DNA of 64,000 nucleotides from Solimonas soli DSM 21787 (GTDB taxonomy: Bacteria > Pseudomonadota > Gammaproteobacteria > Nevskiales > Nevskiaceae), in NCBI RefSeq assembly GCF_000474945.1, contig NZ_KI440838.1:161433-225432 (forward strand), written 5' to 3'. Under the pieces are notes generated by a model that worked only from the letters and a program-made list of their open reading frames with translations, searched no databases and had not been told where the DNA came from. Shown here one piece after another: positions 1 through 64,000 of this stretch. The position numbers were made by a program, and so were the translations under genes. Position 1 is the stretch's first letter. Each line of letters starts with the position of its first letter.

Positions 1-56
1 GGCGGCCGCGCGGGCATCGCCGACAATCGCGCGATCTCCTCATCCCGGGAACACGC

Positions 57-440
57 ATGGCCCGCCAGATCATTCATACCGACGACGCGCCGGCGGCGAT
101 CGGCACTTATTCGCAGGCGGTGCGCTGCGGCGACACGGTCTATCTCTCGGGACAGATCCCGCTCGATCCGAAGACCATGCAGCTGGTCAACGCGACGATC
201 GAGGACGAGATCCACCAGGTCTTCAGGAATCTCGCGGCGGTCGCCAAGGCGTCCGGCGCCTCGCTCGCGCAGGTCGCCAAGCTCAACGTGTTCCTGACCG
301 ACCTCGCGCATTTCGCCAAGGTCAACGAGATCATGGCGCAGTATTTCAGCGCGCCGTTCCCGGCGCGCGCGGCGGTCGGCGTCGCGCAGCTGCCGCGCGG
401 CGCGCGCGTCGAGGCCGACTGCATCATCGTCGTCGACTGA
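57..440 (+). CDS. ridA: RidA family reactive enamine/imine deaminase
   Basis: A 127-residue protein of the YjgF/YER057c/UK114 family, full length for the family. RidA hydrolyses reactive 2-aminoacrylate and other enamine/imine intermediates released by PLP enzymes, protecting cytoplasmic enzymes. The typical start GTYSQAV, the segment [10 protein letters not shown] and the ending [12 protein letters not shown] with the conserved arginine are all visible. The recG start lies one base after its stop, so the two are probably cotranscribed. In related gammaproteobacteria spoT precedes this pair, but the 56 bases upstream are too few to show it. No strong ribosome site is seen before the ATG. Confidence 0.93.
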
Positions 441-441
441 C

Positions 442-2538
442 TTGGCTGCGTCGCGGCCGGTGTCCGGCGGCGCGAAGCCGCCGCTGACGCTCGACACCGA
501 AGCGACCTTTCTCAAGGGCGCCGGCCCGGCGGTCGCCATGCGCCTGCGCGCGCTCGGCATCGAGCGCGTGCGCGACCTGCTGTTCCACCTGCCGCTGCGC
601 TACGAGGACCGTCGCGCGCACCGGCCGATCGCGCAGCTGCGCAACGGCGAGGACGCGCTGGTGCGCGGCCGCGTCGTCGGCAGCGACGTGCGCTTCGCCG
701 GCCGACGCACGCTGCGCGTGCAGATCGAGGACGGCAGCGGCACGCTGCTGCTGCGCTTCTTCCATTTCAACGAAGCGCAGCGCGCGAATCTCGGCGACGG
801 CCGCTGGCTGCAGGCCTTCGGCACGGCGCGCGTCGGCGCGGCCGGCATCGAGATGGTCCATCCGCAGTATCGCGTCGCCGATCAGGCCGAGGAACTGCAG
901 CCCGAGGCGACGCTGACGCCGATCTATCCGCTGACCACCGGACTCGCGCAGCCGCGTCTGCGCCAGCTGATCGCCCAGGCCTTGCAGCTGGCGGCACGCG
1001 ACGCGGCGCTGATGCGGGTGCTGCCGGGCCTCGACGGCCCGGATACGCTTGCCGCGCTGCAGGCCATCCACCTGCCGAAGGACGATCATGACGCGCAGCG
1101 CCTGCTCGCGCAGACGCATCCCGCGCAGCGCCGCTTGAAGTGCGAGGAACTGCTCGCGCACCAGCTGAGCCTGCGTGTGCTGCGCCAGCGCCAGCGCAGC
1201 CGGCCGTCGCCACGTCTGCCACGCGCCGCGGAAGCCGAAGCCGAGCTGCAGGCCCAGCTCGGTTTCGCGATGACGGGCGCACAGCGTCGCGTGATCGCCG
1301 AGGTCTGTCGCGATCTCGGCGCCGCGCAGCCGATGCTGCGTCTCGTGCAGGGCGATGTCGGCAGCGGCAAGACGGTGGTGGCCGCCGTGGCGATGCTCGC
1401 CGCGGCGCGCGCCGGCCTGCAGGCGGCGCTGCTGGCGCCGACCGAGCTGCTCGCCGAGCAGCATCAGAAGAATCTCGCGCGCTGGTTCGCGCCGCTCGGC
1501 CTTGCGCCGCTGCTGCTCGCCAACAAGCTCAAGAAGACGCAACGCGAGACGGCGCTGGCGGCGATCGCCGGCGGCGCCGCGCCGCTGGTGGTCGGCACGC
1601 ACGCGGTGTTCCAGGACGAGGTGAAATTCAGGAATCTGGCGGTCGTGGTGGTCGACGAGCAGCACCGCTTCGGCGTGCAGCAGCGTCTCGCATTGCGCGA
1701 CAAGGGCGGCGCGCGCGCGCCGCACCAGCTGATCATGTCGGCGACGCCGATCCCGCGCACGCTGGCGCAGACCGTCTATGCCGATCTCGACATCTCGGTG
1801 ATCGACGAGCTGCCGCCGGGCCGCACGCCGGTGCAGACCGTGGTGCTGTCGAACGAGAAGCGCGACGAGGTCCTGGCGCGGATCGGCGACGCCTGCCGGC
1901 AGAAGCGCCAGGCCTACTGGGTGTGCACGCTGATCGAGGAGTCCGACGAGCTGGACGCCGAAGCGGCGGAGGCGACGGCGACGCGCCTGCGCGCCGAACT
2001 GCCCGGCGTGCGCGTCGGCCTCGTGCATGGCCGCATGAAGGGCGAGGCCAAGGAGGAACAGATGCGCGCCTTCAAGGACGGCCTCACGCAACTGCTGGTG
2101 GCGACGACGGTGATCGAGGTCGGCGTCGACGTGCCGAACGCCAGCATCATGGTGATCGAGAACGCCGAGCGCCTGGGGCTGTCGCAGCTGCACCAGCTGC
2201 GCGGCCGCGTCGGGCGCGGCAGCGAGAAGAGCCAGTGCGTGCTGCTCTACCAGGGACCGCTCGGCGAAGCGGCGCGCGCGCGGCTCGAGACCATGCGCGC
2301 GACGACCGACGGCTTCGCGATCGCGCAGCGCGATCTCGAACTGCGTGGTCCCGGCGAACTGCTCGGCCGCCGGCAGACCGGCGAGATCGGCATGAAGCTC
2401 GCCGACCCGCTGCGCGACGCGCCGCTGATCCCGCAGCTGCAGCAGCTCGCCGAACGCTGGCTCGCCGAGGAACCCGAGGTGGCGAAACTGCTGATCGCAC
2501 GCTGGGTCGGCGACGCGGACCGCTACGCGCGCGTCTGA
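442..2538 (+). CDS. recG: ATP-dependent DNA helicase RecG
   Basis: RecG regresses stalled replication forks and branch-migrates Holliday junctions. The 698 residues match the family length. An N-terminal wedge/OB region (LLFHLPLRYEDR) is followed by a superfamily 2 helicase core with Walker A GDVGSGKT near residue 304, a DEQH box near 405, SATPIPRT near 433 and motif VI QLRGRVGRG. The start is uncertain: TTG at 442, one base after ridA, gives a normal N-terminus, and GTG at 460 is an alternative. The very long reading frame on the opposite strand here is a high-GC shadow. Confidence 0.95.
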   Translation: MAASRPVSGGAKPPLTLDTEATFLKGAGPAVAMRLRALGIERVRDLLFHLPLRYEDRRAHRPIAQLRNGEDALVRGRVVGSDVRFAGRRTLRVQIEDGSGTLLLRFFHFNEAQRANLGDGRWLQAFGTARVGAAGIEMVHPQYRVADQAEELQPEATLTPIYPLTTGLAQPRLRQLIAQALQLAARDAALMRVLPGLDGPDTLAALQAIHLPKDDHDAQRLLAQTHPAQRRLKCEELLAHQLSLRVLRQRQRSRPSPRLPRAAEAEAELQAQLGFAMTGAQRRVIAEVCRDLGAAQPMLRLVQGDVGSGKTVVAAVAMLAAARAGLQAALLAPTELLAEQHQKNLARWFAPLGLAPLLLANKLKKTQRETALAAIAGGAAPLVVGTHAVFQDEVKFRNLAVVVVDEQHRFGVQQRLALRDKGGARAPHQLIMSATPIPRTLAQTVYADLDISVIDELPPGRTPVQTVVLSNEKRDEVLARIGDACRQKRQAYWVCTLIEESDELDAEAAEATATRLRAELPGVRVGLVHGRMKGEAKEEQMRAFKDGLTQLLVATTVIEVGVDVPNASIMVIENAERLGLSQLHQLRGRVGRGSEKSQCVLLYQGPLGEAARARLETMRATTDGFAIAQRDLELRGPGELLGRRQTGEIGMKLADPLRDAPLIPQLQQLAERWLAEEPEVAKLLIARWVGDADRYARV

Positions 2539-2568
2539 AGCCGCCGTCGCGATGCCATACTGCGCACG

Positions 2569-3438
2569 ATGACGCTGACGCGAGACAAGCTGGCCGACTG
2601 GTGGCGCCTGACGCGCATGCATCGGCCGATCGGCATCTATCTCCTGCTGTGGCCGACGCTGTGGGCGCTGTGGTTCGCGGCGCGCGGCCTGCCGCCGCTG
2701 CGCGTGCTGCTGGTGTTCGTGCTCGGCACGGTGCTGATGCGCGCCGCCGGCTGCGCGATCAACGACTACGCCGACCGCGACTTCGATCCGCACGTCAGCC
2801 GCACGAAGGACCGGCCGCTCGCCGCCGGCAGGGTCAGCGGGCGCGAAGCCGTGGCGATCTTCGTGCTGCTCTCGCTGCTTGCCTTCGCGCTGCTGCTGTC
2901 GCTGCGCAATGCGGACGCGATCCTGCTGTCGCTGCCGGCGGTGCTGCTCGCCGGCAGCTATCCGTTCGCCAAGCGTGTGCTGGCGATTCCGCAGGCGATC
3001 CTCGGCCTCGCGTTCTCGGCCGGCATTCCGATGGCCTATGCCGCGGTGCGCGGCACGGTCGACTGGGGCATGGCGACGGCGCTGATCGCCGCCAATCTCT
3101 GCTGGGTGATCGCCTACGACACCTATTACGCGATGGCGGATCGCGACGACGACCTGAAGATCGGCGTGAAATCTTCGGCGATCCTCTTCGGTCGCCACGA
3201 TCGACTGGCCACCGCGCTCCTGCAGGGCCTGTCGTTCGCGCTGCTGATCGGCATCGGCGTGCACGATGGCCGCGGCGTCTTCTGGCACGCCGGCATCGCC
3301 GTCGGCGTGCTGTGCGCGCTGCACGAGCAGCGCCTGATCCGCGAGCGCGAGCCGGCCGCCTGCTTTCGCGCCTTCCTGCACAGTCACAACATCGGCCTGG
3401 CGGTGCTGCTCGGCCTCGCGCTCGACTACGCCGTCTGA
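2569..3438 (+). CDS. ubiA: 4-hydroxybenzoate polyprenyltransferase
   Basis: Integral membrane prenyltransferase that attaches the polyprenyl tail to 4-hydroxybenzoate in ubiquinone synthesis. The 289 residues fit UbiA. The first Asp-rich motif NDYADRDFD begins at residue 65 and is followed by RTKDRPLAAG. The second is YYAMADRDDDLKIG. About eight or nine hydrophobic segments follow a short N-terminus. It lies 30 bases after recG on the same strand. The chorismate lyase partner ubiC is not next to it. CtaB at 17362 is the same superfamily but carries the haem O synthase motif. Confidence 0.94.
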   Translation: MTLTRDKLADWWRLTRMHRPIGIYLLLWPTLWALWFAARGLPPLRVLLVFVLGTVLMRAAGCAINDYADRDFDPHVSRTKDRPLAAGRVSGREAVAIFVLLSLLAFALLLSLRNADAILLSLPAVLLAGSYPFAKRVLAIPQAILGLAFSAGIPMAYAAVRGTVDWGMATALIAANLCWVIAYDTYYAMADRDDDLKIGVKSSAILFGRHDRLATALLQGLSFALLIGIGVHDGRGVFWHAGIAVGVLCALHEQRLIREREPAACFRAFLHSHNIGLAVLLGLALDYAV

Positions 3439-3519
3439 GACCGCGCGGCGTCAGTCGGCGTTAAGACCGCCGCGGCAGGATGGAGCGGCCCCGGATGGCG
3501 GGCCTGCCGATATGCCGCG

Positions 3520-4395
3520 ATGCGTCCGATCGTTGTCGCCTGCCTGCTGCTGCTGACGAGCGCCTGCGCGACGCAGCGCGGCGCGCTGCCGTCCTTCGAG
3601 GCGCGCGCGCCGCTGTCGTATCGCATGCAGCCGGGCATCGTCTATACGCCGGACGGCTGGCCCCAACGTCTGCGCGGCGATCTGTATCGCCCCGACGGCG
3701 ATGCGCTGCGGCCGGCCGTCGTGCTGCTGCACGGTGGCGCCTGGTTCCGCGGCGGGCGCGGCGAAATGATCCACATCGCGCAGGCGCTCGCCGAGCACGG
3801 CTACATCGCCTTCAGCATCGACTACCGGCGCGCGCCGGACTATCACTATCCGGCGCCGGTCGACGATTTGCGCGCCGCGCTGCGCTGGCTCGACGCGCAC
3901 GCCGACGAACTCGGCGTCGACCGCCGGCGCGTCGCGCTGTGGGGCTATTCGTCCGGCGCGCAGATCGCCGGCGTCGTGGCGACCGACGAACCGGCGCGCC
4001 AGGTGCCGCCGATCGCCGCCGCCGTGCTCGGCGCGATGCCGGCCGATCTCGTGCGCCTGGCGCGCGCCGGCATCGTCGAGCGCTACATCGGCGCGCCGCT
4101 CGACGAGGCGCGGGACGCCTACGTGAACGCCTCGCCGCTGTCGCGCATCAGCGCGCACAGCGCGCCGATGTTGCTCTATCACGGCACCTGGGACTGGCTG
4201 ATCGGCGCCGACAATTCGCGGCGCATGTACGGAGGCCTGCGCGCGCTCGGCGTGCCGTGCGCGCTGTACCTGCAGCACGGCACCGGCCATTTCACGACCT
4301 TTCTCTACGACCGCGGCCCGCTGCGCGCCGGACTCGCGTTCCTCGATCAAAGACTGGCAGTGCCCGGTGAGGCGCCGCCGGCCGCGACGCGCTGA
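3520..4395 (+). CDS. Lipoprotein alpha/beta hydrolase (BD-FAE/esterase type)
   Basis: A 291-residue predicted lipoprotein: MRPIVVACLLLLTSAC ends in a lipobox with Cys16. The mature part is an alpha/beta hydrolase of the carboxylesterase/BD-FAE kind, with an oxyanion HGGAW near residue 70, the nucleophile elbow GYSSG with Ser144, and a late Asp (GTWDW) and His (GTGHF). The substrate cannot be read from sequence; an ester at the periplasmic face of a membrane is likely. It faces comF tail to tail, 15 bases apart. It stands alone, about 80 bases after ubiA. Confidence 0.8.
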   Translation: MRPIVVACLLLLTSACATQRGALPSFEARAPLSYRMQPGIVYTPDGWPQRLRGDLYRPDGDALRPAVVLLHGGAWFRGGRGEMIHIAQALAEHGYIAFSIDYRRAPDYHYPAPVDDLRAALRWLDAHADELGVDRRRVALWGYSSGAQIAGVVATDEPARQVPPIAAAVLGAMPADLVRLARAGIVERYIGAPLDEARDAYVNASPLSRISAHSAPMLLYHGTWDWLIGADNSRRMYGGLRALGVPCALYLQHGTGHFTTFLYDRGPLRAGLAFLDQRLAVPGEAPPAATR

Positions 4396-4410
4396 AGGCG
4401 CCGGAACCGC

Positions 4411-5100
4411 CTACGGTGCGCGGGCGATCGCCCAGGCTTCGACTTGGCAGGCACCGGCGCGCAGGCAGGCGCGCGCCAGCTCGGCGAGCGTCGCGCCGGT
4501 GGTCATCACATCATCGAGCAGGGCGACGCGCAGATCGCGCACGCCGGCATCGACGACGAAGGCGCCGCGCACATTGCGTCGCCGCTCGACGGCGTGCATG
4601 CCGATCTGGTCGCGCGTCGCGCGCCGGCGTTCCGCCCAGCGCGGTTCGACGCGCAAGCCGTCGCGCCGGGCGAGCGCGCGCGCCAGCTCGACGCTCTGGT
4701 TGTAGCCGCGCCGCCACAGGCGCAGCGGGTGCAGCGGCACCGGGATGATCACGTCCGGCAGGGGCCGGCCGCGCGCGTGCAGGGCATCGGCCAGCAGTTC
4801 GCCGAAGACGTGCGCGTGGAGAAAGGCCGCGCGGTATTTCAAGGCGTGGATCTGCTGCTGCGTCGGCGTCGCCAGGCGCAGCGGCGCCCAGGCGGCGGCG
4901 AACGGCGGCGGATGCGCGAGGCAGTCGGCGCAGACACCATCGTGATGCTGCGGCTGGGCGCAGCGCGGGCAGGCCGGATCGTTCCACGGCAGCGTCGCGC
5001 GGCAGGCCGCGCACAGCGGCAGGCCGGCGCAGGGCGCGTCGCAGAACTGGCAGCGCAGCGGCGCCAGCTCGGTGGCAACCGCGCGCCAGATGTCAACCAT
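4411..5100 (-). CDS. comF: ComF/GntX family phosphoribosyltransferase-like protein
   Basis: About 229 residues from the ATG at 5100 (MVDIW...); ATG at 5109 is possible. An N-terminal four-Cys zinc-binding segment (CQFC...CAAC and CPRC...CADC) precedes a type I phosphoribosyltransferase fold with the PRPP loop VALLDDVMTTGATL near the C-terminus. The family is linked to DNA uptake and use, but its reaction is not established. It is divergent from bioB, and its start codon lies inside the BirA-like operator, so it may share biotin control. The stop is 15 bases from the opposing hydrolase. Confidence 0.87.
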   Translation of the reverse strand: MVDIWRAVATELAPLRCQFCDAPCAGLPLCAACRATLPWNDPACPRCAQPQHHDGVCADCLAHPPPFAAAWAPLRLATPTQQQIHALKYRAAFLHAHVFGELLADALHARGRPLPDVIIPVPLHPLRLWRRGYNQSVELARALARRDGLRVEPRWAERRRATRDQIGMHAVERRRNVRGAFVVDAGVRDLRVALLDDVMTTGATLAELARACLRAGACQVEAWAIARAP

Positions 5101-5122
5101 GAAGTGCATTTTCAGTTGACAA
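5090..5122 (+). promoter_or_regulatory. BirA-type biotin operator before bioB
   Basis: Two 9-base arms, ATGTCAACC (5090-5098) and AGTTGACAA (5114-5122), form an inverted repeat with 15 bases between them. The core TGTCAAC/GTTGACA is perfect. This matches the arm sequence and 14-16 base spacing of BirA operators in proteobacteria. It lies 130 bases before the bioB ATG and covers the comF start codon. The expected role is repression by biotinyl-AMP-bound BirA. birA itself is not in the window. Confidence 0.8.
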
Positions 5123-5251
5123 GTCCCCGTTTGCTCCAAGACCATGCCGCCGTGAGCCCCGCAGCTGCCGCCTCGGCGTGCCAAGTGCGGAATCTCCACA
5201 ACAAAATACGATCATTTGACACGAGGCCAGGGCCTCGCGAAGGAAAGCCTC

Positions 5252-6364
5252 ATGTCCGCCGTGCTGACGCCCTCATCCTCGTCTCCGGATATCAATAAGG
5301 ACACCGCGCCGCGCGCCGGCGCCGACGACGGCCTGCGCCACGACTGGACGCTGGCCGAGGTCCAGGCCCTGTTCGACCTGCCGTTCAACGATCTGCTGTT
5401 CCGCGCGCAGACGATACACCGCCAGTACCACGATCCGAACCTGGTGCAACTGTCGACCCTGCTGTCGATCAAGACCGGCGCCTGTCCCGAGGACTGCGCG
5501 TACTGCCCGCAGTCGGTGCGCTTCGAGACCGGCCTGAAGAAGGAGCCGCTGCTGCCGCTGGCCGCGGTCGTCGAAGCGGCGAAGGAAGCCAAGGCCAATG
5601 GCGCGACGCGCTTCTGCATGGGCGCCGCCTGGCGTTCGCCGAAGGATCGCGACATCGAGCGCGTCGAGGCGATGGTGCGCGCGGTGAAGGACATGGGCCT
5701 GGAAACCTGCGTCACGCTCGGCATGCTCAAGCCGGCGCAGGCGCAGCGTCTCGCCGACGCCGGCCTCGATTACTACAACCACAATCTCGATACCTCGCCG
5801 GAGTTCTACGGCAAGATCATCACCACGCGCACCTACGAGGACCGTCTGCAGACGCTCGACAACGTGCGCGGGGCCGGCATCAAGGTCTGCTGCGGCGGCA
5901 TCGTCGGCATGGGCGAAGAGCAGCAGGATCGCGCCGCGCTGCTGCGCCAGCTCGCCAATCTCGACGTGCATCCGGAAAGCGTGCCGATCAACAACCTCGT
6001 GCAGGTCGAAGGCACGCCGCTGAAAGGCCAGGACGAGGTCAACCCGATCGACTTCGTGAAGATGATCGCCGTCGCCCGCGTGATCATGCCGAAGTCGCAG
6101 GTGCGCCTGTCGGCCGGCCGCCAGCAGATGAGCGAGGAAATGCAGGCGCTGTGCTTCTTCGCCGGCGCCAACTCGATCTTCTACGGCGAGCGCCTGCTGA
6201 CCACCGAGAACCCGCAGAACGCCAAGGACCAGGCGCTGATCGCGCGGCTCGGCATGCGTATCGAAGGCCGCGTCGAATCGCTGAGCGGCGACAGCTGCGG
6301 CCACGCGCCTGCCGGGCAGGCGCAGGGCGGCTGCGGCGGCGCGTCGTCCTGCAGCAGTCACTGA
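5252..6364 (+). CDS. bioB: Biotin synthase
   Basis: Radical SAM enzyme inserting sulfur into dethiobiotin, the last step of biotin synthesis. The start is ATG 5252, preceded by AAGGAAAG at good spacing, giving 370 residues; a TTG at 5216 is less likely. The radical SAM cluster CPEDCAYC uses Cys78, Cys82 and Cys85. [18 protein letters not shown] and the late LSAGR supply further cluster ligands and the SAM site. The last 28 residues are an unusual Cys/Gly/His-rich tail (SCGH...GGCGG...SSCSSH). It is first in bioB-F-C-D behind the BirA-like operator. Confidence 0.96.
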
Positions 6365-6372
6365 GCACGCCG

Positions 6373-7560
6373 ATGGCGGCCGATGATCTGCGCGCCGTGA
6401 AGCCGCTGGCGAGCCATCTCGCGGCCGAGCTCGCGCGCATTCGCGCGGCCGATCTGTACCGCACGCGGCGCGTCATCGATGGCGGCCACGGCGCGACGAT
6501 CCGGGTCGACGGCCGCGACTGCGTCAATTTCTGCAGCAACGATTATCTCGGCCTCGCCGCCGACCCGCGTCTCGCCGAGAGCGCGAAGCGCGCCCTGGCC
6601 GACGGCACCGGCAGCGGCGCCGCGGCGCTGGTCAGCGGCTACAACCGCGAACACCAGCAGCTCGAAGCGGAAGTCGCCGCCTTCGTCGGCCGGCCGCGTG
6701 CGCTGCTGTTCTCGACCGGCTGGGCAGCCAACCTCGGCGTACTGCGCGGCCTGCTCGGCCGCGACGACGTGCTGGTCGCCGACGAACTCAACCACGCCTC
6801 GCTGATCGATGGCGGGCGCCTGTCCGGCGCGCATTACCTGCGCGCCGCGCACGGCGACGCCGCGGCGTTCGCGCGCGCGCTCGGCGACGCGCCCGAGGCG
6901 CGGCTCAAGCTCGCGGTGACCGACGGCGTGTTCAGCATGGACGGCGATCTGGCACCGCTGCGCGAACTGGGCGCGCACTGCAGCGCGCAGGGCGCGGCGC
7001 TGATGGTCGACGACGCGCACGGCTTCGGCGTGCTCGGCGCCACCGGGCGCGGCACGCCGGAGCGGCTCGGCGTGACGCCGGACATTCACGTCGGCACCTT
7101 CGGCAAGGCGGCCGGCGCCGCCGGGGCGTTCGTCGCCGGCAGCGAAGACCTCATCGAATATCTCGTGCAGCGCGCACGCAGCTGGGTGTTCTCGACCGCG
7201 CCGCCGCCGGCGGTCGCCGCCGCGGCGCGGCGCGGCCTGCAATTGATCGCCGCGGAGCCGGAACGCCGCGCGCGGCTGTTCGACAACATCCGCCGCTTCC
7301 GCGACGGCGCGCGCCAGCTCGGCATCGCCCTGCGCGATTCGTCGACGCCGATCCAGCCGATCGTGCTCGGCGACGCGGCGCGCGCGCTGCGCCTGTCGAG
7401 CCGCCTGTTCGAGCAGGGCCTCTGGGTCGCCGCGATCCGTCCGCCGACCGTGCCGGTCAACACCTCGCGGCTGCGCATCACGCTGTCGGCGGCGCACACG
7501 CCGGCGCAGATCGATACGCTGCTGGCGGCGCTCGCGGCGGGCCTGCGCGAACGGCCGTGA
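6373..7560 (+). CDS. bioF: 8-amino-7-oxononanoate synthase
   Basis: PLP-dependent enzyme condensing pimeloyl-ACP (or pimeloyl-CoA) with alanine, the first step of biotin ring assembly. From ATG 6373, eight bases after bioB, it has 395 residues. Seen are NFCSNDYLGLA, the glycine-rich TGSGAAALVSG, VDDAHGFGVLG and HVGTFGKA with the PLP lysine at residue 245. The GTG of bioC overlaps its stop, so translation is probably coupled. Confidence 0.95.
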   Translation: MAADDLRAVKPLASHLAAELARIRAADLYRTRRVIDGGHGATIRVDGRDCVNFCSNDYLGLAADPRLAESAKRALADGTGSGAAALVSGYNREHQQLEAEVAAFVGRPRALLFSTGWAANLGVLRGLLGRDDVLVADELNHASLIDGGRLSGAHYLRAAHGDAAAFARALGDAPEARLKLAVTDGVFSMDGDLAPLRELGAHCSAQGAALMVDDAHGFGVLGATGRGTPERLGVTPDIHVGTFGKAAGAAGAFVAGSEDLIEYLVQRARSWVFSTAPPPAVAAAARRGLQLIAAEPERRARLFDNIRRFRDGARQLGIALRDSSTPIQPIVLGDAARALRLSSRLFEQGLWVAAIRPPTVPVNTSRLRITLSAAHTPAQIDTLLAALAAGLRERP

Positions 7561-8348
7561 GCGCCGTCGTCGCACTCGACGCGCGCCGCGCCGCGCGCAA
7601 TTTCTCGGCGGCCGCGCCGCGCTACGAGCAGGCGGCGCAGCTGCAGGCGACGACGCGCGCGCAGCTGCTGGAGCAGCTCGGCGCGCAGCAGTCGCAGGCG
7701 CGCTGCATCGTCGACCTCGGCTGCGGCACCGGCCTTGCCGTGCCGCTGCTCCGCGAGCGTTATCCCGATGCCCGCGTCATCGGCCTCGATCGCGCCGCCG
7801 GCATGATCGATGTCGCGCGCGGCACGGCGCTGCGCGACGCCGTCGTCGCCGACGCGCAGGCGCTGCCGTTCGCCGCGGCCTCGGTCGATCTGCTCTACGC
7901 CAATCTGTCGCTGCAGTGGTGTCCGCGGCCGCAGGCGGCGCTGCGCGAGGCGGCGCGCGTGCTGCGGCCGGACGGCCTGCTGGCGATGGCGGTGCCGGGT
8001 CCGGCGACCTTGCAGGAATTGCGCCTGGCCTGGCGGCAGATCGACGACGACGAACACGTGCATCGCTTCGCGCCGCTGGATCGCTGGCTGGCCCAGGCAA
8101 GCGCGGCCGGTCTCGTGCTCGCCGACCGGCACACGGCGCTGTACCGGCCGCGGCACCGTGATGCCCTGGCGCTCATGCAAAGCCTGCGCGACATCGGCGC
8201 CGTCAACGCCAGCACCGCGCGCCGCCAGCGCTGGCTCGGCAAGTCGGCGCTGGCGCGGCTCGAGGCCGCCTACGCGCCGCGGCACGCCGACGGCACGATC
8301 GCGGCGAGCTGGGAAATCTTCTATCTGCTGCTGCGCCGGCCGCCGTGA
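7557..8348 (+). CDS. bioC: Malonyl-ACP O-methyltransferase BioC
   Basis: SAM-dependent methyltransferase that caps malonyl-ACP as a methyl ester so that fatty acid synthesis can extend it to pimeloyl-ACP. There are 263 residues from GTG 7557, overlapping the bioF stop in a GTGA junction. The SAM-binding VDLGCGTGLAVPL and the post-motif AVVADAQALPFAAASVDLL are clear, and the N-terminus (ARNFSAAAPRYEQAA) is typical of BioC. The partner esterase (BioH or an analogue) is not in this operon. Confidence 0.93.
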   Translation: MSAVVALDARRAARNFSAAAPRYEQAAQLQATTRAQLLEQLGAQQSQARCIVDLGCGTGLAVPLLRERYPDARVIGLDRAAGMIDVARGTALRDAVVADAQALPFAAASVDLLYANLSLQWCPRPQAALREAARVLRPDGLLAMAVPGPATLQELRLAWRQIDDDEHVHRFAPLDRWLAQASAAGLVLADRHTALYRPRHRDALALMQSLRDIGAVNASTARRQRWLGKSALARLEAAYAPRHADGTIAASWEIFYLLLRRPP

Positions 8349-9055
8349 CGCGCGGCATGGCCACCGGCGGCGCCGCCACACTGTTCGTCACCGGCACCGA
8401 CACCGGTGTCGGCAAGACGCGCGCCGCCGCCGCGCTGATCGGCTGCGCACGCGCGATCGGCATCGACGCGGTCGGCTACAAGCCGGTCGCCGCCGGCTGC
8501 ACGGCGACCGCCGACGGCTGGCGCAACGACGATGCCGAACAGCTGCTGGCCGCCAGCGGCGGCGGGCTCGCCTACGCCGACGTCAATCCGCTCGCGCTGC
8601 CGGCGGCGATCGCGCCGCACCTCGCCGCGCGCGATGTCGGCCTGCGCATCGACACCGCGATCCTCGATGCGGGACACGCGCGGCTGGCAGCGCGCCACGC
8701 GCTGCTGATCGTCGAAGGCGCCGGCGGCTGGCGCGTGCCACTCGACGAGCGCATCGACTTCGCCGACTGGGTCGGTGGCCACCGCTGGCCGGTCGTGCTC
8801 GTGGTGGCCTTGCGCCTGGGCTGTCTCAATCATGCGCTGCTCAGCGTCGAGGCCATCCTGCGCCGCACCACGCTGGCCGGCTGGATCGCCAACGTGCTGC
8901 CGCCGCCGCAGGAGCGCTGGCAGGACAATCTCGACAGCCTGCGCGCGCGCCTGCCGGCGCCGTGTCTCGGCGTGCTGCCGCCGGACGGTGACGCCGCCGC
9001 CAACCGTGCCGCGCTGGACACGAGCGCGACGCGCAGTCTGCTCGGCCGCGCTTGA
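8345..9055 (+). CDS. bioD: Dethiobiotin synthetase
   Basis: ATP-dependent carboxylase closing the ureido ring of dethiobiotin. There are 236 residues from GTG 8345, overlapping the bioC stop (GTGA); ATG 8357 is the alternative. The P-loop GTDTGVGKT lies near the N-terminus, followed by GYKPVAAG and VEGAGGWRVPLD, all family hallmarks. It is last in the biotin operon. bioA, needed between BioF and BioD, is not in the window. Confidence 0.94.
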   Translation: MTRGMATGGAATLFVTGTDTGVGKTRAAAALIGCARAIGIDAVGYKPVAAGCTATADGWRNDDAEQLLAASGGGLAYADVNPLALPAAIAPHLAARDVGLRIDTAILDAGHARLAARHALLIVEGAGGWRVPLDERIDFADWVGGHRWPVVLVVALRLGCLNHALLSVEAILRRTTLAGWIANVLPPPQERWQDNLDSLRARLPAPCLGVLPPDGDAAANRAALDTSATRSLLGRA

Positions 9056-9083
9056 TCGTGTCCGCTATCGCACACGAAACCTT

Positions 9084-9113
9084 TTGCGCGGCTTTTACGC
9101 GATGCACTACAAT
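9084..9113 (+). promoter_or_regulatory. Candidate sigma-70 promoter of the oxidase operon
   Basis: TTGCGC (9084-9089) and TACAAT (9108-9113) are 18 bases apart, between the bioD stop and the DUF2244 gene. The -10 matches consensus at 5 of 6 positions and sits in a locally AT-richer stretch. Transcription would start near 9120. This is a motif call only. Confidence 0.5.
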
Positions 9114-9142
9114 TCCGCGGCTTGACGAGCCGGCCACGCCCT

Positions 9143-9667
9143 ATGTTCCGGGACACGCAGCTGATGATCGGTCCGAACGCGTCGTTGACGGTCGGGCAGG
9201 CATGGCTGTTCTTCGGACTGATGGCGGCCACCGGTTTGGGCGTTGCGGGTCTGATGGCGGCGCGGGGGCTATGGCCGATCCTGCCATTTGCCGGACTGGA
9301 ACTGGCGGCGCTGGGCACCGCGCTTTACGTCTCGGTGCGCCGCAATGGCTATCGTGAAGTGATCCGGATGTCGGGGGAGACGGTGCATGTGGAATTCGGC
9401 ATGCTCGGTCGCGGTGCCTCGGCGACGGTGAGCTTGTCGCGCTGGTGGACCCGTGCCGTGCTCGAGCCCGGCGCCCATCGCAATGCGCCGAGTCGCCTGC
9501 TGCTGCGCTGCGCCGGCCAGCGGATCGAGATCGGGCGCTGCCTGACGGAAGAAGAGCGGGAACAGTTGCACGGGCGGTTGCAGGAACTATTGTCACCCGT
9601 CCGGCCGAAGACGCCGGGCGCGCGAGGCGGGGAGCCCGCGCAAGAGTTGCCATTTGGAGAACGATGA
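9143..9667 (+). CDS. DUF2244 membrane protein of the oxidase cluster
   Basis: About 174 residues from ATG 9143; an in-frame TTG at 9122 is possible. Two adjacent hydrophobic segments (AWLFFGLMAATGLGVAGL and PILPFAGLELAALGTALYV) sit in the N-terminal half, followed by a soluble part with RRNGYREVIR and LSRWWTRAVLE, typical of DUF2244. The family has no assigned reaction. It is repeatedly found directly before coxB, as here, where its stop overlaps the coxB ATG, so a role with cytochrome oxidase is inferred from position. Confidence 0.8.
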   Translation: MFRDTQLMIGPNASLTVGQAWLFFGLMAATGLGVAGLMAARGLWPILPFAGLELAALGTALYVSVRRNGYREVIRMSGETVHVEFGMLGRGASATVSLSRWWTRAVLEPGAHRNAPSRLLLRCAGQRIEIGRCLTEEEREQLHGRLQELLSPVRPKTPGARGGEPAQELPFGER

Positions 9668-10905
9668 TGTCGATGAAGGGATGGCTGGCGCGAGTCGCGG
9701 CAGGTACCGCAATGGCCCTGACGGCGCTGCAGGCCGTGGCGTACACGCAGACCAGCAACGGCTGGAACATGCCCACCGGCGTGACCGAGATCGCCCATGA
9801 GGTGCACAAGCTGCACATGTGGGTGTTCGGGGTCGTGACCATCATCGGCATCTTGGTGTTCGGCGTGATGATCTACTCGATCATCCAGCACCGCCGCTCG
9901 AAGCATCCCAAGCCGGCCGATTTCCACGAAAGCATCAAGGTCGAGATCGCCTGGACCATCATTCCCTTCCTGATCCTCGTCGGCCTCGCGATCCCGGCCG
10001 CCGGCACGCTGATCAAGATGGAGGACACGCGCAATTCCGAGATGACGGTGAAGGTCACCGGCTATCAGTGGAAGTGGCAGTACGAGTACGTCGGTGAAGG
10101 CGTATCCTTCTTTTCCACGCTCTCGCAGGAATCCAACGTCGCGCGCCAGACCGGCTCCGGCGTCGACGTGACCAAGGTGCCGAACTACCTCGTCGATGTC
10201 GACAATCCGCTGGTGCTGCCGGTCGGCAAGAAGATCCGCTTCCTGATCACCGCCAACGACGTGATCCACGCCTGGTGGGTGCCGGAGTTCGCCGTCAAGA
10301 AGGACGCGATCCCGGGCTACATCAACGAAGTGTGGACCCGGATCGAGCAGCCGGGCGTCTATCGCGGCGTCTGCGCCGAACTCTGCGGTCGCGACCACGG
10401 CTTCATGCCGATCGTCGTGCGCGCCGTTCCCGAGGCGGAATTCAAGGCCTTCCTCGACGGCAAGAAGGGCGGCAAGACGGAAGTCGCCGCCGCCGCGCCG
10501 GGCACCGCGAGCGATGCCGCGCCGGCCGCTGCGCCTGCGCCGGCCGCCACCGAAGTCGCCAACGCCGGCGCCAAGCCCGCCGCCGCGCCGGCCGCCGCCA
10601 AGGAGCTCGGCCAGGACGAGCTGATGGCGAAGGGCGAGAAGGTCTACGCCGCCAACTGCTCGGCCTGCCACCAGGCCAGCGGCGCCGGCCTGCCGCCGAA
10701 CTTCCCGAGCCTGCACGGCAGCAAGATCGCCAACGGCCCGGCCGAGGCGCACATCGAGCAGATCCTCAAGGGCAAGAATCTGATGCCGCCGTTCCCGCAG
10801 CTGTCCGACGAGGACATCGCCGCGGTGGCCACCTACGAACGCCAGTCCTGGGGTAACAAGGGCAGCGTCGTCCAGCCTTCGCAAGTTGCCGCGCTGCGCA
10901 AGTAA
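9664..10905 (+). CDS. coxB: Cytochrome c oxidase subunit II with fused cytochrome c domain
   Basis: Subunit II of an aa3-type oxidase, 413 residues from ATG 9664 (GGAGA upstream). A signal-like N-terminus and two transmembrane segments precede the cupredoxin domain. CuA ligands are visible: His202 in DVIHAWW, Cys237 and Cys241 in CAELC, and the following HGFM. An Ala/Pro-rich linker of about 45 residues leads to a C-terminal cytochrome c domain with CSACH (Cys332, Cys335, His336) and a late LMPPFPQ methionine. Such fusions are common in beta- and gammaproteobacteria. The reverse-strand reading frames over the linker are shadows. Confidence 0.96.
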   Translation: MMSMKGWLARVAAGTAMALTALQAVAYTQTSNGWNMPTGVTEIAHEVHKLHMWVFGVVTIIGILVFGVMIYSIIQHRRSKHPKPADFHESIKVEIAWTIIPFLILVGLAIPAAGTLIKMEDTRNSEMTVKVTGYQWKWQYEYVGEGVSFFSTLSQESNVARQTGSGVDVTKVPNYLVDVDNPLVLPVGKKIRFLITANDVIHAWWVPEFAVKKDAIPGYINEVWTRIEQPGVYRGVCAELCGRDHGFMPIVVRAVPEAEFKAFLDGKKGGKTEVAAAAPGTASDAAPAAAPAPAATEVANAGAKPAAAPAAAKELGQDELMAKGEKVYAANCSACHQASGAGLPPNFPSLHGSKIANGPAEAHIEQILKGKNLMPPFPQLSDEDIAAVATYERQSWGNKGSVVQPSQVAALRK

Positions 10906-10936
10906 GCCGCGCTAGAGAGAACTCAGGAGTACCGCA

Positions 10937-12595
10937 ATGGCGACAACACACGAGCAGCACGGGCACGACGCTCACGCACACGACGACCACGCGCACCACG
11001 GCCCCGACAAGGGCATCATGCGCTGGATCAAGACCACGAACCACAAGGACCTGGGTACGCTGTACCTGTTCTTCTCGTTCACCATGTTCTTCATCGGCGG
11101 CATCATGTCGCTGATCATCCGCGCCGAGCTGTTCCATCCCGGCATGCAGTTCGTGCAGCCCGAGTTCTTCAACTCGATGACGACGATGCACGCGCTGGTG
11201 ATGATCTTCGGCGGCGTCATGCCGGGCTTCGTCGGCCTCGCCAACTGGATGGTGCCGATGATGATCGGCTGTTCGGATCTCGCCCTACCGCGCGTCAACA
11301 ACTGGGGCTTCTGGATCCTGCCGTTCGGCTTCGCGATGATGCTGTCGACGCTCTTCATGGAGGGCGGCGGTCCGGCCGGCGGCTGGACGATGTATCCGCC
11401 GCTGATGCTGCAGACCGGCAACGCCTTCCCGTTCCTGATCTTCTCGGTCCACCTGCTCGGCATCTCGTCGATCACCGGCGCCATCAACGTCGTCGTGACG
11501 ATCCTCAACATGCGCACGCCGGGCATGACGCTGCTGAAGATGCCGCTGTTCGTGTGGACCTGGCTGATCACGGCGTACCTGCTGATCGCCGTCATGCCGG
11601 TGCTCGCCGGCGCGGTGACCATGCTGCTCACCGACAAGTACTTCGGCACCAGCTTCTTCACGGCGGCCGGCGGCGGCGACCCGGTGCTGTTCCAGCACGT
11701 GTTCTGGTTCTTCGGTCACCCCGAGGTCTACATCCTCATCCTGCCGGCGTTCGGCGTGGTGTCGACGATCATCCCGACCTTCGCGCGCAAGCCGCTGTTC
11801 GGCTACGACTCGATGGTCTACGCGACGGCGGCGATCGGCTTCCTGTCGTTCATCGTCTGGGCGCACCACATGTTCACGGTCGGCATGCCGCTGGCCGGCG
11901 AGCTGTTCTTCATGTTCGCCACGATGCTGATCGCCGTGCCGACCGGCGTGAAGGTGTTCAACTGGGTCGCGACCATGTGGCGCGGTTCGATGACCTTCGA
12001 GACGCCGATGCTGTTCGCGCTCGGCTTCGTGTTCCTGTTCACGATCGGCGGTTTCTCGGGCCTCATGCTGGCCATGACGCCGGTCGACTTCCAGTACCAC
12101 GACACCTACTTCGTGGTCGCGCACTTCCACTACGTGCTGGTGCCGGGCGCGGTGTTCTCGATCATCGCCGCCATCTACTACTGGATCCCGAAGTGGACCG
12201 GGCGCATGTACAACGAGGCGGCCGGCAAGCTGCATTTCTGGCTGTCGGCGATCTTCATCAACCTGACGTTCTTCCCGCAGCACTTCGTCGGCCTCGCCGG
12301 CATGCAGCGCCGCGTGCCGGACTACGCCGTGCAGTTCACCGACTTCAACGAGGTCAGCACGATCGGCGCGTTCGGCTTCTTCCTCTCGCAGTTCATCTTC
12401 ATCTTCAACATGCTCGCCTGCTGCTACGGCTGGTTCGGCCGCAAGCAGACGGCGCCGGCCCGCGTCTGGGAAGGCGCGCGCGGCCTCGAATGGACGGTAC
12501 CGTCGCCGGCGCCCTACCACACCTTCGAGGATCCGCCGCAGCTGCCGGCCTCCGAAGTCACCGGCGTGCACGACGCCGAGGCCACGCACCACTGA
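10937..12595 (+). CDS. coxA: Cytochrome c oxidase subunit I (aa3 type)
   Basis: Catalytic haem-copper subunit of 552 residues and twelve transmembrane segments, reducing oxygen at the haem a3-CuB site and pumping protons. [14 protein letters not shown] holds the CuB His and cross-linked Tyr, [10 protein letters not shown] the other two CuB His, and [11 protein letters not shown] the haem ligands. The N-terminal 25 residues are rich in His and Asp, as in several relatives. CAGGAGT precedes the ATG. It lies 31 bases after coxB. Confidence 0.97.
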
Positions 12596-12646
12596 GGATC
12601 GGGCCGTCGCACCTCGAGTGCGTGACGGCCAAGACCTCGAACGACG

Positions 12647-12754
12647 ATGAACGACAAAGCCCGCTCGCGCCGCAACGTCCTGCTGTTCTGGGTGCACATC
12701 GCGCTCGCGGCGGTGGTGCTCGGCTGGTTCGTCTACTCGGTCGCCCACAAGTGA
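12647..12754 (+). CDS. Cytochrome oxidase small assembly protein (35 residues)
   Basis: A short frame [20 protein letters not shown]..., 35 residues: a basic start, then one hydrophobic helix ([21 protein letters not shown]), ending AHK. It fills the gap between coxA and ctaG, and the GTG of ctaG overlaps its stop (GTGA). Its length, single helix and position match the small assembly peptides annotated between coxA and ctaG in beta- and gammaproteobacteria. No clear ribosome site precedes the ATG. It is easily missed by gene finders. Confidence 0.75.
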
Positions 12755-13305
12755 GCGGGCAGATGAACGGACTGCAGCGCCGCAATCGCAACCACTGGGT
12801 GCGCCTGCTGTTCGTCACCGCCGGCATGTTCGGCTTCGGCTTCGCGACGGTGCCGCTGTACAACAAGCTCTGCTACGCGATCGGCCTCAACGGCCGCGTC
12901 GCCAACGAAGCGTCCGCCGTCAAGCCGGTCGCGGTCGACACCAGCCGCACCGTCACGGTCGAGTTCCTGACCACGGTCAATGGCGGCCGGCCGTGGAAAT
13001 TCGCGGCCGACCAGGCGCAGGTCGTGGTGCACCCCGGCGCGATGACCACGGTGAGCTTCGATTTCGCCAACACGCAGGACCATGCGATCGTCGCGCAGGC
13101 GGTGCCGAACATCGCGCCGCCCGACGCCGCCCAGTACCTGCGCAAGACCGAGTGCTTCTGCTTCAGCCGACAGTCGTTCGCGGCGGGCGAGGAGAAGCAC
13201 ATGCCGGTCGTCTTCACGCTGGATCCGGCGCTGCCGCGGGATATCGACCGCATCACGCTGGCGTATACCTTTTTCGATGTCACTGACGTTGCACAGAAGA
13301 ACTGA
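12751..13305 (+). CDS. ctaG: Cytochrome c oxidase assembly protein CtaG/Cox11
   Basis: Copper chaperone that loads CuB of subunit I. There are 184 residues from GTG 12751 (overlapping the small peptide gene) or 180 from ATG 12763. One N-terminal transmembrane helix ([19 protein letters not shown]) precedes a periplasmic immunoglobulin-like domain with the copper motif [10 protein letters not shown]. The ending TFFDVTDV is also typical. coxC begins 14 bases later. Confidence 0.94.
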
Positions 13306-13319
13306 GACAGGAGCTAGTC

Positions 13320-14207
13320 ATGGGAACCCCTGCCGCGCATGACGCGCAACACGGCGAACGCTACTTCGTCCCCGCGCCGAGCGTGTGGCCGTTCATCCTG
13401 ACCGCGGCGCTGGTCTGCCTGGTGGTCGGCGTGTCGAGCTATCTCGAGGACGATCACATCGGTCCGTTGCCGATCTATGCCGGCGGCGCGCTGGCGATCG
13501 CCATCATCTTCCTGTGGTTCCGCGACATCGTCGCGGAGAGCGAGGGCGGCCGGTACAGCGCGCAGGTCGACCGCACCTACCGCTGGGGCATGTCCTGGTT
13601 CATCTTCTCCGAAGTGATGTTCTTCGGCGCCTTCTTCGGCGCGCTGTTCTACGCACGCGAGCTGTCGCTGCCCTGGCTCGGTGGCGAAGGCACCAAGACG
13701 GCGACCAATCTGTTCCTGTGGCCGGGCTTCGAGGCCGGCTGGCCGTCCAACGGTCCGGCCAATGCCGGCGGCGCGTTCCAGACGATTCCGGCGTTCAGCG
13801 TGCCGCTGCTCAACACCATCCTGCTGCTCAGCTCGGGCGTGACCATCACGCTGGCGCATCACGCGCTGAAGGCCGGCAAGCGCCTGCCGACGATCCTGTG
13901 GATGTGGGCGACGGTCGGCTTCGGCGTGGCCTTCCTCTACTTCCAGGCGCACGAGTACATCGAGGCCTACACCGAGCTGAACCTGACCCTGAAGTCCGGC
14001 GTCTACGGCTCGACCTTCTTCATGCTGACCGGCTTCCACGGCATGCACGTCACGCTCGGCACGATCATGCTGATCACGATCACGCTGCGCCTGATGAAAG
14101 GCCACTTCAAGCCGGACTCGCACTTCGGCTTCGAAGGCGTGGCCTGGTACTGGCACTTCGTCGACGTGGTCTGGCTCGGCCTGTTCGTCGTCGTGTACTG
14201 GCTCTGA
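13320..14207 (+). CDS. coxC: Cytochrome c oxidase subunit III
   Basis: Core membrane subunit of 295 residues and seven hydrophobic segments. The family signatures FIFSEVMFFGAFF, QAHEYIEAY, TGFHGMHVTLGT and WYWHFVDVVWLGLFVVVYW are all present. GGAGCTAGTC precedes the ATG. A strong terminator follows 20 bases after the stop, so the structural operon ends here. Confidence 0.97.
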   Translation: MGTPAAHDAQHGERYFVPAPSVWPFILTAALVCLVVGVSSYLEDDHIGPLPIYAGGALAIAIIFLWFRDIVAESEGGRYSAQVDRTYRWGMSWFIFSEVMFFGAFFGALFYARELSLPWLGGEGTKTATNLFLWPGFEAGWPSNGPANAGGAFQTIPAFSVPLLNTILLLSSGVTITLAHHALKAGKRLPTILWMWATVGFGVAFLYFQAHEYIEAYTELNLTLKSGVYGSTFFMLTGFHGMHVTLGTIMLITITLRLMKGHFKPDSHFGFEGVAWYWHFVDVVWLGLFVVVYWL

Positions 14208-14228
14208 GGCTGCACGCGATGCAAGAAA

Positions 14229-14254
14229 AGGGCGACCTCCGGGTCGCCTTTTTC
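14229..14254 (+). terminator. Intrinsic terminator after coxC
   Basis: A 7-bp stem (GGCGACC at 14231, GGTCGCC to 14248) with a 4-base loop and a following run of five T. It ends the DUF2244-coxB-coxA-ctaG-coxC operon. The 170 bases between it and the opposed DUF2909 gene show no gene. Confidence 0.85.
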
Positions 14255-14425
14255 GTTTGCATCGTTACCCAGTCCTGGGACGCCGTCCCTGGCGCGGATG
14301 CGGCGCGACGATCTACTCCAGGGCGGCATTCGTCGTAACTCGGCATGACATCGAGTCATGCCTCGCCAAGGCCGAATGCTCCTTGGCGCCCGCTGGTGCC
14401 TGCGACGGTCCGCCGGACAGTCGCT

Positions 14426-14635
14426 TTACGGCACCAGCCCATGCGGATGAATCCAGCCCATGAAGTACGACAGCACGACGAAGATCAGCAGCGTGACCGA
14501 CAGGGCGATGCGGATCTTCAGGCCGATCAGCGTGCGCCGTCGCGAGCTCGGGTCGCGCACGAGGAAGATCATGCTCGTCAGCAGGGCGACGACGACCGCG
14601 ATCAGCAGAACGACGATGATGGTCTTGACGAGCAT
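14426..14635 (-). CDS. DUF2909 twin-transmembrane protein
   Basis: A 69-residue protein from the ATG at 14635 (MLVKTIIVVLLIAV...). It consists of two hydrophobic helices joined by a basic loop (RDPSSRRRTLIGLKIRIA) and ends WIHPHGLVP. This matches DUF2909, which sits opposite coxC and surf1 in many beta- and gammaproteobacteria. Longer upstream starts would run into the surf1 leader and are not favoured. Function unknown; a role in oxidase assembly is inferred from position only. Confidence 0.8.
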   Translation of the reverse strand: MLVKTIIVVLLIAVVVALLTSMIFLVRDPSSRRRTLIGLKIRIALSVTLLIFVVLSYFMGWIHPHGLVP

Positions 14636-14726
14636 GGGCGGAGGCCGGCGACGGAATGCGGCATCATAGCGCCGCGATGCCGGGCCCGCGGTGGGTGCCG
14701 GCATCCTGCACTTTCCCAGAGACCCG

Positions 14727-15437
14727 ATGACGCGCAAGAAATTCCGGCCGACCTGGTGGGCGCTGCTGCTCGTGCCGACGCTGAGCGCCCTGATGATCGC
14801 GCTCGGCGTCTGGCAGCTGCGGCGCGGCTTCGACAAGCAGGCCCTGCTCGATCGCTACGCGCAGGCCGCCGAGCAGGCGCCGCGCCACATCGATGCGCAG
14901 ACGGTCGCGGCGCATGGCGCGATCGAACGCGCCGTCGTGCGGGGGCACTACGATGCGGGCCGTCAGCTGCTGCTCGACAACCAGGGCTACGAGGGGCAGC
15001 CGGGTTATCATGTATGGACGCCGTTCGTGCAGACCGACAGCAGCACGGTGCTGGTCGATCGCGGCTGGATCGCGCGGCCGCAGGCGCAGACCGCGCCGGC
15101 GCTGGCGGTCGGCGACGAGACGCGCGAACTGTACGGCTACTGGCGCAGCTTGCCGGAGCCGGGGCTGCGCCTGCAGGCCGACAACTGCGCGGTGCGGCCC
15201 TGGCCGCGCGTCGTGCAGTATCCGACGGCGGCCGATCTGCAATGCCTGTACGGGCCTTCGGTCGCCGCCGGCCTGCTGCTGCTGGATGCCGGCGCGGCCG
15301 ACGGTTACGTCCGCGAGTGGAAGACGGCGCCGGAGCTGCAGCCGGCCAAGCACTACGGCTATGCGGCGCAATGGTTCGCGTTCACGCTCACGCTGATCGC
15401 GATTTTCGTCAAACTGAGTTTTCGCAGCCCTTCATGA
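14727..15437 (+). CDS. SURF1-family cytochrome oxidase assembly protein
   Basis: SURF1/Shy1 homologue of 236 residues that helps deliver haem A to subunit I. Two terminal transmembrane helices (WWALLLVPTLSALMIALGVWQLRR and AAQWFAFTLTLIAIFVKL) flank a periplasmic domain with the family motifs GVWQL, LVDRGWI and HYGYAAQWF. The Sco-like gene overlaps its stop (ATGA). Confidence 0.92.
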   Translation: MTRKKFRPTWWALLLVPTLSALMIALGVWQLRRGFDKQALLDRYAQAAEQAPRHIDAQTVAAHGAIERAVVRGHYDAGRQLLLDNQGYEGQPGYHVWTPFVQTDSSTVLVDRGWIARPQAQTAPALAVGDETRELYGYWRSLPEPGLRLQADNCAVRPWPRVVQYPTAADLQCLYGPSVAAGLLLLDAGAADGYVREWKTAPELQPAKHYGYAAQWFAFTLTLIAIFVKLSFRSPS

Positions 15438-16045
15438 ACCAGGTTCCCCGCGGGCGCGGCCAGCTTCTGCTGCTGGCGGCGCTGTTCTTCGGACCGCTGC
15501 TCGCAGCCGTCCTGCTGTATTTCGTCTTCCCGCAGTTCACGCCGACGGCGCGCACCAACTACGGCGCGCTGATCAATCCGGCGCGGCCCGTGCCGGAGAC
15601 GCTGGCGCTGCTCGATGCCGACGGCAAGGCCTACGATCGCGAGGCCCTGCGCGGCCACTGGACCTATCTGTATCTCGGCGCCGACCAGTGCGATGCGGTG
15701 TGCGCCAACAAGCTGTTCCAGTTCCGCCAGATCCGCATTCTGCTCAACGAGAAGCGCGATCGCGTGCAGCGCGTCTATCTGGCGCCGGACGCCGGCGCGC
15801 TGCCGGCGCTGCGCGAGCAGCTCAGCAGCACGCATCCCGATCTGCACTTCTATGCGGAGAGCGGCGCGCCGCGGCTGCGCGAGTTTCTCGCGCCCGACGG
15901 TGCGCCGGCGCAGGCGGTCTATCTGATCGATCCGCTCGGCAACTGGCTGATGGTCTATCCGGCGACGGTCGACGGTGCCGATCTCGATTACAAGAAAGTA
16001 CTCAAGGACATCAAGAAGCTGTTGTCGATCTCGCAGATCGGCTGA
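15434..16045 (+). CDS. Membrane-anchored Sco-like thioredoxin-fold protein
   Basis: A 203-residue protein: an N-terminal membrane anchor (LLLLAALFFGPLLAAVLLYFVF), then a thioredoxin-like domain with a CxxxC pair, Cys86 and Cys90 in QCDAVC, and the beta strand VYLIDPLGNWLM. This resembles Sco copper chaperones, but the copper-binding His that Sco proteins carry just before the matching strand is absent (PAQAVYLIDP here). It may act as a thiol reductant for CuA assembly rather than a copper carrier. It overlaps the surf1 stop. Confidence 0.78.
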   Translation: MNQVPRGRGQLLLLAALFFGPLLAAVLLYFVFPQFTPTARTNYGALINPARPVPETLALLDADGKAYDREALRGHWTYLYLGADQCDAVCANKLFQFRQIRILLNEKRDRVQRVYLAPDAGALPALREQLSSTHPDLHFYAESGAPRLREFLAPDGAPAQAVYLIDPLGNWLMVYPATVDGADLDYKKVLKDIKKLLSISQIG

Positions 16046-16203
16046 GCGTGCGCTTTGCGCCTGTCCGGTTTGTGATGGCCAGCGGGCATGCGCTGAGGAC
16101 GGCCGGGCCGGGCTTGCAAAAGGCTCCCGTGTCGCGCCCTGGACCGCCCCGATGAACCCGCAAGGGCTGCGTCTTCCAATCGGTTAAAATTCGCACACTT
16201 TCA

Positions 16204-16233
16204 GGCGGCCTGCAGACCGGGCCGCCGTTTTTA
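16204..16233 (+). terminator. Intrinsic terminator between the Sco-like gene and ctaA
   Basis: A 7-bp GC stem, GGCGGCC (16204-16210) with GGCCGCC (16220-16226), then GTTTTTA. It ends the surf1 operon. A TAAAAT at 16185-16190 lies just before it; if that is the ctaA -10, the hairpin would lie inside the ctaA leader. Confidence 0.75.
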
Positions 16234-16270
16234 TTCGGTCCTTCACCGCGTTCTTCGCACGCCGCTCTTC

Positions 16271-17362
16271 ATGCTCTGGTTCCGCCGCCTCAATCTGCTC
16301 GCCGTCGTCTGGTGCTTCTGCCTCGTCGTGATCGGTGCCTACGTGCGCCTGTCCGATGCCGGTCTGGGCTGCCCGGACTGGCCCGGCTGCTACGGGCATC
16401 TGACCGTGCCGGAGGCCGAGCACGAAGTCGCCGCCGCGCAGGAACGCTTTCCGGACCGCCCGGTCGAGGCGCCGAAAGCCTGGAAGGAGATGATCCACCG
16501 CTACCTCGCCGAGACGCTGGGCCTGTTCATCGTCGCGCTGGCGGTGATCAGCCTGTTCCTCAGGGACGCGCGCCGGCCGCGCGTCCTGCCCTGGCTGCTG
16601 GTGGCGCTGGTGATCTTCCAGGGCGTCCTCGGCATGTGGACCGTGACCTGGCAGCTCAAGCCGCTCGCCGTCACCGGCCATCTGCTCGGCGGCATGTCGA
16701 CGTTCTCGCTGCTGCTGTGGATGTGGCTGTCGACGCGGCCGCGCGGCACCGCCATCGCCGCCGTCGCGACGCGCACGCGGGAGATTCGCAGCGAACGCGA
16801 GGCGGCCTTGGTCATCGAGCGTGAACGGGTCGGCGTCGCGGCTCTGCCGGCGCCGCCCGCCGCGCCGCGCGGCCTGCGCGCGTTCGCGCTGATCGCGCTC
16901 GTGGTCGTCGCCTGCCAGATCTTCCTCGGCGGCTGGACCAGCACCAATTACGCGGCGCTGGCCTGTCCCGATCTGCCGACCTGCCACGGCGCCTATCTGC
17001 CGCCGCTCGACGTCAAGGAAGCGTTCACGCTGTGGCGCGGCCTCGGCATCAACTACGAATACGGCGTGCTCGACGCGCGGGCGCGCGTGACGATTCACTA
17101 CTTCCATCGCGTCGGCGCGGTGATCGTCATGCTGGTGCTGGGCGCCCTCGGCGTCTGGTTGCTGCGCCGTGGCGGCGCGCCGCGGTGGCGGGCCTTCGGC
17201 GCAGCGGTTCTGGCGGCGCTCGCGCTGCAGATCACGCTCGGCATCAGCATCGTGCATTTCCAGCTGCCGCTGCTGCTCGCCGCCGCGCACAACCTCGGCG
17301 CCGAACTCCTGCTCGGCACGCTGGTGGCGCTCAACTTCTTCGCGTGGCGGCGCGCCGACTGA
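16271..17362 (+). CDS. ctaA: Haem A synthase
   Basis: COX15/CtaA family, 363 residues and eight transmembrane segments; it oxidises haem O to haem A for the aa3 oxidase. Pairs of family motifs occur in both halves: [17 protein letters not shown] and the second Cys-rich loop [16 protein letters not shown], with haem-ligand histidines in MIHRYLAE and HYFHRVGAV. Its stop overlaps the ctaB start (TGATG), so the two haem-modifying enzymes are coupled. Confidence 0.95.
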
Positions 17363-18276
17363 TGGCCGCGCGCAGCGAAACGATGGAGGCGTCGCGCAAG
17401 GCGCCGTCGCGCCTGCACGAGTACTACGAGCTGTGCAAGCCGCGCGTCGTCATGCTGATCGTCTTCACGGCCATCGTCGGCATGTTCCTCGCCGTGCCGG
17501 GCCTGCCGCCCTGGGGTGCGCTGCTGTGGGGCACGCTGGGCATCGCGCTGCAGGCCTCGAGCGCGGCGGCCATCAATCAGATCATCGACCGCAACATCGA
17601 CGCGCGCATGGCACGCACCTGCGGCCGGCCGCTGGTCACCGGGCGCCTGACCATGACCGAATCGATCGCCTTCGCGACGATTCTCGGCATCGCCGGCTTC
17701 GCCGTGCTGTGGTTCCTCTGCAATCCGCTGGCGGCGGTGCTGACGCAGTTCACGCTGATCGGCTACGCCGGCATCTACACGCTGTACCTGAAGCGCGCGA
17801 CGCCGCAGAACATCGTCATCGGCGGCGCCGCCGGCGCGGCGCCGCCGCTGCTCGGCTGGGTGGCGATCACCGGCGAGGTGCACGCCCACGCGCTGATCCT
17901 GTTCGCCATCATCTTCATCTGGACGCCGCCGCATTTCTGGGCGCTGGCGATCGAGCGCCGCGACGAGTACGCAAAGGTCGACATCCCGATGCTGCCGGTC
18001 ACGCACGGCATCGAGTTCACGCGCACCCAGGTGCTGCTCTACACGATCCTGCTGCTGCTGGTGACCCTGCTGCCCTGGGCGACGGCGATGTCCGGCTGGA
18101 TCTATCTCGCCGGTTCGCTCGCGCTCAACGCGGTGTTCCTGTACTACGCGATCCGTCTCAAGTGGTGGCCGACGCCCGGCCTGCCGATGAAGACCTTCGG
18201 CTACTCGATCGTCTACCTGATGGGCATCTTCACGCTGCTGCTCGTCGACCACTACCTCGGCGCCTTGCTCGCCTGA
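17362..18276 (+). CDS. ctaB: Protohaem IX farnesyltransferase (haem O synthase)
   Basis: Membrane prenyltransferase adding the farnesyl group to haem B. There are 304 residues from ATG 17362. The prenyltransferase motif [15 protein letters not shown], then RPLVTGR, and [14 protein letters not shown] with [11 protein letters not shown] are haem O synthase hallmarks and separate it from UbiA. It ends the oxidase maturation genes. Confidence 0.96.
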
Positions 18277-18277
18277 G

Positions 18278-18305
18278 AAAAAAAAGCGCCCGCGGAACGG
18301 GCGCC
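18278..18305 (-). terminator. Intrinsic terminator of the 5'-nucleotidase gene
   Basis: Read on the minus strand, a 7-bp stem (arms at 18298-18304 and 18286-18292) is followed by a run of eight T. It lies between convergent ctaB and the nucleotidase gene, serves the latter, and the hairpin may slow transcription from both sides. Confidence 0.85.
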
Positions 18306-18336
18306 AGGCTACCGCTGCGAAGAAGCGGCGATGGGT

Positions 18337-20118
18337 TCAGTTGCTGCGCTGGATCCGGTTCAGCGCCGGCGGTGCGAGCGGTTGATGGGTGCCGAGCCAG
18401 GCGACCAGCGCGTCGATGTCGAGGTCGCCGCCGACGCGCTCCGTGCCGTCGGCCAGCACCTTGAAGTTGTCGCCGCCGCCGGCGAGGAAGCTGTTGACGG
18501 TCACGCGATAGGTCTTGCTCTTGTCGATGGCGAGGCCGCCGATCGTGACGCTGCCGTCGACGATCTTCTTGTCGTCCGGCTGGCTGGCGTCCCAGGCGTA
18601 GGCGAAACCGTCCGAGACCTGCAGGAAGCGCGGGCTGGTCTGGCCGACCCACTGCTGCGCGAGCAGCGTGTAGATCTGCGCGCCGCTCAGCGTCATCGTC
18701 ACCAGGCTGTTGTAGAAGGGCTGCACGGTGAAGGCTTCGCCGTAGGTGATCTCGCCGGCCGCTTCGCCGCCGCTGATCTGCGCGGCCTGGAAGTCGGCGC
18801 GGATGCCGCCCGGATTCATGAATGCGGCGACGGCCTTCTGCGTGTCGCCCTGCGTGGCGGCGAGCTGCGCGTCGGCGATGACGTCGCCGAGCGTCGATTC
18901 GCCGGCGCCGTTCTGGGTGCGCGTCAGATCGGCGCCGATCCTGCCGACGATCTTGTTCGTGAGCGGCGCGGCGGCGGTCTTGTAGCGCTCGACCAGCGTC
19001 TTGATCGCCGCATCGGCGGCGAGCGTCGGATACGCGCTCGCCGCCGGATTGTCCTGCGCGTCGTTGACGACCAGCTTGTTGTCGGCGCTGACCGCCGTGA
19101 TGTCGCCGCTGGCCGTGTCGATGGTCAGATCGTAGGCGGTCGCGTAGCGGCCGTAGCTGCCGGCACTCGCGTACAGCGGCTTGCCGTTGCGGGTCCCCTG
19201 ACCCTTGCAGATGTAGGCCCAGTGCGTATGGCCACTGACGACGACATCGATGTCGCTGCTCAGGCGATCGAGAACCGGCAGCAGATCGCCGCTCGCACCG
19301 GCGCAGCTTTTGTCGTTGAACGGCACCGTCGTGAAGATGCCCTGGTGGATCAGCACGACGATGGCATTGACGCCCTGCTGCTTCAGTTCCGTCGCGAGCG
19401 CGTTGGCGGTGTCGGCCTCATCTTTGAACGTCAGGCCGGCGACGCCGTCCGGGGTGACGATGGTCGGCGTTTCCTTCAGCACGAGGCCGATGAAGCCGAT
19501 CCTGATCCGGCTGCCGCCGACCTCGAAGGTCTTGATCGCGTAGCCGTCGAACAGCGGCTTGCCGGTCGCGTCATCGATGACGTTGGCGGCGAGATACTTG
19601 AAGCTCGCGCCGGTGAATGCGCCGCCGTCGAGGCAGGTGTCGCTGCCGACCACGCCGCCGCTCCGGCAGCCGCCGTTCTGCAGGCGCTTGAGCTCGGTCT
19701 TGCCTTTGTCGAACTCGTGATTGCCGACCGACGTGTATTCCAGGCCCATGGCGCTGAGCGCCTCGATGGTCGGCTCGTCATGGAACAGCGCCGACACCAG
19801 CGGGCTCGCGCCGACCTGATCGCCGGCGCCGACCACGACGTTGAGCGGATGATCCTGCTTGAGCTGCGTGATCAAGGTCGACAGATAGGCCGCGCCGCCG
19901 ACGCTCTCCTTGATGGTCTTCGTCGCGTCATTCGGATCCGGCACATTGAGCGTGCCGGTGACGTCGAGATTGCCGTGGAAATCGTTGATCGCAATCATGC
20001 GTACGCTCGCCGTCTTCGGCACGTCGCCATGGTTGTCATTGTCGCTGCAGGCGACCAGCGAGCCGAACGCGAGTGCCGCTGCGGCGCTCAGGATCCGGAT
20101 ACGTGGGAGACAGTGCAT
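18337..20118 (-). CDS. 5'-nucleotidase/2',3'-cyclic phosphodiesterase family lipoprotein
   Basis: A 593-residue predicted lipoprotein from the ATG at 20118: signal segment and lipobox SLVAC. The N-terminal calcineurin-like phosphoesterase domain shows INDFHG, GAGDQVGASP, GNHEFD and VVSGHTHW, all metal-binding signatures. The C-terminal 5'-nucleotidase domain shows NPGGIRADF and SFLAGGGDNF, which bind the nucleotide. The expected role is periplasmic dephosphorylation of nucleotides (UshA/NutN type), salvaging nucleosides and phosphate. The exact substrate is not readable. It is monocistronic with its own terminator. Confidence 0.9.
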   Translation of the reverse strand: MHCLPRIRILSAAAALAFGSLVACSDNDNHGDVPKTASVRMIAINDFHGNLDVTGTLNVPDPNDATKTIKESVGGAAYLSTLITQLKQDHPLNVVVGAGDQVGASPLVSALFHDEPTIEALSAMGLEYTSVGNHEFDKGKTELKRLQNGGCRSGGVVGSDTCLDGGAFTGASFKYLAANVIDDATGKPLFDGYAIKTFEVGGSRIRIGFIGLVLKETPTIVTPDGVAGLTFKDEADTANALATELKQQGVNAIVVLIHQGIFTTVPFNDKSCAGASGDLLPVLDRLSSDIDVVVSGHTHWAYICKGQGTRNGKPLYASAGSYGRYATAYDLTIDTASGDITAVSADNKLVVNDAQDNPAASAYPTLAADAAIKTLVERYKTAAAPLTNKIVGRIGADLTRTQNGAGESTLGDVIADAQLAATQGDTQKAVAAFMNPGGIRADFQAAQISGGEAAGEITYGEAFTVQPFYNSLVTMTLSGAQIYTLLAQQWVGQTSPRFLQVSDGFAYAWDASQPDDKKIVDGSVTIGGLAIDKSKTYRVTVNSFLAGGGDNFKVLADGTERVGGDLDIDALVAWLGTHQPLAPPALNRIQRSN

Positions 20119-20173
20119 GCGCTTGCGCTCCGTGCAGGACGAGGACAGGGAGGCACAGGCTAGGCGGCGAAGG

Positions 20174-20596
20174 TTGCGCTGGCGTTGCCGGCCGTTGACG
20201 GCTTTCGCCGCCTGCGCACTCGCCGCCTGCAATGTGCACGACCGCGGCAAGATCGCCGCGCTCGAACGCGGCCGCGCCGCCGCCGCGCCCTGCATCGAGC
20301 GCTTTCATGACCAGGGACACACCTATGCGGAGTGCGTGCGCTATGTCGCCGCCGGCTCCGGCGGCGACGAAGCCGCCTGGCAGCGGCTCGGCGCGCTGAC
20401 GCAAGGCTGGTTCAGCGCCGATCTCGCGGCGCGGCAGACCGGCGATGCCGATGCTGTCGTCGCCGCCCGCGCGCTGCTCGCCGAAGCCGATGCCGAGCAG
20501 CGCCGGCTTGCGGTGCCGGACGCAGCGCTGTGCGCACTGCTTGCGCAGGACTGCGCGCTGTTCGGCGCGCGCCGTGTGGCCGTGCGCGCCGGCTGA
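20174..20596 (+). CDS. Small putative lipoprotein of unknown function
   Basis: Not recognised. The frame from a TTG at 20174 (AAGG just upstream) gives about 140 residues: a basic start, a hydrophobic stretch and a lipobox-like ACALAAC near residue 19, then an Ala-rich helical protein with Cys-containing CIERF...YAECVRYVAA and CALLAQDCALF. Other starts (ATG 20117, TTG 20195) are possible; ATG 20117 would overlap the divergent nucleotidase start. It ends before the rpoH terminator. Codon use suits a real gene, but support is modest. Confidence 0.5.
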   Translation: MRWRCRPLTAFAACALAACNVHDRGKIAALERGRAAAAPCIERFHDQGHTYAECVRYVAAGSGGDEAAWQRLGALTQGWFSADLAARQTGDADAVVAARALLAEADAEQRRLAVPDAALCALLAQDCALFGARRVAVRAG

Positions 20597-20619
20597 TGCC
20601 CGCCGCCTTGGCGCGCCAA

Positions 20620-20648
20620 GAAAAACGCCCGGCGCGGGGCCGGGCGTC
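20620..20648 (-). terminator. Intrinsic terminator of rpoH
   Basis: On the minus strand a 9-bp GC-rich stem (arms at 20639-20647 and 20625-20633) is followed by five T. It ends the rpoH transcript, about 55 bases after its stop. Confidence 0.85.
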
Positions 20649-20701
20649 TGCTTGCCTGGACAGTCGGAACCACGGGGGCTCCGGCTTGCGCAGGGCGCGC
20701 A

Positions 20702-21571
<870 letters not shown>

Positions 21572-21597
21572 CTCGATCACCTCCCTCTTCATGGAGT

Positions 21598-21635
21598 TTA
21601 GCACTCGAAATATTGGAGTGCTAAAACCGCGCCAA
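21598..21635 (-). promoter_or_regulatory. CIRCE element and probable promoter of rpoH
   Basis: TTAGCACTC (21598-21606) and GAGTGCTAA (21616-21624) flank a 9-base spacer: an exact CIRCE palindrome, the operator of the heat-shock repressor HrcA. On the minus strand a TTGGCG (-35, at 21635-21630) and TATTTC (-10, at 21612-21607) with 17-base spacing place the operator over the promoter. It lies 27 bases before the rpoH ATG. The CIRCE match is direct; the promoter hexamers are inferred. Confidence 0.9.
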
Positions 21636-21721
21636 GTTCCCCGGAACCCTGCCACTCAGCGGCCAAGTCCTTGATCCGGCGCGGTCGATCCCCATCTGGG
21701 GGCGTTTTGCCGGTTTGCAAG

Positions 21722-22672
21722 CTAGCGCGGCTCGATGAGCGCCAGGCGCCGGCCGACGGTGACGAAGGCGCCGGTCCAGCCGAGCACGATGCCGGCCAGC
21801 AGCAGGGCGAAGCCGTCCTGCATCGGCAGGCCGGTCAGGCTGAATTCGCTGCCGTAGGCACTGGCCAGCGCCTGTGCCGGGCCGCGCAGGGCCTGCGTGC
21901 CGCCGGCGACCAGCAGCCAGGCGAGGACGCCGCCGAGCAGGCCATGCCAGAAGCCGGCATAGAGGAAGGGCCGGCGGATGAAGCTGTCGGGCGCACCGAT
22001 CAGCTTCATGACCTCGATTTCGTCGCGCCGCGCCTCGATGTCGAGGCGGATGGTGTTGCCGATGATGACCATGACGGCGACGCCGAGCAGCACCGCGACG
22101 ATGCCGACCGCGCGCTGCGCGATGTCGAGCAGCGCGTACAGGCGCTCCAGCCACTTCTGGTCGAGCTTGGCGAGGTCGACCTCCGGCACGCGGCCGAGAC
22201 GCGCGGCCAGTTCCTCGACGCCGGCCTTGCCGAGCCTGCGGTTCGGCGTCACGGCGATCACCGCCGGCAGCGGGTTGTCGCTGAGGATGGCCAGCGCGTC
22301 GCCGAAACCGGATTGCGCCTTGAAATCGGCGAGCGACTGCGCGCGCGAGATGTACTCCGTCCTGCCGACCCCGATTTCCGAGCGCAGTTCGCGCGCCAGC
22401 GCGGCGCCGCGCTCGTCGGAGACATTGTCCTTGAGGAACAGCGAAATCTGCAGCGAGGCCTGCCAGCTGTAGCCGACGTCGGCGAGATTGCGGGTCAGCA
22501 CGTAGAGCCCGGCCGGCAGGGCGAGGGCGATGCCGATGACCAGGGCGGTGAGCGCGGCGGCGAGCGGCGCCTTGGCCAGCTTGCCGAGCGAGAAGAAGAA
22601 CACGCGCGCGTGCGCCTGCGTCAGGCGCGCCAGGAAGCCCGGCCGTTCGAGTCCGGCTTCAACGAGCGCCAT
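21722..22672 (-). CDS. ftsX: Cell division protein FtsX
   Basis: Membrane partner of FtsE, 316 residues. A cytoplasmic N-terminus precedes one transmembrane helix (LTALVIGIALALPAGLYVL), a periplasmic domain of about 110 residues, then three helices with the FtsX signature IIGNTIRLDIEARRDEIEVMKLIGA. FtsEX regulates septal peptidoglycan hydrolases and divisome assembly. Its start overlaps the end of ftsE by 14 bases. Confidence 0.94.
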   Translation of the reverse strand: MALVEAGLERPGFLARLTQAHARVFFFSLGKLAKAPLAAALTALVIGIALALPAGLYVLTRNLADVGYSWQASLQISLFLKDNVSDERGAALARELRSEIGVGRTEYISRAQSLADFKAQSGFGDALAILSDNPLPAVIAVTPNRRLGKAGVEELAARLGRVPEVDLAKLDQKWLERLYALLDIAQRAVGIVAVLLGVAVMVIIGNTIRLDIEARRDEIEVMKLIGAPDSFIRRPFLYAGFWHGLLGGVLAWLLVAGGTQALRGPAQALASAYGSEFSLTGLPMQDGFALLLAGIVLGWTGAFVTVGRRLALIEPR

Positions 22673-23381
22673 GGCGCCCTCCCAGCTGCGAGGCGGCGGT
22701 CGGCCGCTTGTCGGTGATGTGACCCTGTTCGAGATGGATGATGCGATGCGGCAGCGCCTCGATCAGATCGATGGCGTGCGTGGCGATCATCACCGTCACG
22801 CCGGCCTCGTTGAAGCGCTGGAAGCCCTTCATCACCTCGAGCGCCATCTCCGGATCGAGATTGCCGGTCGGTTCGTCGGCGAGGATCAGCGCCGGCTTGG
22901 TGACGATGGCGCGGGCGATGCCGACGCGCTGCTGCTCGCCGCCGGACAGGGTCAGCGGCAGCGACTTCTCGCGATTCAGCAGGCCGACCGCGTCGAGCGC
23001 GGCGCGCGTGCGACGGCCGATGTCGGCGTAGGCGTAGCCGCGGATCACCAGCGGCAGCGCCACGTTGTCGAACACCGTGCGGTCGTAGAGCAGGTTGAAG
23101 TTCTGGAAGACCAGGCCGATGTGCTGGCGATACGCCGGGATGTGGCGGCTCTTCAGCGCCGACAGGTTCTGGCCCATGACCACGACCTGCCCGCGGCTGG
23201 CGCGGCACAGGGCGGCGATCAGGCGCAGCAGCGTGGTCTTGCCGGCACCGCTCGGGCCGGTAACGTAGAGCATCTCGCCCTGCGCGACGGAGAAGCTGAC
23301 GCCGTCGAGCACGTCGAGCCCGCCGGGATAGCGGTACGAGACCTGATCGAAGCGGATGATGTCGGAGGTCGCGCGGCTCAT
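22659..23381 (-). CDS. ftsE: Cell division ATP-binding protein FtsE
   Basis: ABC-type ATPase of 240 residues that works with FtsX. Walker A GPSGAGKTT, the Q-loop FQNFNLL, signature LSGGEQQRVGIARA, Walker B LILADEPTGNLD and the switch His in IATHAIDL are intact. It lies 73 bases downstream of ftsY. Confidence 0.95.
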   Translation of the reverse strand: MSRATSDIIRFDQVSYRYPGGLDVLDGVSFSVAQGEMLYVTGPSGAGKTTLLRLIAALCRASRGQVVVMGQNLSALKSRHIPAYRQHIGLVFQNFNLLYDRTVFDNVALPLVIRGYAYADIGRRTRAALDAVGLLNREKSLPLTLSGGEQQRVGIARAIVTKPALILADEPTGNLDPEMALEVMKGFQRFNEAGVTVMIATHAIDLIEALPHRIIHLEQGHITDKRPTAASQLGGRHGAR

Positions 23382-23454
23382 GCGCGCGCCGTCTCCGGCG
23401 CCGCGTCCGGCGATGCCCGCCGCCTGTCGTTCCGCATCCCCATGGCTCCCGTTG

Positions 23455-24384
23455 TCATTCCCCGATGAGCGCGTCGGCGTAGGCCTCGGCGTCGAACGGC
23501 TGCAGATCGTCCACCGCCTCGCCGAGCCCGATGAAGCGCACCGGCAAGGCCATGCGGCGCGCGATCGCCAGCAGAATACCGCCTTTCGCAGTGCCGTCCA
23601 ACTTGGTGATGACGAGGCCGGTGAGGCCGATCGCCTCGTGGAACTGGATCGCCTGCGTCAGCGCATTGCCGCCGGTCGTCGCGTCGACGACCAGCAGCAC
23701 TTCGTGCGGTGCGTAGGGGTCGTGCTTCTGCACCACGCGCTTGATCTTGCGCAGCTCGTCCATCAGGTGCGCCTGCGTGTGCAGGCGGCCGGCGGTGTCG
23801 GCGATGACCAGGTCGAAGTCGCGCGCCTTCGCCGACTGCACGGCGTCGTAGATCACGCTCGCCGAGTCGGCGCCTTCGCCCTGCGCGAGGACCGGCACGT
23901 CGACGCGCTTCGCCCAGGTCGTCAGCTGCTCGACGGCGGCGGCCCGGAAGGTGTCGCCGGCGGCCAGCAGCACACGCTTGCCTTCGCGCTTGTAGCGCGC
24001 CGCGAGCTTGCCGATCGTCGTCGTCTTGCCGACGCCGTTGACGCCGGCGACGAACAGGATGAAGGGCTTGATGAAGGCCGGCATGACCAGCGGCTTGGCG
24101 ATCGGCGCCAGCAGCTCGACGAGATACTTCTTCAGCGCCGCGCGCAGCTGCTGCGGGTTCTTGATGCGGCCGGCGTTGACTTCATTCTGCAGGCGCTCGA
24201 TCAGCCACTGCGTGGCGTCGACGCCGGCATCGGCCAGCAGCAGGCGCGTCTCGAGTTCCTCGAGCGCCTCCGGCGTCAGCTTGTCGGCGGCGAAGAGGGT
24301 CGAGAGGTCGCGCGTCAGCCACGAATCGCCCTTGTTGAGGCGCGAACGCAGCTTGGTGAACAGACCGGAGGATTCGGAAGACAT
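23455..24384 (-). CDS. ftsY: Signal recognition particle receptor FtsY
   Basis: SRP-receptor GTPase that docks translating ribosomes at the membrane. There are 309 residues from the ATG at 24384. A short helical N domain precedes the G domain: P-loop GVNGVGKTTT at 114-123, GDTFRAAAVEQL, DTAGRLHTQAHLMDEL and TKLDGTAKGG. The long acidic A domain of the E. coli protein is absent, so this is the compact form. It begins 23 bases after the DedA fusion gene and leads into ftsE-ftsX-rpoH. Confidence 0.95.
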   Translation of the reverse strand: MSSESSGLFTKLRSRLNKGDSWLTRDLSTLFAADKLTPEALEELETRLLLADAGVDATQWLIERLQNEVNAGRIKNPQQLRAALKKYLVELLAPIAKPLVMPAFIKPFILFVAGVNGVGKTTTIGKLAARYKREGKRVLLAAGDTFRAAAVEQLTTWAKRVDVPVLAQGEGADSASVIYDAVQSAKARDFDLVIADTAGRLHTQAHLMDELRKIKRVVQKHDPYAPHEVLLVVDATTGGNALTQAIQFHEAIGLTGLVITKLDGTAKGGILLAIARRMALPVRFIGLGEAVDDLQPFDAEAYADALIGE

Positions 24385-24407
24385 GGGCGTTTTCTGGAAA
24401 CGGGGTT

Positions 24408-26363
24408 TTACCAGAGCAGCCAGACCGACGCGACCTGCCGGTGCTCGGTATCGGGCAGCGCCGCGACGAGATCGGCGAGTGGCGGATCGAAGTCCGTGGC
24501 GACCGGATAGCGCAGCAGGCGATGGAAGCTGCGCGCTTCCTGCAGCGAGACATTGCCGACCCAGATCGGCCGGCCGTCGTCGAGCCGGTAATGCGAGGGC
24601 CACAGGCGGATGAAGTACTGGTGCGTCTCGTCGATCGGCCGACGCAGCATCAGCGCCGGATGTTCGCCGGCGTGCACCTGCGGCAGCACCGGCAGTTCGC
24701 CGACCGCCGTCGAATTGGTCAGCCAGTGCAGCATCTGCGTCGCCGCCAACGGGGCCGGCTCCTGCCAGCCGGCGGCGCGCAGACGGGCGTCGATGTCGGA
24801 CAGCGCGCCGGCCCACTGCACGGTGAACGGCTGGCGCAGCCGGCCGGCGGCGTCCTGGCGCTGCGTCGGGAAACGCGGCCGGGCCGGCGCGTTCCGCCAG
24901 TCCGCCTCGGTGATCGTCTGGTAATGCGGCGGTGGACGCGGCGGCGGGATGTCGAGCTGCTGCCAGCGCCAGGCGAGCGCGACCACGAAGCTGAGCGCGA
25001 CCGGCAGCGCGACCCAGCGCGTGCGCACCATGTCGGGATGATGCAGGCGATAGCCGAGGCCGAGCAGGGCGACCCATACCAGGCCGAACAGCACCAGCAG
25101 CATGGCCACGCTGAACCACTGCAGGCCGAGATAGAGGTGGGCGAAGAGCAGCAGCAAGAGGAGCAGCGAGCTGATGCCATACAGCAGCGTGCGCAGCGAC
25201 GGGCTGCGGCCGCTGGCGAGCAGCACCGGCAGGAAGCCGTAGATGATGGTCGCCAGAATCAGGTCGCGGCTGCGCGCCGCGAGCGGCGCGCCGGCATCGA
25301 AGTAGTGATACGGCGGCTGCAGCAGCGGCGTCGCGTAAAGGCCGGCGGTGATCGCGCCGCCGAAGGCCAGCGCCGCCAGCCAGTGCGCGGCGGCGCGCGG
25401 CTTGCGCAGCGCCAGCAGCGAGACAAAGACGACGGCGGCGACCGGCACGTAGACCGGCCATTCGCCCATCTGCAGCAGGCGCCGCGCCAGCGACAGGCCC
25501 CAGGGCGTGTGCAGGTCGCGCAGCCACTGGAACACCGCGCCGTCGATGCGCATCGGGTAGTGGTGCAGGTGCACGCCGGCGACGAGGTAGAGCAGGCCCG
25601 CGCCGATCGCGAGCAGCAGCACGGCGAGCACGGCGAGTGCCGGCGATTCCGGCAGTTCGTCGTCGATCAGCGCCAAGCCGTGCCGGCCGGCGGCGCGGCG
25701 CTGCTGGCTCCAGGCCAGCAGGCGCGGAATCCACACGCTGGCGAGCGCGCTGGTGCGGCGCGTGATGACGACCGTCAGCCACAGGGCGAGCCACAGCCCG
25801 ACCAGGAGCGCGAGCAGCAGGCTCGCGAGACGGCCGGCGACTTCGGCGGCGAGCCCGAGCGAGGCGCCGAACACCACGCCGGGCACGATGAAGGCGCAGG
25901 CCCAGGCGCAGGCGCCGATGCCGTCGGCGAGCAGGAACTTCCAGTACGGCATGCCGGCCGCCGCCGACAGCGCCGGCGTCACCGCGCGCAGCGGCCCGAG
26001 GAAGCGCGCCAGCAGCACGCTGTACGGCCCGTAGCGCTCGAAGAAGCGGCGCGCCCGCACGACGATCTCCGGGTGGCGGAGGAAGAAACGCGCCTGGAAC
26101 AGGCGCTCGCCGTAGCGGTGGCCGAGCCAGAAACTCAGCGTGTCGCCGACCAGCGCGCCGGCGGCGGCGAGCAGCAGCGTCGGCCACAGCTCCAGCGCGC
26201 CGAGCGCGACCAGCGCGCCGATCGCGAACAGCGGCAGCGCCGCCGGCACGAAGGCGCCGACGATGAACAGCGAATCGCAGAAGGTGATCGCGAACAGCAG
26301 CCACAGCGCCCAGTTCGGATGGGCGTTGATCCAGGCCAGAAGCGACTGCAGCGCTTCGGTCAT
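24408..26363 (-). CDS. DedA / PAP2-like / LssY_C fusion membrane protein
   Basis: A 651-residue membrane protein in three parts. Residues 1-200 are a DedA/SNARE-associated domain ([17 protein letters not shown] and [20 protein letters not shown]). Residues about 240-450 are a PAP2-type membrane domain. About 500-640 are a soluble LssY_C domain ([48 protein letters not shown]). The family is usually described as a DedA/phosphatase fusion, but the phosphatase residues are gone here: the PSGH position reads around SRD at 365-367, and SR-x5-H-x3-D reads as AH-x5-Q-x3-V (Gln415). A lipid transport or scaffold role seems likelier than catalysis. Its start overlaps the hemL stop (ATGA). Confidence 0.85.
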
Positions 26364-27643
26364 TTGGCGATGGCGAACGCCTCGGACGCCGCGTCCAGCG
26401 TGCGCTCGATTTCCTCGGGACCGTGCCGCGTCGACACGAAGCCGGCCTCGTAGGCCGACGGCGCGAGGTAGACGCCGCGTTCCAGCATGGCGTGGAAGAA
26501 GCGCTTGAAGCGCGCCGCGTCGCCGCGCATGACGTCGGCGTAGGTGGTGATCCGCTCCACGTCGGTGAAATACAGGCCGAACATGCTGCCGACCTGGGTG
26601 GTGGTGAACGGCACGCCGGCATCGCTCGCGCGTTCGCGCAGGCCGGCGAGCAGTTGCGCGGTGCCGCGTTCGAGCTGCGCGTACAGATGCGCGTCGTCGA
26701 GCTTGCGCAGGATCGCCAGGCCCGCCGCCATCGCCAGCGGATTGCCGGACAGCGTGCCGGCCTGGTAGACCGGGCCGAGCGGCGCGAGCTGTTCCATCAC
26801 CGCGCGCTTGCCGCCGAAGGCGCCGACCGGCAGGCCGCCGCCGATGATCTTGCCGAGCGTCACCAGATCGGCGTCGATGTCGTAGAGGCCGCAGGCGCCG
26901 CGCGGGCCGACGCGGAAACCGGTCATCACCTCGTCGACGACCAGCAGCGCGCCGTTCTTCGTGCACAGCGCGCGCAGGCCGTCGAGAAAGCCCGGCTGCG
27001 GCGGCACGCAGTTCATGTTGCCGGCGACCGGTTCGAGGATGATCGCCGCCACTTCACCGTCGTGATCGCGCAGCAGCGCCTCGACCGAGGCGAGATCGTT
27101 GTACTGCGCGGTCAGCGTGTACTTGGCGAGATCGGCCGGCACGCCCGGCGAGGTCGGCACGCCGAAGGTCAGCAGGCCGGAGCCGGCCTTGACCAGCAGC
27201 GCGTCGCCGTGGCCGTGGTAGCAGCCTTCGAACTTGATGATGTAGTCGCGGCCGGTCGCGCCGCGCGCCAGGCGCAGCGCGCTCATGGTCGCTTCGGTGC
27301 CGCTGTTGCACATGCGCACCATGTCGAGGCCGGGAACGCGCGAGCAGAGCAGCTCGGCCATCTCGATCTCGAGTTCGGTCGGCGCGCCATAGGAAACACC
27401 GATGCCGGCCTGGTGCTGGATCGCGGCGATCACGTCCGGGTCCTGGTGGCCGGTGATCATCGGACCCCAGGAGCCGACGTAGTCGATGTAGCGCCGGCCG
27501 TCGGCATCGATCAGGTACGCACCGTCGGCGCTGGCAATGAAGCGCGGCGTGCCGCCGACCGCGCGGAAGGCGCGCACCGGCGAATTGACGCCGCCCGGAA
27601 TGGTTTTCTGCGCGCGCTGGAACAGCTGTTCGGAATGGTTCAT
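26360..27643 (-). CDS. hemL: Glutamate-1-semialdehyde 2,1-aminomutase
   Basis: PLP enzyme converting glutamate-1-semialdehyde to 5-aminolevulinate in the C5 route to haem, 427 residues. Seen are [28 protein letters not shown], the PLP aspartate segment [10 protein letters not shown] and [11 protein letters not shown] with Lys265. This organism therefore makes haem from glutamate. It sits downstream of thiD-thiE, an arrangement common in gammaproteobacteria. Confidence 0.96.
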
Positions 27644-27728
27644 GGCAATGCGGCGACCGTCGGGCGGCGCCGGTCGACGGCGTTTGGAGGCGGGAGCCGG
27701 ATTCTACGGGATGTGGGTGACGCGCTCG

Positions 27729-28358
27729 TCACCCTTCGAGGGCGCTGACGTAGGCGCGCGCCGCGGCGCCGATATCGTCGGCGCCGAACACGCCGTCGAC
27801 GGCGGCGAACAGCGTCGCGCCGGCCTGTTGCACGAGACGCACGTTGTCCGGCGTGAGGCCGCCGATCGCGCAGATCGGCACCGCGAATTCGCCACGCGCC
27901 GCCGTCAGCGTGGCGAGTTCGGCGGGCGCTGCGTCCGGCTTGGTATGCGACGCGAAGAAGCGGCCGAACGCCACATAGCTGGCGCCGTCGGCGATCGCCG
28001 CGCGCGCGCGCGGCAGCGAATTGCCGCAGGTCGCGCCGACGATCGCCCCCGCGCCGAGGCGCAGGCGCGCGTCGCGCACGCTGCCGTCGGCGGCGCCGAG
28101 ATGCACGCCGTCGGCGCCGCTCGCCACGGCGAGCGCCAGATCGTCGTTGACGATGAACGCCGCGCCGCGTGCGCGGCACAGCGCGGCGAGCGCGGCGGCA
28201 AGGCGTTCGCGCTCGGCCGGCGGATTCCATTTGTCGCGGTACTGGATGAGGCCGGCGCCGCCGCCGATCGCCGCGGCGACCGCCGTCAGCAGCGCCGCCG
28301 GCTCGCGCACGAGGCGCTCGGGCGTGATCGCGTACAGACCGCGGATGGCGAGGCTCAT
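27729..28358 (-). CDS. thiE: Thiamine-phosphate synthase
   Basis: Joins HMP-pyrophosphate and thiazole phosphate to thiamine phosphate. The 209 residues form a TIM barrel with LIQYRDK (phosphate and metal), VNDDLALAV, ADGVHLG, GATCGN and CAIGGLTPDNV. Its start overlaps the thiD stop (ATGA), and hemL follows 85 bases later. No TPP riboswitch signature was found upstream of the pair. Confidence 0.93.
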   Translation of the reverse strand: MSLAIRGLYAITPERLVREPAALLTAVAAAIGGGAGLIQYRDKWNPPAERERLAAALAALCRARGAAFIVNDDLALAVASGADGVHLGAADGSVRDARLRLGAGAIVGATCGNSLPRARAAIADGASYVAFGRFFASHTKPDAAPAELATLTAARGEFAVPICAIGGLTPDNVRLVQQAGATLFAAVDGVFGADDIGAAARAYVSALEG

Positions 28359-29140
28359 CGGCCGCTCCGCCGCGGAATCAGGCGGCCGCGACCGGCGCGA
28401 TACGCGCCGGCGAGCGCCTGCTGCGTGTAGCGCTGGCCGGCCTCGACCGCCGTCGCCCAGTCCTCGCCGAGCGCGCGCCGCGCGGCGATGGCGGCCGCCA
28501 GCGTGCAGCCGGCGCCATGGAACCGGGCCGGCAGGCGCGGCCAGCGGAATTCGTGCGCGCGGCCTTCGGCATCGAGCCAGCGGTTGTGGACCTCGGCCTC
28601 GGCCTCGTCGCCGCCGGTGACCAGCACCTGCCGGCAGCCGCGCGCGCGCAGCGCGGCGGCGGCCTCGAACGGATCGTTGCAGCCGCTCAGGCGGCGCGCC
28701 TCGGCGGCGTTCGGCGTCAGCAGATCGACGTGCGGCAGCAGCTCATCGAGCAGGGCCGCGATCGTCGCCGCGTCGCTCAGGTCGCGGCCGCCGCCGGCGC
28801 GCAGCACCGGGTCGCAGACCACCGGCGCGCCGCTGCGGCGGATCGCATCGACGATCACCGCGATCTGCGTCGCGTCGCCGAGCAGGCCGATCTTGATCGC
28901 GGCGATCGCGCCGTCGGCCAGCAGCAGCTCGAGTTGTTCGGCCAGCCGCGCCGACGCGACGGGCCACACCTGGCGCACGTCGACGCTGTCCTGCGCGGTC
29001 AGCGCGGTGATCACGGTCAGGGCGTGCGCGCCCTGCGCGGCGACAGCTTCCAGGTCGGCATGAATGCCAGCGCCGCCGCCGGGATCATGGCCGGACAGAC
29101 AGAGGACACGTGCGCGGCGGTCAAGAGAGGCGGTGGACAT
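28355..29140 (-). CDS. thiD: Hydroxymethylpyrimidine/phosphomethylpyrimidine kinase
   Basis: Ribokinase-fold kinase phosphorylating HMP to HMP-PP. There are 261 residues from the ATG at 29140 (MSTASLDRRARVLCLSGHDPGGGAGI); upstream in-frame codons lie in AT-rich non-coding DNA and are not favoured. The N-terminal SGHDPGGGAGI, LLTPNAAEA and the C-terminal anion-hole motif FHGAGCTLAAAIAA are diagnostic. It is first gene of the long minus-strand run through rpoH. Confidence 0.93.
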   Translation of the reverse strand: MSTASLDRRARVLCLSGHDPGGGAGIHADLEAVAAQGAHALTVITALTAQDSVDVRQVWPVASARLAEQLELLLADGAIAAIKIGLLGDATQIAVIVDAIRRSGAPVVCDPVLRAGGGRDLSDAATIAALLDELLPHVDLLTPNAAEARRLSGCNDPFEAAAALRARGCRQVLVTGGDEAEAEVHNRWLDAEGRAHEFRWPRLPARFHGAGCTLAAAIAARRALGEDWATAVEAGQRYTQQALAGAYRAGRGRLIPRRSGR

Positions 29141-29510
29141 CTTGCAAGGACGGGAACCGGAAAGGGCGACGGTGAAAACGCTTGACAAGCGGCTGGAAAC
29201 TTTCGCTGCGCTGCCGCATTTATGCACAGCCCGGGTGCAGCGGCTACGCAAACCGCATGGTAGCGACTTTTTTCTGCAAGAATGCCGTAAAAAACAGATA
29301 TCCATTTGTTTTACATGAATAAAACGGCATGATCACAAACTCGCCCGGAAGCAAAAATGGCCGCAGTTACCGCGACTTAAGCGCGCACTCCGACCATTGC
29401 TCACAGAGATATCCACAGAGCTTGTGGGCAAATCCGAGCTTTCTTCTCTGTGACAGGGGTTTAGCGCCAGGTCCTAAAGTAAGCCGAGGCGATTTGCAGG
29501 GCCGCCGGAC
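29141..29510. other. 370-base AT-richer intergenic region with nested inverted repeats
   Basis: No coding frame is supported. The stretch holds A/T tracts unlike the surrounding DNA and two structured parts. TGCCGT (29283-29288) pairs with ACGGCA (29324-29329) around a smaller AAACA/TGTTT stem. TCACAGAGA (29401-29409) pairs perfectly with TCTCTGTGA (29445-29453), enclosing CCACA (29413) and TGTGG (29423). The region separates divergent thiD and the secreted-protein gene, so it must hold their promoters; no convincing hexamer pair was settled on. Confidence 0.6.
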
Positions 29511-30410
29511 GTGAGCGCCGGCCGCTGCCGATGGCCGGTGTGGGCGGCTTTATTGCTCAATTTTCCGCAACTTGCGTCGGCGGCGCCGAGCGTCGCGCTG
29601 ATCCGCGATGGTGCGCTGCCCGAAATCTCGGGCTGCGCGCGCTCGCAGCGCGCCGACGGCAGGCTCTGGGTCCACAACGACAGCGGCAATCCGCCCGTGA
29701 TCGACGCGCTCGATGCGCGCGGCGAGGTGCGCGAGCGGGTCCGGATCGACGGCGCGGCGGCGCTCGACTGGGAGGACATCGCCGCCTTCGATTGGCACGG
29801 TGGCGCGTATCTCGCCATTGCCGACAGCGGCGACAACTTCGCGCTGCGCGACAGCGCTGCCGTACTGCTCGTGCGCGAACCGGCGCCCGGCGAGCGCAGC
29901 GCGCGGCCGGAGCGCGTCATCACCTTCCGCTACCCGGACGGCCCGCGCGATGTCGAGGCGCTGGCCGTCGATGCCGCCGCCGGCCAGATCCTGCTGCTCG
30001 AAAAGCGCCGGCCGCCGGCCACGCTCTATGCGCTCGATCTCGACGGCCCGGCCATGCAGACGGCACGGCCGATCGCGCGTCTCGCCGACTGGTGGCCGGA
30101 GCCGCCGACGCCGAGCGAACCGATCGCCATGCGCCGCTACCGCGCCGCGGCGAGCGCGATGGACCTGTCGCCGGACGGGCGCCGCCTGGCTCTGCTCAGC
30201 AATACGCACTGGGCGGTGTTCGCGCGGCGCGCGGGCGAATCCTGGGCGGCAGCGCTGGCGCGTGCGCCGCAGGCGGTCGGACGCCTGCCGCGCCGGCAGC
30301 TGCCGGTGCACGACACCATCTTCGAGGCCCTGTGCTGGGCGAACGACCACGAGCTGTGGATCAGCGGCGAGCGCCTGCCGGCGCCGCTGCTGCGCGTGCC
30401 GGTGCGCTAG
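29511..30410 (+). CDS. Secreted protein of unknown function, possibly beta-propeller
   Basis: Not recognised by family. There are 299 residues from GTG 29511, with a signal peptide (VWAALLLNFPQLASA). The mature part shows strand-rich repeats with WVHNDSGNPPVIDALDARGE, LDWEDIAAF, YLAIADSGDNF, PDGPRDVEALAVD and ASAMDLSPDGRRLALL, a pattern reminiscent of six- or seven-bladed propellers of the SdiA-regulated/esterase-like type. Acidic loops (DSGD, NDSGN) could bind calcium. It is convergent with mtgA, 16 bases apart. Role not inferable. Confidence 0.7.
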   Translation: MSAGRCRWPVWAALLLNFPQLASAAPSVALIRDGALPEISGCARSQRADGRLWVHNDSGNPPVIDALDARGEVRERVRIDGAAALDWEDIAAFDWHGGAYLAIADSGDNFALRDSAAVLLVREPAPGERSARPERVITFRYPDGPRDVEALAVDAAAGQILLLEKRRPPATLYALDLDGPAMQTARPIARLADWWPEPPTPSEPIAMRRYRAAASAMDLSPDGRRLALLSNTHWAVFARRAGESWAAALARAPQAVGRLPRRQLPVHDTIFEALCWANDHELWISGERLPAPLLRVPVR

Positions 30411-30426
30411 CGCGCACCGCCGGCTT

Positions 30427-31329
30427 TCAGCGCGAGGTGTCGGCCGCCGGCGGCGCACCGTCGGGCGGCGGCGCCGTTTCCGCCGGGGCGGGACCGGCCG
30501 GCGTCGGGGCCGGCAAGTCGGGCGGCGGCAGCGGCTCGTCGTCGGGCTCGAGCGCCGTGGCCGGCGCGATCTCGTTTGCGCCGGGCGCCGCCGCCGGCTC
30601 GTCGTTGCGGCCTTCGTCCTCGGCGTCGATCTGCCGTTGCAGCTCGTCGGGAATTTCCGGTTCCGGTTCGACGCTCGGCGCGCGGCCCCCGGAACCCATC
30701 TGCCCGACGATCCAGCCGACGCGGCGCTGCACGTAGCCGCCGGGCCGCGTCACGCTCCAGTGGCGCGGGCTCGGCAGCACGGCGGCGAGGCGCGCCGCCT
30801 CGGATGCCGTCAGCTTCGCCGCCGGCTTGTGGAAATAAGCCTGCGAGGCCGCCTCGACGCCGTAGATGCCGGGGCCGAATTCGGCGACGTTGAGGTACAT
30901 CTCGAGGATGCGCGCTTTCGGCCACAGCGCCTCGATCAGCACCGTGTATCCGGCCTCGACACCCTTGCGGAAATAGCCGCCACCCGGCCACAGGAACAGG
31001 TTCTTGGCGGTCTGCTGGCTGATCGTCGAGGCGCCGCGGATGCGCTTCGAGCGCTTGTTGTGTTCGCGCGCTTTCTCGATCGCCTCGAGATCGAAGCCGT
31101 TGTGCGTCCAGAACTTCTGATCCTCGGCGGCGACCACGGCGCGCCGCGCGTTGTCGCTGATCCGGCTCGCCGGCATCCAGTGGTACTGCACCGGCTTGAC
31201 CGGGCTCTGCAGCATGTAAGAGGTGGTCGGCGGCGGCAGGAAGCGCAGCAGCGCGACCGGCAGCACGGTCAGCGCGAGCACGGCGGCGATGCTCCACAGC
31301 AACAGCCTTGGCCACAGGCGGCGGCTCAT
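30427..31329 (-). CDS. mtgA: Monofunctional peptidoglycan glycosyltransferase with Pro-rich C-tail
   Basis: GT51 enzyme polymerising lipid II into glycan strands without a transpeptidase domain. An N-terminal membrane helix is followed by the catalytic motifs [14 protein letters not shown] (general base Glu), [16 protein letters not shown] and [17 protein letters not shown]. The fold ends near residue 215; about 85 more residues are a low-complexity Pro/Ala/Glu/Asp tail, so the total of 300 exceeds the usual 230-240. The tail would lie in the periplasm. Confidence 0.92.
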
Positions 31330-31351
31330 GCGCGGATTCCCGGTGCGGAAG

Positions 31352-31978
31352 TCACGGTTGCTTGCGGTGGCGTTCGAGATCGAACACCGGCAGGGTCAGA
31401 TCCCACCAGATCGCCGCGAGACGCAGCGCCGCGATCAGGCCCATGCCGATGAAGCTGGCGAGGTCGCGCTGCGCGCCGAAGGACTGCGCGATGACGTAGA
31501 ACGAGGCGCCGATCAGCACCGCGCTCGCGTAGATCTTGCCGCGCTGCAGGATCATCGGGATCTCGTTGCACAACACGTCGCGCAGCACACCGCCGAAGGT
31601 GCCGGTGATCATGGCGATGACCACGACGATCAGGCCCGGCAGCTCGGCGCGCTCGGCGATGCGCGCGCCGGAGATCGAGAACATGGCGAGCCCGAGCGCG
31701 TCGGCGATCTCCAGCTGGCGCTCCGGCGGATGGCGCCAGCGCACGTAGAGCATGGTCAGCAGCGCGGCGACGAAGATGGCGATCAGGTAGGACGGATCGA
31801 CGAACCAGAACACCGTGCGGTTCATCAGCAGGTCGCGCAGCGTGCCGCCGCCGATCGCGGTGACGGTGGCGATGACGATGACGCCGACCAGGTCGAGCCG
31901 CTTGCGGCCGGCGGCAAGGGCGCCGGACACGGCGAACACGCCGACGCCGATGAAATCGAGGATGCGCACGAGATTCAT
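31352..31978 (-). CDS. TRIC/UPF0126 family membrane protein (YicG-like)
   Basis: A 208-residue membrane protein with about seven helices built as two tandem glycine-rich modules: [15 protein letters not shown]...[12 protein letters not shown] and [15 protein letters not shown]...[14 protein letters not shown]. This is the UPF0126 pattern, whose members belong to the trimeric intracellular cation channel superfamily. An ion or small amino acid (glycine) transport role has been proposed for relatives. It lies 22 bases upstream of mtgA on the same strand. Confidence 0.88.
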
Positions 31979-32037
31979 GGCATTCCATTATGCCGGCTCC
32001 GGCGGCGCGCACGCCGCCGGCCCGCGATGACGCGCGC

Positions 32038-33225
32038 TCAGCGCGCCAGCAGACGCCTGGCGCCGAGCGCGGCGAAGCCGATCAGCAGGCCCCAGAACGC
32101 CGCGCCGATGCCGAACAGCATCAGGCCCGAGGCCGTCGCCACGAAGCACAGCAGCGCCGCCTCGCGTTCCGCGGCGTCGCCGAGCATGCCGAGCAGCGCG
32201 CCCGACAGCGGCGCCAGCAGCGCGAGACCGGCGATCGTCGCGACCGCGGTCGGCGGCAGCGCCATGAACAGCGCTACCAGCGGCGCCGAGAACAATGCCA
32301 GCAGGCCGTAGAGCGCCGCGTAGATCAGCGCCACGCGCCAGCGCTGCGCCGCGTCCGGATGGGCGTCGCTGCCAGTGCAGATCGCCGCCGTGATCGCGGC
32401 GAGGTTGACGCTGTGCGCGCCGAACGGCGCCAGCAGCAAGGAGACGAGGCCGGTCACCAGCAGCGCCGGCCGTGTCGGCAAGTCATAGCCGGCGCCGCGC
32501 AGCACGGCGAAGCCCGGCAGATTCTGCGAGGCGAGGGTGACGAGGAACAGCGGCACGCCGGCGCCGATCAGCGCCGACGCATCGAACGCCGGCGTGGTGG
32601 CCCGCAGCTGGCCGAACGTGAAGCGATCCGGCAGCGCGCCGCCGCCGCCGCGCACGAGCACCATCGCGACCACCACGAACAGCGCGCCGAGCAGGGCATA
32701 GGTCGGCGCACGCTGGCGCAGGGCGATGAAGACCAGCAGCGCCGGCAGCGCCAGCCACAGCTCCTGCTGCACGCCGCGGAACAAGGCGAGGCAGAAGGGC
32801 AGCAGCACGCCGGCGAGCATCGCGTTCGCGAGCGTCGTCGGCATGCGTGCGGCGAGCCGGCCGAGTGCCGGCACGAGGCCGAGCAGCATCATCAGCGCCG
32901 CGGCGACGGCGAACGCCGCGAGCGCCGTCGCGTAGCCGCCGGGCAGTGCGCCGCCGGCGAGCAGCGCGGCGCCGGGCGTCGACCAGGCGAGCACGACCGG
33001 CATGCGCAGCCGCAGGCTGAGCCAGGCGCCGCCGAGGCCGATGCCGAGACACAGGGCCGTGACGCTCGACGTGATCTGCGGTGGACTGGCGCCGAGGCTC
33101 TGGCCCATGCGCACGATCAAGGCGATGGTGCCGCCGAAGCCGACCAGCGTCGCCACCAGTGCCGCGGTGAAGGCCGATGGCGGCCAGCGTGGTGAGGGTT
33201 CAGTCGAAGCGGCGTCGGTCGGCAT
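32038..33225 (-). CDS. benE: BenE-family benzoate/proton symporter
   Basis: A 395-residue inner membrane protein with about twelve hydrophobic segments. Family features include LVGFGGTIALIV near the start, WSTPGAALLA, and FGAHSVNLAAITAAICTG in the second half. Members import aromatic acids such as benzoate with protons. No aromatic degradation genes are nearby, so the substrate remains open. A 155-base gap without a gene separates it from metF. Confidence 0.85.
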   Translation of the reverse strand: MPTDAASTEPSPRWPPSAFTAALVATLVGFGGTIALIVRMGQSLGASPPQITSSVTALCLGIGLGGAWLSLRLRMPVVLAWSTPGAALLAGGALPGGYATALAAFAVAAALMMLLGLVPALGRLAARMPTTLANAMLAGVLLPFCLALFRGVQQELWLALPALLVFIALRQRAPTYALLGALFVVVAMVLVRGGGGALPDRFTFGQLRATTPAFDASALIGAGVPLFLVTLASQNLPGFAVLRGAGYDLPTRPALLVTGLVSLLLAPFGAHSVNLAAITAAICTGSDAHPDAAQRWRVALIYAALYGLLALFSAPLVALFMALPPTAVATIAGLALLAPLSGALLGMLGDAAEREAALLCFVATASGLMLFGIGAAFWGLLIGFAALGARRLLAR

Positions 33226-33380
33226 GGCGATTCCCGCGCGGCGCCGGATCGCGCCGCGACCTTGTCATCAACGGCCCAGCATGGCGGCACGGAAATCCAG
33301 GCCTGCGACCGCGGCCGGTCCGGCGCTCGATGCCGGACTTCGGCCTGCGCGGGCGCGACGCAGCGGATCAAGCCCCTCTC

Positions 33381-34238
33381 TCAGGCTTGCGGCGCCGGCA
33401 GGCCGAGGTTCTTCCACAGCTTCAGGGTCGGCTCGGCCTGGTTGAGCGTGTAGAAATGGATGCCCGGCGCGCCATTCTTCAGCAGGGTCTCGCACAGCCG
33501 CGTGACGACGTCGAGCCCGAAGTCGAGCAGGGCCGGTTTGTCGTCCTGCAGCGCCTCGAGCTTGAGGCGCACCCAGCGCGGAATCTCGGCGCCGCAGGCG
33601 GCCGAGAAGCGCATCAGCTGCGTGTAGTTGGTGATCGGCATGACGCCGGCGACGATCGGCACCGTGATGCCGGCGCGCGCGCAGCGCTCGACGAAATCGA
33701 AATAGGCGTCGGCGTTGTAGAAGTACTGCGTGACCGCGCCGTGCGCGCCGGCCTCGACCTTGCGCCTGAAGGCGTCGAAGTCCTGCGCCGGATTGGCGGC
33801 CTGCGGGTGCATTTCCGGATAGGCGGCGACTTCGAGCCTGAAGGTCTCGCCGTGCGTCTCGCGGATGAAGGCGACAAGTTCGTTGGCGTAGTGGAACTCG
33901 CCGGGCGCGCTCGGCGAGCTCGCCGTCGCCGGCAGATCGCCGCGCAGCGCGACGATGCGGCGGATGCCGGCGGCCTTGTAGCGGGCGAGCAGCGCGGCGA
34001 TCTTGGCGCGCGTCGAACCGACGCAGGTCAGGTGCGGCGCGGCCTCGATGCCGGTCTGGCCGATGACCTGCATGACCGTGTCGTAGGTGCCGTCCTGCCC
34101 GGAGCCGCCGGCGCCGTAGGTCACCGAGAAGAACGCCGGTTGCACGGCGGCGAGGCGCGCGACGGTGGCCGGCAGCTTGGCGGCACCCTCCGGCGTGCGC
34201 GGCGGGAACAGTTCGAACGAGAAGTGGATCGTGCTCAC
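33381..34238 (-). CDS. metF: 5,10-methylenetetrahydrofolate reductase
   Basis: FAD enzyme that makes 5-methyl-THF, the methyl donor for homocysteine remethylation. There are 285 residues from GTG 34238 (MSTIHFSFELFPPRTPEG). SFELFPP, the catalytic Glu, FFSVTYGAGGSG, VTQYFYNADAYFDF and PRWVRLKLEAL are typical. It is third in ahcY-acetyltransferase-metF, 19 bases after the second gene, joining methyl supply with SAH removal. Confidence 0.94.
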   Translation of the reverse strand: MSTIHFSFELFPPRTPEGAAKLPATVARLAAVQPAFFSVTYGAGGSGQDGTYDTVMQVIGQTGIEAAPHLTCVGSTRAKIAALLARYKAAGIRRIVALRGDLPATASSPSAPGEFHYANELVAFIRETHGETFRLEVAAYPEMHPQAANPAQDFDAFRRKVEAGAHGAVTQYFYNADAYFDFVERCARAGITVPIVAGVMPITNYTQLMRFSAACGAEIPRWVRLKLEALQDDKPALLDFGLDVVTRLCETLLKNGAPGIHFYTLNQAEPTLKLWKNLGLPAPQA

Positions 34239-34257
34239 GGTTGACGCCCGGCGCTGT

Positions 34258-34689
34258 TCAGAAGCGCTTCTGATAGAAGTGGCGCGCATGGCCGTCGTGG
34301 AAATCCGCGATCGTGCCGAAGCGCGTGAAGCCCAGGTGCTCGTAGAAATGCGGCGCCTGGAAGTCGAAGGTGTCGAGCCACAGGCCGTGACAGCCGCGCT
34401 CGCGTGCCGCCGCTTCGGCCGCCGCCATGAGCGCGCGGCCGGCGCCGCTGCCGCGCAGGGCCGGCTGCACGACGAGAATCTCGACGTGCAGCCAGTGGCT
34501 GCGGAACTGGCCGAGCAGGCCGCCGGCGAGGCGGCCGGCGCCGGTCAGCGCAAGGCGAAACGGCTCCGGCGACGGACGGCCGAGATACGGCGCGTTGTGA
34601 TCGCGCAGCAGATCGATGATCGCCTCGGCCGTCGCCGTGTCCGAGGCCGGCAGCGGCCCGATCGACCAGTTCGCCGGGTGCTCGCGCAT
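34258..34689 (-). CDS. GNAT family N-acetyltransferase
   Basis: A 143-residue acetyltransferase. The acetyl-CoA motif A is VEILVVQPALRGSGAGRALMAAAEAAARERG and motif B is APHFYEHLGFTRFGTI. It starts one base after the ahcY stop and precedes metF, so it is probably translated from the same message. The substrate is unknown. Confidence 0.85.
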   Translation of the reverse strand: MREHPANWSIGPLPASDTATAEAIIDLLRDHNAPYLGRPSPEPFRLALTGAGRLAGGLLGQFRSHWLHVEILVVQPALRGSGAGRALMAAAEAAARERGCHGLWLDTFDFQAPHFYEHLGFTRFGTIADFHDGHARHFYQKRF

Positions 34690-34690
34690 C

Positions 34691-36130
<1,440 letters not shown>

Positions 36131-36167
36131 GGCGGTTACTCCTGCAAACAGGTTCTCTTGGGCGTCG

Positions 36168-36284
36168 GGAGCGGGCGCGGTTGCTCGAAACGCCGCGCAC
36201 ACGATGCGGCGCGCCGGTTTCGTCTTGAAGTCCGCGCCGAGCCTGGCCCGTGGCGCGCACGGATCGCAGCGCCCCTCGGCGGGA
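36168..36284 (-). ncRNA. SAH (S-adenosylhomocysteine) riboswitch
   Basis: On the minus strand the leader reads CCGAGGGGCGCUGCGAUCC ... GCCAGGCUCGG, the SAH aptamer core. P1 pairs 36275-36280 with 36236-36241. P2 is CCGUG/CACGG. The pseudoknot strand GGGCGC (36274-36269) matches GCGCCC at 36178-36173, within the expected AACCGCGCCC. Between core and pseudoknot is an added hairpin (36191-36196 with 36206-36211). A small CCTG/CAGG stem at 36141-36152 holds the ahcY ribosome site. SAH binding is expected to switch expression on. Confidence 0.92.
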
Positions 36285-36296
36285 CGAATGGGCTAA

Positions 36297-36326
36297 GTAT
36301 ATCCGCTTATGCGGATGGAAGGATAT
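36297..36326 (-). promoter_or_regulatory. Operator/promoter of ahcY (motif shared with metK)
   Basis: On the minus strand ATATCC-TTC-CATCCGCATAAG runs into GCGGAT; ATCCGC-TTAT-GCGGAT (36301-36316 on the plus strand) is a perfect palindrome. A TATACT -10-like hexamer overlaps its edge (36302-36297), just before the riboswitch. Over 26 bases it matches the metK upstream region at 20 positions. Proteobacterial SahR (ArsR family) is a known regulator of such genes; whether this is its site is not established here. Confidence 0.6.
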
Positions 36327-36382
36327 AGAAGAACGGCTCGAGCCCGCTTGCGGCTGTCATGGTGTTTGCTAGCGTGTCTGGC

Positions 36383-39106
36383 ATGAACGCCGAATCCCCC
36401 GCCGCCGTCGTCCGTCGCCCCGATACCGCCGCCGAAGATGCGCCGCTGCGCGAGGATGTGCGCCATCTCGGTGCTACCGTCGGCGAGATGCTCGCCGAGC
36501 AGCTCGGCGAGGACTTCCTGGCGCGCGTCGAAGCCCTGCGCACGGCGGCGATCAGGCGTCGCGAACGCGGCGAGCCGGCGGCGACGCTCGCCGCGCAGCT
36601 GGAAGGCCTGCCGCTGCTGCTCGCCGAATCGCTGACGCGCGCCTTCTCCAGCTATTTCCAGGCGGTCAACATCGGCGAGCGCGTGCACCGCATCCGCCGC
36701 CGCCGCGATTACCAGCGCACCAGCGAGCGCCCGCAGCCGGATGGCCTCGTCGACGGCCTGCAGCAGCTGAAAGCCGCGGGCGTCGACGCCGCGACGCTGC
36801 TCGACGCGCTCGGCAGGCTCGACGTCGAGCCGGTTTTCACCGCGCACCCGACGGAAGCCGTGCGCCGTGCCCTGCTCGAGAAGGAGCAGGATATCGTGCG
36901 CTGCCTGATCAACGGTTTCGATCCCTCGCGCACGCCGCTCGAACATCGCCACGACTGGGAGCGCCTGCGCATGGCGCTGACCGTGGCCTGGCAGACCAGC
37001 GAGACCGCGCCGGTGAAGCCCTCTGTGCAGGACGAGTTCGAGCACGTCGGCTTCTATCTCGGCGGGCCGCTGTATCTCGTCGCGCCGGTGTTCTACGAAC
37101 TTTTCGAGGATGCCGTTCAGGCGGTCTACGGCATCCAGGCCGAGCTGCCGCGCCTGCTGCGCTTCGCCTCCTGGGTCGGCGGCGACATGGACGGCAACCC
37201 GAACGTCGGCGCCGAAACGATCGCCGCGACCCTGCGCGGCCAGCGCGAGATGATCCTCGACCGCTACGCGGCCGAAGTCGCCGAGCTCGCCGGCCTGCTC
37301 AGCCAGACCGAACGCCGCGTGGCGATCGGCGACGCGCTGGCCGCACGCATCGCCGACTATCGCGAGCGTCTGCCGAAAACCGCGGCGGCGATCCGTCCGC
37401 GCCATGCCGACATGCCCTACCGCGTGTTCCTGACGCTGGTGCGCGCGCGCCTGCGCGCGACGCAGCGCGACGAGCACGAGGCCTACGCGCAGGCCGACGA
37501 GTTCGTCGCCGACATCCGCCTCGTCGCCGATTCGCTGCGCGCGCACAAGGGCGTGCATGCCGGCTGGTTCGCGGTGCGGCGCCTGCTGTGGCGCGCGCGG
37601 ACCTTCGGCTTTCACCTCGCGCGCCTCGACGTGCGCCAGGATTCGCGCGTGCACGCGCAGGCGGTCGCCGCGCTGCTCGGCGACGCGCAGTGGCCGCAGC
37701 GCGCCGGCGACGAGCAGGCGACGCTGCTGCGCCCCTACGCCGGCCGCGGCGCCGTGTTCGCCGCCAGCCGCGACGCCGTCGCGCAGCGCGCGCGCGCGGT
37801 GTTCGCGCAGCTGGCCGAGGCGCACGAAACCTACGGCCGCGAGGCGACCGGCCTCTACATCATCAGCATGGCGCAGCGTCCGGCCGACGTGCTCGCGGTG
37901 CTGGCGCTGGCGCGCCACGGCGGTCTGGTCGACGCGCGCGGCCACGTGCCGCTCGATGTCGCGCCGCTGTTCGAGACGGTCGACGATCTGCAGAACGGGC
38001 CCGCCACCCTGCGCGCACTGTTCGCCGATCCGGTCTATCGCGCGCATCTGGCGGTGCGCGGCGATCGCCAGGTCGTCATGCTCGGCTATTCGGACAGCGG
38101 CAAGGATGGCGGCACCGTGGCGTCGCGCTGGGGCCTGCAGCGCGCGCAGGTGGAACTGCTCGAAGTCGCGCAGCAAGCCGGCATCGCGCTCAGCTTCTTC
38201 CACGGCCGCGGCGGCAGCGCCAGCCGCGGCGGCGGACGCATCTCGACGGCGCTGATGGCGAGCCCGCGCGGCTCGGTCGGCGGCGTGCTGCGCGTCACCG
38301 AGCAGGGCGAGGTGATCCATCGCAAGTACGGCATCCGCGCATTGGCGCTGCGCGAACTGGAGCGCGCGGTGTCGGCCACGCTGCGCGCCACGCTGGTGCC
38401 GCGTCCGCCGGATGCGCGTGAAGCGGAGTGGAAGGAAACCATGGTGCTGCTGGCGCGCGAATCGCGCGCCGCCTATCGCGAGTTCGTCGACGCGCCGGGC
38501 TTCGTCGATTACTTCCGGACCGCCACGCCGATCGACGTCATCGAACGCATGACGCTCGGCTCGCGCCCGTCGCGGCGCGGCACCATGCAGGGCGTCGAAT
38601 CGCTGCGCGCCATTCCCTGGGTGTTCGCCTGGACGCAGTGCCGCGCGATCGTCACCGGCTGGTACGGCCTCGGCAGCGGCCTCGAACGCGCCGCGCGGCA
38701 ATTCGGCGAGGAGCGCCTGCTGGAGATGGCGCGCGACTGGGCCTTCTTCCGCACCATGCTCGACGACGTCGACATGGTGCTCGCCAAGTGCGATCTCGAC
38801 GTCGCCGAACGCTACTCGAAGCTCGCCGGCGCCCTGCATGCAGCGTTCTTCGCGCGCGTGCGGCACGAGTTCGAACGCACCGTGCACTGGGTGCTGCGCA
38901 TCAAGCGGGCCGACCGCCTGCTCGCCGGCGACCCGCGCCTCGCGCAATCGATCCGCCTGCGCAATCCCTACGTCGATCCGATCAATCTGCTGCAGGTCGA
39001 TCTGCTGGCGCGCTGGCGCGACAGCGGCGCGGAGGACGAGGAGTTGCTGCGCGCGCTGGTGGCGACGGTGAACGGAGTGGCGCAGGGACTGCAGAACACG
39101 GGGTGA
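36383..39106 (+). CDS. ppc: Phosphoenolpyruvate carboxylase
   Basis: Anaplerotic enzyme carboxylating PEP to oxaloacetate, about 907 residues from ATG 36383 (ATG 36359 in frame is possible). The catalytic His155 lies in [26 protein letters not shown] and the flexible [13 protein letters not shown] loop follow, and the C-terminal NTG ending is intact. It is divergent from ahcY; the 250-base gap holds the riboswitch and operator on the ahcY side. No clear ribosome site is seen before either start. Confidence 0.96.
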
Positions 39107-39261
39107 TGTGCGAGGGACGCGACGCCCTGTCGTGCTTCCCGATCCGGCCTTTCCATTCGCGCTGTCGCGGGCCTTGCTTCTCTTTGCACAAGCAAGGAAA
39201 AGTGCGGCACCGCAAGGCGAAATCAAAAACCGGAGCAGGAGACAAGGCCGCGATGAAAACG

Positions 39262-39288
39262 AAAAGGCCCGCACGCGGCGGGCCTTTT
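39262..39288. terminator. Bidirectional terminator between ppc and metK
   Basis: Arms AAAAGGCCCGC (39262-39272) and GCGGGCCTTTT (39278-39288) are perfect complements with a 5-base loop. The A and T runs at both ends allow termination in both directions for the convergent genes. The rest of the 200-base gap holds no gene; a second hairpin (39172-39197) lacks a T run. Confidence 0.9.
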
Positions 39289-39304
39289 GCGCAGCGCGGA
39301 ACGC

Positions 39305-40507
39305 TTATTTCAGCTTCTTCGCATCTTCCTTCAGCGCCTCGGCCTTGTCGGTCTTCTCCCAGGAGAAAGCCGTCGCCGTCGTGCCGTCGGCCAGCCTGAC
39401 CTCGAACGGCTTGCGGCCGAAGTGGCCGTAGGCGGCGGTCAGCTGGTAGATCGGATGCACGAGGTCGAGCATCTTGGTGATGCCGTAAGGGCGCAGGTCG
39501 AAGTGGCGGCGCACCAGCTTCTCCAGCGAGGCGTCGCTGATCTTGCCGGTGCCGAAGGTCGTGACCATGATCGAGGTCGGCTCGGCGACGCCGATCGCGT
39601 AGCTCACCTGCACCTCGCACTTCGCGGCGAGACCGGCGGCGACGATGTTCTTGGCGACGTAGCGCGCCGCATAGGCGGCCGAGCGGTCGACCTTCGACGG
39701 GTCCTTGCCGGAGAACGCGCCGCCGCCGTGGCGGGCCCAGCCGCCGTAGGAGTCGACGATGATCTTGCGGCCGGTCAGGCCACAGTCGCCCACCGGACCG
39801 CCGATGACGAAGTTGCCGGTCGGGTTGATGTGGAACTTGGTGCTCTTGCTGATCCACTTGGCCGGCAGCACCGGCTTGAGGATTTCCTCCATCACGGCTT
39901 CGCGCAGCGTCTTGAGCTTGACGTCCGGGTCGTGCTGCGTCGACAGCACGACGGCGTCGAGGCCGACCGCCTCGCCGTCGCGGTAGCGCAGCGTGACCTG
40001 GCTCTTGGCGTCGGGACGCAGCCAGGGCAGCACCGACTTCTTGCTCTTGCGCACCTTCGACTGCTGCTCGACGATGCGGTGCGAGTAGTAGATCGGCGCC
40101 GGCATCAGCTCCTTGGTCTCGTCGCAGGCGTAGCCGAACATCAGGCCCTGGTCGCCGGCGCCCTGTTCCTCCGGCTTCTTGCGGTCGACGCCCATGGCGA
40201 TGTCCGGCGACTGCTTGCCGATCAGGTTCAGCACGCCGCAGGTCGCGCCGTCGAAGCCGACCGCCGACGAGGTGTAGCCGATGTCGGTGATGACCTTGCG
40301 CACCAGCGCCTCGAGGTCGACCCAGGCGCTGGTGGTGATCTCGCCGGCGACGATCGCCACACCGGTCTTGACCAGCGTCTCGCAGGCGACGCGCGCCTTT
40401 TTGTCCTGCGCGAGGATCGCGTCGAGCACCGCGTCCGAGATCTGGTCAGCGACCTTGTCGGGATGACCTTCGGAAACGGATTCGGACGTGAACAGGTATT
40501 CGGACAT
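39305..40507 (-). CDS. metK: S-adenosylmethionine synthetase
   Basis: Makes SAM from methionine and ATP, 400 residues from the ATG at 40507 with GAGGATCC before it. [18 protein letters not shown], the hexapeptide GAGDQG with LMFGYA, and the P-loop-like [19 protein letters not shown] are all present. It shares an upstream motif with ahcY, tying SAM formation to SAH removal. It is convergent with ppc and divergent from tkt. Confidence 0.97.
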
Positions 40508-40526
40508 CGATGGATCCTCGGGGGTA

Positions 40527-40554
40527 ATCTGTCTATACGGATGAACGGATATTG
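40527..40554 (-). promoter_or_regulatory. Candidate operator/promoter of metK (motif shared with ahcY)
   Basis: On the minus strand ATATCC-GTT-CATCCGTATAG-ACAGAT spans 40552-40527, 20 bases before the metK start. It aligns without gaps to the ahcY site at 36326-36301 (20 of 26 identical). A TATAGA hexamer inside could be the -10. Other than a common regulator, there is no simple reason for the two leaders to share this. Confidence 0.6.
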
Positions 40555-40663
40555 TAGGGCAGCACCACAGCAGCGGATAGAGGCTGCGTGCCGCGCCGCC
40601 CGCCATCGTCGACCGCGCGCGTGAAAGCCTCGTGACGCCGCCGCCGCGCATCGCGTGCGTTTC

Positions 40664-40692
40664 TTGCCCGCGCCGGGCCAAACCCGGACAAT
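40664..40692 (+). promoter_or_regulatory. Candidate promoter of tkt
   Basis: TTGCCC (40664-40669) and GACAAT (40687-40692) are 17 bases apart, 32 bases before the tkt ATG. Each hexamer matches the sigma-70 consensus at 4 of 6 positions. Motif evidence only. Confidence 0.4.
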
Positions 40693-40723
40693 ACGCCCCC
40701 TTTTTGTCCGCCCCCGGTACGCC

Positions 40724-42724
40724 ATGCCGACCCGTTTCGAACTCGCCAACGCCATCCGCGCGCTGGCGATGGACGCCGTCCAGAAAGCCAACATCGGTCA
40801 CCCCGGCATGCCGATGGGCATGGCCGACATCGCCGAAGTGCTGTGGAACGACTTCCTCTCGCACAACCCGGCGAACCCGAAATGGGTCAACCGTGACCGC
40901 TTCGTGGTTTCCAACGGCCACGGCTCGATGCTGCTGTACGCGCTGCTGAACCTGTCCGGCTACGACCTGCCGATGGCCGAGCTGCAGAATTTCCGCCAGC
41001 TCAAGAGCAAGACGCCGGGCCATCCGGAAAACTTCGTGACGCCGGGCGTCGAGACCACGACCGGTCCGCTCGGCCAGGGCCTCGCCAATGCCGTCGGCAT
41101 GGCGATCGCCGAGGCCACGCTCGCCTCGCGCTACAACCGCGACGGCCTGAACATCGTCGACCACTACACCTACGTGTTCACCGGCGACGGCTGCCTGATG
41201 GAAGGCATCTCGCACGAAGCCTGCTCGCTGGCCGGCACGCTGGGCCTCGGCAAGCTGATCGTGCTGTACGACGACAACGACATCTCGATCGACGGCCCGG
41301 TCGGTCCGTGGTTCGGCGACGACACGCCGGCGCGCTTCGAAGCCTACGGCTGGCAGGTCGTGCGCAATGTCGACGGCCACAACCCGAACGAAGTGAAGAA
41401 GGCGCTGGAGACGGCGCGCGCCGAAACCACCAAGCCGACGCTGATCTGCTGCAAGACCGTCATCGGCTTCGGCTCGCCGAACAAGCAGGGCAAGGAATCG
41501 TCGCACGGCTCGCCGCTCGGCGAGGCCGAGGTCGCGCTGACCCGCCAGCAGCTCAGCTGGCCGCACGCGCCGTTCGAGATCCCGACCGAGATCCGCGCCG
41601 GCTGGGACGCGCAGGCCAAGGGCGCCGCGCGCGAGCGGAACTGGAACGCGCTGTTCGAGGACTACGCCGCGAAGTTCCCGGCCGATGCCGCCGAGTTCGA
41701 GCGCCGCATGCGCGGCGAGCTGCCGGCCGACTGGCCGCAGACGATCGGCGCCGCGCTGGACGCCGCCGCCCGCGCCGACAAGCCGAACGCGACGCGCAAG
41801 GCCAGCAAGGCCGTGCTCGACGCGATCGCCGCCAGGCTGCCGGAGCTGATCGGCGGTTCGGCGGACCTGTCCGAATCGAACGGCACCGACTTCAAGGGCC
41901 ACGTCGCCCTGCGCCACGGCAAGCTGGCCGGCAACTACATCAACTACGGCGTCCGCGAGTTCGCCATGGCGGCGGCGATGAACGGCATGGCCCTGCACGG
42001 CGGCCTGATCCCGTTCGGCGGAACCTTCCTGGTGTTCTCCGACTACGCGCGCAACGCCATCCGCATGGCGGCGCTGATGAAGCAGCGCTCGATCTTCGTG
42101 CTGACGCACGATTCGATCGGCCTCGGCGAGGACGGCCCGACCCACCAGCCGGTGGAACACGTGTCGTCGCTGCGCCTGATCCCGAACGTGCATGTCTGGC
42201 GTCCGGCCGACGCCTTCGAGACCGCCGTCGCCTGGAAGGCGGCGATCGAGCGCGCCAACGGCCCGGCGGCGCTGGCACTGACCCGCCAGAACGTCGACGC
42301 CCAGGCGCGCAGCGAACAGCAGCAGGCCGACGCCGCGCGCGGCGGCTATATCCTCTGGGAGCCGAAGTCGACGCCGGAAGCGGTGATCATCGCCACGGGT
42401 TCGGAAGTGCAGCTGGCGGTGAAGGCCGCCGTGCTGCTCGCCGACAAGGGCCGAGCCGTGCGCGTGGTGTCGATGCCCTGCGCCGAAGTGTTCGCGCGGC
42501 AGGACGCCGGCTACCGCGACACCGTGCTGCCGCCGGAACTGCGCAAGCGCCTAGCCGTCGAAGCCGGCATCACGAACTACTGGCGCGCCTTCGTCGGCCT
42601 CGACGGCGACGTCGTCGGCATCGACACCTTCGGCGAATCGGCGCCGGCCGCCGCGGTGTTCAAGCACTTCGGCTTCACGGTCGACAATGTCGTGGAGCGA
42701 ACCGAAAAGCTTCTGGCCAGATAA
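40724..42724 (+). CDS. tkt: Transketolase
   Basis: Thiamine-diphosphate enzyme of the pentose phosphate pathway, 666 residues. Seen are [14 protein letters not shown], the ThDP motif [13 protein letters not shown]...[12 protein letters not shown], the catalytic [16 protein letters not shown] and the C-terminal domain [11 protein letters not shown]. It heads tkt-gap-pgk, all on the plus strand, though the terminators between them suggest partly separate transcripts. Confidence 0.96.
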
Positions 42725-42732
42725 GCGTTTAG

Positions 42733-43842
<1,110 letters not shown>

Positions 43843-43850
43843 GACGGGCG

Positions 43851-43882
43851 AAGAAGGGCGGCTCAGGCCGCCCTTCTTGTTT
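43851..43882 (+). terminator. Intrinsic terminator after gap
   Basis: A perfect 12-bp stem (AAGAAGGGCGGC at 43851-43862 with its complement at 43867-43878), a TCAG loop, then GTTT. It follows the gap stop directly and separates it from pgk. Confidence 0.88.
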
Positions 43883-43969
43883 CGCTCCGCGTTTTTTCCG
43901 ATCGCGTCATTGCCGATCGATCCGAAGATTTCATTCATCCGCCCCCGAATTCCACAAAGGAAGAACGCC

Positions 43970-45148
43970 ATGTCCGTCCTTCGCATGTCCGATCTCGATC
44001 TCGCCGGCAAGCGCGTGCTGATCCGCCAGGATCTCAACGTGCCGGTCGCCAATGGCAAGATCACCTCCGACGCGCGCCTGCGCGCCTCGCTGCCTACGCT
44101 GAAGCTGGCCCTCGAAAAAGGTGCGTCGGTGCTCGTCGTCTCGCACCTCGGCCGTCCGAAGGCCGGCAAGCTCGACCCGGACGCCTCGCTGACGCTGGTC
44201 GCCGCCTGGCTGTCGGCCGCGCTCGGCCGTACCGTGCCGCTGATCTCGAACTGGATCGACGGCGTGTCACTCGAACCGGGCCAGATCGCGCTCGGCGAGA
44301 ACACGCGCTTCCTCAAGGGCGAGAAGGACGACAACGAAGACCTGGCGAAGAGGATGGCGGCGCTGTGCGACGTCTACGTGATGGACGCCTTCGGCACCGC
44401 GCACCGCGCCGAGGCCTCGACGCACGGCGTCGCCAAATTCGCGCCGGTGGCCTGCGCCGGCCCGCTGCTCGCCGCCGAGCTCGAAGCGCTCGGCAAGGCG
44501 CTCGCCCAGCCCAGGCGGCCGCTCGCCGTCATCGTGGGCGGCAGCAAGGTGTCGACCAAGCTCGATCTGCTCAACAACCTCGCCGACGTCGCCGATCAGC
44601 TGATCATCGGCGGCGGCATCGCCAACACCTTTCTCGCCGCGGCCGGCTTTCACGTCGGCAAGTCGCTGTGCGAGATGGACATGATCGACACCGCCAAGGC
44701 GATCCAGAAGAAGATCGAAGCGCGCGGCGGCAGCATTCCGCTGCCGGAGGACGTGGTCTGCGCGACCGAGTTCTCGGCCGAGGCGCACGCCGTCGTGCGC
44801 AGGATCGACGAGGTCGAAGCCGACGAGATGATCCTCGACATCGGCCCGAAGGCGGCGGCCAAGCTCGCCGCGCAGCTGAAGAGCGCCGGCACCATCGTCT
44901 GGAACGGCCCGGTCGGCGTGTTCGAGTTCGACAGCTTCGCCGGCGGCACCAAGGCGCTGGCCGAGGCGATCGCCGCGAGCAGCGGCTTCTCGCTGGCCGG
45001 CGGCGGCGACACCCTGGCGGCGATCGACAAGTTCCACGTCGCCGACAAGATCGGCTACATCTCGACCGGCGGCGGCGCCTTCCTCGAATTCCTCGAAGGC
45101 AAGAAGCTGCCGGCGGTGGCGATGCTGGAGTCGCGCGCGAAAGGCTGA
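43970..45148 (+). CDS. pgk: Phosphoglycerate kinase
   Basis: Glycolytic ATP-forming kinase, 392 residues from ATG 43970 (AAAGGAAG upstream). [53 protein letters not shown] and GGGDTLAA are all intact. It completes tkt-gap-pgk; fba and pyk, often next, are not here. Confidence 0.97.
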
Positions 45149-45156
45149 GTCGGAAA

Positions 45157-45233
45157 AAGCGACAACCACAGATTGCACAGATCAAAAGGCGATGCTGCTT
45201 CTTGCCTTTATCTGTGTAATCTGTGGTTCGCTT
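45157..45233. repeat. Large palindromic hairpin with CCACAGATT units
   Basis: AACCACAGATTGCACAGAT (45164-45182) pairs with ATCTGTGTAATCTGTGGTT (45210-45228) with a single A/G-type difference. Outer AAGCG/CGCTT and inner AAAGGC/GCCTTT arms extend it to about 77 bases around a 13-base loop. Each arm holds two CACAGAT units. It sits between pgk and the oxidoreductase and resembles dispersed palindromic repeats built of CACAGATT units known from many genomes. It has no T run in either direction. Confidence 0.8.
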
Positions 45234-45256
45234 CCGCTGTTGCATCCGAGAGCTCG

Positions 45257-47266
45257 ATGACCACGACCGTCGTCAAGGCCGCCTGTCCGCACGACTGCCC
45301 CGACACCTGCGCGATGCTGGTGACCGTGGAGAACGGTCGCGCGCTGAAAGTGCAGGGCGATCCGCACCATCCGACGACGCACGGCGCGCTGTGCACCAAG
45401 GTCTCGCGCTATGCCGAGCGCACCTATCATCCCGAGCGCCTGCTGCATCCGCTGAAGCGCGTCGGCGCGAAGGGCAGCGGCCGCTTCGAGCGCGTCGGCT
45501 GGGACGCGGCGCTCGACGACATCGCCGCCAAGCTCAAGGCGATTGCCGCGCGCAACGCCGAGGCAATCGTGCCGTACAGCTACGCCGGCACCATGGGCCT
45601 GGTGCAGGGCGAGAGCATGGCGGCGCGCTTCTTCAACAGGCTCGGCGCCTCGCGGCTCGACCGCACGATCTGCGCGAGCGCCGGCGCCACGGCGCTGGCG
45701 CTCAGCTATGGCCGCAGCGTCGGCATGCGCGTCGAGTTCTTCGCCGAATCGAAGCTGATCCTGATCTGGGGCAGCAACAGCATTGCCTCCAATCTGCACT
45801 TCTGGAGCATCGCCCAGCAGGCCAAGCGCCAGGGCGCCAAGCTCGTCTGCATCGATCCGCGCCGCACCGAGACGGCCGACAAATGCCATCAGCACATTGC
45901 GCTGCTGCCGGGCACGGACGGCGCGCTGGCGCTCGGCCTGATGCACGAGCTGATCGCGAATGGCGGGCTCGATCAGGATTACATCGACCGCCATACCGAG
46001 GGCTGGGCCGAACTGCGCGAGCGCGCGCTGCAATGGCCGCCCGAGCGCGTCGCCGAAACCTGCGGCATCGAGGCCGAGGTCGTGCGCGGCCTGGCGCGCG
46101 ACTACGCGACGCTGACGCCGGCGGCGATCCGCGTGAACTACGGCATGCAGCGCGTCCGCGGCGGCGGCAACGCGGTGCGCCTGATCACCGCGCTGCCCTG
46201 CCTGCGCGGCGCCTGGCGGCATCGCGGCGGCGGCCTCCTGCTGTCGGCCTCGGGCTGGCATCCGGTCGACACGATGGCCCTGGAACGGCCGGACCTGCTC
46301 GGCGCGCGCAAGCCGCGCACGATCAACATGAGCACGATCGGCGCCGATCTGCTGCGCGAGTCGTCGCCGGCATTCGGGCCGCGGATCGAGGCGCTGATCG
46401 TCTACAACAGCAATCCGGTCGCGGTCGCGCCGCAGTCGCGCGAGGTCGTCGCCGGTTTTTCGCGCGAAGACCTGTTCACCGTCGTGCTCGAACACTTCCA
46501 GACCGACACCGCCGACTACGCCGACTACGTGCTGCCGGCGACGACGCAGCTCGAACACTTCGACGTGCACAAGAGCTACGGCCACACCTCGGTGCTGATC
46601 AACCATCCGGCGATCGCGCCGCTCGGCGAGGCGCGGCCGAACACCGAGATCTTCCGCGGCCTCGCCGCGCGCCTGGGCTTCACCGAGCCCTGTTTTGCCG
46701 ACAGCGACCTCGACATCGGCCGCAAGGCCTTCGGCCGCGCCGTCGACTTCGAGCGGCTCAGCCGCGACGGCTGGCTGCAGCTGCCCGTCGCCGACGCGCC
46801 GTTCGCTGACGGCGGCTTCCCGACCCGCAGCGGCCGTGCGCGGCTGGGCGGCGAGTACATACCCAACTACGAATCGCGCGCGTCGGCGCCGGCGCTCGCG
46901 GCGCGCTATCCGCTGGCGATGATCTCGCCGCCGGCGCGTCACTTCCTCAACTCCACCTTCGTCAATGTGCGCAGCCTGCGCAGCATCGAGGGCGAGCCGC
47001 TGCTCGAACTGCATCCGCGCGATGCGGCGGCGCGCGGCATCGGTGACGGCGCGCGCGTGCGCGTGTTCAACGATCGCGGCAGCTATGTCTGCAAGGCACA
47101 CGTCAGCGAGCGGGCGCGGCCTGGCGTCGTCGTCGGCCTCGGCGTGTGGTGGCGCAAGCTCGGCGCCGAGGGCAGCAACGTCAACGAGCTGACCAGCCAG
47201 CGTCTGACCGATATCGGCCGCGCGCCGACCTTCTATGACTGCCTGGTGGAAGTCGCCGCCGCCTGA
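45257..47266 (+). CDS. Molybdopterin oxidoreductase, [4Fe-4S]-containing
   Basis: A DMSO-reductase superfamily protein of 669 residues from ATG 45257. The N-terminal cluster motif CPHDCPDTC plus LCTKV binds [4Fe-4S]. Molybdopterin-binding segments follow (LILIWGSNSIASNL, CIDPRRTETADKC, YNSNPVAV, LPATTQLEH), and a C-terminal dinucleotide-binding domain (LELHPRDAAARGI) closes it. It lacks a Tat signal, so it should be cytoplasmic. No electron-transfer or membrane subunit is adjacent. Substrate unknown; formate dehydrogenase- or BisC-like roles are possible. Confidence 0.88.
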   Translation: MTTTVVKAACPHDCPDTCAMLVTVENGRALKVQGDPHHPTTHGALCTKVSRYAERTYHPERLLHPLKRVGAKGSGRFERVGWDAALDDIAAKLKAIAARNAEAIVPYSYAGTMGLVQGESMAARFFNRLGASRLDRTICASAGATALALSYGRSVGMRVEFFAESKLILIWGSNSIASNLHFWSIAQQAKRQGAKLVCIDPRRTETADKCHQHIALLPGTDGALALGLMHELIANGGLDQDYIDRHTEGWAELRERALQWPPERVAETCGIEAEVVRGLARDYATLTPAAIRVNYGMQRVRGGGNAVRLITALPCLRGAWRHRGGGLLLSASGWHPVDTMALERPDLLGARKPRTINMSTIGADLLRESSPAFGPRIEALIVYNSNPVAVAPQSREVVAGFSREDLFTVVLEHFQTDTADYADYVLPATTQLEHFDVHKSYGHTSVLINHPAIAPLGEARPNTEIFRGLAARLGFTEPCFADSDLDIGRKAFGRAVDFERLSRDGWLQLPVADAPFADGGFPTRSGRARLGGEYIPNYESRASAPALAARYPLAMISPPARHFLNSTFVNVRSLRSIEGEPLLELHPRDAAARGIGDGARVRVFNDRGSYVCKAHVSERARPGVVVGLGVWWRKLGAEGSNVNELTSQRLTDIGRAPTFYDCLVEVAAA

Positions 47267-47354
47267 GCGGCTCTTGAAGGCGCCGCCGCTGTCAGCATAT
47301 TGACGACGGGCGCGCGTACACTGGCGCCCGCCACCTTCTTTACGGGAGTTCGCC

Positions 47355-47951
47355 ATGCGTCAACTGATCCGTCTGATGCTGCTGTCGGCCGTCACCCTGC
47401 TGTCCGCCTGCGGCTACAACTCGCTGCAGAGCCAGGACGAGCAGATCAAGGCGTCGTGGGCTGAGGTGCTGAACCAGTACCAGCGTCGCGCCGACCTGGT
47501 GCCGAATCTGGTCAACACTGTGAAGGGGTACGCGCAGCACGAGGAGCAGGTGCTGACCGAGGTGACGAACGCGCGCGCCAAGGTCGGCCAGGTCAATGTC
47601 GACAACGATAGCTTCAACGACGAAGCCAAGCTCAAGCAGTTCGCCGCCGCGCAGGGCGAGCTGAGCTCGGCACTGTCGCGCCTGCTGGTGGTCTCCGAGA
47701 ACTATCCGCAGCTCAAGGCCGATGCCCTGTTCCGCGATCTGCAGGCGCAGCTCGAAGGCACGGAGAACCGCATCACGGTCGCGCGCAACCGCTACATCCA
47801 GGCCGTGCAGCAGTACAACACCACGGTGCGCTCGTTCCCGACCAATCTCACGGCGAAGCTGTTCGGCATGCAGGTCAAGCCGAGCTTCACCGTGGAGAAC
47901 GAGAAGGCGATCTCGGAAGCGCCAAAGGTCGATTTCGGCGGCGGCAAGTAA
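47355..47951 (+). CDS. LemA family lipoprotein
   Basis: A 198-residue LemA protein with a lipobox (VTLLSAC). The four-helix body has the usual EVLNQYQRRADLVPNLVNTVKGYA, VLTEVTNARA and NRYIQAVQQYNTTVRSFPTNL. Function poorly defined, linked to envelope stress. It starts a three-gene set with two TPM-domain proteins. CGGGAGTT precedes the ATG. Confidence 0.92.
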   Translation: MRQLIRLMLLSAVTLLSACGYNSLQSQDEQIKASWAEVLNQYQRRADLVPNLVNTVKGYAQHEEQVLTEVTNARAKVGQVNVDNDSFNDEAKLKQFAAAQGELSSALSRLLVVSENYPQLKADALFRDLQAQLEGTENRITVARNRYIQAVQQYNTTVRSFPTNLTAKLFGMQVKPSFTVENEKAISEAPKVDFGGGK

Positions 47952-47972
47952 GCCGCGGTCAGGGAACATCCG

Positions 47973-48818
47973 ATGCTGCGTCGCGCGTTCGCCGCGCTGC
48001 TGCTGGTCCTGCTCGCCGCCGCGCCGGCTTTCGCCGACGTGGCGGTGCCGGCGCTCGCGGCGCGCGTCACCGACCAGACGGGCACGCTGACGGCTGAGCA
48101 GAAGGCCGCGCTCGAACAGAAGCTGGCGGCGTTCGAGCAGCGCAAGGGCAGCCAGATCGCGATCCTGATCGTGCCGACCACCGAGCCGGAGACCATCGAG
48201 CAGTATTCGATCCGCGTCGCCGAGCAGTGGAAGCTCGGCCGCAAGGGCGTCGACGATGGCCTGCTGATCCTGGTCGCGCGCAACGACCGCACGCTGCGCA
48301 TCGAAGTCGGCTACGGCCTCGAAGGCGTGGTGCCGGACGCCATCGCGCATCGCGTGATCGACGAGATCATCGTGCCGCGCTTCCGCGACGGCGATTACTA
48401 CGGCGGGCTCGACGCCGGCGTCGACCAGCTGATCAAGGTGGTCGACGGCGAGCCGTTGCCGCCGCCGCCGGAACGGCAGCGCCGCTCGGGCGGCAAGCTC
48501 GAATCGCTGATCCCGATCCTCTTCTTCGCGCTGGTCGCCGCGCAGTTCCTGCGCCGCGTGTTCGGCGCCGGCTTCGGTTCGCTGCTGGCCGGCGGCGCCG
48601 TGTTCGGTCTCGCCTGGCTGTTCTCCGGCATGCTGCTGCTGGCGGCGTTCTTCGGCCTCGTCGCCTTCGTGTTGACCCTGTTCGGCGCGGTGATTCCGCT
48701 CGGCGGCGGCTGGAACTCGCGCGGCGGCGGCGGTTTTGGTGGCGGCGGCTTCGGCGGGGGCGGGTTCGGCGGCGGTGGCGGCGGCTTCGGCGGCGGCGGC
48801 GCATCCGGGAGATGGTGA
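47973..48818 (+). CDS. TPM-domain (YgcG) membrane protein with Gly-rich tail
   Basis: A 281-residue protein: signal peptide ending AFA, a periplasmic TPM domain (RVTDQTGTLTAEQKAALEQKL, SQIAILIVPTTEPETIEQYSIRVAEQWKLGRKGVDDGLLILVA, RIEVGYGLEGVVPDA), two to three membrane segments, and a tail of repeated FGGGG units ending ASGRW. This layout is the YgcG family that accompanies LemA. The Gly-repeat DNA is nearly pure GGC/GGT. It starts 21 bases after lemA. Confidence 0.9.
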   Translation: MLRRAFAALLLVLLAAAPAFADVAVPALAARVTDQTGTLTAEQKAALEQKLAAFEQRKGSQIAILIVPTTEPETIEQYSIRVAEQWKLGRKGVDDGLLILVARNDRTLRIEVGYGLEGVVPDAIAHRVIDEIIVPRFRDGDYYGGLDAGVDQLIKVVDGEPLPPPPERQRRSGGKLESLIPILFFALVAAQFLRRVFGAGFGSLLAGGAVFGLAWLFSGMLLLAAFFGLVAFVLTLFGAVIPLGGGWNSRGGGGFGGGGFGGGGFGGGGGGFGGGGASGRW

Positions 48819-48819
48819 G

Positions 48820-49320
48820 ATGAGCCTGCAACGCTTCTGGCGTCACCTGACGATGTCGCCCTGGCAGACGCGCCGCCGCTTTCCGCCGGCGACGCGCGAG
48901 GCGATCACCGCCGCCGTGCGCGCCTGCGAGGTGCGCCATCCGGGCGAGATCCGCTTCGCCGTCGAGGGCGCGCTGCCGCTTTCACGGCTCTGCGCCGGCC
49001 TGTCGCCGCGCGACCGCGCCGTCGAGCTGTTCGCACAGCTGCGCGTCTGGGACACCGAGCACAACAACGGCGTGCTGATCTACGTGCTGCTCGCCGACCG
49101 TGACGTCGAGATCGTCGCCGACCGCGGCGTCGGCGATGCGCGCGTGCCGCCGGACGAGTGGCGGGCCTGCTGCCGCCTGATGGAGGAGCACTTCCGCGCC
49201 GGCCGCTTCGAGCAGGGCGCGGTGGCCGGGATCGAGGCGGTCGCCGCCGTGCTGGCCCGCTATCCGCCGGCGCGACCGGACGCCGGCAACGAGCTGCCGG
49301 ACGCCCCGGTCTTTTTGTAG
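48820..49320 (+). CDS. Second TPM-domain protein
   Basis: A 166-residue protein beginning one base after the previous stop, with GGGAG before the ATG. It is a minimal TPM domain without signal peptide: FPPATREAITAAVRACEVRHPGEIRFAVEGAL, VWDTEHNNGVLIYVLLADRDVEIVADRGV and a C-terminal helix with EEHFRAGRFEQGAVAGIEAV. It completes the lemA-TPM-TPM triad seen in many proteobacteria. Function unknown. Confidence 0.87.
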   Translation: MSLQRFWRHLTMSPWQTRRRFPPATREAITAAVRACEVRHPGEIRFAVEGALPLSRLCAGLSPRDRAVELFAQLRVWDTEHNNGVLIYVLLADRDVEIVADRGVGDARVPPDEWRACCRLMEEHFRAGRFEQGAVAGIEAVAAVLARYPPARPDAGNELPDAPVFL

Positions 49321-49435
49321 ACCGTTCCGACAAGCTCTAAACTGGCAGTCTTTTGGCTGCCACGTTCCTGATGCGCCGACTCGTCGTCACCCGCGGACCC
49401 TTCCGCATTCCCGCGCCCGCGCGCGAGGGGCGGCG

Positions 49436-52393
49436 ATGAGCACGCGCCCGCCGGACCCGGAGCTGGAGCGCTGGCTGCAGGAGCTCGACATCGTGCCGCT
49501 GGCCGACGAGGCCGACGGCGAGGGCGCGCAGCGCCTGCTGTACCTGCTCGACGCCGAACGGCGGGCACCGCTGACGCCGGAGCTGCAGGTGATCAGCGCG
49601 CGGCGACGCAGCGACGGCGGCTACGGCGGCGCGCAGGCGCAGCCGAAGGCGGCGCACAGCCACGCGCGCCACGTCAGCGAACTCGACCGCCGCCTCCTGC
49701 AGTTCATCGACCGCCAGCAGCGCCGGCCGGGCCCGCCCTGGCAGCTGCAGGGCGCCTGGGGCGCCGAGCTGCTGCGCAAGCTCATCGCGACCGGCCGCTG
49801 CCACTGGCACAGCGAACAGACGCCGGCCCTGTCGCTCGGCGAGGCGCGCCGCGGCGAATTCCGCTGGCAGCTCGGCGACGACGGGCGCAGCCATCTGCAG
49901 CTGGACGTCGAGGGCGCCGCCGCGGTGCTGCCGCTCGAGCCGCCGTGGTACGTCGACCTGCGCAAAGCGGTCGCCGGTCCGGTCGACAGCGGCGTGCCGG
50001 ACCGCCTCGCCGGGCAGCTGCTGGGCGCGCAGCCGGCGGCCGCCGACGAACTCGCCAAGCTCACCGAGCGCTGGTCGGCGGTGCTCGGCGAGCACGCCCT
50101 GGTCGTGCCACCGCCGCCGGCCGTGCATTTCCGTCGTCGCCGCGACGTGCAGCCGGTGCCGGTGCTGGCCCTGCGCCAGACCTGGCTGCCGCAGTCCTGG
50201 GCGCGCGAGGAGACCATCGACGCCGCCTCGCTGACCTTCGACTACGCCGGCCTGCGCTGCGCGCCGGACACGCCGGTCGCGCCGCTGGTGCGCGTGGTCG
50301 ACGGCCACGTTACGCAGATCGAGCGCCAGCCGGCGTGCGAGCAGGCGCTGATGGCGCGCCTGCGCCAGACGCGGCTCGAACCGGTGCGCGACTACTACCG
50401 CAACGCCACCGGCCTGCTCGCGCCGCCGCCGAGCGTCGGCCGCGCCGGCTGGGTCGATTTCCTCGCCGTCGAAGCACCGAAGCTGCGCGGCGAAGGCTGG
50501 CGCCTGGAGATTGATCCGGATTTTCCCTGGCGCCTGCACGAGCCGGACGAGAGCGACTGGCGGCTGCGCGTCGCCGCCCACAGCCGCGACGGACGCGGCG
50601 GCAGCGCCGACTGGTTCGACATCGGCCTGCAGATCGTCATCGACGGCCGCGAGACGCCGCTGCTGCCGCTGCTGGTCGCGCTGCTGCGCCAGGCCGGCGA
50701 CAAGCTGACGCCGGCCAAGCTGCAGGCCATGGCCGACGACGCGCCGCTGATCGTGCGCGACGACGCCGGCCGCCTGATCCGCCTGCCGGCCGGCCGCGTC
50801 AAGCCGATCCTCGCGACGCTGATCGAGCTCTACGACGATGCGCCGCTGCAGGACGACGGCAGCCTGCGCCTGCCGCGCTGGGCCGGCGCGCTGCTCGGCG
50901 ATCTCGGCCGCGACGCGGCGCTGCGCGAAAGCGAGCTCGGGGCGCTCAAGCCGCAGCCGGTCGAGCCGCCCGCCGGCCTGCAGGCCGAGCTGCGCCACTA
51001 CCAGCGCGACGGCCTGGCCTGGCTGCAGTGGCTGCGCACGCGCGGCCTCGGCGGCGTGCTGGCCGACGACATGGGTCTCGGCAAGACCCTGCAGACGCTC
51101 GCGCACATCCTGCTGGAGAAGGAGCAGGGCCGGCTCGACCGGCCGGCGCTGATCGTCGGCCCGACCAGCCTGGTCTTCAACTGGCGCCGCGAGGCGGCGC
51201 GCTTCGCACCGGACCTGCGCGTGCTGGTGCTGCACGGCCAGGATCGCCGCCGCCGCTTCAGCGCCATGGCGCACGTCGACGTGGTGCTGACCACCTACGC
51301 GCTGCTGCCGCGCGATCTCGAGGCATTGAAGCGCCAGGGCTGGCATCTGCTGATCCTCGACGAGGCGCAGAACATCAAGAACCCGCGCTCGAAGGCGGCG
51401 CACGCCGTCGCGCAGCTCGACGCGCGGCATCGGCTCTGCCTGTCCGGCACGCCGCTGGAGAATCATCTCGGCGAGCTGTGGTCGCTGTTCAACTTCCTGA
51501 TGCCCGGCTATCTCGGCGACGACCCCTCGTTCCGCCGCCGCTTCCGCGTGCCGATCGAGAAGCACGACGACGCCGGCGTGCGCACGCAGCTGGCGCGCCG
51601 CGTCGGGCCGTTCCTGCTGCGGCGCACGAAGAACGAGGTCGCCAAGGAACTGCCGCCGCGCACCGAGATCATCCGCAGCGTCGCGCTCGACGGCGCGCAG
51701 CGCGATCTCTACGAGACCGTGCGCACGGCGATGCACGACGAGCTGCAGGCGGAGATCGAGCGGCACGGCCTCGCGCAGTCGCGCATCGCCCTGCTCGCGG
51801 CGCTGCTCAAGCTGCGCCAGATCTGCTGCGATCCGCGCCTGCTGAAACGCGAGGAAGGCAGCGAGGAGCCGGCCGTGCACGAGTCGGCCAAGCTCGATCT
51901 GCTGATGACCCTGCTGCCCGACATGCTGCGCCAGGGCCGCCGCATCCTGCTGTTCTCGCAGTTCACCTCGATGCTGGCGCTGATCGAGCAGGCGCTGAAG
52001 GAACGCGGCATCGACTACCTGCTGCTGACCGGCGCGACGCACGACCGCGAATCGCTGGTCGACCGCTTCCAGCGCGAGGAAGTGCCGCTGTTCCTGATCA
52101 GCCTCAAGGCCGGCGGCGTCGGCCTCAATCTCACCGCCGCCGACACGGTGATCCACTATGACCCGTGGTGGAATCCGGCGGTCGAGAACCAGGCGACCGA
52201 TCGCGCGCACCGCATCGGCCAGGACAAGCCGGTCTTCGTCTACAAGCTGCTCAGCGAGGGCACCGTCGAGGAGAAGATCGCCGAGCTGCAGGCGCGCAAG
52301 CGCCAGCTCGCCGAAGCCCTGTTCGCCGACAGCGGCGAGAACGTGGAATTCGATGCCGAGACCGTCGCCGAGCTGTTCGCGCCGCTAAACTGA
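49436..52393 (+). CDS. SNF2/RapA-type DNA helicase
   Basis: A 985-residue Swi2/Snf2 ATPase. The N-terminal half (to about 515) is a family-specific region without recognised catalytic motifs and without a SWIM zinc finger. The helicase core follows: LRHYQRDGLAWLQWL, DDMGLGKT at 544-551, ILDEAQNIKN, LSGTPLENHLGELW, RRTKNEVAKELP, then ILLFSQFTSML, KAGGVGLNLTAAD and DRAHRIGQDKPV. It probably translocates on duplex DNA or remodels RNA polymerase or DNA complexes. GAGGGGCGGCG precedes the ATG. A moxR-like gene follows in 23 bases. Confidence 0.92.
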   Translation: MSTRPPDPELERWLQELDIVPLADEADGEGAQRLLYLLDAERRAPLTPELQVISARRRSDGGYGGAQAQPKAAHSHARHVSELDRRLLQFIDRQQRRPGPPWQLQGAWGAELLRKLIATGRCHWHSEQTPALSLGEARRGEFRWQLGDDGRSHLQLDVEGAAAVLPLEPPWYVDLRKAVAGPVDSGVPDRLAGQLLGAQPAAADELAKLTERWSAVLGEHALVVPPPPAVHFRRRRDVQPVPVLALRQTWLPQSWAREETIDAASLTFDYAGLRCAPDTPVAPLVRVVDGHVTQIERQPACEQALMARLRQTRLEPVRDYYRNATGLLAPPPSVGRAGWVDFLAVEAPKLRGEGWRLEIDPDFPWRLHEPDESDWRLRVAAHSRDGRGGSADWFDIGLQIVIDGRETPLLPLLVALLRQAGDKLTPAKLQAMADDAPLIVRDDAGRLIRLPAGRVKPILATLIELYDDAPLQDDGSLRLPRWAGALLGDLGRDAALRESELGALKPQPVEPPAGLQAELRHYQRDGLAWLQWLRTRGLGGVLADDMGLGKTLQTLAHILLEKEQGRLDRPALIVGPTSLVFNWRREAARFAPDLRVLVLHGQDRRRRFSAMAHVDVVLTTYALLPRDLEALKRQGWHLLILDEAQNIKNPRSKAAHAVAQLDARHRLCLSGTPLENHLGELWSLFNFLMPGYLGDDPSFRRRFRVPIEKHDDAGVRTQLARRVGPFLLRRTKNEVAKELPPRTEIIRSVALDGAQRDLYETVRTAMHDELQAEIERHGLAQSRIALLAALLKLRQICCDPRLLKREEGSEEPAVHESAKLDLLMTLLPDMLRQGRRILLFSQFTSMLALIEQALKERGIDYLLLTGATHDRESLVDRFQREEVPLFLISLKAGGVGLNLTAADTVIHYDPWWNPAVENQATDRAHRIGQDKPVFVYKLLSEGTVEEKIAELQARKRQLAEALFADSGENVEFDAETVAELFAPLN

Positions 52394-52416
52394 GCACCCA
52401 ACCAAGGATTCGACCG

Positions 52417-53259
<843 letters not shown>

Positions 53260-53357
53260 CAAGCATCTGTCGCGCGCCCGGGGGCGGTCGCGCGGCATGT
53301 TGTGCGGCGGCGCACGAATCGCCGCCGGCACTGTGCAGGAGTGCACGGTTTCGGGGT

Positions 53358-53392
53358 GGGCGCTGTGCTGAAGTCGCGCCCTTCTTTTTTCG
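53358..53392 (+). terminator. Probable terminator after the MoxR gene
   Basis: GGGCGC (53358-53363) pairs with GCGCCC (53376-53381) across a 12-base loop, followed by TTCTTTTTT. It lies about 100 bases after the stop and just before the next gene. Confidence 0.65.
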
Positions 53393-53409
53393 GGCTTGGG
53401 GGATTCGTC

Positions 53410-54531
53410 ATGAAGCATCACGTTCGATCGGCTGGCGCCGCGCTGGCGCTGTGCGCGTTCCAGACTTTCGCCGCCGGTGACGCCGCGCTCGCGCCGTGGT
53501 TCGACCGCCTGCCGGCGATGCCGAAAACCGTCGCCGAGGCGCAGGCGCGCATCCATTACGCGAACGGCCGTGCCACGCTCGACGCGCCGGCGCATGACAG
53601 CTACGCGCAGCAGTTGCGGGCGCGCCGCCAGACGCTGGAACAGCAGGCGGCCGCGGCGGCCCAGAAGGGCGAGGCCGCGGTCGGCGGCATGCAGCAGGAC
53701 CTGAACGCCGCCGCCGGCGAGGACATCAGCAGTCCGGAATTCCAGAAGAAGCTGGAACGCATGACCGACGCCGAGAAGATGGCCTTCGCGATGAAGATGA
53801 ACGGCCAGATGCAGAAGAGCATGGGCACGAGCTACGCCGGCGGCGCCAGTCTGGGCGCGCCGGAGAGCGCGGCGGTGCAGGCCGCGCAGACGGCCTCCAT
53901 GCAGTACCAGCAGCAGTTTGCCCTGCAGCTGCAGAACGGCGCGGCGACCATGCGGCTCGTGCCGGCTCTCGAGCAGGCGCACCGCGAACTCGATGAACGC
54001 CTCAGCCGCGAGGCGGCGAGCTGCGTCACCGCCGCCGATCCGGCGCAGGTCCAGGCCTGCCTCAAGACGAAGTCCGGCGCCTGCTGGGATCAGCATGCCG
54101 CGCTCGCCGCGCAGCAGCTGACGAGCCTGCAGTCCGCCTACCAGCAGCAGCTGGCGCGCGCGCGCAAGGACGCCGCCGAGGCCGATCGCGTGCTGGCGCC
54201 GACGCAATACGGCGCGCAGGCGAGGAGCTACAACGGCCAGTCGCAGCTGCTCGGCTATCAGCAGCAGATCCTCGCCTCGGCCGAGTCGCTGCTGCAGTTG
54301 TCGGAGGCGGCCTGGCTCGACGTCGGCGCCTGGGGCGCCGGCAAGACGCAGTCGGCCGGTCAGCCGCTCGCCGTGGTCGGCAGCGAGGCGAGCTGCGGCT
54401 ACGAGACGCGCTTCGGCCGCGACGGCAGCTCGGGCGGCCGCAGCGGCAGTTCGCGGCCGGGCCCCGCCGGCAAGGCGACGCGCAGCGTGCAGGACGGCGC
54501 CAGGAAGGTGCTGAACTGGCTCGGCCACTGA
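53410..54531 (+). CDS. Secreted Ala/Gln-rich protein of unknown function
   Basis: Not recognised. There are 373 residues from ATG 53410 with a GGGGGA ribosome site. A signal peptide (AGAALALCAFQTFAAG) is followed by mostly helical sequence rich in Ala and Gln (QQLRARRQTLEQQAAAAAQKGEA, MQYQQQFALQLQ, SLQSAYQQQLARARKDAAEAD), probably coiled coil, with Met-rich KMAFAMKMNGQMQKSMG and a Cys trio (SCVTAAD...QACLKTKSGACW). The tail is Gly/Ser/Arg-rich (SSGGRSGSSRPG). It looks periplasmic; no family or role can be named. Confidence 0.75.
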   Translation: MKHHVRSAGAALALCAFQTFAAGDAALAPWFDRLPAMPKTVAEAQARIHYANGRATLDAPAHDSYAQQLRARRQTLEQQAAAAAQKGEAAVGGMQQDLNAAAGEDISSPEFQKKLERMTDAEKMAFAMKMNGQMQKSMGTSYAGGASLGAPESAAVQAAQTASMQYQQQFALQLQNGAATMRLVPALEQAHRELDERLSREAASCVTAADPAQVQACLKTKSGACWDQHAALAAQQLTSLQSAYQQQLARARKDAAEADRVLAPTQYGAQARSYNGQSQLLGYQQQILASAESLLQLSEAAWLDVGAWGAGKTQSAGQPLAVVGSEASCGYETRFGRDGSSGGRSGSSRPGPAGKATRSVQDGARKVLNWLGH

Positions 54532-54568
54532 GCGCGCGGCGCCGCGAGGCGCGCATCGCGCAGCGGCG

Positions 54569-55942
54569 ATGAACGCCGTCCTGCGATCGCCGCGGTGCGC
54601 GGCGGCCGTCGTCGCCGCCGCCGTCGTATTGGCATACGCCGATGCGCTCGGCGGGCCCTACCAGTTCGACGATTTCGACGCCTTCGTCGACGTGCCGGCC
54701 GCGCACACGCTCGCGGCCTGGTGGCAGGACCTCGGCCACGGGCTGCGCCCGCTGCTCAAGCTCAGCTATCTCGCCGACTGGCGGCTCGGCTTCGGCGCGC
54801 CGGGCTTTCATCTCAGCAACCTGGCGATTCATCTCGCCAATGCGCTGCTCGTGCTGGCGCTGGCGCGGCGCTGTCTCGGCCACTGGCTGCCGCAGGCCGA
54901 CGCCGCGACGCGCGATCGGGCCGCGCTGTTCGCGGCGCTGGTGTTCGCCCTGCATCCGGCGCAGACCGAGGCCGTCACCTACATCAGCGGCCGCTCGGTG
55001 TCGTTGATGACGCTGGCGCTGCTGCTGGCGCTCCACGCCTATCTGCGGCAGCGCTGGCTGGCGGCCGGCGCGGCCTTCGTCGCGGCCATGGCGATCAAGG
55101 AGCCGGCGGCGATCCTGCCGCTGCTGCTGTGCCTGATCGAGCGCTGCGGCCCGGCGCCGCCTGCGCGCGCGACGGTGCGGCGCCGACGTCTCGCCGTCTT
55201 CTTCGCCGTGCCGCTGGTGCTCGGCGGCTGGATGCTGCTGCACACGCGCTACCACGATTTCCTGCTCGCCAGCCTCGGCACGCGCACGCCCGGCGACAAT
55301 CTGCTGTCGCAGCTCGGGGCGTTGCGCTATCTCGTCGAGCTCGCGCTTGGCTTGCGCGCACCGAACATCGATCCCGATCTCGCCGAGGCGACGCAGTGGA
55401 CGCCCGCGCTGCTCGCGGGCGCCCTGCTGCTGGCGCTCGCCGCGGCCGCTGCCCACGCCTGCAGACGGACGCGGCCCTGGCTGATCTTCGCGTTCGCCTG
55501 GTTCGTCATCGCCCTGCTGCCGACCAACTCGCTGCTGCCGCGCTACGACCTCGTCAACGATCGCCAGCTGTATCTGGCCAGCATCGGCCCGCTGCTCGGC
55601 GTCGCCGCCGAACTCGCCGCGCGGCGGGCCTTCGAGAAGCCGCGCGCGCTCGTCGTCCTGCCGGCCTGCGCCGCGCTGTGCGTGGCCCTGCTGCTCGGCA
55701 CGCGGCTGCGCAACGACGACTATCGCAGCGAGATCGCCCTGTGGCGCGCCACCGTCGCGGCGTCGCCGGGCAAGGCGCGGCCCTGGAACAATCTCGGCTA
55801 CGCCTACCAGCTCGCCGGCTGCGGCGCGCAGGCGCGTCTGGCCTACGAGCAAGCCCTGGCGATCGACCCAGGCTATCTGCGCGCGCGGGACAATCTGCTC
55901 GTGCTGTCGCTCGCGCCGGCGCGCCGCGCGCACTGCGCGTGA
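54569..55942 (+). CDS. TMTC-like multipass membrane protein with C-terminal TPR
   Basis: A 457-residue protein with about ten hydrophobic segments. QFDDFDAF near residue 32, RPLLKLSYLADWRLGFGAPGFHLSNLAIHLANALLV, FALHPAQTEAVTYISGRS and NSLLPRYDLVNDRQLYLASIGPLLG are hallmarks of the TMTC/dolichyl-phosphate-mannose mannosyltransferase-like group. A single TPR pair (WNNLGYAYQLAGCGAQARLAYEQALAIDPGY) ends it. It may transfer a sugar from a polyprenyl carrier to an exported substrate; this is inference. Confidence 0.78.
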   Translation: MNAVLRSPRCAAAVVAAAVVLAYADALGGPYQFDDFDAFVDVPAAHTLAAWWQDLGHGLRPLLKLSYLADWRLGFGAPGFHLSNLAIHLANALLVLALARRCLGHWLPQADAATRDRAALFAALVFALHPAQTEAVTYISGRSVSLMTLALLLALHAYLRQRWLAAGAAFVAAMAIKEPAAILPLLLCLIERCGPAPPARATVRRRRLAVFFAVPLVLGGWMLLHTRYHDFLLASLGTRTPGDNLLSQLGALRYLVELALGLRAPNIDPDLAEATQWTPALLAGALLLALAAAAAHACRRTRPWLIFAFAWFVIALLPTNSLLPRYDLVNDRQLYLASIGPLLGVAAELAARRAFEKPRALVVLPACAALCVALLLGTRLRNDDYRSEIALWRATVAASPGKARPWNNLGYAYQLAGCGAQARLAYEQALAIDPGYLRARDNLLVLSLAPARRAHCA

Positions 55943-56002
55943 GGCGCGCCGCGCGGCCCTGGCGCCGCGCTACGATAGCCGCGCGCCGATCTTCGCCCCG
56001 CC

Positions 56003-56638
56003 ATGCCCGCCGCTCCGAAAGAAGCCATCGCCGTGCTGCTGCGTGATGCGCGCCGCGAGGATGCGGGCGCGCTGGCGGCGCTGGTGCGCGCGTCCGGGCC
56101 GGCCGCCTTCGACTACGTGTTCGCCTGCGGCGGGCGCAGCGCCGAAGCGTTCCTGCGCGCGGCGCTCGACGACGGCCGCGGCCTGCTCGGCTGGCCGCAC
56201 CATCGCGTCGCGCTGCACGGCGAGCGCATCGTCGCCTGCATGGCGCTCTACGACGCGAATCAGCTCGCGACGCTCGCGCAGGCGAGCCTCTGGCAGTACT
56301 TCCGCCTGTACCGACCGTGGAGCGCGATGCGCGTCATCCATCGCGCCTTGCAGATCGGCGCCATGCAGCCGCCGCCGGCGGCAGGCGATCTGTATATCGC
56401 GCATCTCAGCGTCGCCGACGATCTTCGTCGCCGCGGCATCGCCACGCGGCTCTTGCACGAAGCGCTGCAGATCGCGCGCAGGCGCGGACATACGCACTGC
56501 GCGCTTGATGTCGCGCGTGACAATGAAGCGGCGCTGGCGCTGTATCGCCTGCACGGATTCCGCCTCGAAGCCGAACGCGCGTTGCCGGACGGCGGTCATC
56601 AGGTGCCGCCGTCACGCCGCTTGCGCTGCGCCGTGTAG
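56003..56638 (+). CDS. GNAT family N-acetyltransferase
   Basis: A 211-residue acetyltransferase. The acetyl-CoA binding motif is IAHLSVADDLRRRGIATRLLHEALQIARRRG and motif B is NEAALALYRLHGFRLEAE. The N-terminal half has FDYVFACGG and an unusual WQYFRLYRPWSAM segment. Substrate unknown. It stands between the TMTC-like gene and otsB without clear operon linkage. Confidence 0.85.
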   Translation: MPAAPKEAIAVLLRDARREDAGALAALVRASGPAAFDYVFACGGRSAEAFLRAALDDGRGLLGWPHHRVALHGERIVACMALYDANQLATLAQASLWQYFRLYRPWSAMRVIHRALQIGAMQPPPAAGDLYIAHLSVADDLRRRGIATRLLHEALQIARRRGHTHCALDVARDNEAALALYRLHGFRLEAERALPDGGHQVPPSRRLRCAV

Positions 56639-56705
56639 CAAAGGATGAACGCGCACTGAATCGCGAGGGTTGTCCTGCGCGTTTCAATTGGCCACACTTG
56701 GGCCG

Positions 56706-57473
56706 ATGCAAACGCCACACGATTCCACGGCGTCGCCGCCGCTGCTCACGTCGCGCGATGCGCTGTTCGTCGATTTCGATGGCACGCTGACCGAGATCGT
56801 TGCGCGTCCCGAGCTGGTGCGGATCGAACGCGATCTGGTGCCGCTGATCGAACGCACGCAGCGCCTGCTCGGCGGTGCGCTCGCGGTCATCAGCGGCCGT
56901 CCGCTGCGCGAGCTCGATCATTACCTCACGCCCCTGCAGCTGCCCGGCGCCGGCCAGCACGGCGCCGAGCTGCGCGTGCACGGCAATGCCACGCCGAAGC
57001 GTCGCATCTGGCCGGGCGTGGCGCAGGCCGCGTCGACCCTGCGCGAGCGCTATGGCGGCGATCCCGAACTGCTGGTCGAGAACAAGGGCGCCGCCGTCGC
57101 CCTGCATTACCGCGCGGCGCCGCAGCGCGCCGGCGAGTGCGAGAACGCCGCGCGCGAAATCGCCGCGCGGCACGGACTCGCGGTGATCGTCGGCAAGATG
57201 GTCGTCGAAGTGCGGCCGCGTGGCCTGCACAAGGGCGTCGCCGTCGAGGCCCTGCTCGAACGTCCGCTGTTCAGCGGTCGGCGGCCGGTGTTCATCGGCG
57301 ACGACACCACCGACGAGGACGGCTTCGCGCTGGTCGAGACGCGCGGCGGCCACGGCATCAAGGTCGGCGAGGGCGAGACGCGGGCGCGCTATCGCCTGTC
57401 CGACGTCGACGCCGTGCATCGCTGGCTGGCCGACAGCGCCGATGCCGGCGCCCGCGCCCGCGAATCGGCGTGA
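56706..57473 (+). CDS. otsB: Trehalose-6-phosphate phosphatase
   Basis: HAD-superfamily phosphatase, 255 residues from ATG 56706. The catalytic FVDFDGTLTEI holds Asp23 and Asp25, ISGRPL is motif II, and FIGDDTTDEDGF is the C-terminal motif. It removes phosphate from trehalose-6-phosphate. otsA begins four bases after its stop; otsB-otsA order matches many gammaproteobacteria. Trehalose protects against osmotic and desiccation stress. Confidence 0.94.
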   Translation: MQTPHDSTASPPLLTSRDALFVDFDGTLTEIVARPELVRIERDLVPLIERTQRLLGGALAVISGRPLRELDHYLTPLQLPGAGQHGAELRVHGNATPKRRIWPGVAQAASTLRERYGGDPELLVENKGAAVALHYRAAPQRAGECENAAREIAARHGLAVIVGKMVVEVRPRGLHKGVAVEALLERPLFSGRRPVFIGDDTTDEDGFALVETRGGHGIKVGEGETRARYRLSDVDAVHRWLADSADAGARARESA

Positions 57474-57477
57474 CGCC

Positions 57478-58842
57478 ATGAGCCGTCTCGTCGTCGTTTC
57501 CAACCGCGTCGGCCCGCTGCGCGGCACGGCGCGCGCCGGCGGCCTCGCGGTCGCTCTCGCCGAGGCCTTGCAGCGCCGTCGCGGCCTGTGGTTCGGCTGG
57601 AGCGGCGAGGTGGCGGAGAACGCCGAGCCGCGCCTGCAGACGCAGACCGTCGGCGGCGTCACCCGCGCGACGCTCGATCTCAACCAGACCGAGCACGACG
57701 ACTACTACAACGGTTATGCGAACCGCTGCCTGTGGCCGCTGTTTCACTATCGCCTCGATCTCACCGCTTTCGATCGCCGTTTCTATGACGGCTATCAGCG
57801 CGTCAACCGCCGTTTCGCGCAGGCGCTCGCGCCGCTGCTGCGCGACGACGACGTGATCTGGGTGCACGACTACCACCTGCTGCCGTTCGGCGAGATGCTG
57901 CGCGCCATGGGCGTGCGGCAGAAGCTCGGCTTCTTCCTGCATATCCCGTTTCCGGTACGCGAGATCTTCACGGCGCTGCCGGGCCACGATCGTCTCGTGC
58001 GCGCGCTGCTGGCCTACGACCTGATCGGCTTCCAGACCGACACCGACCTGCAGTGCTTCCGCGACTACGTGCTGCGCGAGGCCGGCGGCAGCGCCGACGG
58101 CGACACGCTGCACGCCTACGGTCGCAGTGTCGTGGCGCGCGCCTTCCCGATCGGCATCGACACGGCGCAGTTCGCGCAGATGGCCGCCAGCGACGAGGCG
58201 CGTCGCGATGCCGCGCGGCTGCGCGCCGCGATCTTCAACCGCGTGCAGATCGTCGGCGTCGACCGCCTCGACTACACCAAGGGCCTGCCGGAGCGCTTCC
58301 TGTCGTATCAGAAGCTGCTGGAGGACTATCCGGACGCGCACGGCCAGGTGAGCTTCCTGCAGATCGCGCCGACCTCGCGCGGCGACGTGCCGGAATACAT
58401 CAACATCCGCCAGGAGCTCGAGACGCTGGCCGGCCACATCAACGGCCGCTTCGCGCAGCTCGACTGGACGCCGCTGCGCTACATCAACCGCGCGATCACG
58501 CGCCGCCAGCTCGCCGGCCTCTACCGCATGAGCCGCATCGGCCTCGTCACGCCGCTGCGCGACGGCATGAATCTCGTCGCCAAGGAATACGCCGCCGCGC
58601 AGGACCCGGCGGACCCGGGCGTGCTGGTGCTGTCGCGCTTCGCCGGCAGCGGCAGGCAGATGCCGGCGGCGCTGATCGTCAATCCCTACGACATCGCCGG
58701 CGTCGCCGAGGCGCTGCAGACCGCGCGGCACATGGCGATCGAGGAGCGCCGCGAGCGCCACGCGGACCTGATGCGCGGCCTGCTCGAGAACGACGTGACG
58801 CGCTGGTGCGACGACTTCCTCGCCGCGCTCGACCACGCGTAG
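57478..58842 (+). CDS. otsA: Trehalose-6-phosphate synthase
   Basis: GT20 glycosyltransferase joining UDP-glucose and glucose-6-phosphate, 454 residues. [53 protein letters not shown] and [13 protein letters not shown] are the donor and acceptor motifs. It is convergent with acs, 31 bases apart, with no strong terminator between them. Confidence 0.95.
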
Positions 58843-58873
58843 GCGAGCGGAGCGCGGTTGGCGTGAACCGGCT

Positions 58874-60841
<1,968 letters not shown>

Positions 60842-60954
60842 GCGGTTCTCCTGAAGCTGGGCTGGGGCGGCGCGGGCCGCATCGTTGTCCTGATGTCGAA
60901 ACATTATTCCGCAATCCGCCGGGCACGTGCCTGCGTCGCGGTGCCGCTCGCGCG

Positions 60955-60986
60955 AAAGCCCCGGCGCGCGGGCCGGGGGCTTTCTT
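60955..60986 (-). terminator. Probable terminator between the transporter gene and acs
   Basis: Arms AAAGCCCCGGC (60955-60965) and GCCGGGGGCTTT (60972-60983) form a strong stem with one bulged G. On the minus strand the trailing T run is short (TTTCG). It lies just after the transporter stop, so acs probably has its own promoter. Confidence 0.55.
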
Positions 60987-60998
60987 GCGCGGCGACGT

Positions 60999-62675
60999 TC
61001 AGTCGTGCGCGTGCAGCGAGCTGCCCTTGGTCTCGCGGACGAACAGCGTGCCGATGATCAGTGTCATCACCGCGATCACGATCGGATACCAGAGGCCGTA
61101 GTAGATGTCGCCGTGCAGGCTGACCAGGGCGAAGGCGATGGTCGGCACGAAGCCGCCGAACCAGCCGTTGCCGATGTGGTACGGCAGCGACATCGAGCTG
61201 TAGCGGATGCGCGTCGGGAACATCTCGACCAGCCAGGCGGCGATCGGCCCGTAGACCATCGTCACGTAGATGACGAGGATCGCGAGCAGGATCACCAGCA
61301 TCGGCTTGTTGACCGCGGCGGGATCGGCCTTCTTCGGATAGCCGGCGGCGGTCAGCGCCTCGCCGAGCGCGCTGCCGAAGGCGGCGTTCTGCTCCTTGAA
61401 GGCCGCCTTGTCGAGGGCCTTGCCGTTGAAGGCGTCGACCGGCGTGCTGCCGATCCGCACCTGCGCCACGGTGCCCGCCGGCGCGGCCTCGTTCGCGTAC
61501 GGGATGCCGGCCTTGGCCAGCGCGCTCTTGGCGATGTCGCAGGAGCTGTTGAAGACCTTCTTGCCGACCGGGTCGAACTGGAAGCTGCACTGTGCCGGAT
61601 CGGCGATCACGGTGACCGGGCTGGTCGCCGCGGCCGTCTCGAGCGCCGGATTGGCGTAGTGCGTGATCGCCTTGAAGATCGGGAAGTAGGTCAGCGCCGC
61701 GATCAGGCAGCCGGCCATGACCACGGACTTGCGGCCGATGCGGTCGGACAGCCAGCCGAAGAAGATGAAGAACGGCGTGCCGATCAGCAGGCCGGCGGCG
61801 ACCAGCAGATTGGCGGTCGTCGCGTCGACCTTCAGCGTCTGCGTGAGGAAGTACAGCGCGTAGAACTGGCCGGTGTACCAGACCACGGCCTGGCCGGCGG
61901 TGGCGCCGAACAGGGCGAGAATGACGATCTTGAGGTTCTTCCACTGGCCGAAGGCTTCCGAGAGCGGCGCCTTCGAATGCTTGCCTTCCTCTTTCATCTT
62001 CTTGAACAGCGGCGACTCGTTGAGCTGCAGGCGGATGTAGACCGAGATCGCCAGCAGCAGCGCCGAGACGAGGAAGGGAATGCGCCAGCCCCAGGCCTCG
62101 AAGGCCTCGGTGCCGAGCGCGAGCCGGCAGCCGAGGATCACCAGCAGCGAGAGGAACAGGCCGCCGGTCGCGGTGGTCTGGATCCAGCTCGTCGCGTAGC
62201 CGCGGTTGTCGTCGCGCGAGTGCTCGGCGACGTAGGTCGCGGCGCCGCCGTACTCGCCGCCGAGCGCGAGGCCCTGCAGCAGGCGCAGCGAGATCAGGAT
62301 CACCGGCGCGGCGACGCCGATCGAGGCGTAGCTCGGCAGCACGCCGACCAGGAAGGTCGACAGACCCATGATCAGGATGGTGACGAGGAAGGTGTACTTG
62401 CGGCCGACCAGATCGCCGAGCCGGCCGAACACCAGCGCGCCGAACGGCCGCACCGCGAAGCCGGCGGCGAAAGCCAGCAGCGCGAAGATGAAGGCGCTGG
62501 TGTCGTTGAGGCCGGAGAAGAACTGCCTGGCGATGATCGCCGCCAGCGAGCCGTAGAGGTAGAAGTCGTACCACTCGAAGACGGTGCCGAGCGATGACGC
62601 GAAGATCACGCGCCGCGCTTCCGATTTGCCGATCGTGGTCTGCGAGGCACCCAAGGTGCCGGCCGGGCTGCTCAT
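60999..62675 (-). CDS. MHS-family MFS transporter (metabolite/proton symporter)
   Basis: A 558-residue major facilitator of the metabolite:H+ symporter group (ProP/KgtP/ShiA-like). [17 protein letters not shown] starts it, then [43 protein letters not shown] and the second [16 protein letters not shown]. About 115 residues between two late helices form an extra hydrophilic loop with two Cys (DPAQCSFQF...NSSCDIAKS), explaining the excess over the usual 430. Substrate unknown; beside acs a short carboxylate is plausible. GAGGAGAAC precedes the ATG. Confidence 0.9.
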
Positions 62676-62746
62676 ATTGCTGTTCTCCTCGATGTCGTTA
62701 TGGCCGTTGCGGATTCCCGCGCGCAGACGGCGTCAGCAGTCTGCAC

Positions 62747-62762
62747 AGCAGGACCGATGCCA
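62747..62762 (-). promoter_or_regulatory. Candidate sigma-54 promoter of the MHS transporter
   Basis: On the minus strand TGGCATCGGTCCTGCT carries the GG-N10-GC spacing that defines -24/-12 promoters; TGGCA and TGC match the consensus. Transcription would start near 62735, about 60 bases before the ATG. A 19-base palindrome lies 50-70 bases upstream, where enhancer-binding proteins act. Confidence 0.5.
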
Positions 62763-62813
62763 TGATCGAGAATGAATGAAAACAGGGACTTGAGGGTTAC
62801 AGCCCGATGACGG

Positions 62814-62840
62814 CTGTTACGTGACGTAACAGCACGTAAC
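62814..62840. promoter_or_regulatory. GTTACGT palindrome with a third half-site
   Basis: CTGTTACGTGACGTAACAG (62814-62832) is a perfect inverted repeat with 9-base arms around one G. A third half-site ACGTAAC follows at 62834-62840, and a GTTACAG at 62796-62802. It lies in the 250-base gap upstream of the transporter gene and is best read as a binding site for a dimeric regulator. Confidence 0.65.
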
Positions 62841-62842
62841 AA

Positions 62843-62888
62843 AACGAAAGCGGCGCGGCTGCCTGGGAGTGCAAGCATGCCGCGCCGC
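62843..62888 (-). terminator. Terminator of the esterase gene
   Basis: Read on the minus strand, a perfect 10-bp GC stem (arms 62879-62888 and 62850-62859) with a 19-base loop is followed by TTTCGTTTTGTT. It lies about 40 bases after the esterase stop and insulates the transporter's regulatory region. Confidence 0.75.
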
Positions 62889-62928
62889 AAGTACCGCAAC
62901 TCTCCGGCCGCCCGCACCGGCTGCGGGC

Positions 62929-63942
62929 TCAGCGCGGGTGCGCGCTGAAGAAGCTCCACATCTCGGCGTTGATGCTGAAATCCTGGCTGGTCTTGCCGAT
63001 CAGCGACTCGGACATGTACTGGCGCCCGCCCGGCCAGGTGTGGCCGCCGTTGTTGACGATGTACTGCCGCACTTCGCCGCCGCTGCCGCAGCCGACATTG
63101 CGCAGCAGGGTCGTCGTCGTGCCGTCGGCGGCGGTGTCGGGCAAGGCCACGCTGCTCGTCGCGCTCGCCGTGCAGTTGTGGCGCGACAGCCAGAACGAGA
63201 AGGCGTCCGGCGCCGACAGCACGCCGACGCGCCCGCCGTTGAACGGCACGATGGGGTCGGCGCTGCCATTGACCAGGATCACCGGCCGCGGCGTGGCCGG
63301 CGCGCAGGCCAGCGACAGGCCCTTGCTGATGGTGCCGGCGACCAGGGCGATCGCCGCGATGCGGTCCGACAGCTCGCAGCCGAGGCGCTCGGCCATGAAC
63401 GCGCCGTCCGACAGGCCGCTGAGATAGAGGCGGTCGGCATCGAGGCCGAGGTAGCCGGTGACGATGTCGATGACCTTGGCGTGGAAGCCGACGTCATCGG
63501 TGCCGTTCGAGTAGCCGGGATCATCGTTCCAGCCGCCGTCCAGCGCTTCCGGCAGGATCGCCCAGTAGCCGTTGGCGACCACGCTCTCGGCGATGACCGT
63601 CAGGTTCGACTGCGCTTCCGGCGTGCCGCCGGTGCCGTGCAGCACGAACACCGCCGGCGCGTTCGCATTGGCCGGCTCCGGCCGCACGACGAGGAAGCGG
63701 CGCGTGGCGCCAGCGTGCGCGAAGCTGATGTCGAAGGCCGCCGAGCCGCGCGGCAGGGTCAGCAGACGACCGTTGATCGTGACGACGGTGTTGGCCGTCA
63801 GCTTGCCGGCCTTCTTGGCGTCGGAGACGGTAAGGTCACCGATGGGGCCGGTGTAAGCACCGACGAAATTGCTGACGGTGGCGGCGAAAGCCGGCGTGGT
63901 GCCAAGCAGGGCGGCGAGCAGTATCAACAGGCGCATAGACAT
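62929..63942 (-). CDS. Secreted PHB depolymerase/feruloyl esterase family protein (LpqC-like)
   Basis: A 337-residue exported alpha/beta hydrolase with a signal peptide (LLILLAALLGTTPAFA). FVLHGTGGTPEAQ is the oxyanion loop, YLSGLSDGAFMAERL the nucleophile elbow with Ser178, then VNGSADPIVPFNGG and NNGGHTWPGG with the likely Asp and His. An N-terminal stretch of about 70 residues precedes the hydrolase domain. Family members cleave polyhydroxybutyrate or feruloyl/acetyl esters; which applies is unclear. GGGAGAAA precedes the ATG. Confidence 0.87.
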   Translation of the reverse strand: MSMRLLILLAALLGTTPAFAATVSNFVGAYTGPIGDLTVSDAKKAGKLTANTVVTINGRLLTLPRGSAAFDISFAHAGATRRFLVVRPEPANANAPAVFVLHGTGGTPEAQSNLTVIAESVVANGYWAILPEALDGGWNDDPGYSNGTDDVGFHAKVIDIVTGYLGLDADRLYLSGLSDGAFMAERLGCELSDRIAAIALVAGTISKGLSLACAPATPRPVILVNGSADPIVPFNGGRVGVLSAPDAFSFWLSRHNCTASATSSVALPDTAADGTTTTLLRNVGCGSGGEVRQYIVNNGGHTWPGGRQYMSESLIGKTSQDFSINAEMWSFFSAHPR

Positions 63943-64000
63943 TTTCTCCCATGACGCTGTGAGCGTAAGCCGGCCCGGCTCCGCGCGGCGCGCCGTTCGT

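Follow-up and report, generated by a model that had tools for sequence, protein, structure and literature searches.

The window, that is, the whole 64 kb stretch of DNA analyzed, belongs to a genome of 4.19 Mb (G000). On its minus strand, which is the promoter direction used below, positions 60999–62675 were found to encode a transporter of the MHS family (metabolite:H+ symporter) of 558 aa, the proposed controlled gene. The protein scored 356.5 bits against TIGR00883, below the cut-off of 443.45, and is referred to here as TIGR00883-related. The same strand carries acs, encoding acetate--CoA ligase, at 58874–60841 (TIGR02188, 1005.7 bits, above the cut-off). Between the two genes lies a 157-bp gap (60842–60998, minus strand) having a GC-rich hairpin and TGCGGAATAAT, an extended -10-like sequence ahead of acs that is common to G000 and the related genomes G006 and G010. 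The hairpin is a weak terminator candidate: a terminator scan scored it on the plus strand only, and shuffled sequences gave 1.1 such matches. The acs gene may have its own promoter, separate from the transporter transcript, although this is only hinted at because the hairpin is terminator-like on the other strand only. The first-pass annotation had taken the promoter, with acs downstream, as pointing to regulated carboxylate uptake; comparative genomics supported the uptake, but the adjacent acs may not simply be co-transcribed.

Upstream of the transporter gene, a sigma-54 -24/-12 element, TGGCATCGGTCCTGCT (TGGCAT-N6-TGCT), was located at 62747–62762 on the minus strand, and a 19-base palindrome, CTGTTACGTGACGTAACAG, with the core GTTAC-N5-GTAAC at 62814–62832. 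The palindrome, a proposed CbrB dimer site, lies 51 bases upstream of the element, its center being 61 bp upstream of the -24 T, and a search of the window tolerating 3 mismatches or fewer matched nothing else (mean in shuffled sequences, 0.01). It is accompanied by two further minus-strand half-sites, namely a distal TGTTAC at 62836–62841, separated from the palindrome by 4 bp (in G006 and G010 it reads CGTGAC), and an R2-like, promoter-proximal GTAACC at 62795–62800, N14 downstream of it (GTCACA in G010 and a weak GTCATC in G006). In the promoter direction, the array thus reads TGTTAC(62841–62836)-N4-TGTTAC(62831–62826)-N5-GTAACA(62820–62815)-N14-GTAACC(62800–62795). The GG-N10-GC promoter, which the first-pass annotation had placed at 62747–62762 (minus) about 50 bases from the palindrome, was confirmed with an exact gap of 51. 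The palindrome and the third half-site it described were likewise borne out, but the half-sites number four rather than three; its suggestion that this is the geometry of a sigma-54 enhancer-binding protein gained support from comparative genomics, the spacing being kept in relatives.

Sigma-54 elements were scored against the consensus GG-N10-GC with TGGCAC/TTGC context, which is present in TGGCATCGGTCCTGCT with a score of 9/11. Twelve elements of this score, and none better, were found on both strands of the window (128 kb of strand), and the chance of one in any 100-bp single-strand stretch is about 1%. Taken by itself, the match is weak evidence; the case for the element is strong because it is conserved, at exactly 61 bp from the palindrome center in G000, G006 and G010. 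If the GG-N10-GC were a chance match, as its score and the dozen comparable elements in the window would allow, the palindrome could work with a sigma-70 promoter in the manner of the CrbR ACTU motif. However, no sigma-70-like promoter was found in 60700–63050 of the window, the element and its 61–62 bp spacing recur in five relatives (G006, G010, G017, G028 and G036), and the twin site at a porin gene described below has TGGCAC-N5-TTGC. A chance match is thus highly improbable.

A genome search for the palindrome, which had been put forward as the way to find the regulator, revealed GTTAC-N5-GTAAC at exactly two places in G000, and the reversed control pattern at none. The second place (contig C6:239279–239293) is in the interval separating cbrA from a divergently oriented porin gene of the DcaP type (PF19577), and the search thereby led to a CbrB-type response regulator of the NtrC family. 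Downstream of this palindrome, the sigma-54 element TGGCACAGCGCTTGCC (TGGCAC-N5-TTGC) ends 55 bases before the porin ATG. The cbrAB genes, about 9 kb beyond the window end, encode an SLC5-STAC-PAS histidine kinase (cbrA, C6:236131–239052) and an NtrC-family response regulator with REC-AAA+-Fis architecture (cbrB, C6:234780–236114). Besides SLC5-STAC, CbrA has PAS, HisKA and HATPase_c domains, and its residues 13–592 (580 aa) matched PDB 10ED, the structure of Pseudomonas CbrXA (PMC13022988), at 3.9e-164. CbrB passed no NCBIfam equivalog cut-off among 25 listed; it is 53% identical over its whole length to CbrB of P. fildesensis, and the C-terminal recognition helix reads SRKTLWERR in G000 and SRKCLWERR in P. 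fildesensis. Judged by sequence, CbrA and CbrB are likely orthologous to the Pseudomonas pair, and the regulator of the window promoter is best identified as a CbrB-type, NtrC-family protein. G000 also encodes a sigma-54 factor (3 Sigma54_DBD matches), and a site of the form TGTTAC-N10-GTAACA is present at C13:55243 (L068).

In Pseudomonas, the CbrB subsites are given as TGTTAC/GTAACA (PMC6296734, PMC8871633), and the published site, TGTTAC-N12-14-GTAACA-N15-19-GTAACA, is described as non-palindromic; on the grounds of such sites and of the lack of dimers in vitro, it has been argued that the initial binding of CbrB is monomeric (PMC8871633). The G000 system resembles Pseudomonas CbrA/CbrB (crcZ, crcY and oprD promoters) in having an SLC5-STAC-PAS kinase beside an NtrC-family regulator with a near-identical recognition helix, several TGTTAC/GTAACA half-sites per promoter, and sigma-54 targets with a porin among them. 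In contrast, its geometry is palindromic with N5, it is proposed to act on a carboxylate permease and a DcaP porin, and its host is apparently outside Pseudomonadaceae, with a CbrA apart from that of P. fildesensis in the tree. When the window array was read as outer-F, R1 and R2, the spacings of N15 and then N14 fell just outside both published CbrB ranges; those of the P. fildesensis crcZ promoter (L084) are N14 and N16. The extra inner half-site (N5) is what turns a Pseudomonas-like array into a palindrome.

A CrcZ-like RNA after cbrB in other families was considered and rejected. CrcZ was found by Rfam in L084, after P. fildesensis cbrB, and in none of L021, L082 and L083, nor in 7 class loci at gathering thresholds. 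A-rich CA-type motifs numbered 0–3 per 420 bases at 16 sites, whereas Pseudomonas crcZ has 25; at those 16 sites, a reading frame of at least 120 aa also begins within about 300 bases. The same P. fildesensis locus contains an acs-like gene (L084, 18046–19947) about 6.6 kb from cbrB, 51% identical to the window acs, which hints at an old linkage.

In a sample of G000 and 60 relatives, CbrB orthologs were found in 8 of the 61 genomes, G000 included (at least 61% identity; next matches, at most 47%). At all eight loci, cbrA adjoins cbrB and a palindrome lies within 600 bp upstream of cbrA. Six of the eight genomes have a sigma-54 element 61–62 bp from a palindrome center at a permease gene: in G006 and G010, as in the window, the MHS gene is preceded by a palindrome (the second in each) whose center is exactly 61 bp away from the element, and G017, G028 and G036 have the pair (61–62 bp; one mismatch in the G036 palindrome) before yjcH-actP-acs. 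In G031, the palindrome and an element at 63 bp precede an acs-like gene. In G007, one contig carries the palindrome and another the sigma-54 element of the MHS gene, the two being separated by an insertion beside the palindrome; the insert (L062:1–450 and the L232 tail) contains a transposase-like frame and provides a natural test of how much distance is tolerated. No sigma-54 element was in range of extra palindromes in G036 (L295) and G028 (L296).

Of the 21 palindromes in the eight CbrB genomes (reversed control, 7), 17 are no more than about 20 kb away from cbrB, and the 53 genomes lacking CbrB contain 16 in all (reversed control, 76). These control counts in the same genome groups indicate that GTTAC-N5-GTAAC is not common through composition. 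Twelve of the 16 palindromes were checked in fetched loci, and for 2 of these a sigma-54 match lay within 150 bp but was weak (score 8). When the pattern was relaxed to 17 bases with 2 mismatches, it matched 12 of the 61 genomes, 5 with and 7 without CbrB. The elements, their conservation and the exclusive pairing with cbrAB in G000 are shown at the sequence level.

A profile built from the eight CbrB proteins identified CbrB in 37 of 369 sampled class genomes (28 of 272 genera) at a threshold of 1e-150 or better, and stretches from the 36 genomes besides G000 were taken as class loci. The cbrA gene adjoins cbrB in 34 of these; the G138 contig starts just before cbrB, and none was found in G200. 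A palindrome with N5 is contained in 28 of the 36 stretches; in 22 of the 36, one is positioned upstream of cbrA at a distance of 600 bp or less. Together with the 8 family loci and 3 named loci (P. fildesensis, a Pseudomonadaceae MAG and one other gammaproteobacterium), these made up 47 CbrB loci (814 kb); the named loci were the best 3 of at least 80 matches listed, those from the fourth onward showing at most 50% identity and being taken as other NtrC-family regulators. The N5 palindrome was absent from all three named loci, including the P. fildesensis stretch. Over the 47 loci, the exact N5 palindrome occurred 56 times, in 36 loci, against a Markov expectation of 0.2, and any other spacing from N0 to N20 occurred at no more than 3 places (counts halved, as both strands match). 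Allowing one mismatch gave a smaller rise at N14–N17, consistent with outer half-sites.

Pairing with sigma-54 elements was assessed for 57 palindromes (these 56 and that of the window), counting elements with a score of at least 9 at 30–200 bp on either side. Such an element accompanied 32 of the 57 palindromes vs 5% of random points in the loci, which were not confined to intergenic DNA. The 35 palindrome-to-element distances clustered at 59–63 bp (12) and 80–83 bp (6), the rest being at 67–73, 86, 93–95 and 106–130 bp. Among the 25 palindromes with no element in range, 20 (in 20 class loci) lie within 600 bp upstream of cbrA, where autoregulation or control of a divergent gene is possible. 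The genes after class promoters include acs (G260), and CbrB-type sites with sigma-54 elements were also seen in other families before genes for DUF294/CBS proteins, an SSF symporter and Peripla_BP_6 binding proteins (L200, L209, L205, L201 and L218). The CrbS/R regulon of P. fluorescens is described as taking in a putative signal-transduction protein (PMC5715377).

The palindrome might instead serve a different sigma-54 activator, or a repressor, as operator, its nearness to cbrAB being coincidental. Repressor operators, too, are typically perfect palindromes, G000 encodes, in addition to CbrB, 13 sigma-54 activators that match AAA+ strongly, and the half-sites in Pseudomonas are spaced differently. 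However, the concentration of the palindrome in CbrB loci as against its scarcity in genomes lacking CbrB, its coupling to sigma-54 elements at preferred distances, and the agreement of both half-site and recognition helix with Pseudomonas all argue for CbrB, and we consider a different regulator improbable. Sites of NtrC itself, TGCACC-N5-GGTGCA, share the 6-N5-6 palindrome geometry, the Fis-type dimer and the position upstream of a sigma-54 promoter, but the half-site sequence in G000 differs, and G000 has a separate NtrC (L004; TIGR01818, 713.7 bits, above the cut-off).

According to a 2022 review, CbrAB is unique to Pseudomonadaceae (PMC8871633). Compared with the loci described above, both this range and the non-palindromic nature of the sites look too narrow. 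SLC5/STAC kinases are described among all bacterial phyla (PMC9100948), and the kinase family itself is therefore not new.

Similar gene sets were found with a second system, CrbS/CrbR (MxtR/ErdR), in which CrbR is a LuxR-type regulator and the ACTU inverted repeat accompanies an RpoD promoter (PMC5715377). Like CbrAB in G000, CrbS/CrbR has the DcaP porin, an MHS or YjcH-ActP permease and acs alongside in several close relatives; unlike CbrAB, it uses the LuxR-type regulator, the ACTU motif and the RpoD promoter. The MHS gene has close homologs in genomes without CbrB: in G032, G021 and G029, it has CrbS, CrbR and a DcaP-type porin on its flanks and acs next in order, and GACTAAAGTC, a fit to the CrbR motif ACTU, is contained in the gap ahead of the MHS gene. 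CrbS accompanies yjcH-actP-acs in G012, G018 and G019, with CrbR also adjacent in the first two; a strict ACTU pattern matched upstream of yjcH in G019 and next to the porin gene in G018, and had no match in G012. CrbS, CrbR, porin and acs occur together in G003, G004 and G005, where the strict pattern detected no ACTU. Four genomes of the same genus (G001, G002, G008 and G009) have acs with neither CbrB nor full-length CrbS, and G033 has MHS and acs, likewise with neither.

No full-length CrbS was found in the eight CbrB genomes, four of which show a match to the kinase part only, and G000 gave no CrbS match at E 1e-90 or better. The core ACT[AT]ANGTC, which is narrower than the full degenerate ACTU logo, was absent from 60000–64000 of the window and from the eight cbrAB stretches. 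Control of the window promoter by ACTU/CrbR was accordingly rejected, and the CrbR-like matches in G006, G007, G010, G017, G028 and G036 were not accepted as CrbR because these six genomes lack full-length CrbS. Among 37 genomes of the family, CbrB is present in 8, CrbS in 14, and both in none (chance of no overlap, 0.013, kinship ignored). In a kinase tree, 43 CbrA rows, including P. fildesensis, were separated from 8 CrbS rows with full SH-aLRT support (quick search, midpoint root).

With CbrB as the binding protein, the regulon might still be devoted, as it is in Pseudomonas, to amino acids or to scavenging under carbon starvation rather than to acetate. Both MHS and DcaP proteins transport several different carboxylates. 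In Pseudomonas, the use of histidine and of other carbon sources is under CbrAB control, as is carbon catabolite repression (PMC8871633), and histidine recognition by CbrA is named in the structure paper (PMC13022988). Against this, acs lies 4–13 kb from cbrB in six of seven checked genomes (on another contig in the seventh) and within the fetched stretch at 20 of the 36 class loci; sites with sigma-54 elements stand directly before acs or an acs-like gene (G260 and G031) and before yjcH-actP (G017, G028 and G036); and CrbS/CrbR, a known acetate system, adjoins the same kinds of genes in several genomes lacking CbrB. A regulon other than acetate is therefore the less likely reading, though one that keeps an appreciable chance. 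The arrangements in G260 and G031, as distinct from the window, suggest direct action of CbrB on an acs-type gene.

Taken together, the window promoter is very probably a CbrB-activated, sigma-54-dependent promoter for carboxylate, probably acetate, uptake, whose array is the binding site of a CbrB-type activator. In the proposed mechanism, CbrA would sense carbon supply or a carboxylate and phosphorylate CbrB, which would bind the GTTAC-N5-GTAAC palindrome as a dimer while the flanking half-sites recruit further subunits. The assembled CbrB would then open RNA polymerase-sigma-54 at TGGCAT-N6-TGCT and turn on the MHS permease for a carboxylate, most likely acetate, and the twin site next to cbrA would switch on the DcaP-type outer-membrane porin. 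CbrB binding and dimerization, RpoN dependence, the signal and the acetate substrate are what we infer here, the last because of the gene neighborhood and the role of CrbSR. Points to the contrary are that N5 differs from the spacings published for Pseudomonas, that 25 of the 57 palindromes are without a sigma-54 element, and that G000 has the 13 other activators.

We further favor, with some reserve, a broader proposal: in many gammaproteobacterial families, CbrAB would be a regulator of acetate/carboxylate uptake with the CbrB dimer on a perfect GTTAC-N5-GTAAC, the loose, non-palindromic sites of Pseudomonas, like its CrcZ output, would be derived features, and CbrAB and CrbS-CrbR would have been swapped within a family, and even a genus, sometimes together with cis sites to match, at porin-permease-acs cassettes of the same kind. 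Systems of this kind are already known; in the literature searched (PMC articles), no description was found of CbrAB or a palindromic CbrB site outside Pseudomonadaceae, of carboxylate-uptake targets or of exchange with CrbSR. Perfect palindromes at preferred sigma-54 distances provide a clean DNA substrate for testing CbrB dimerization, and the CbrB regulon outside Pseudomonas is perhaps much simpler. Since the family genomes searched have either CbrAB or CrbSR, never both, at similar cassettes, the evolution of transporter-kinases becomes testable within a genus.
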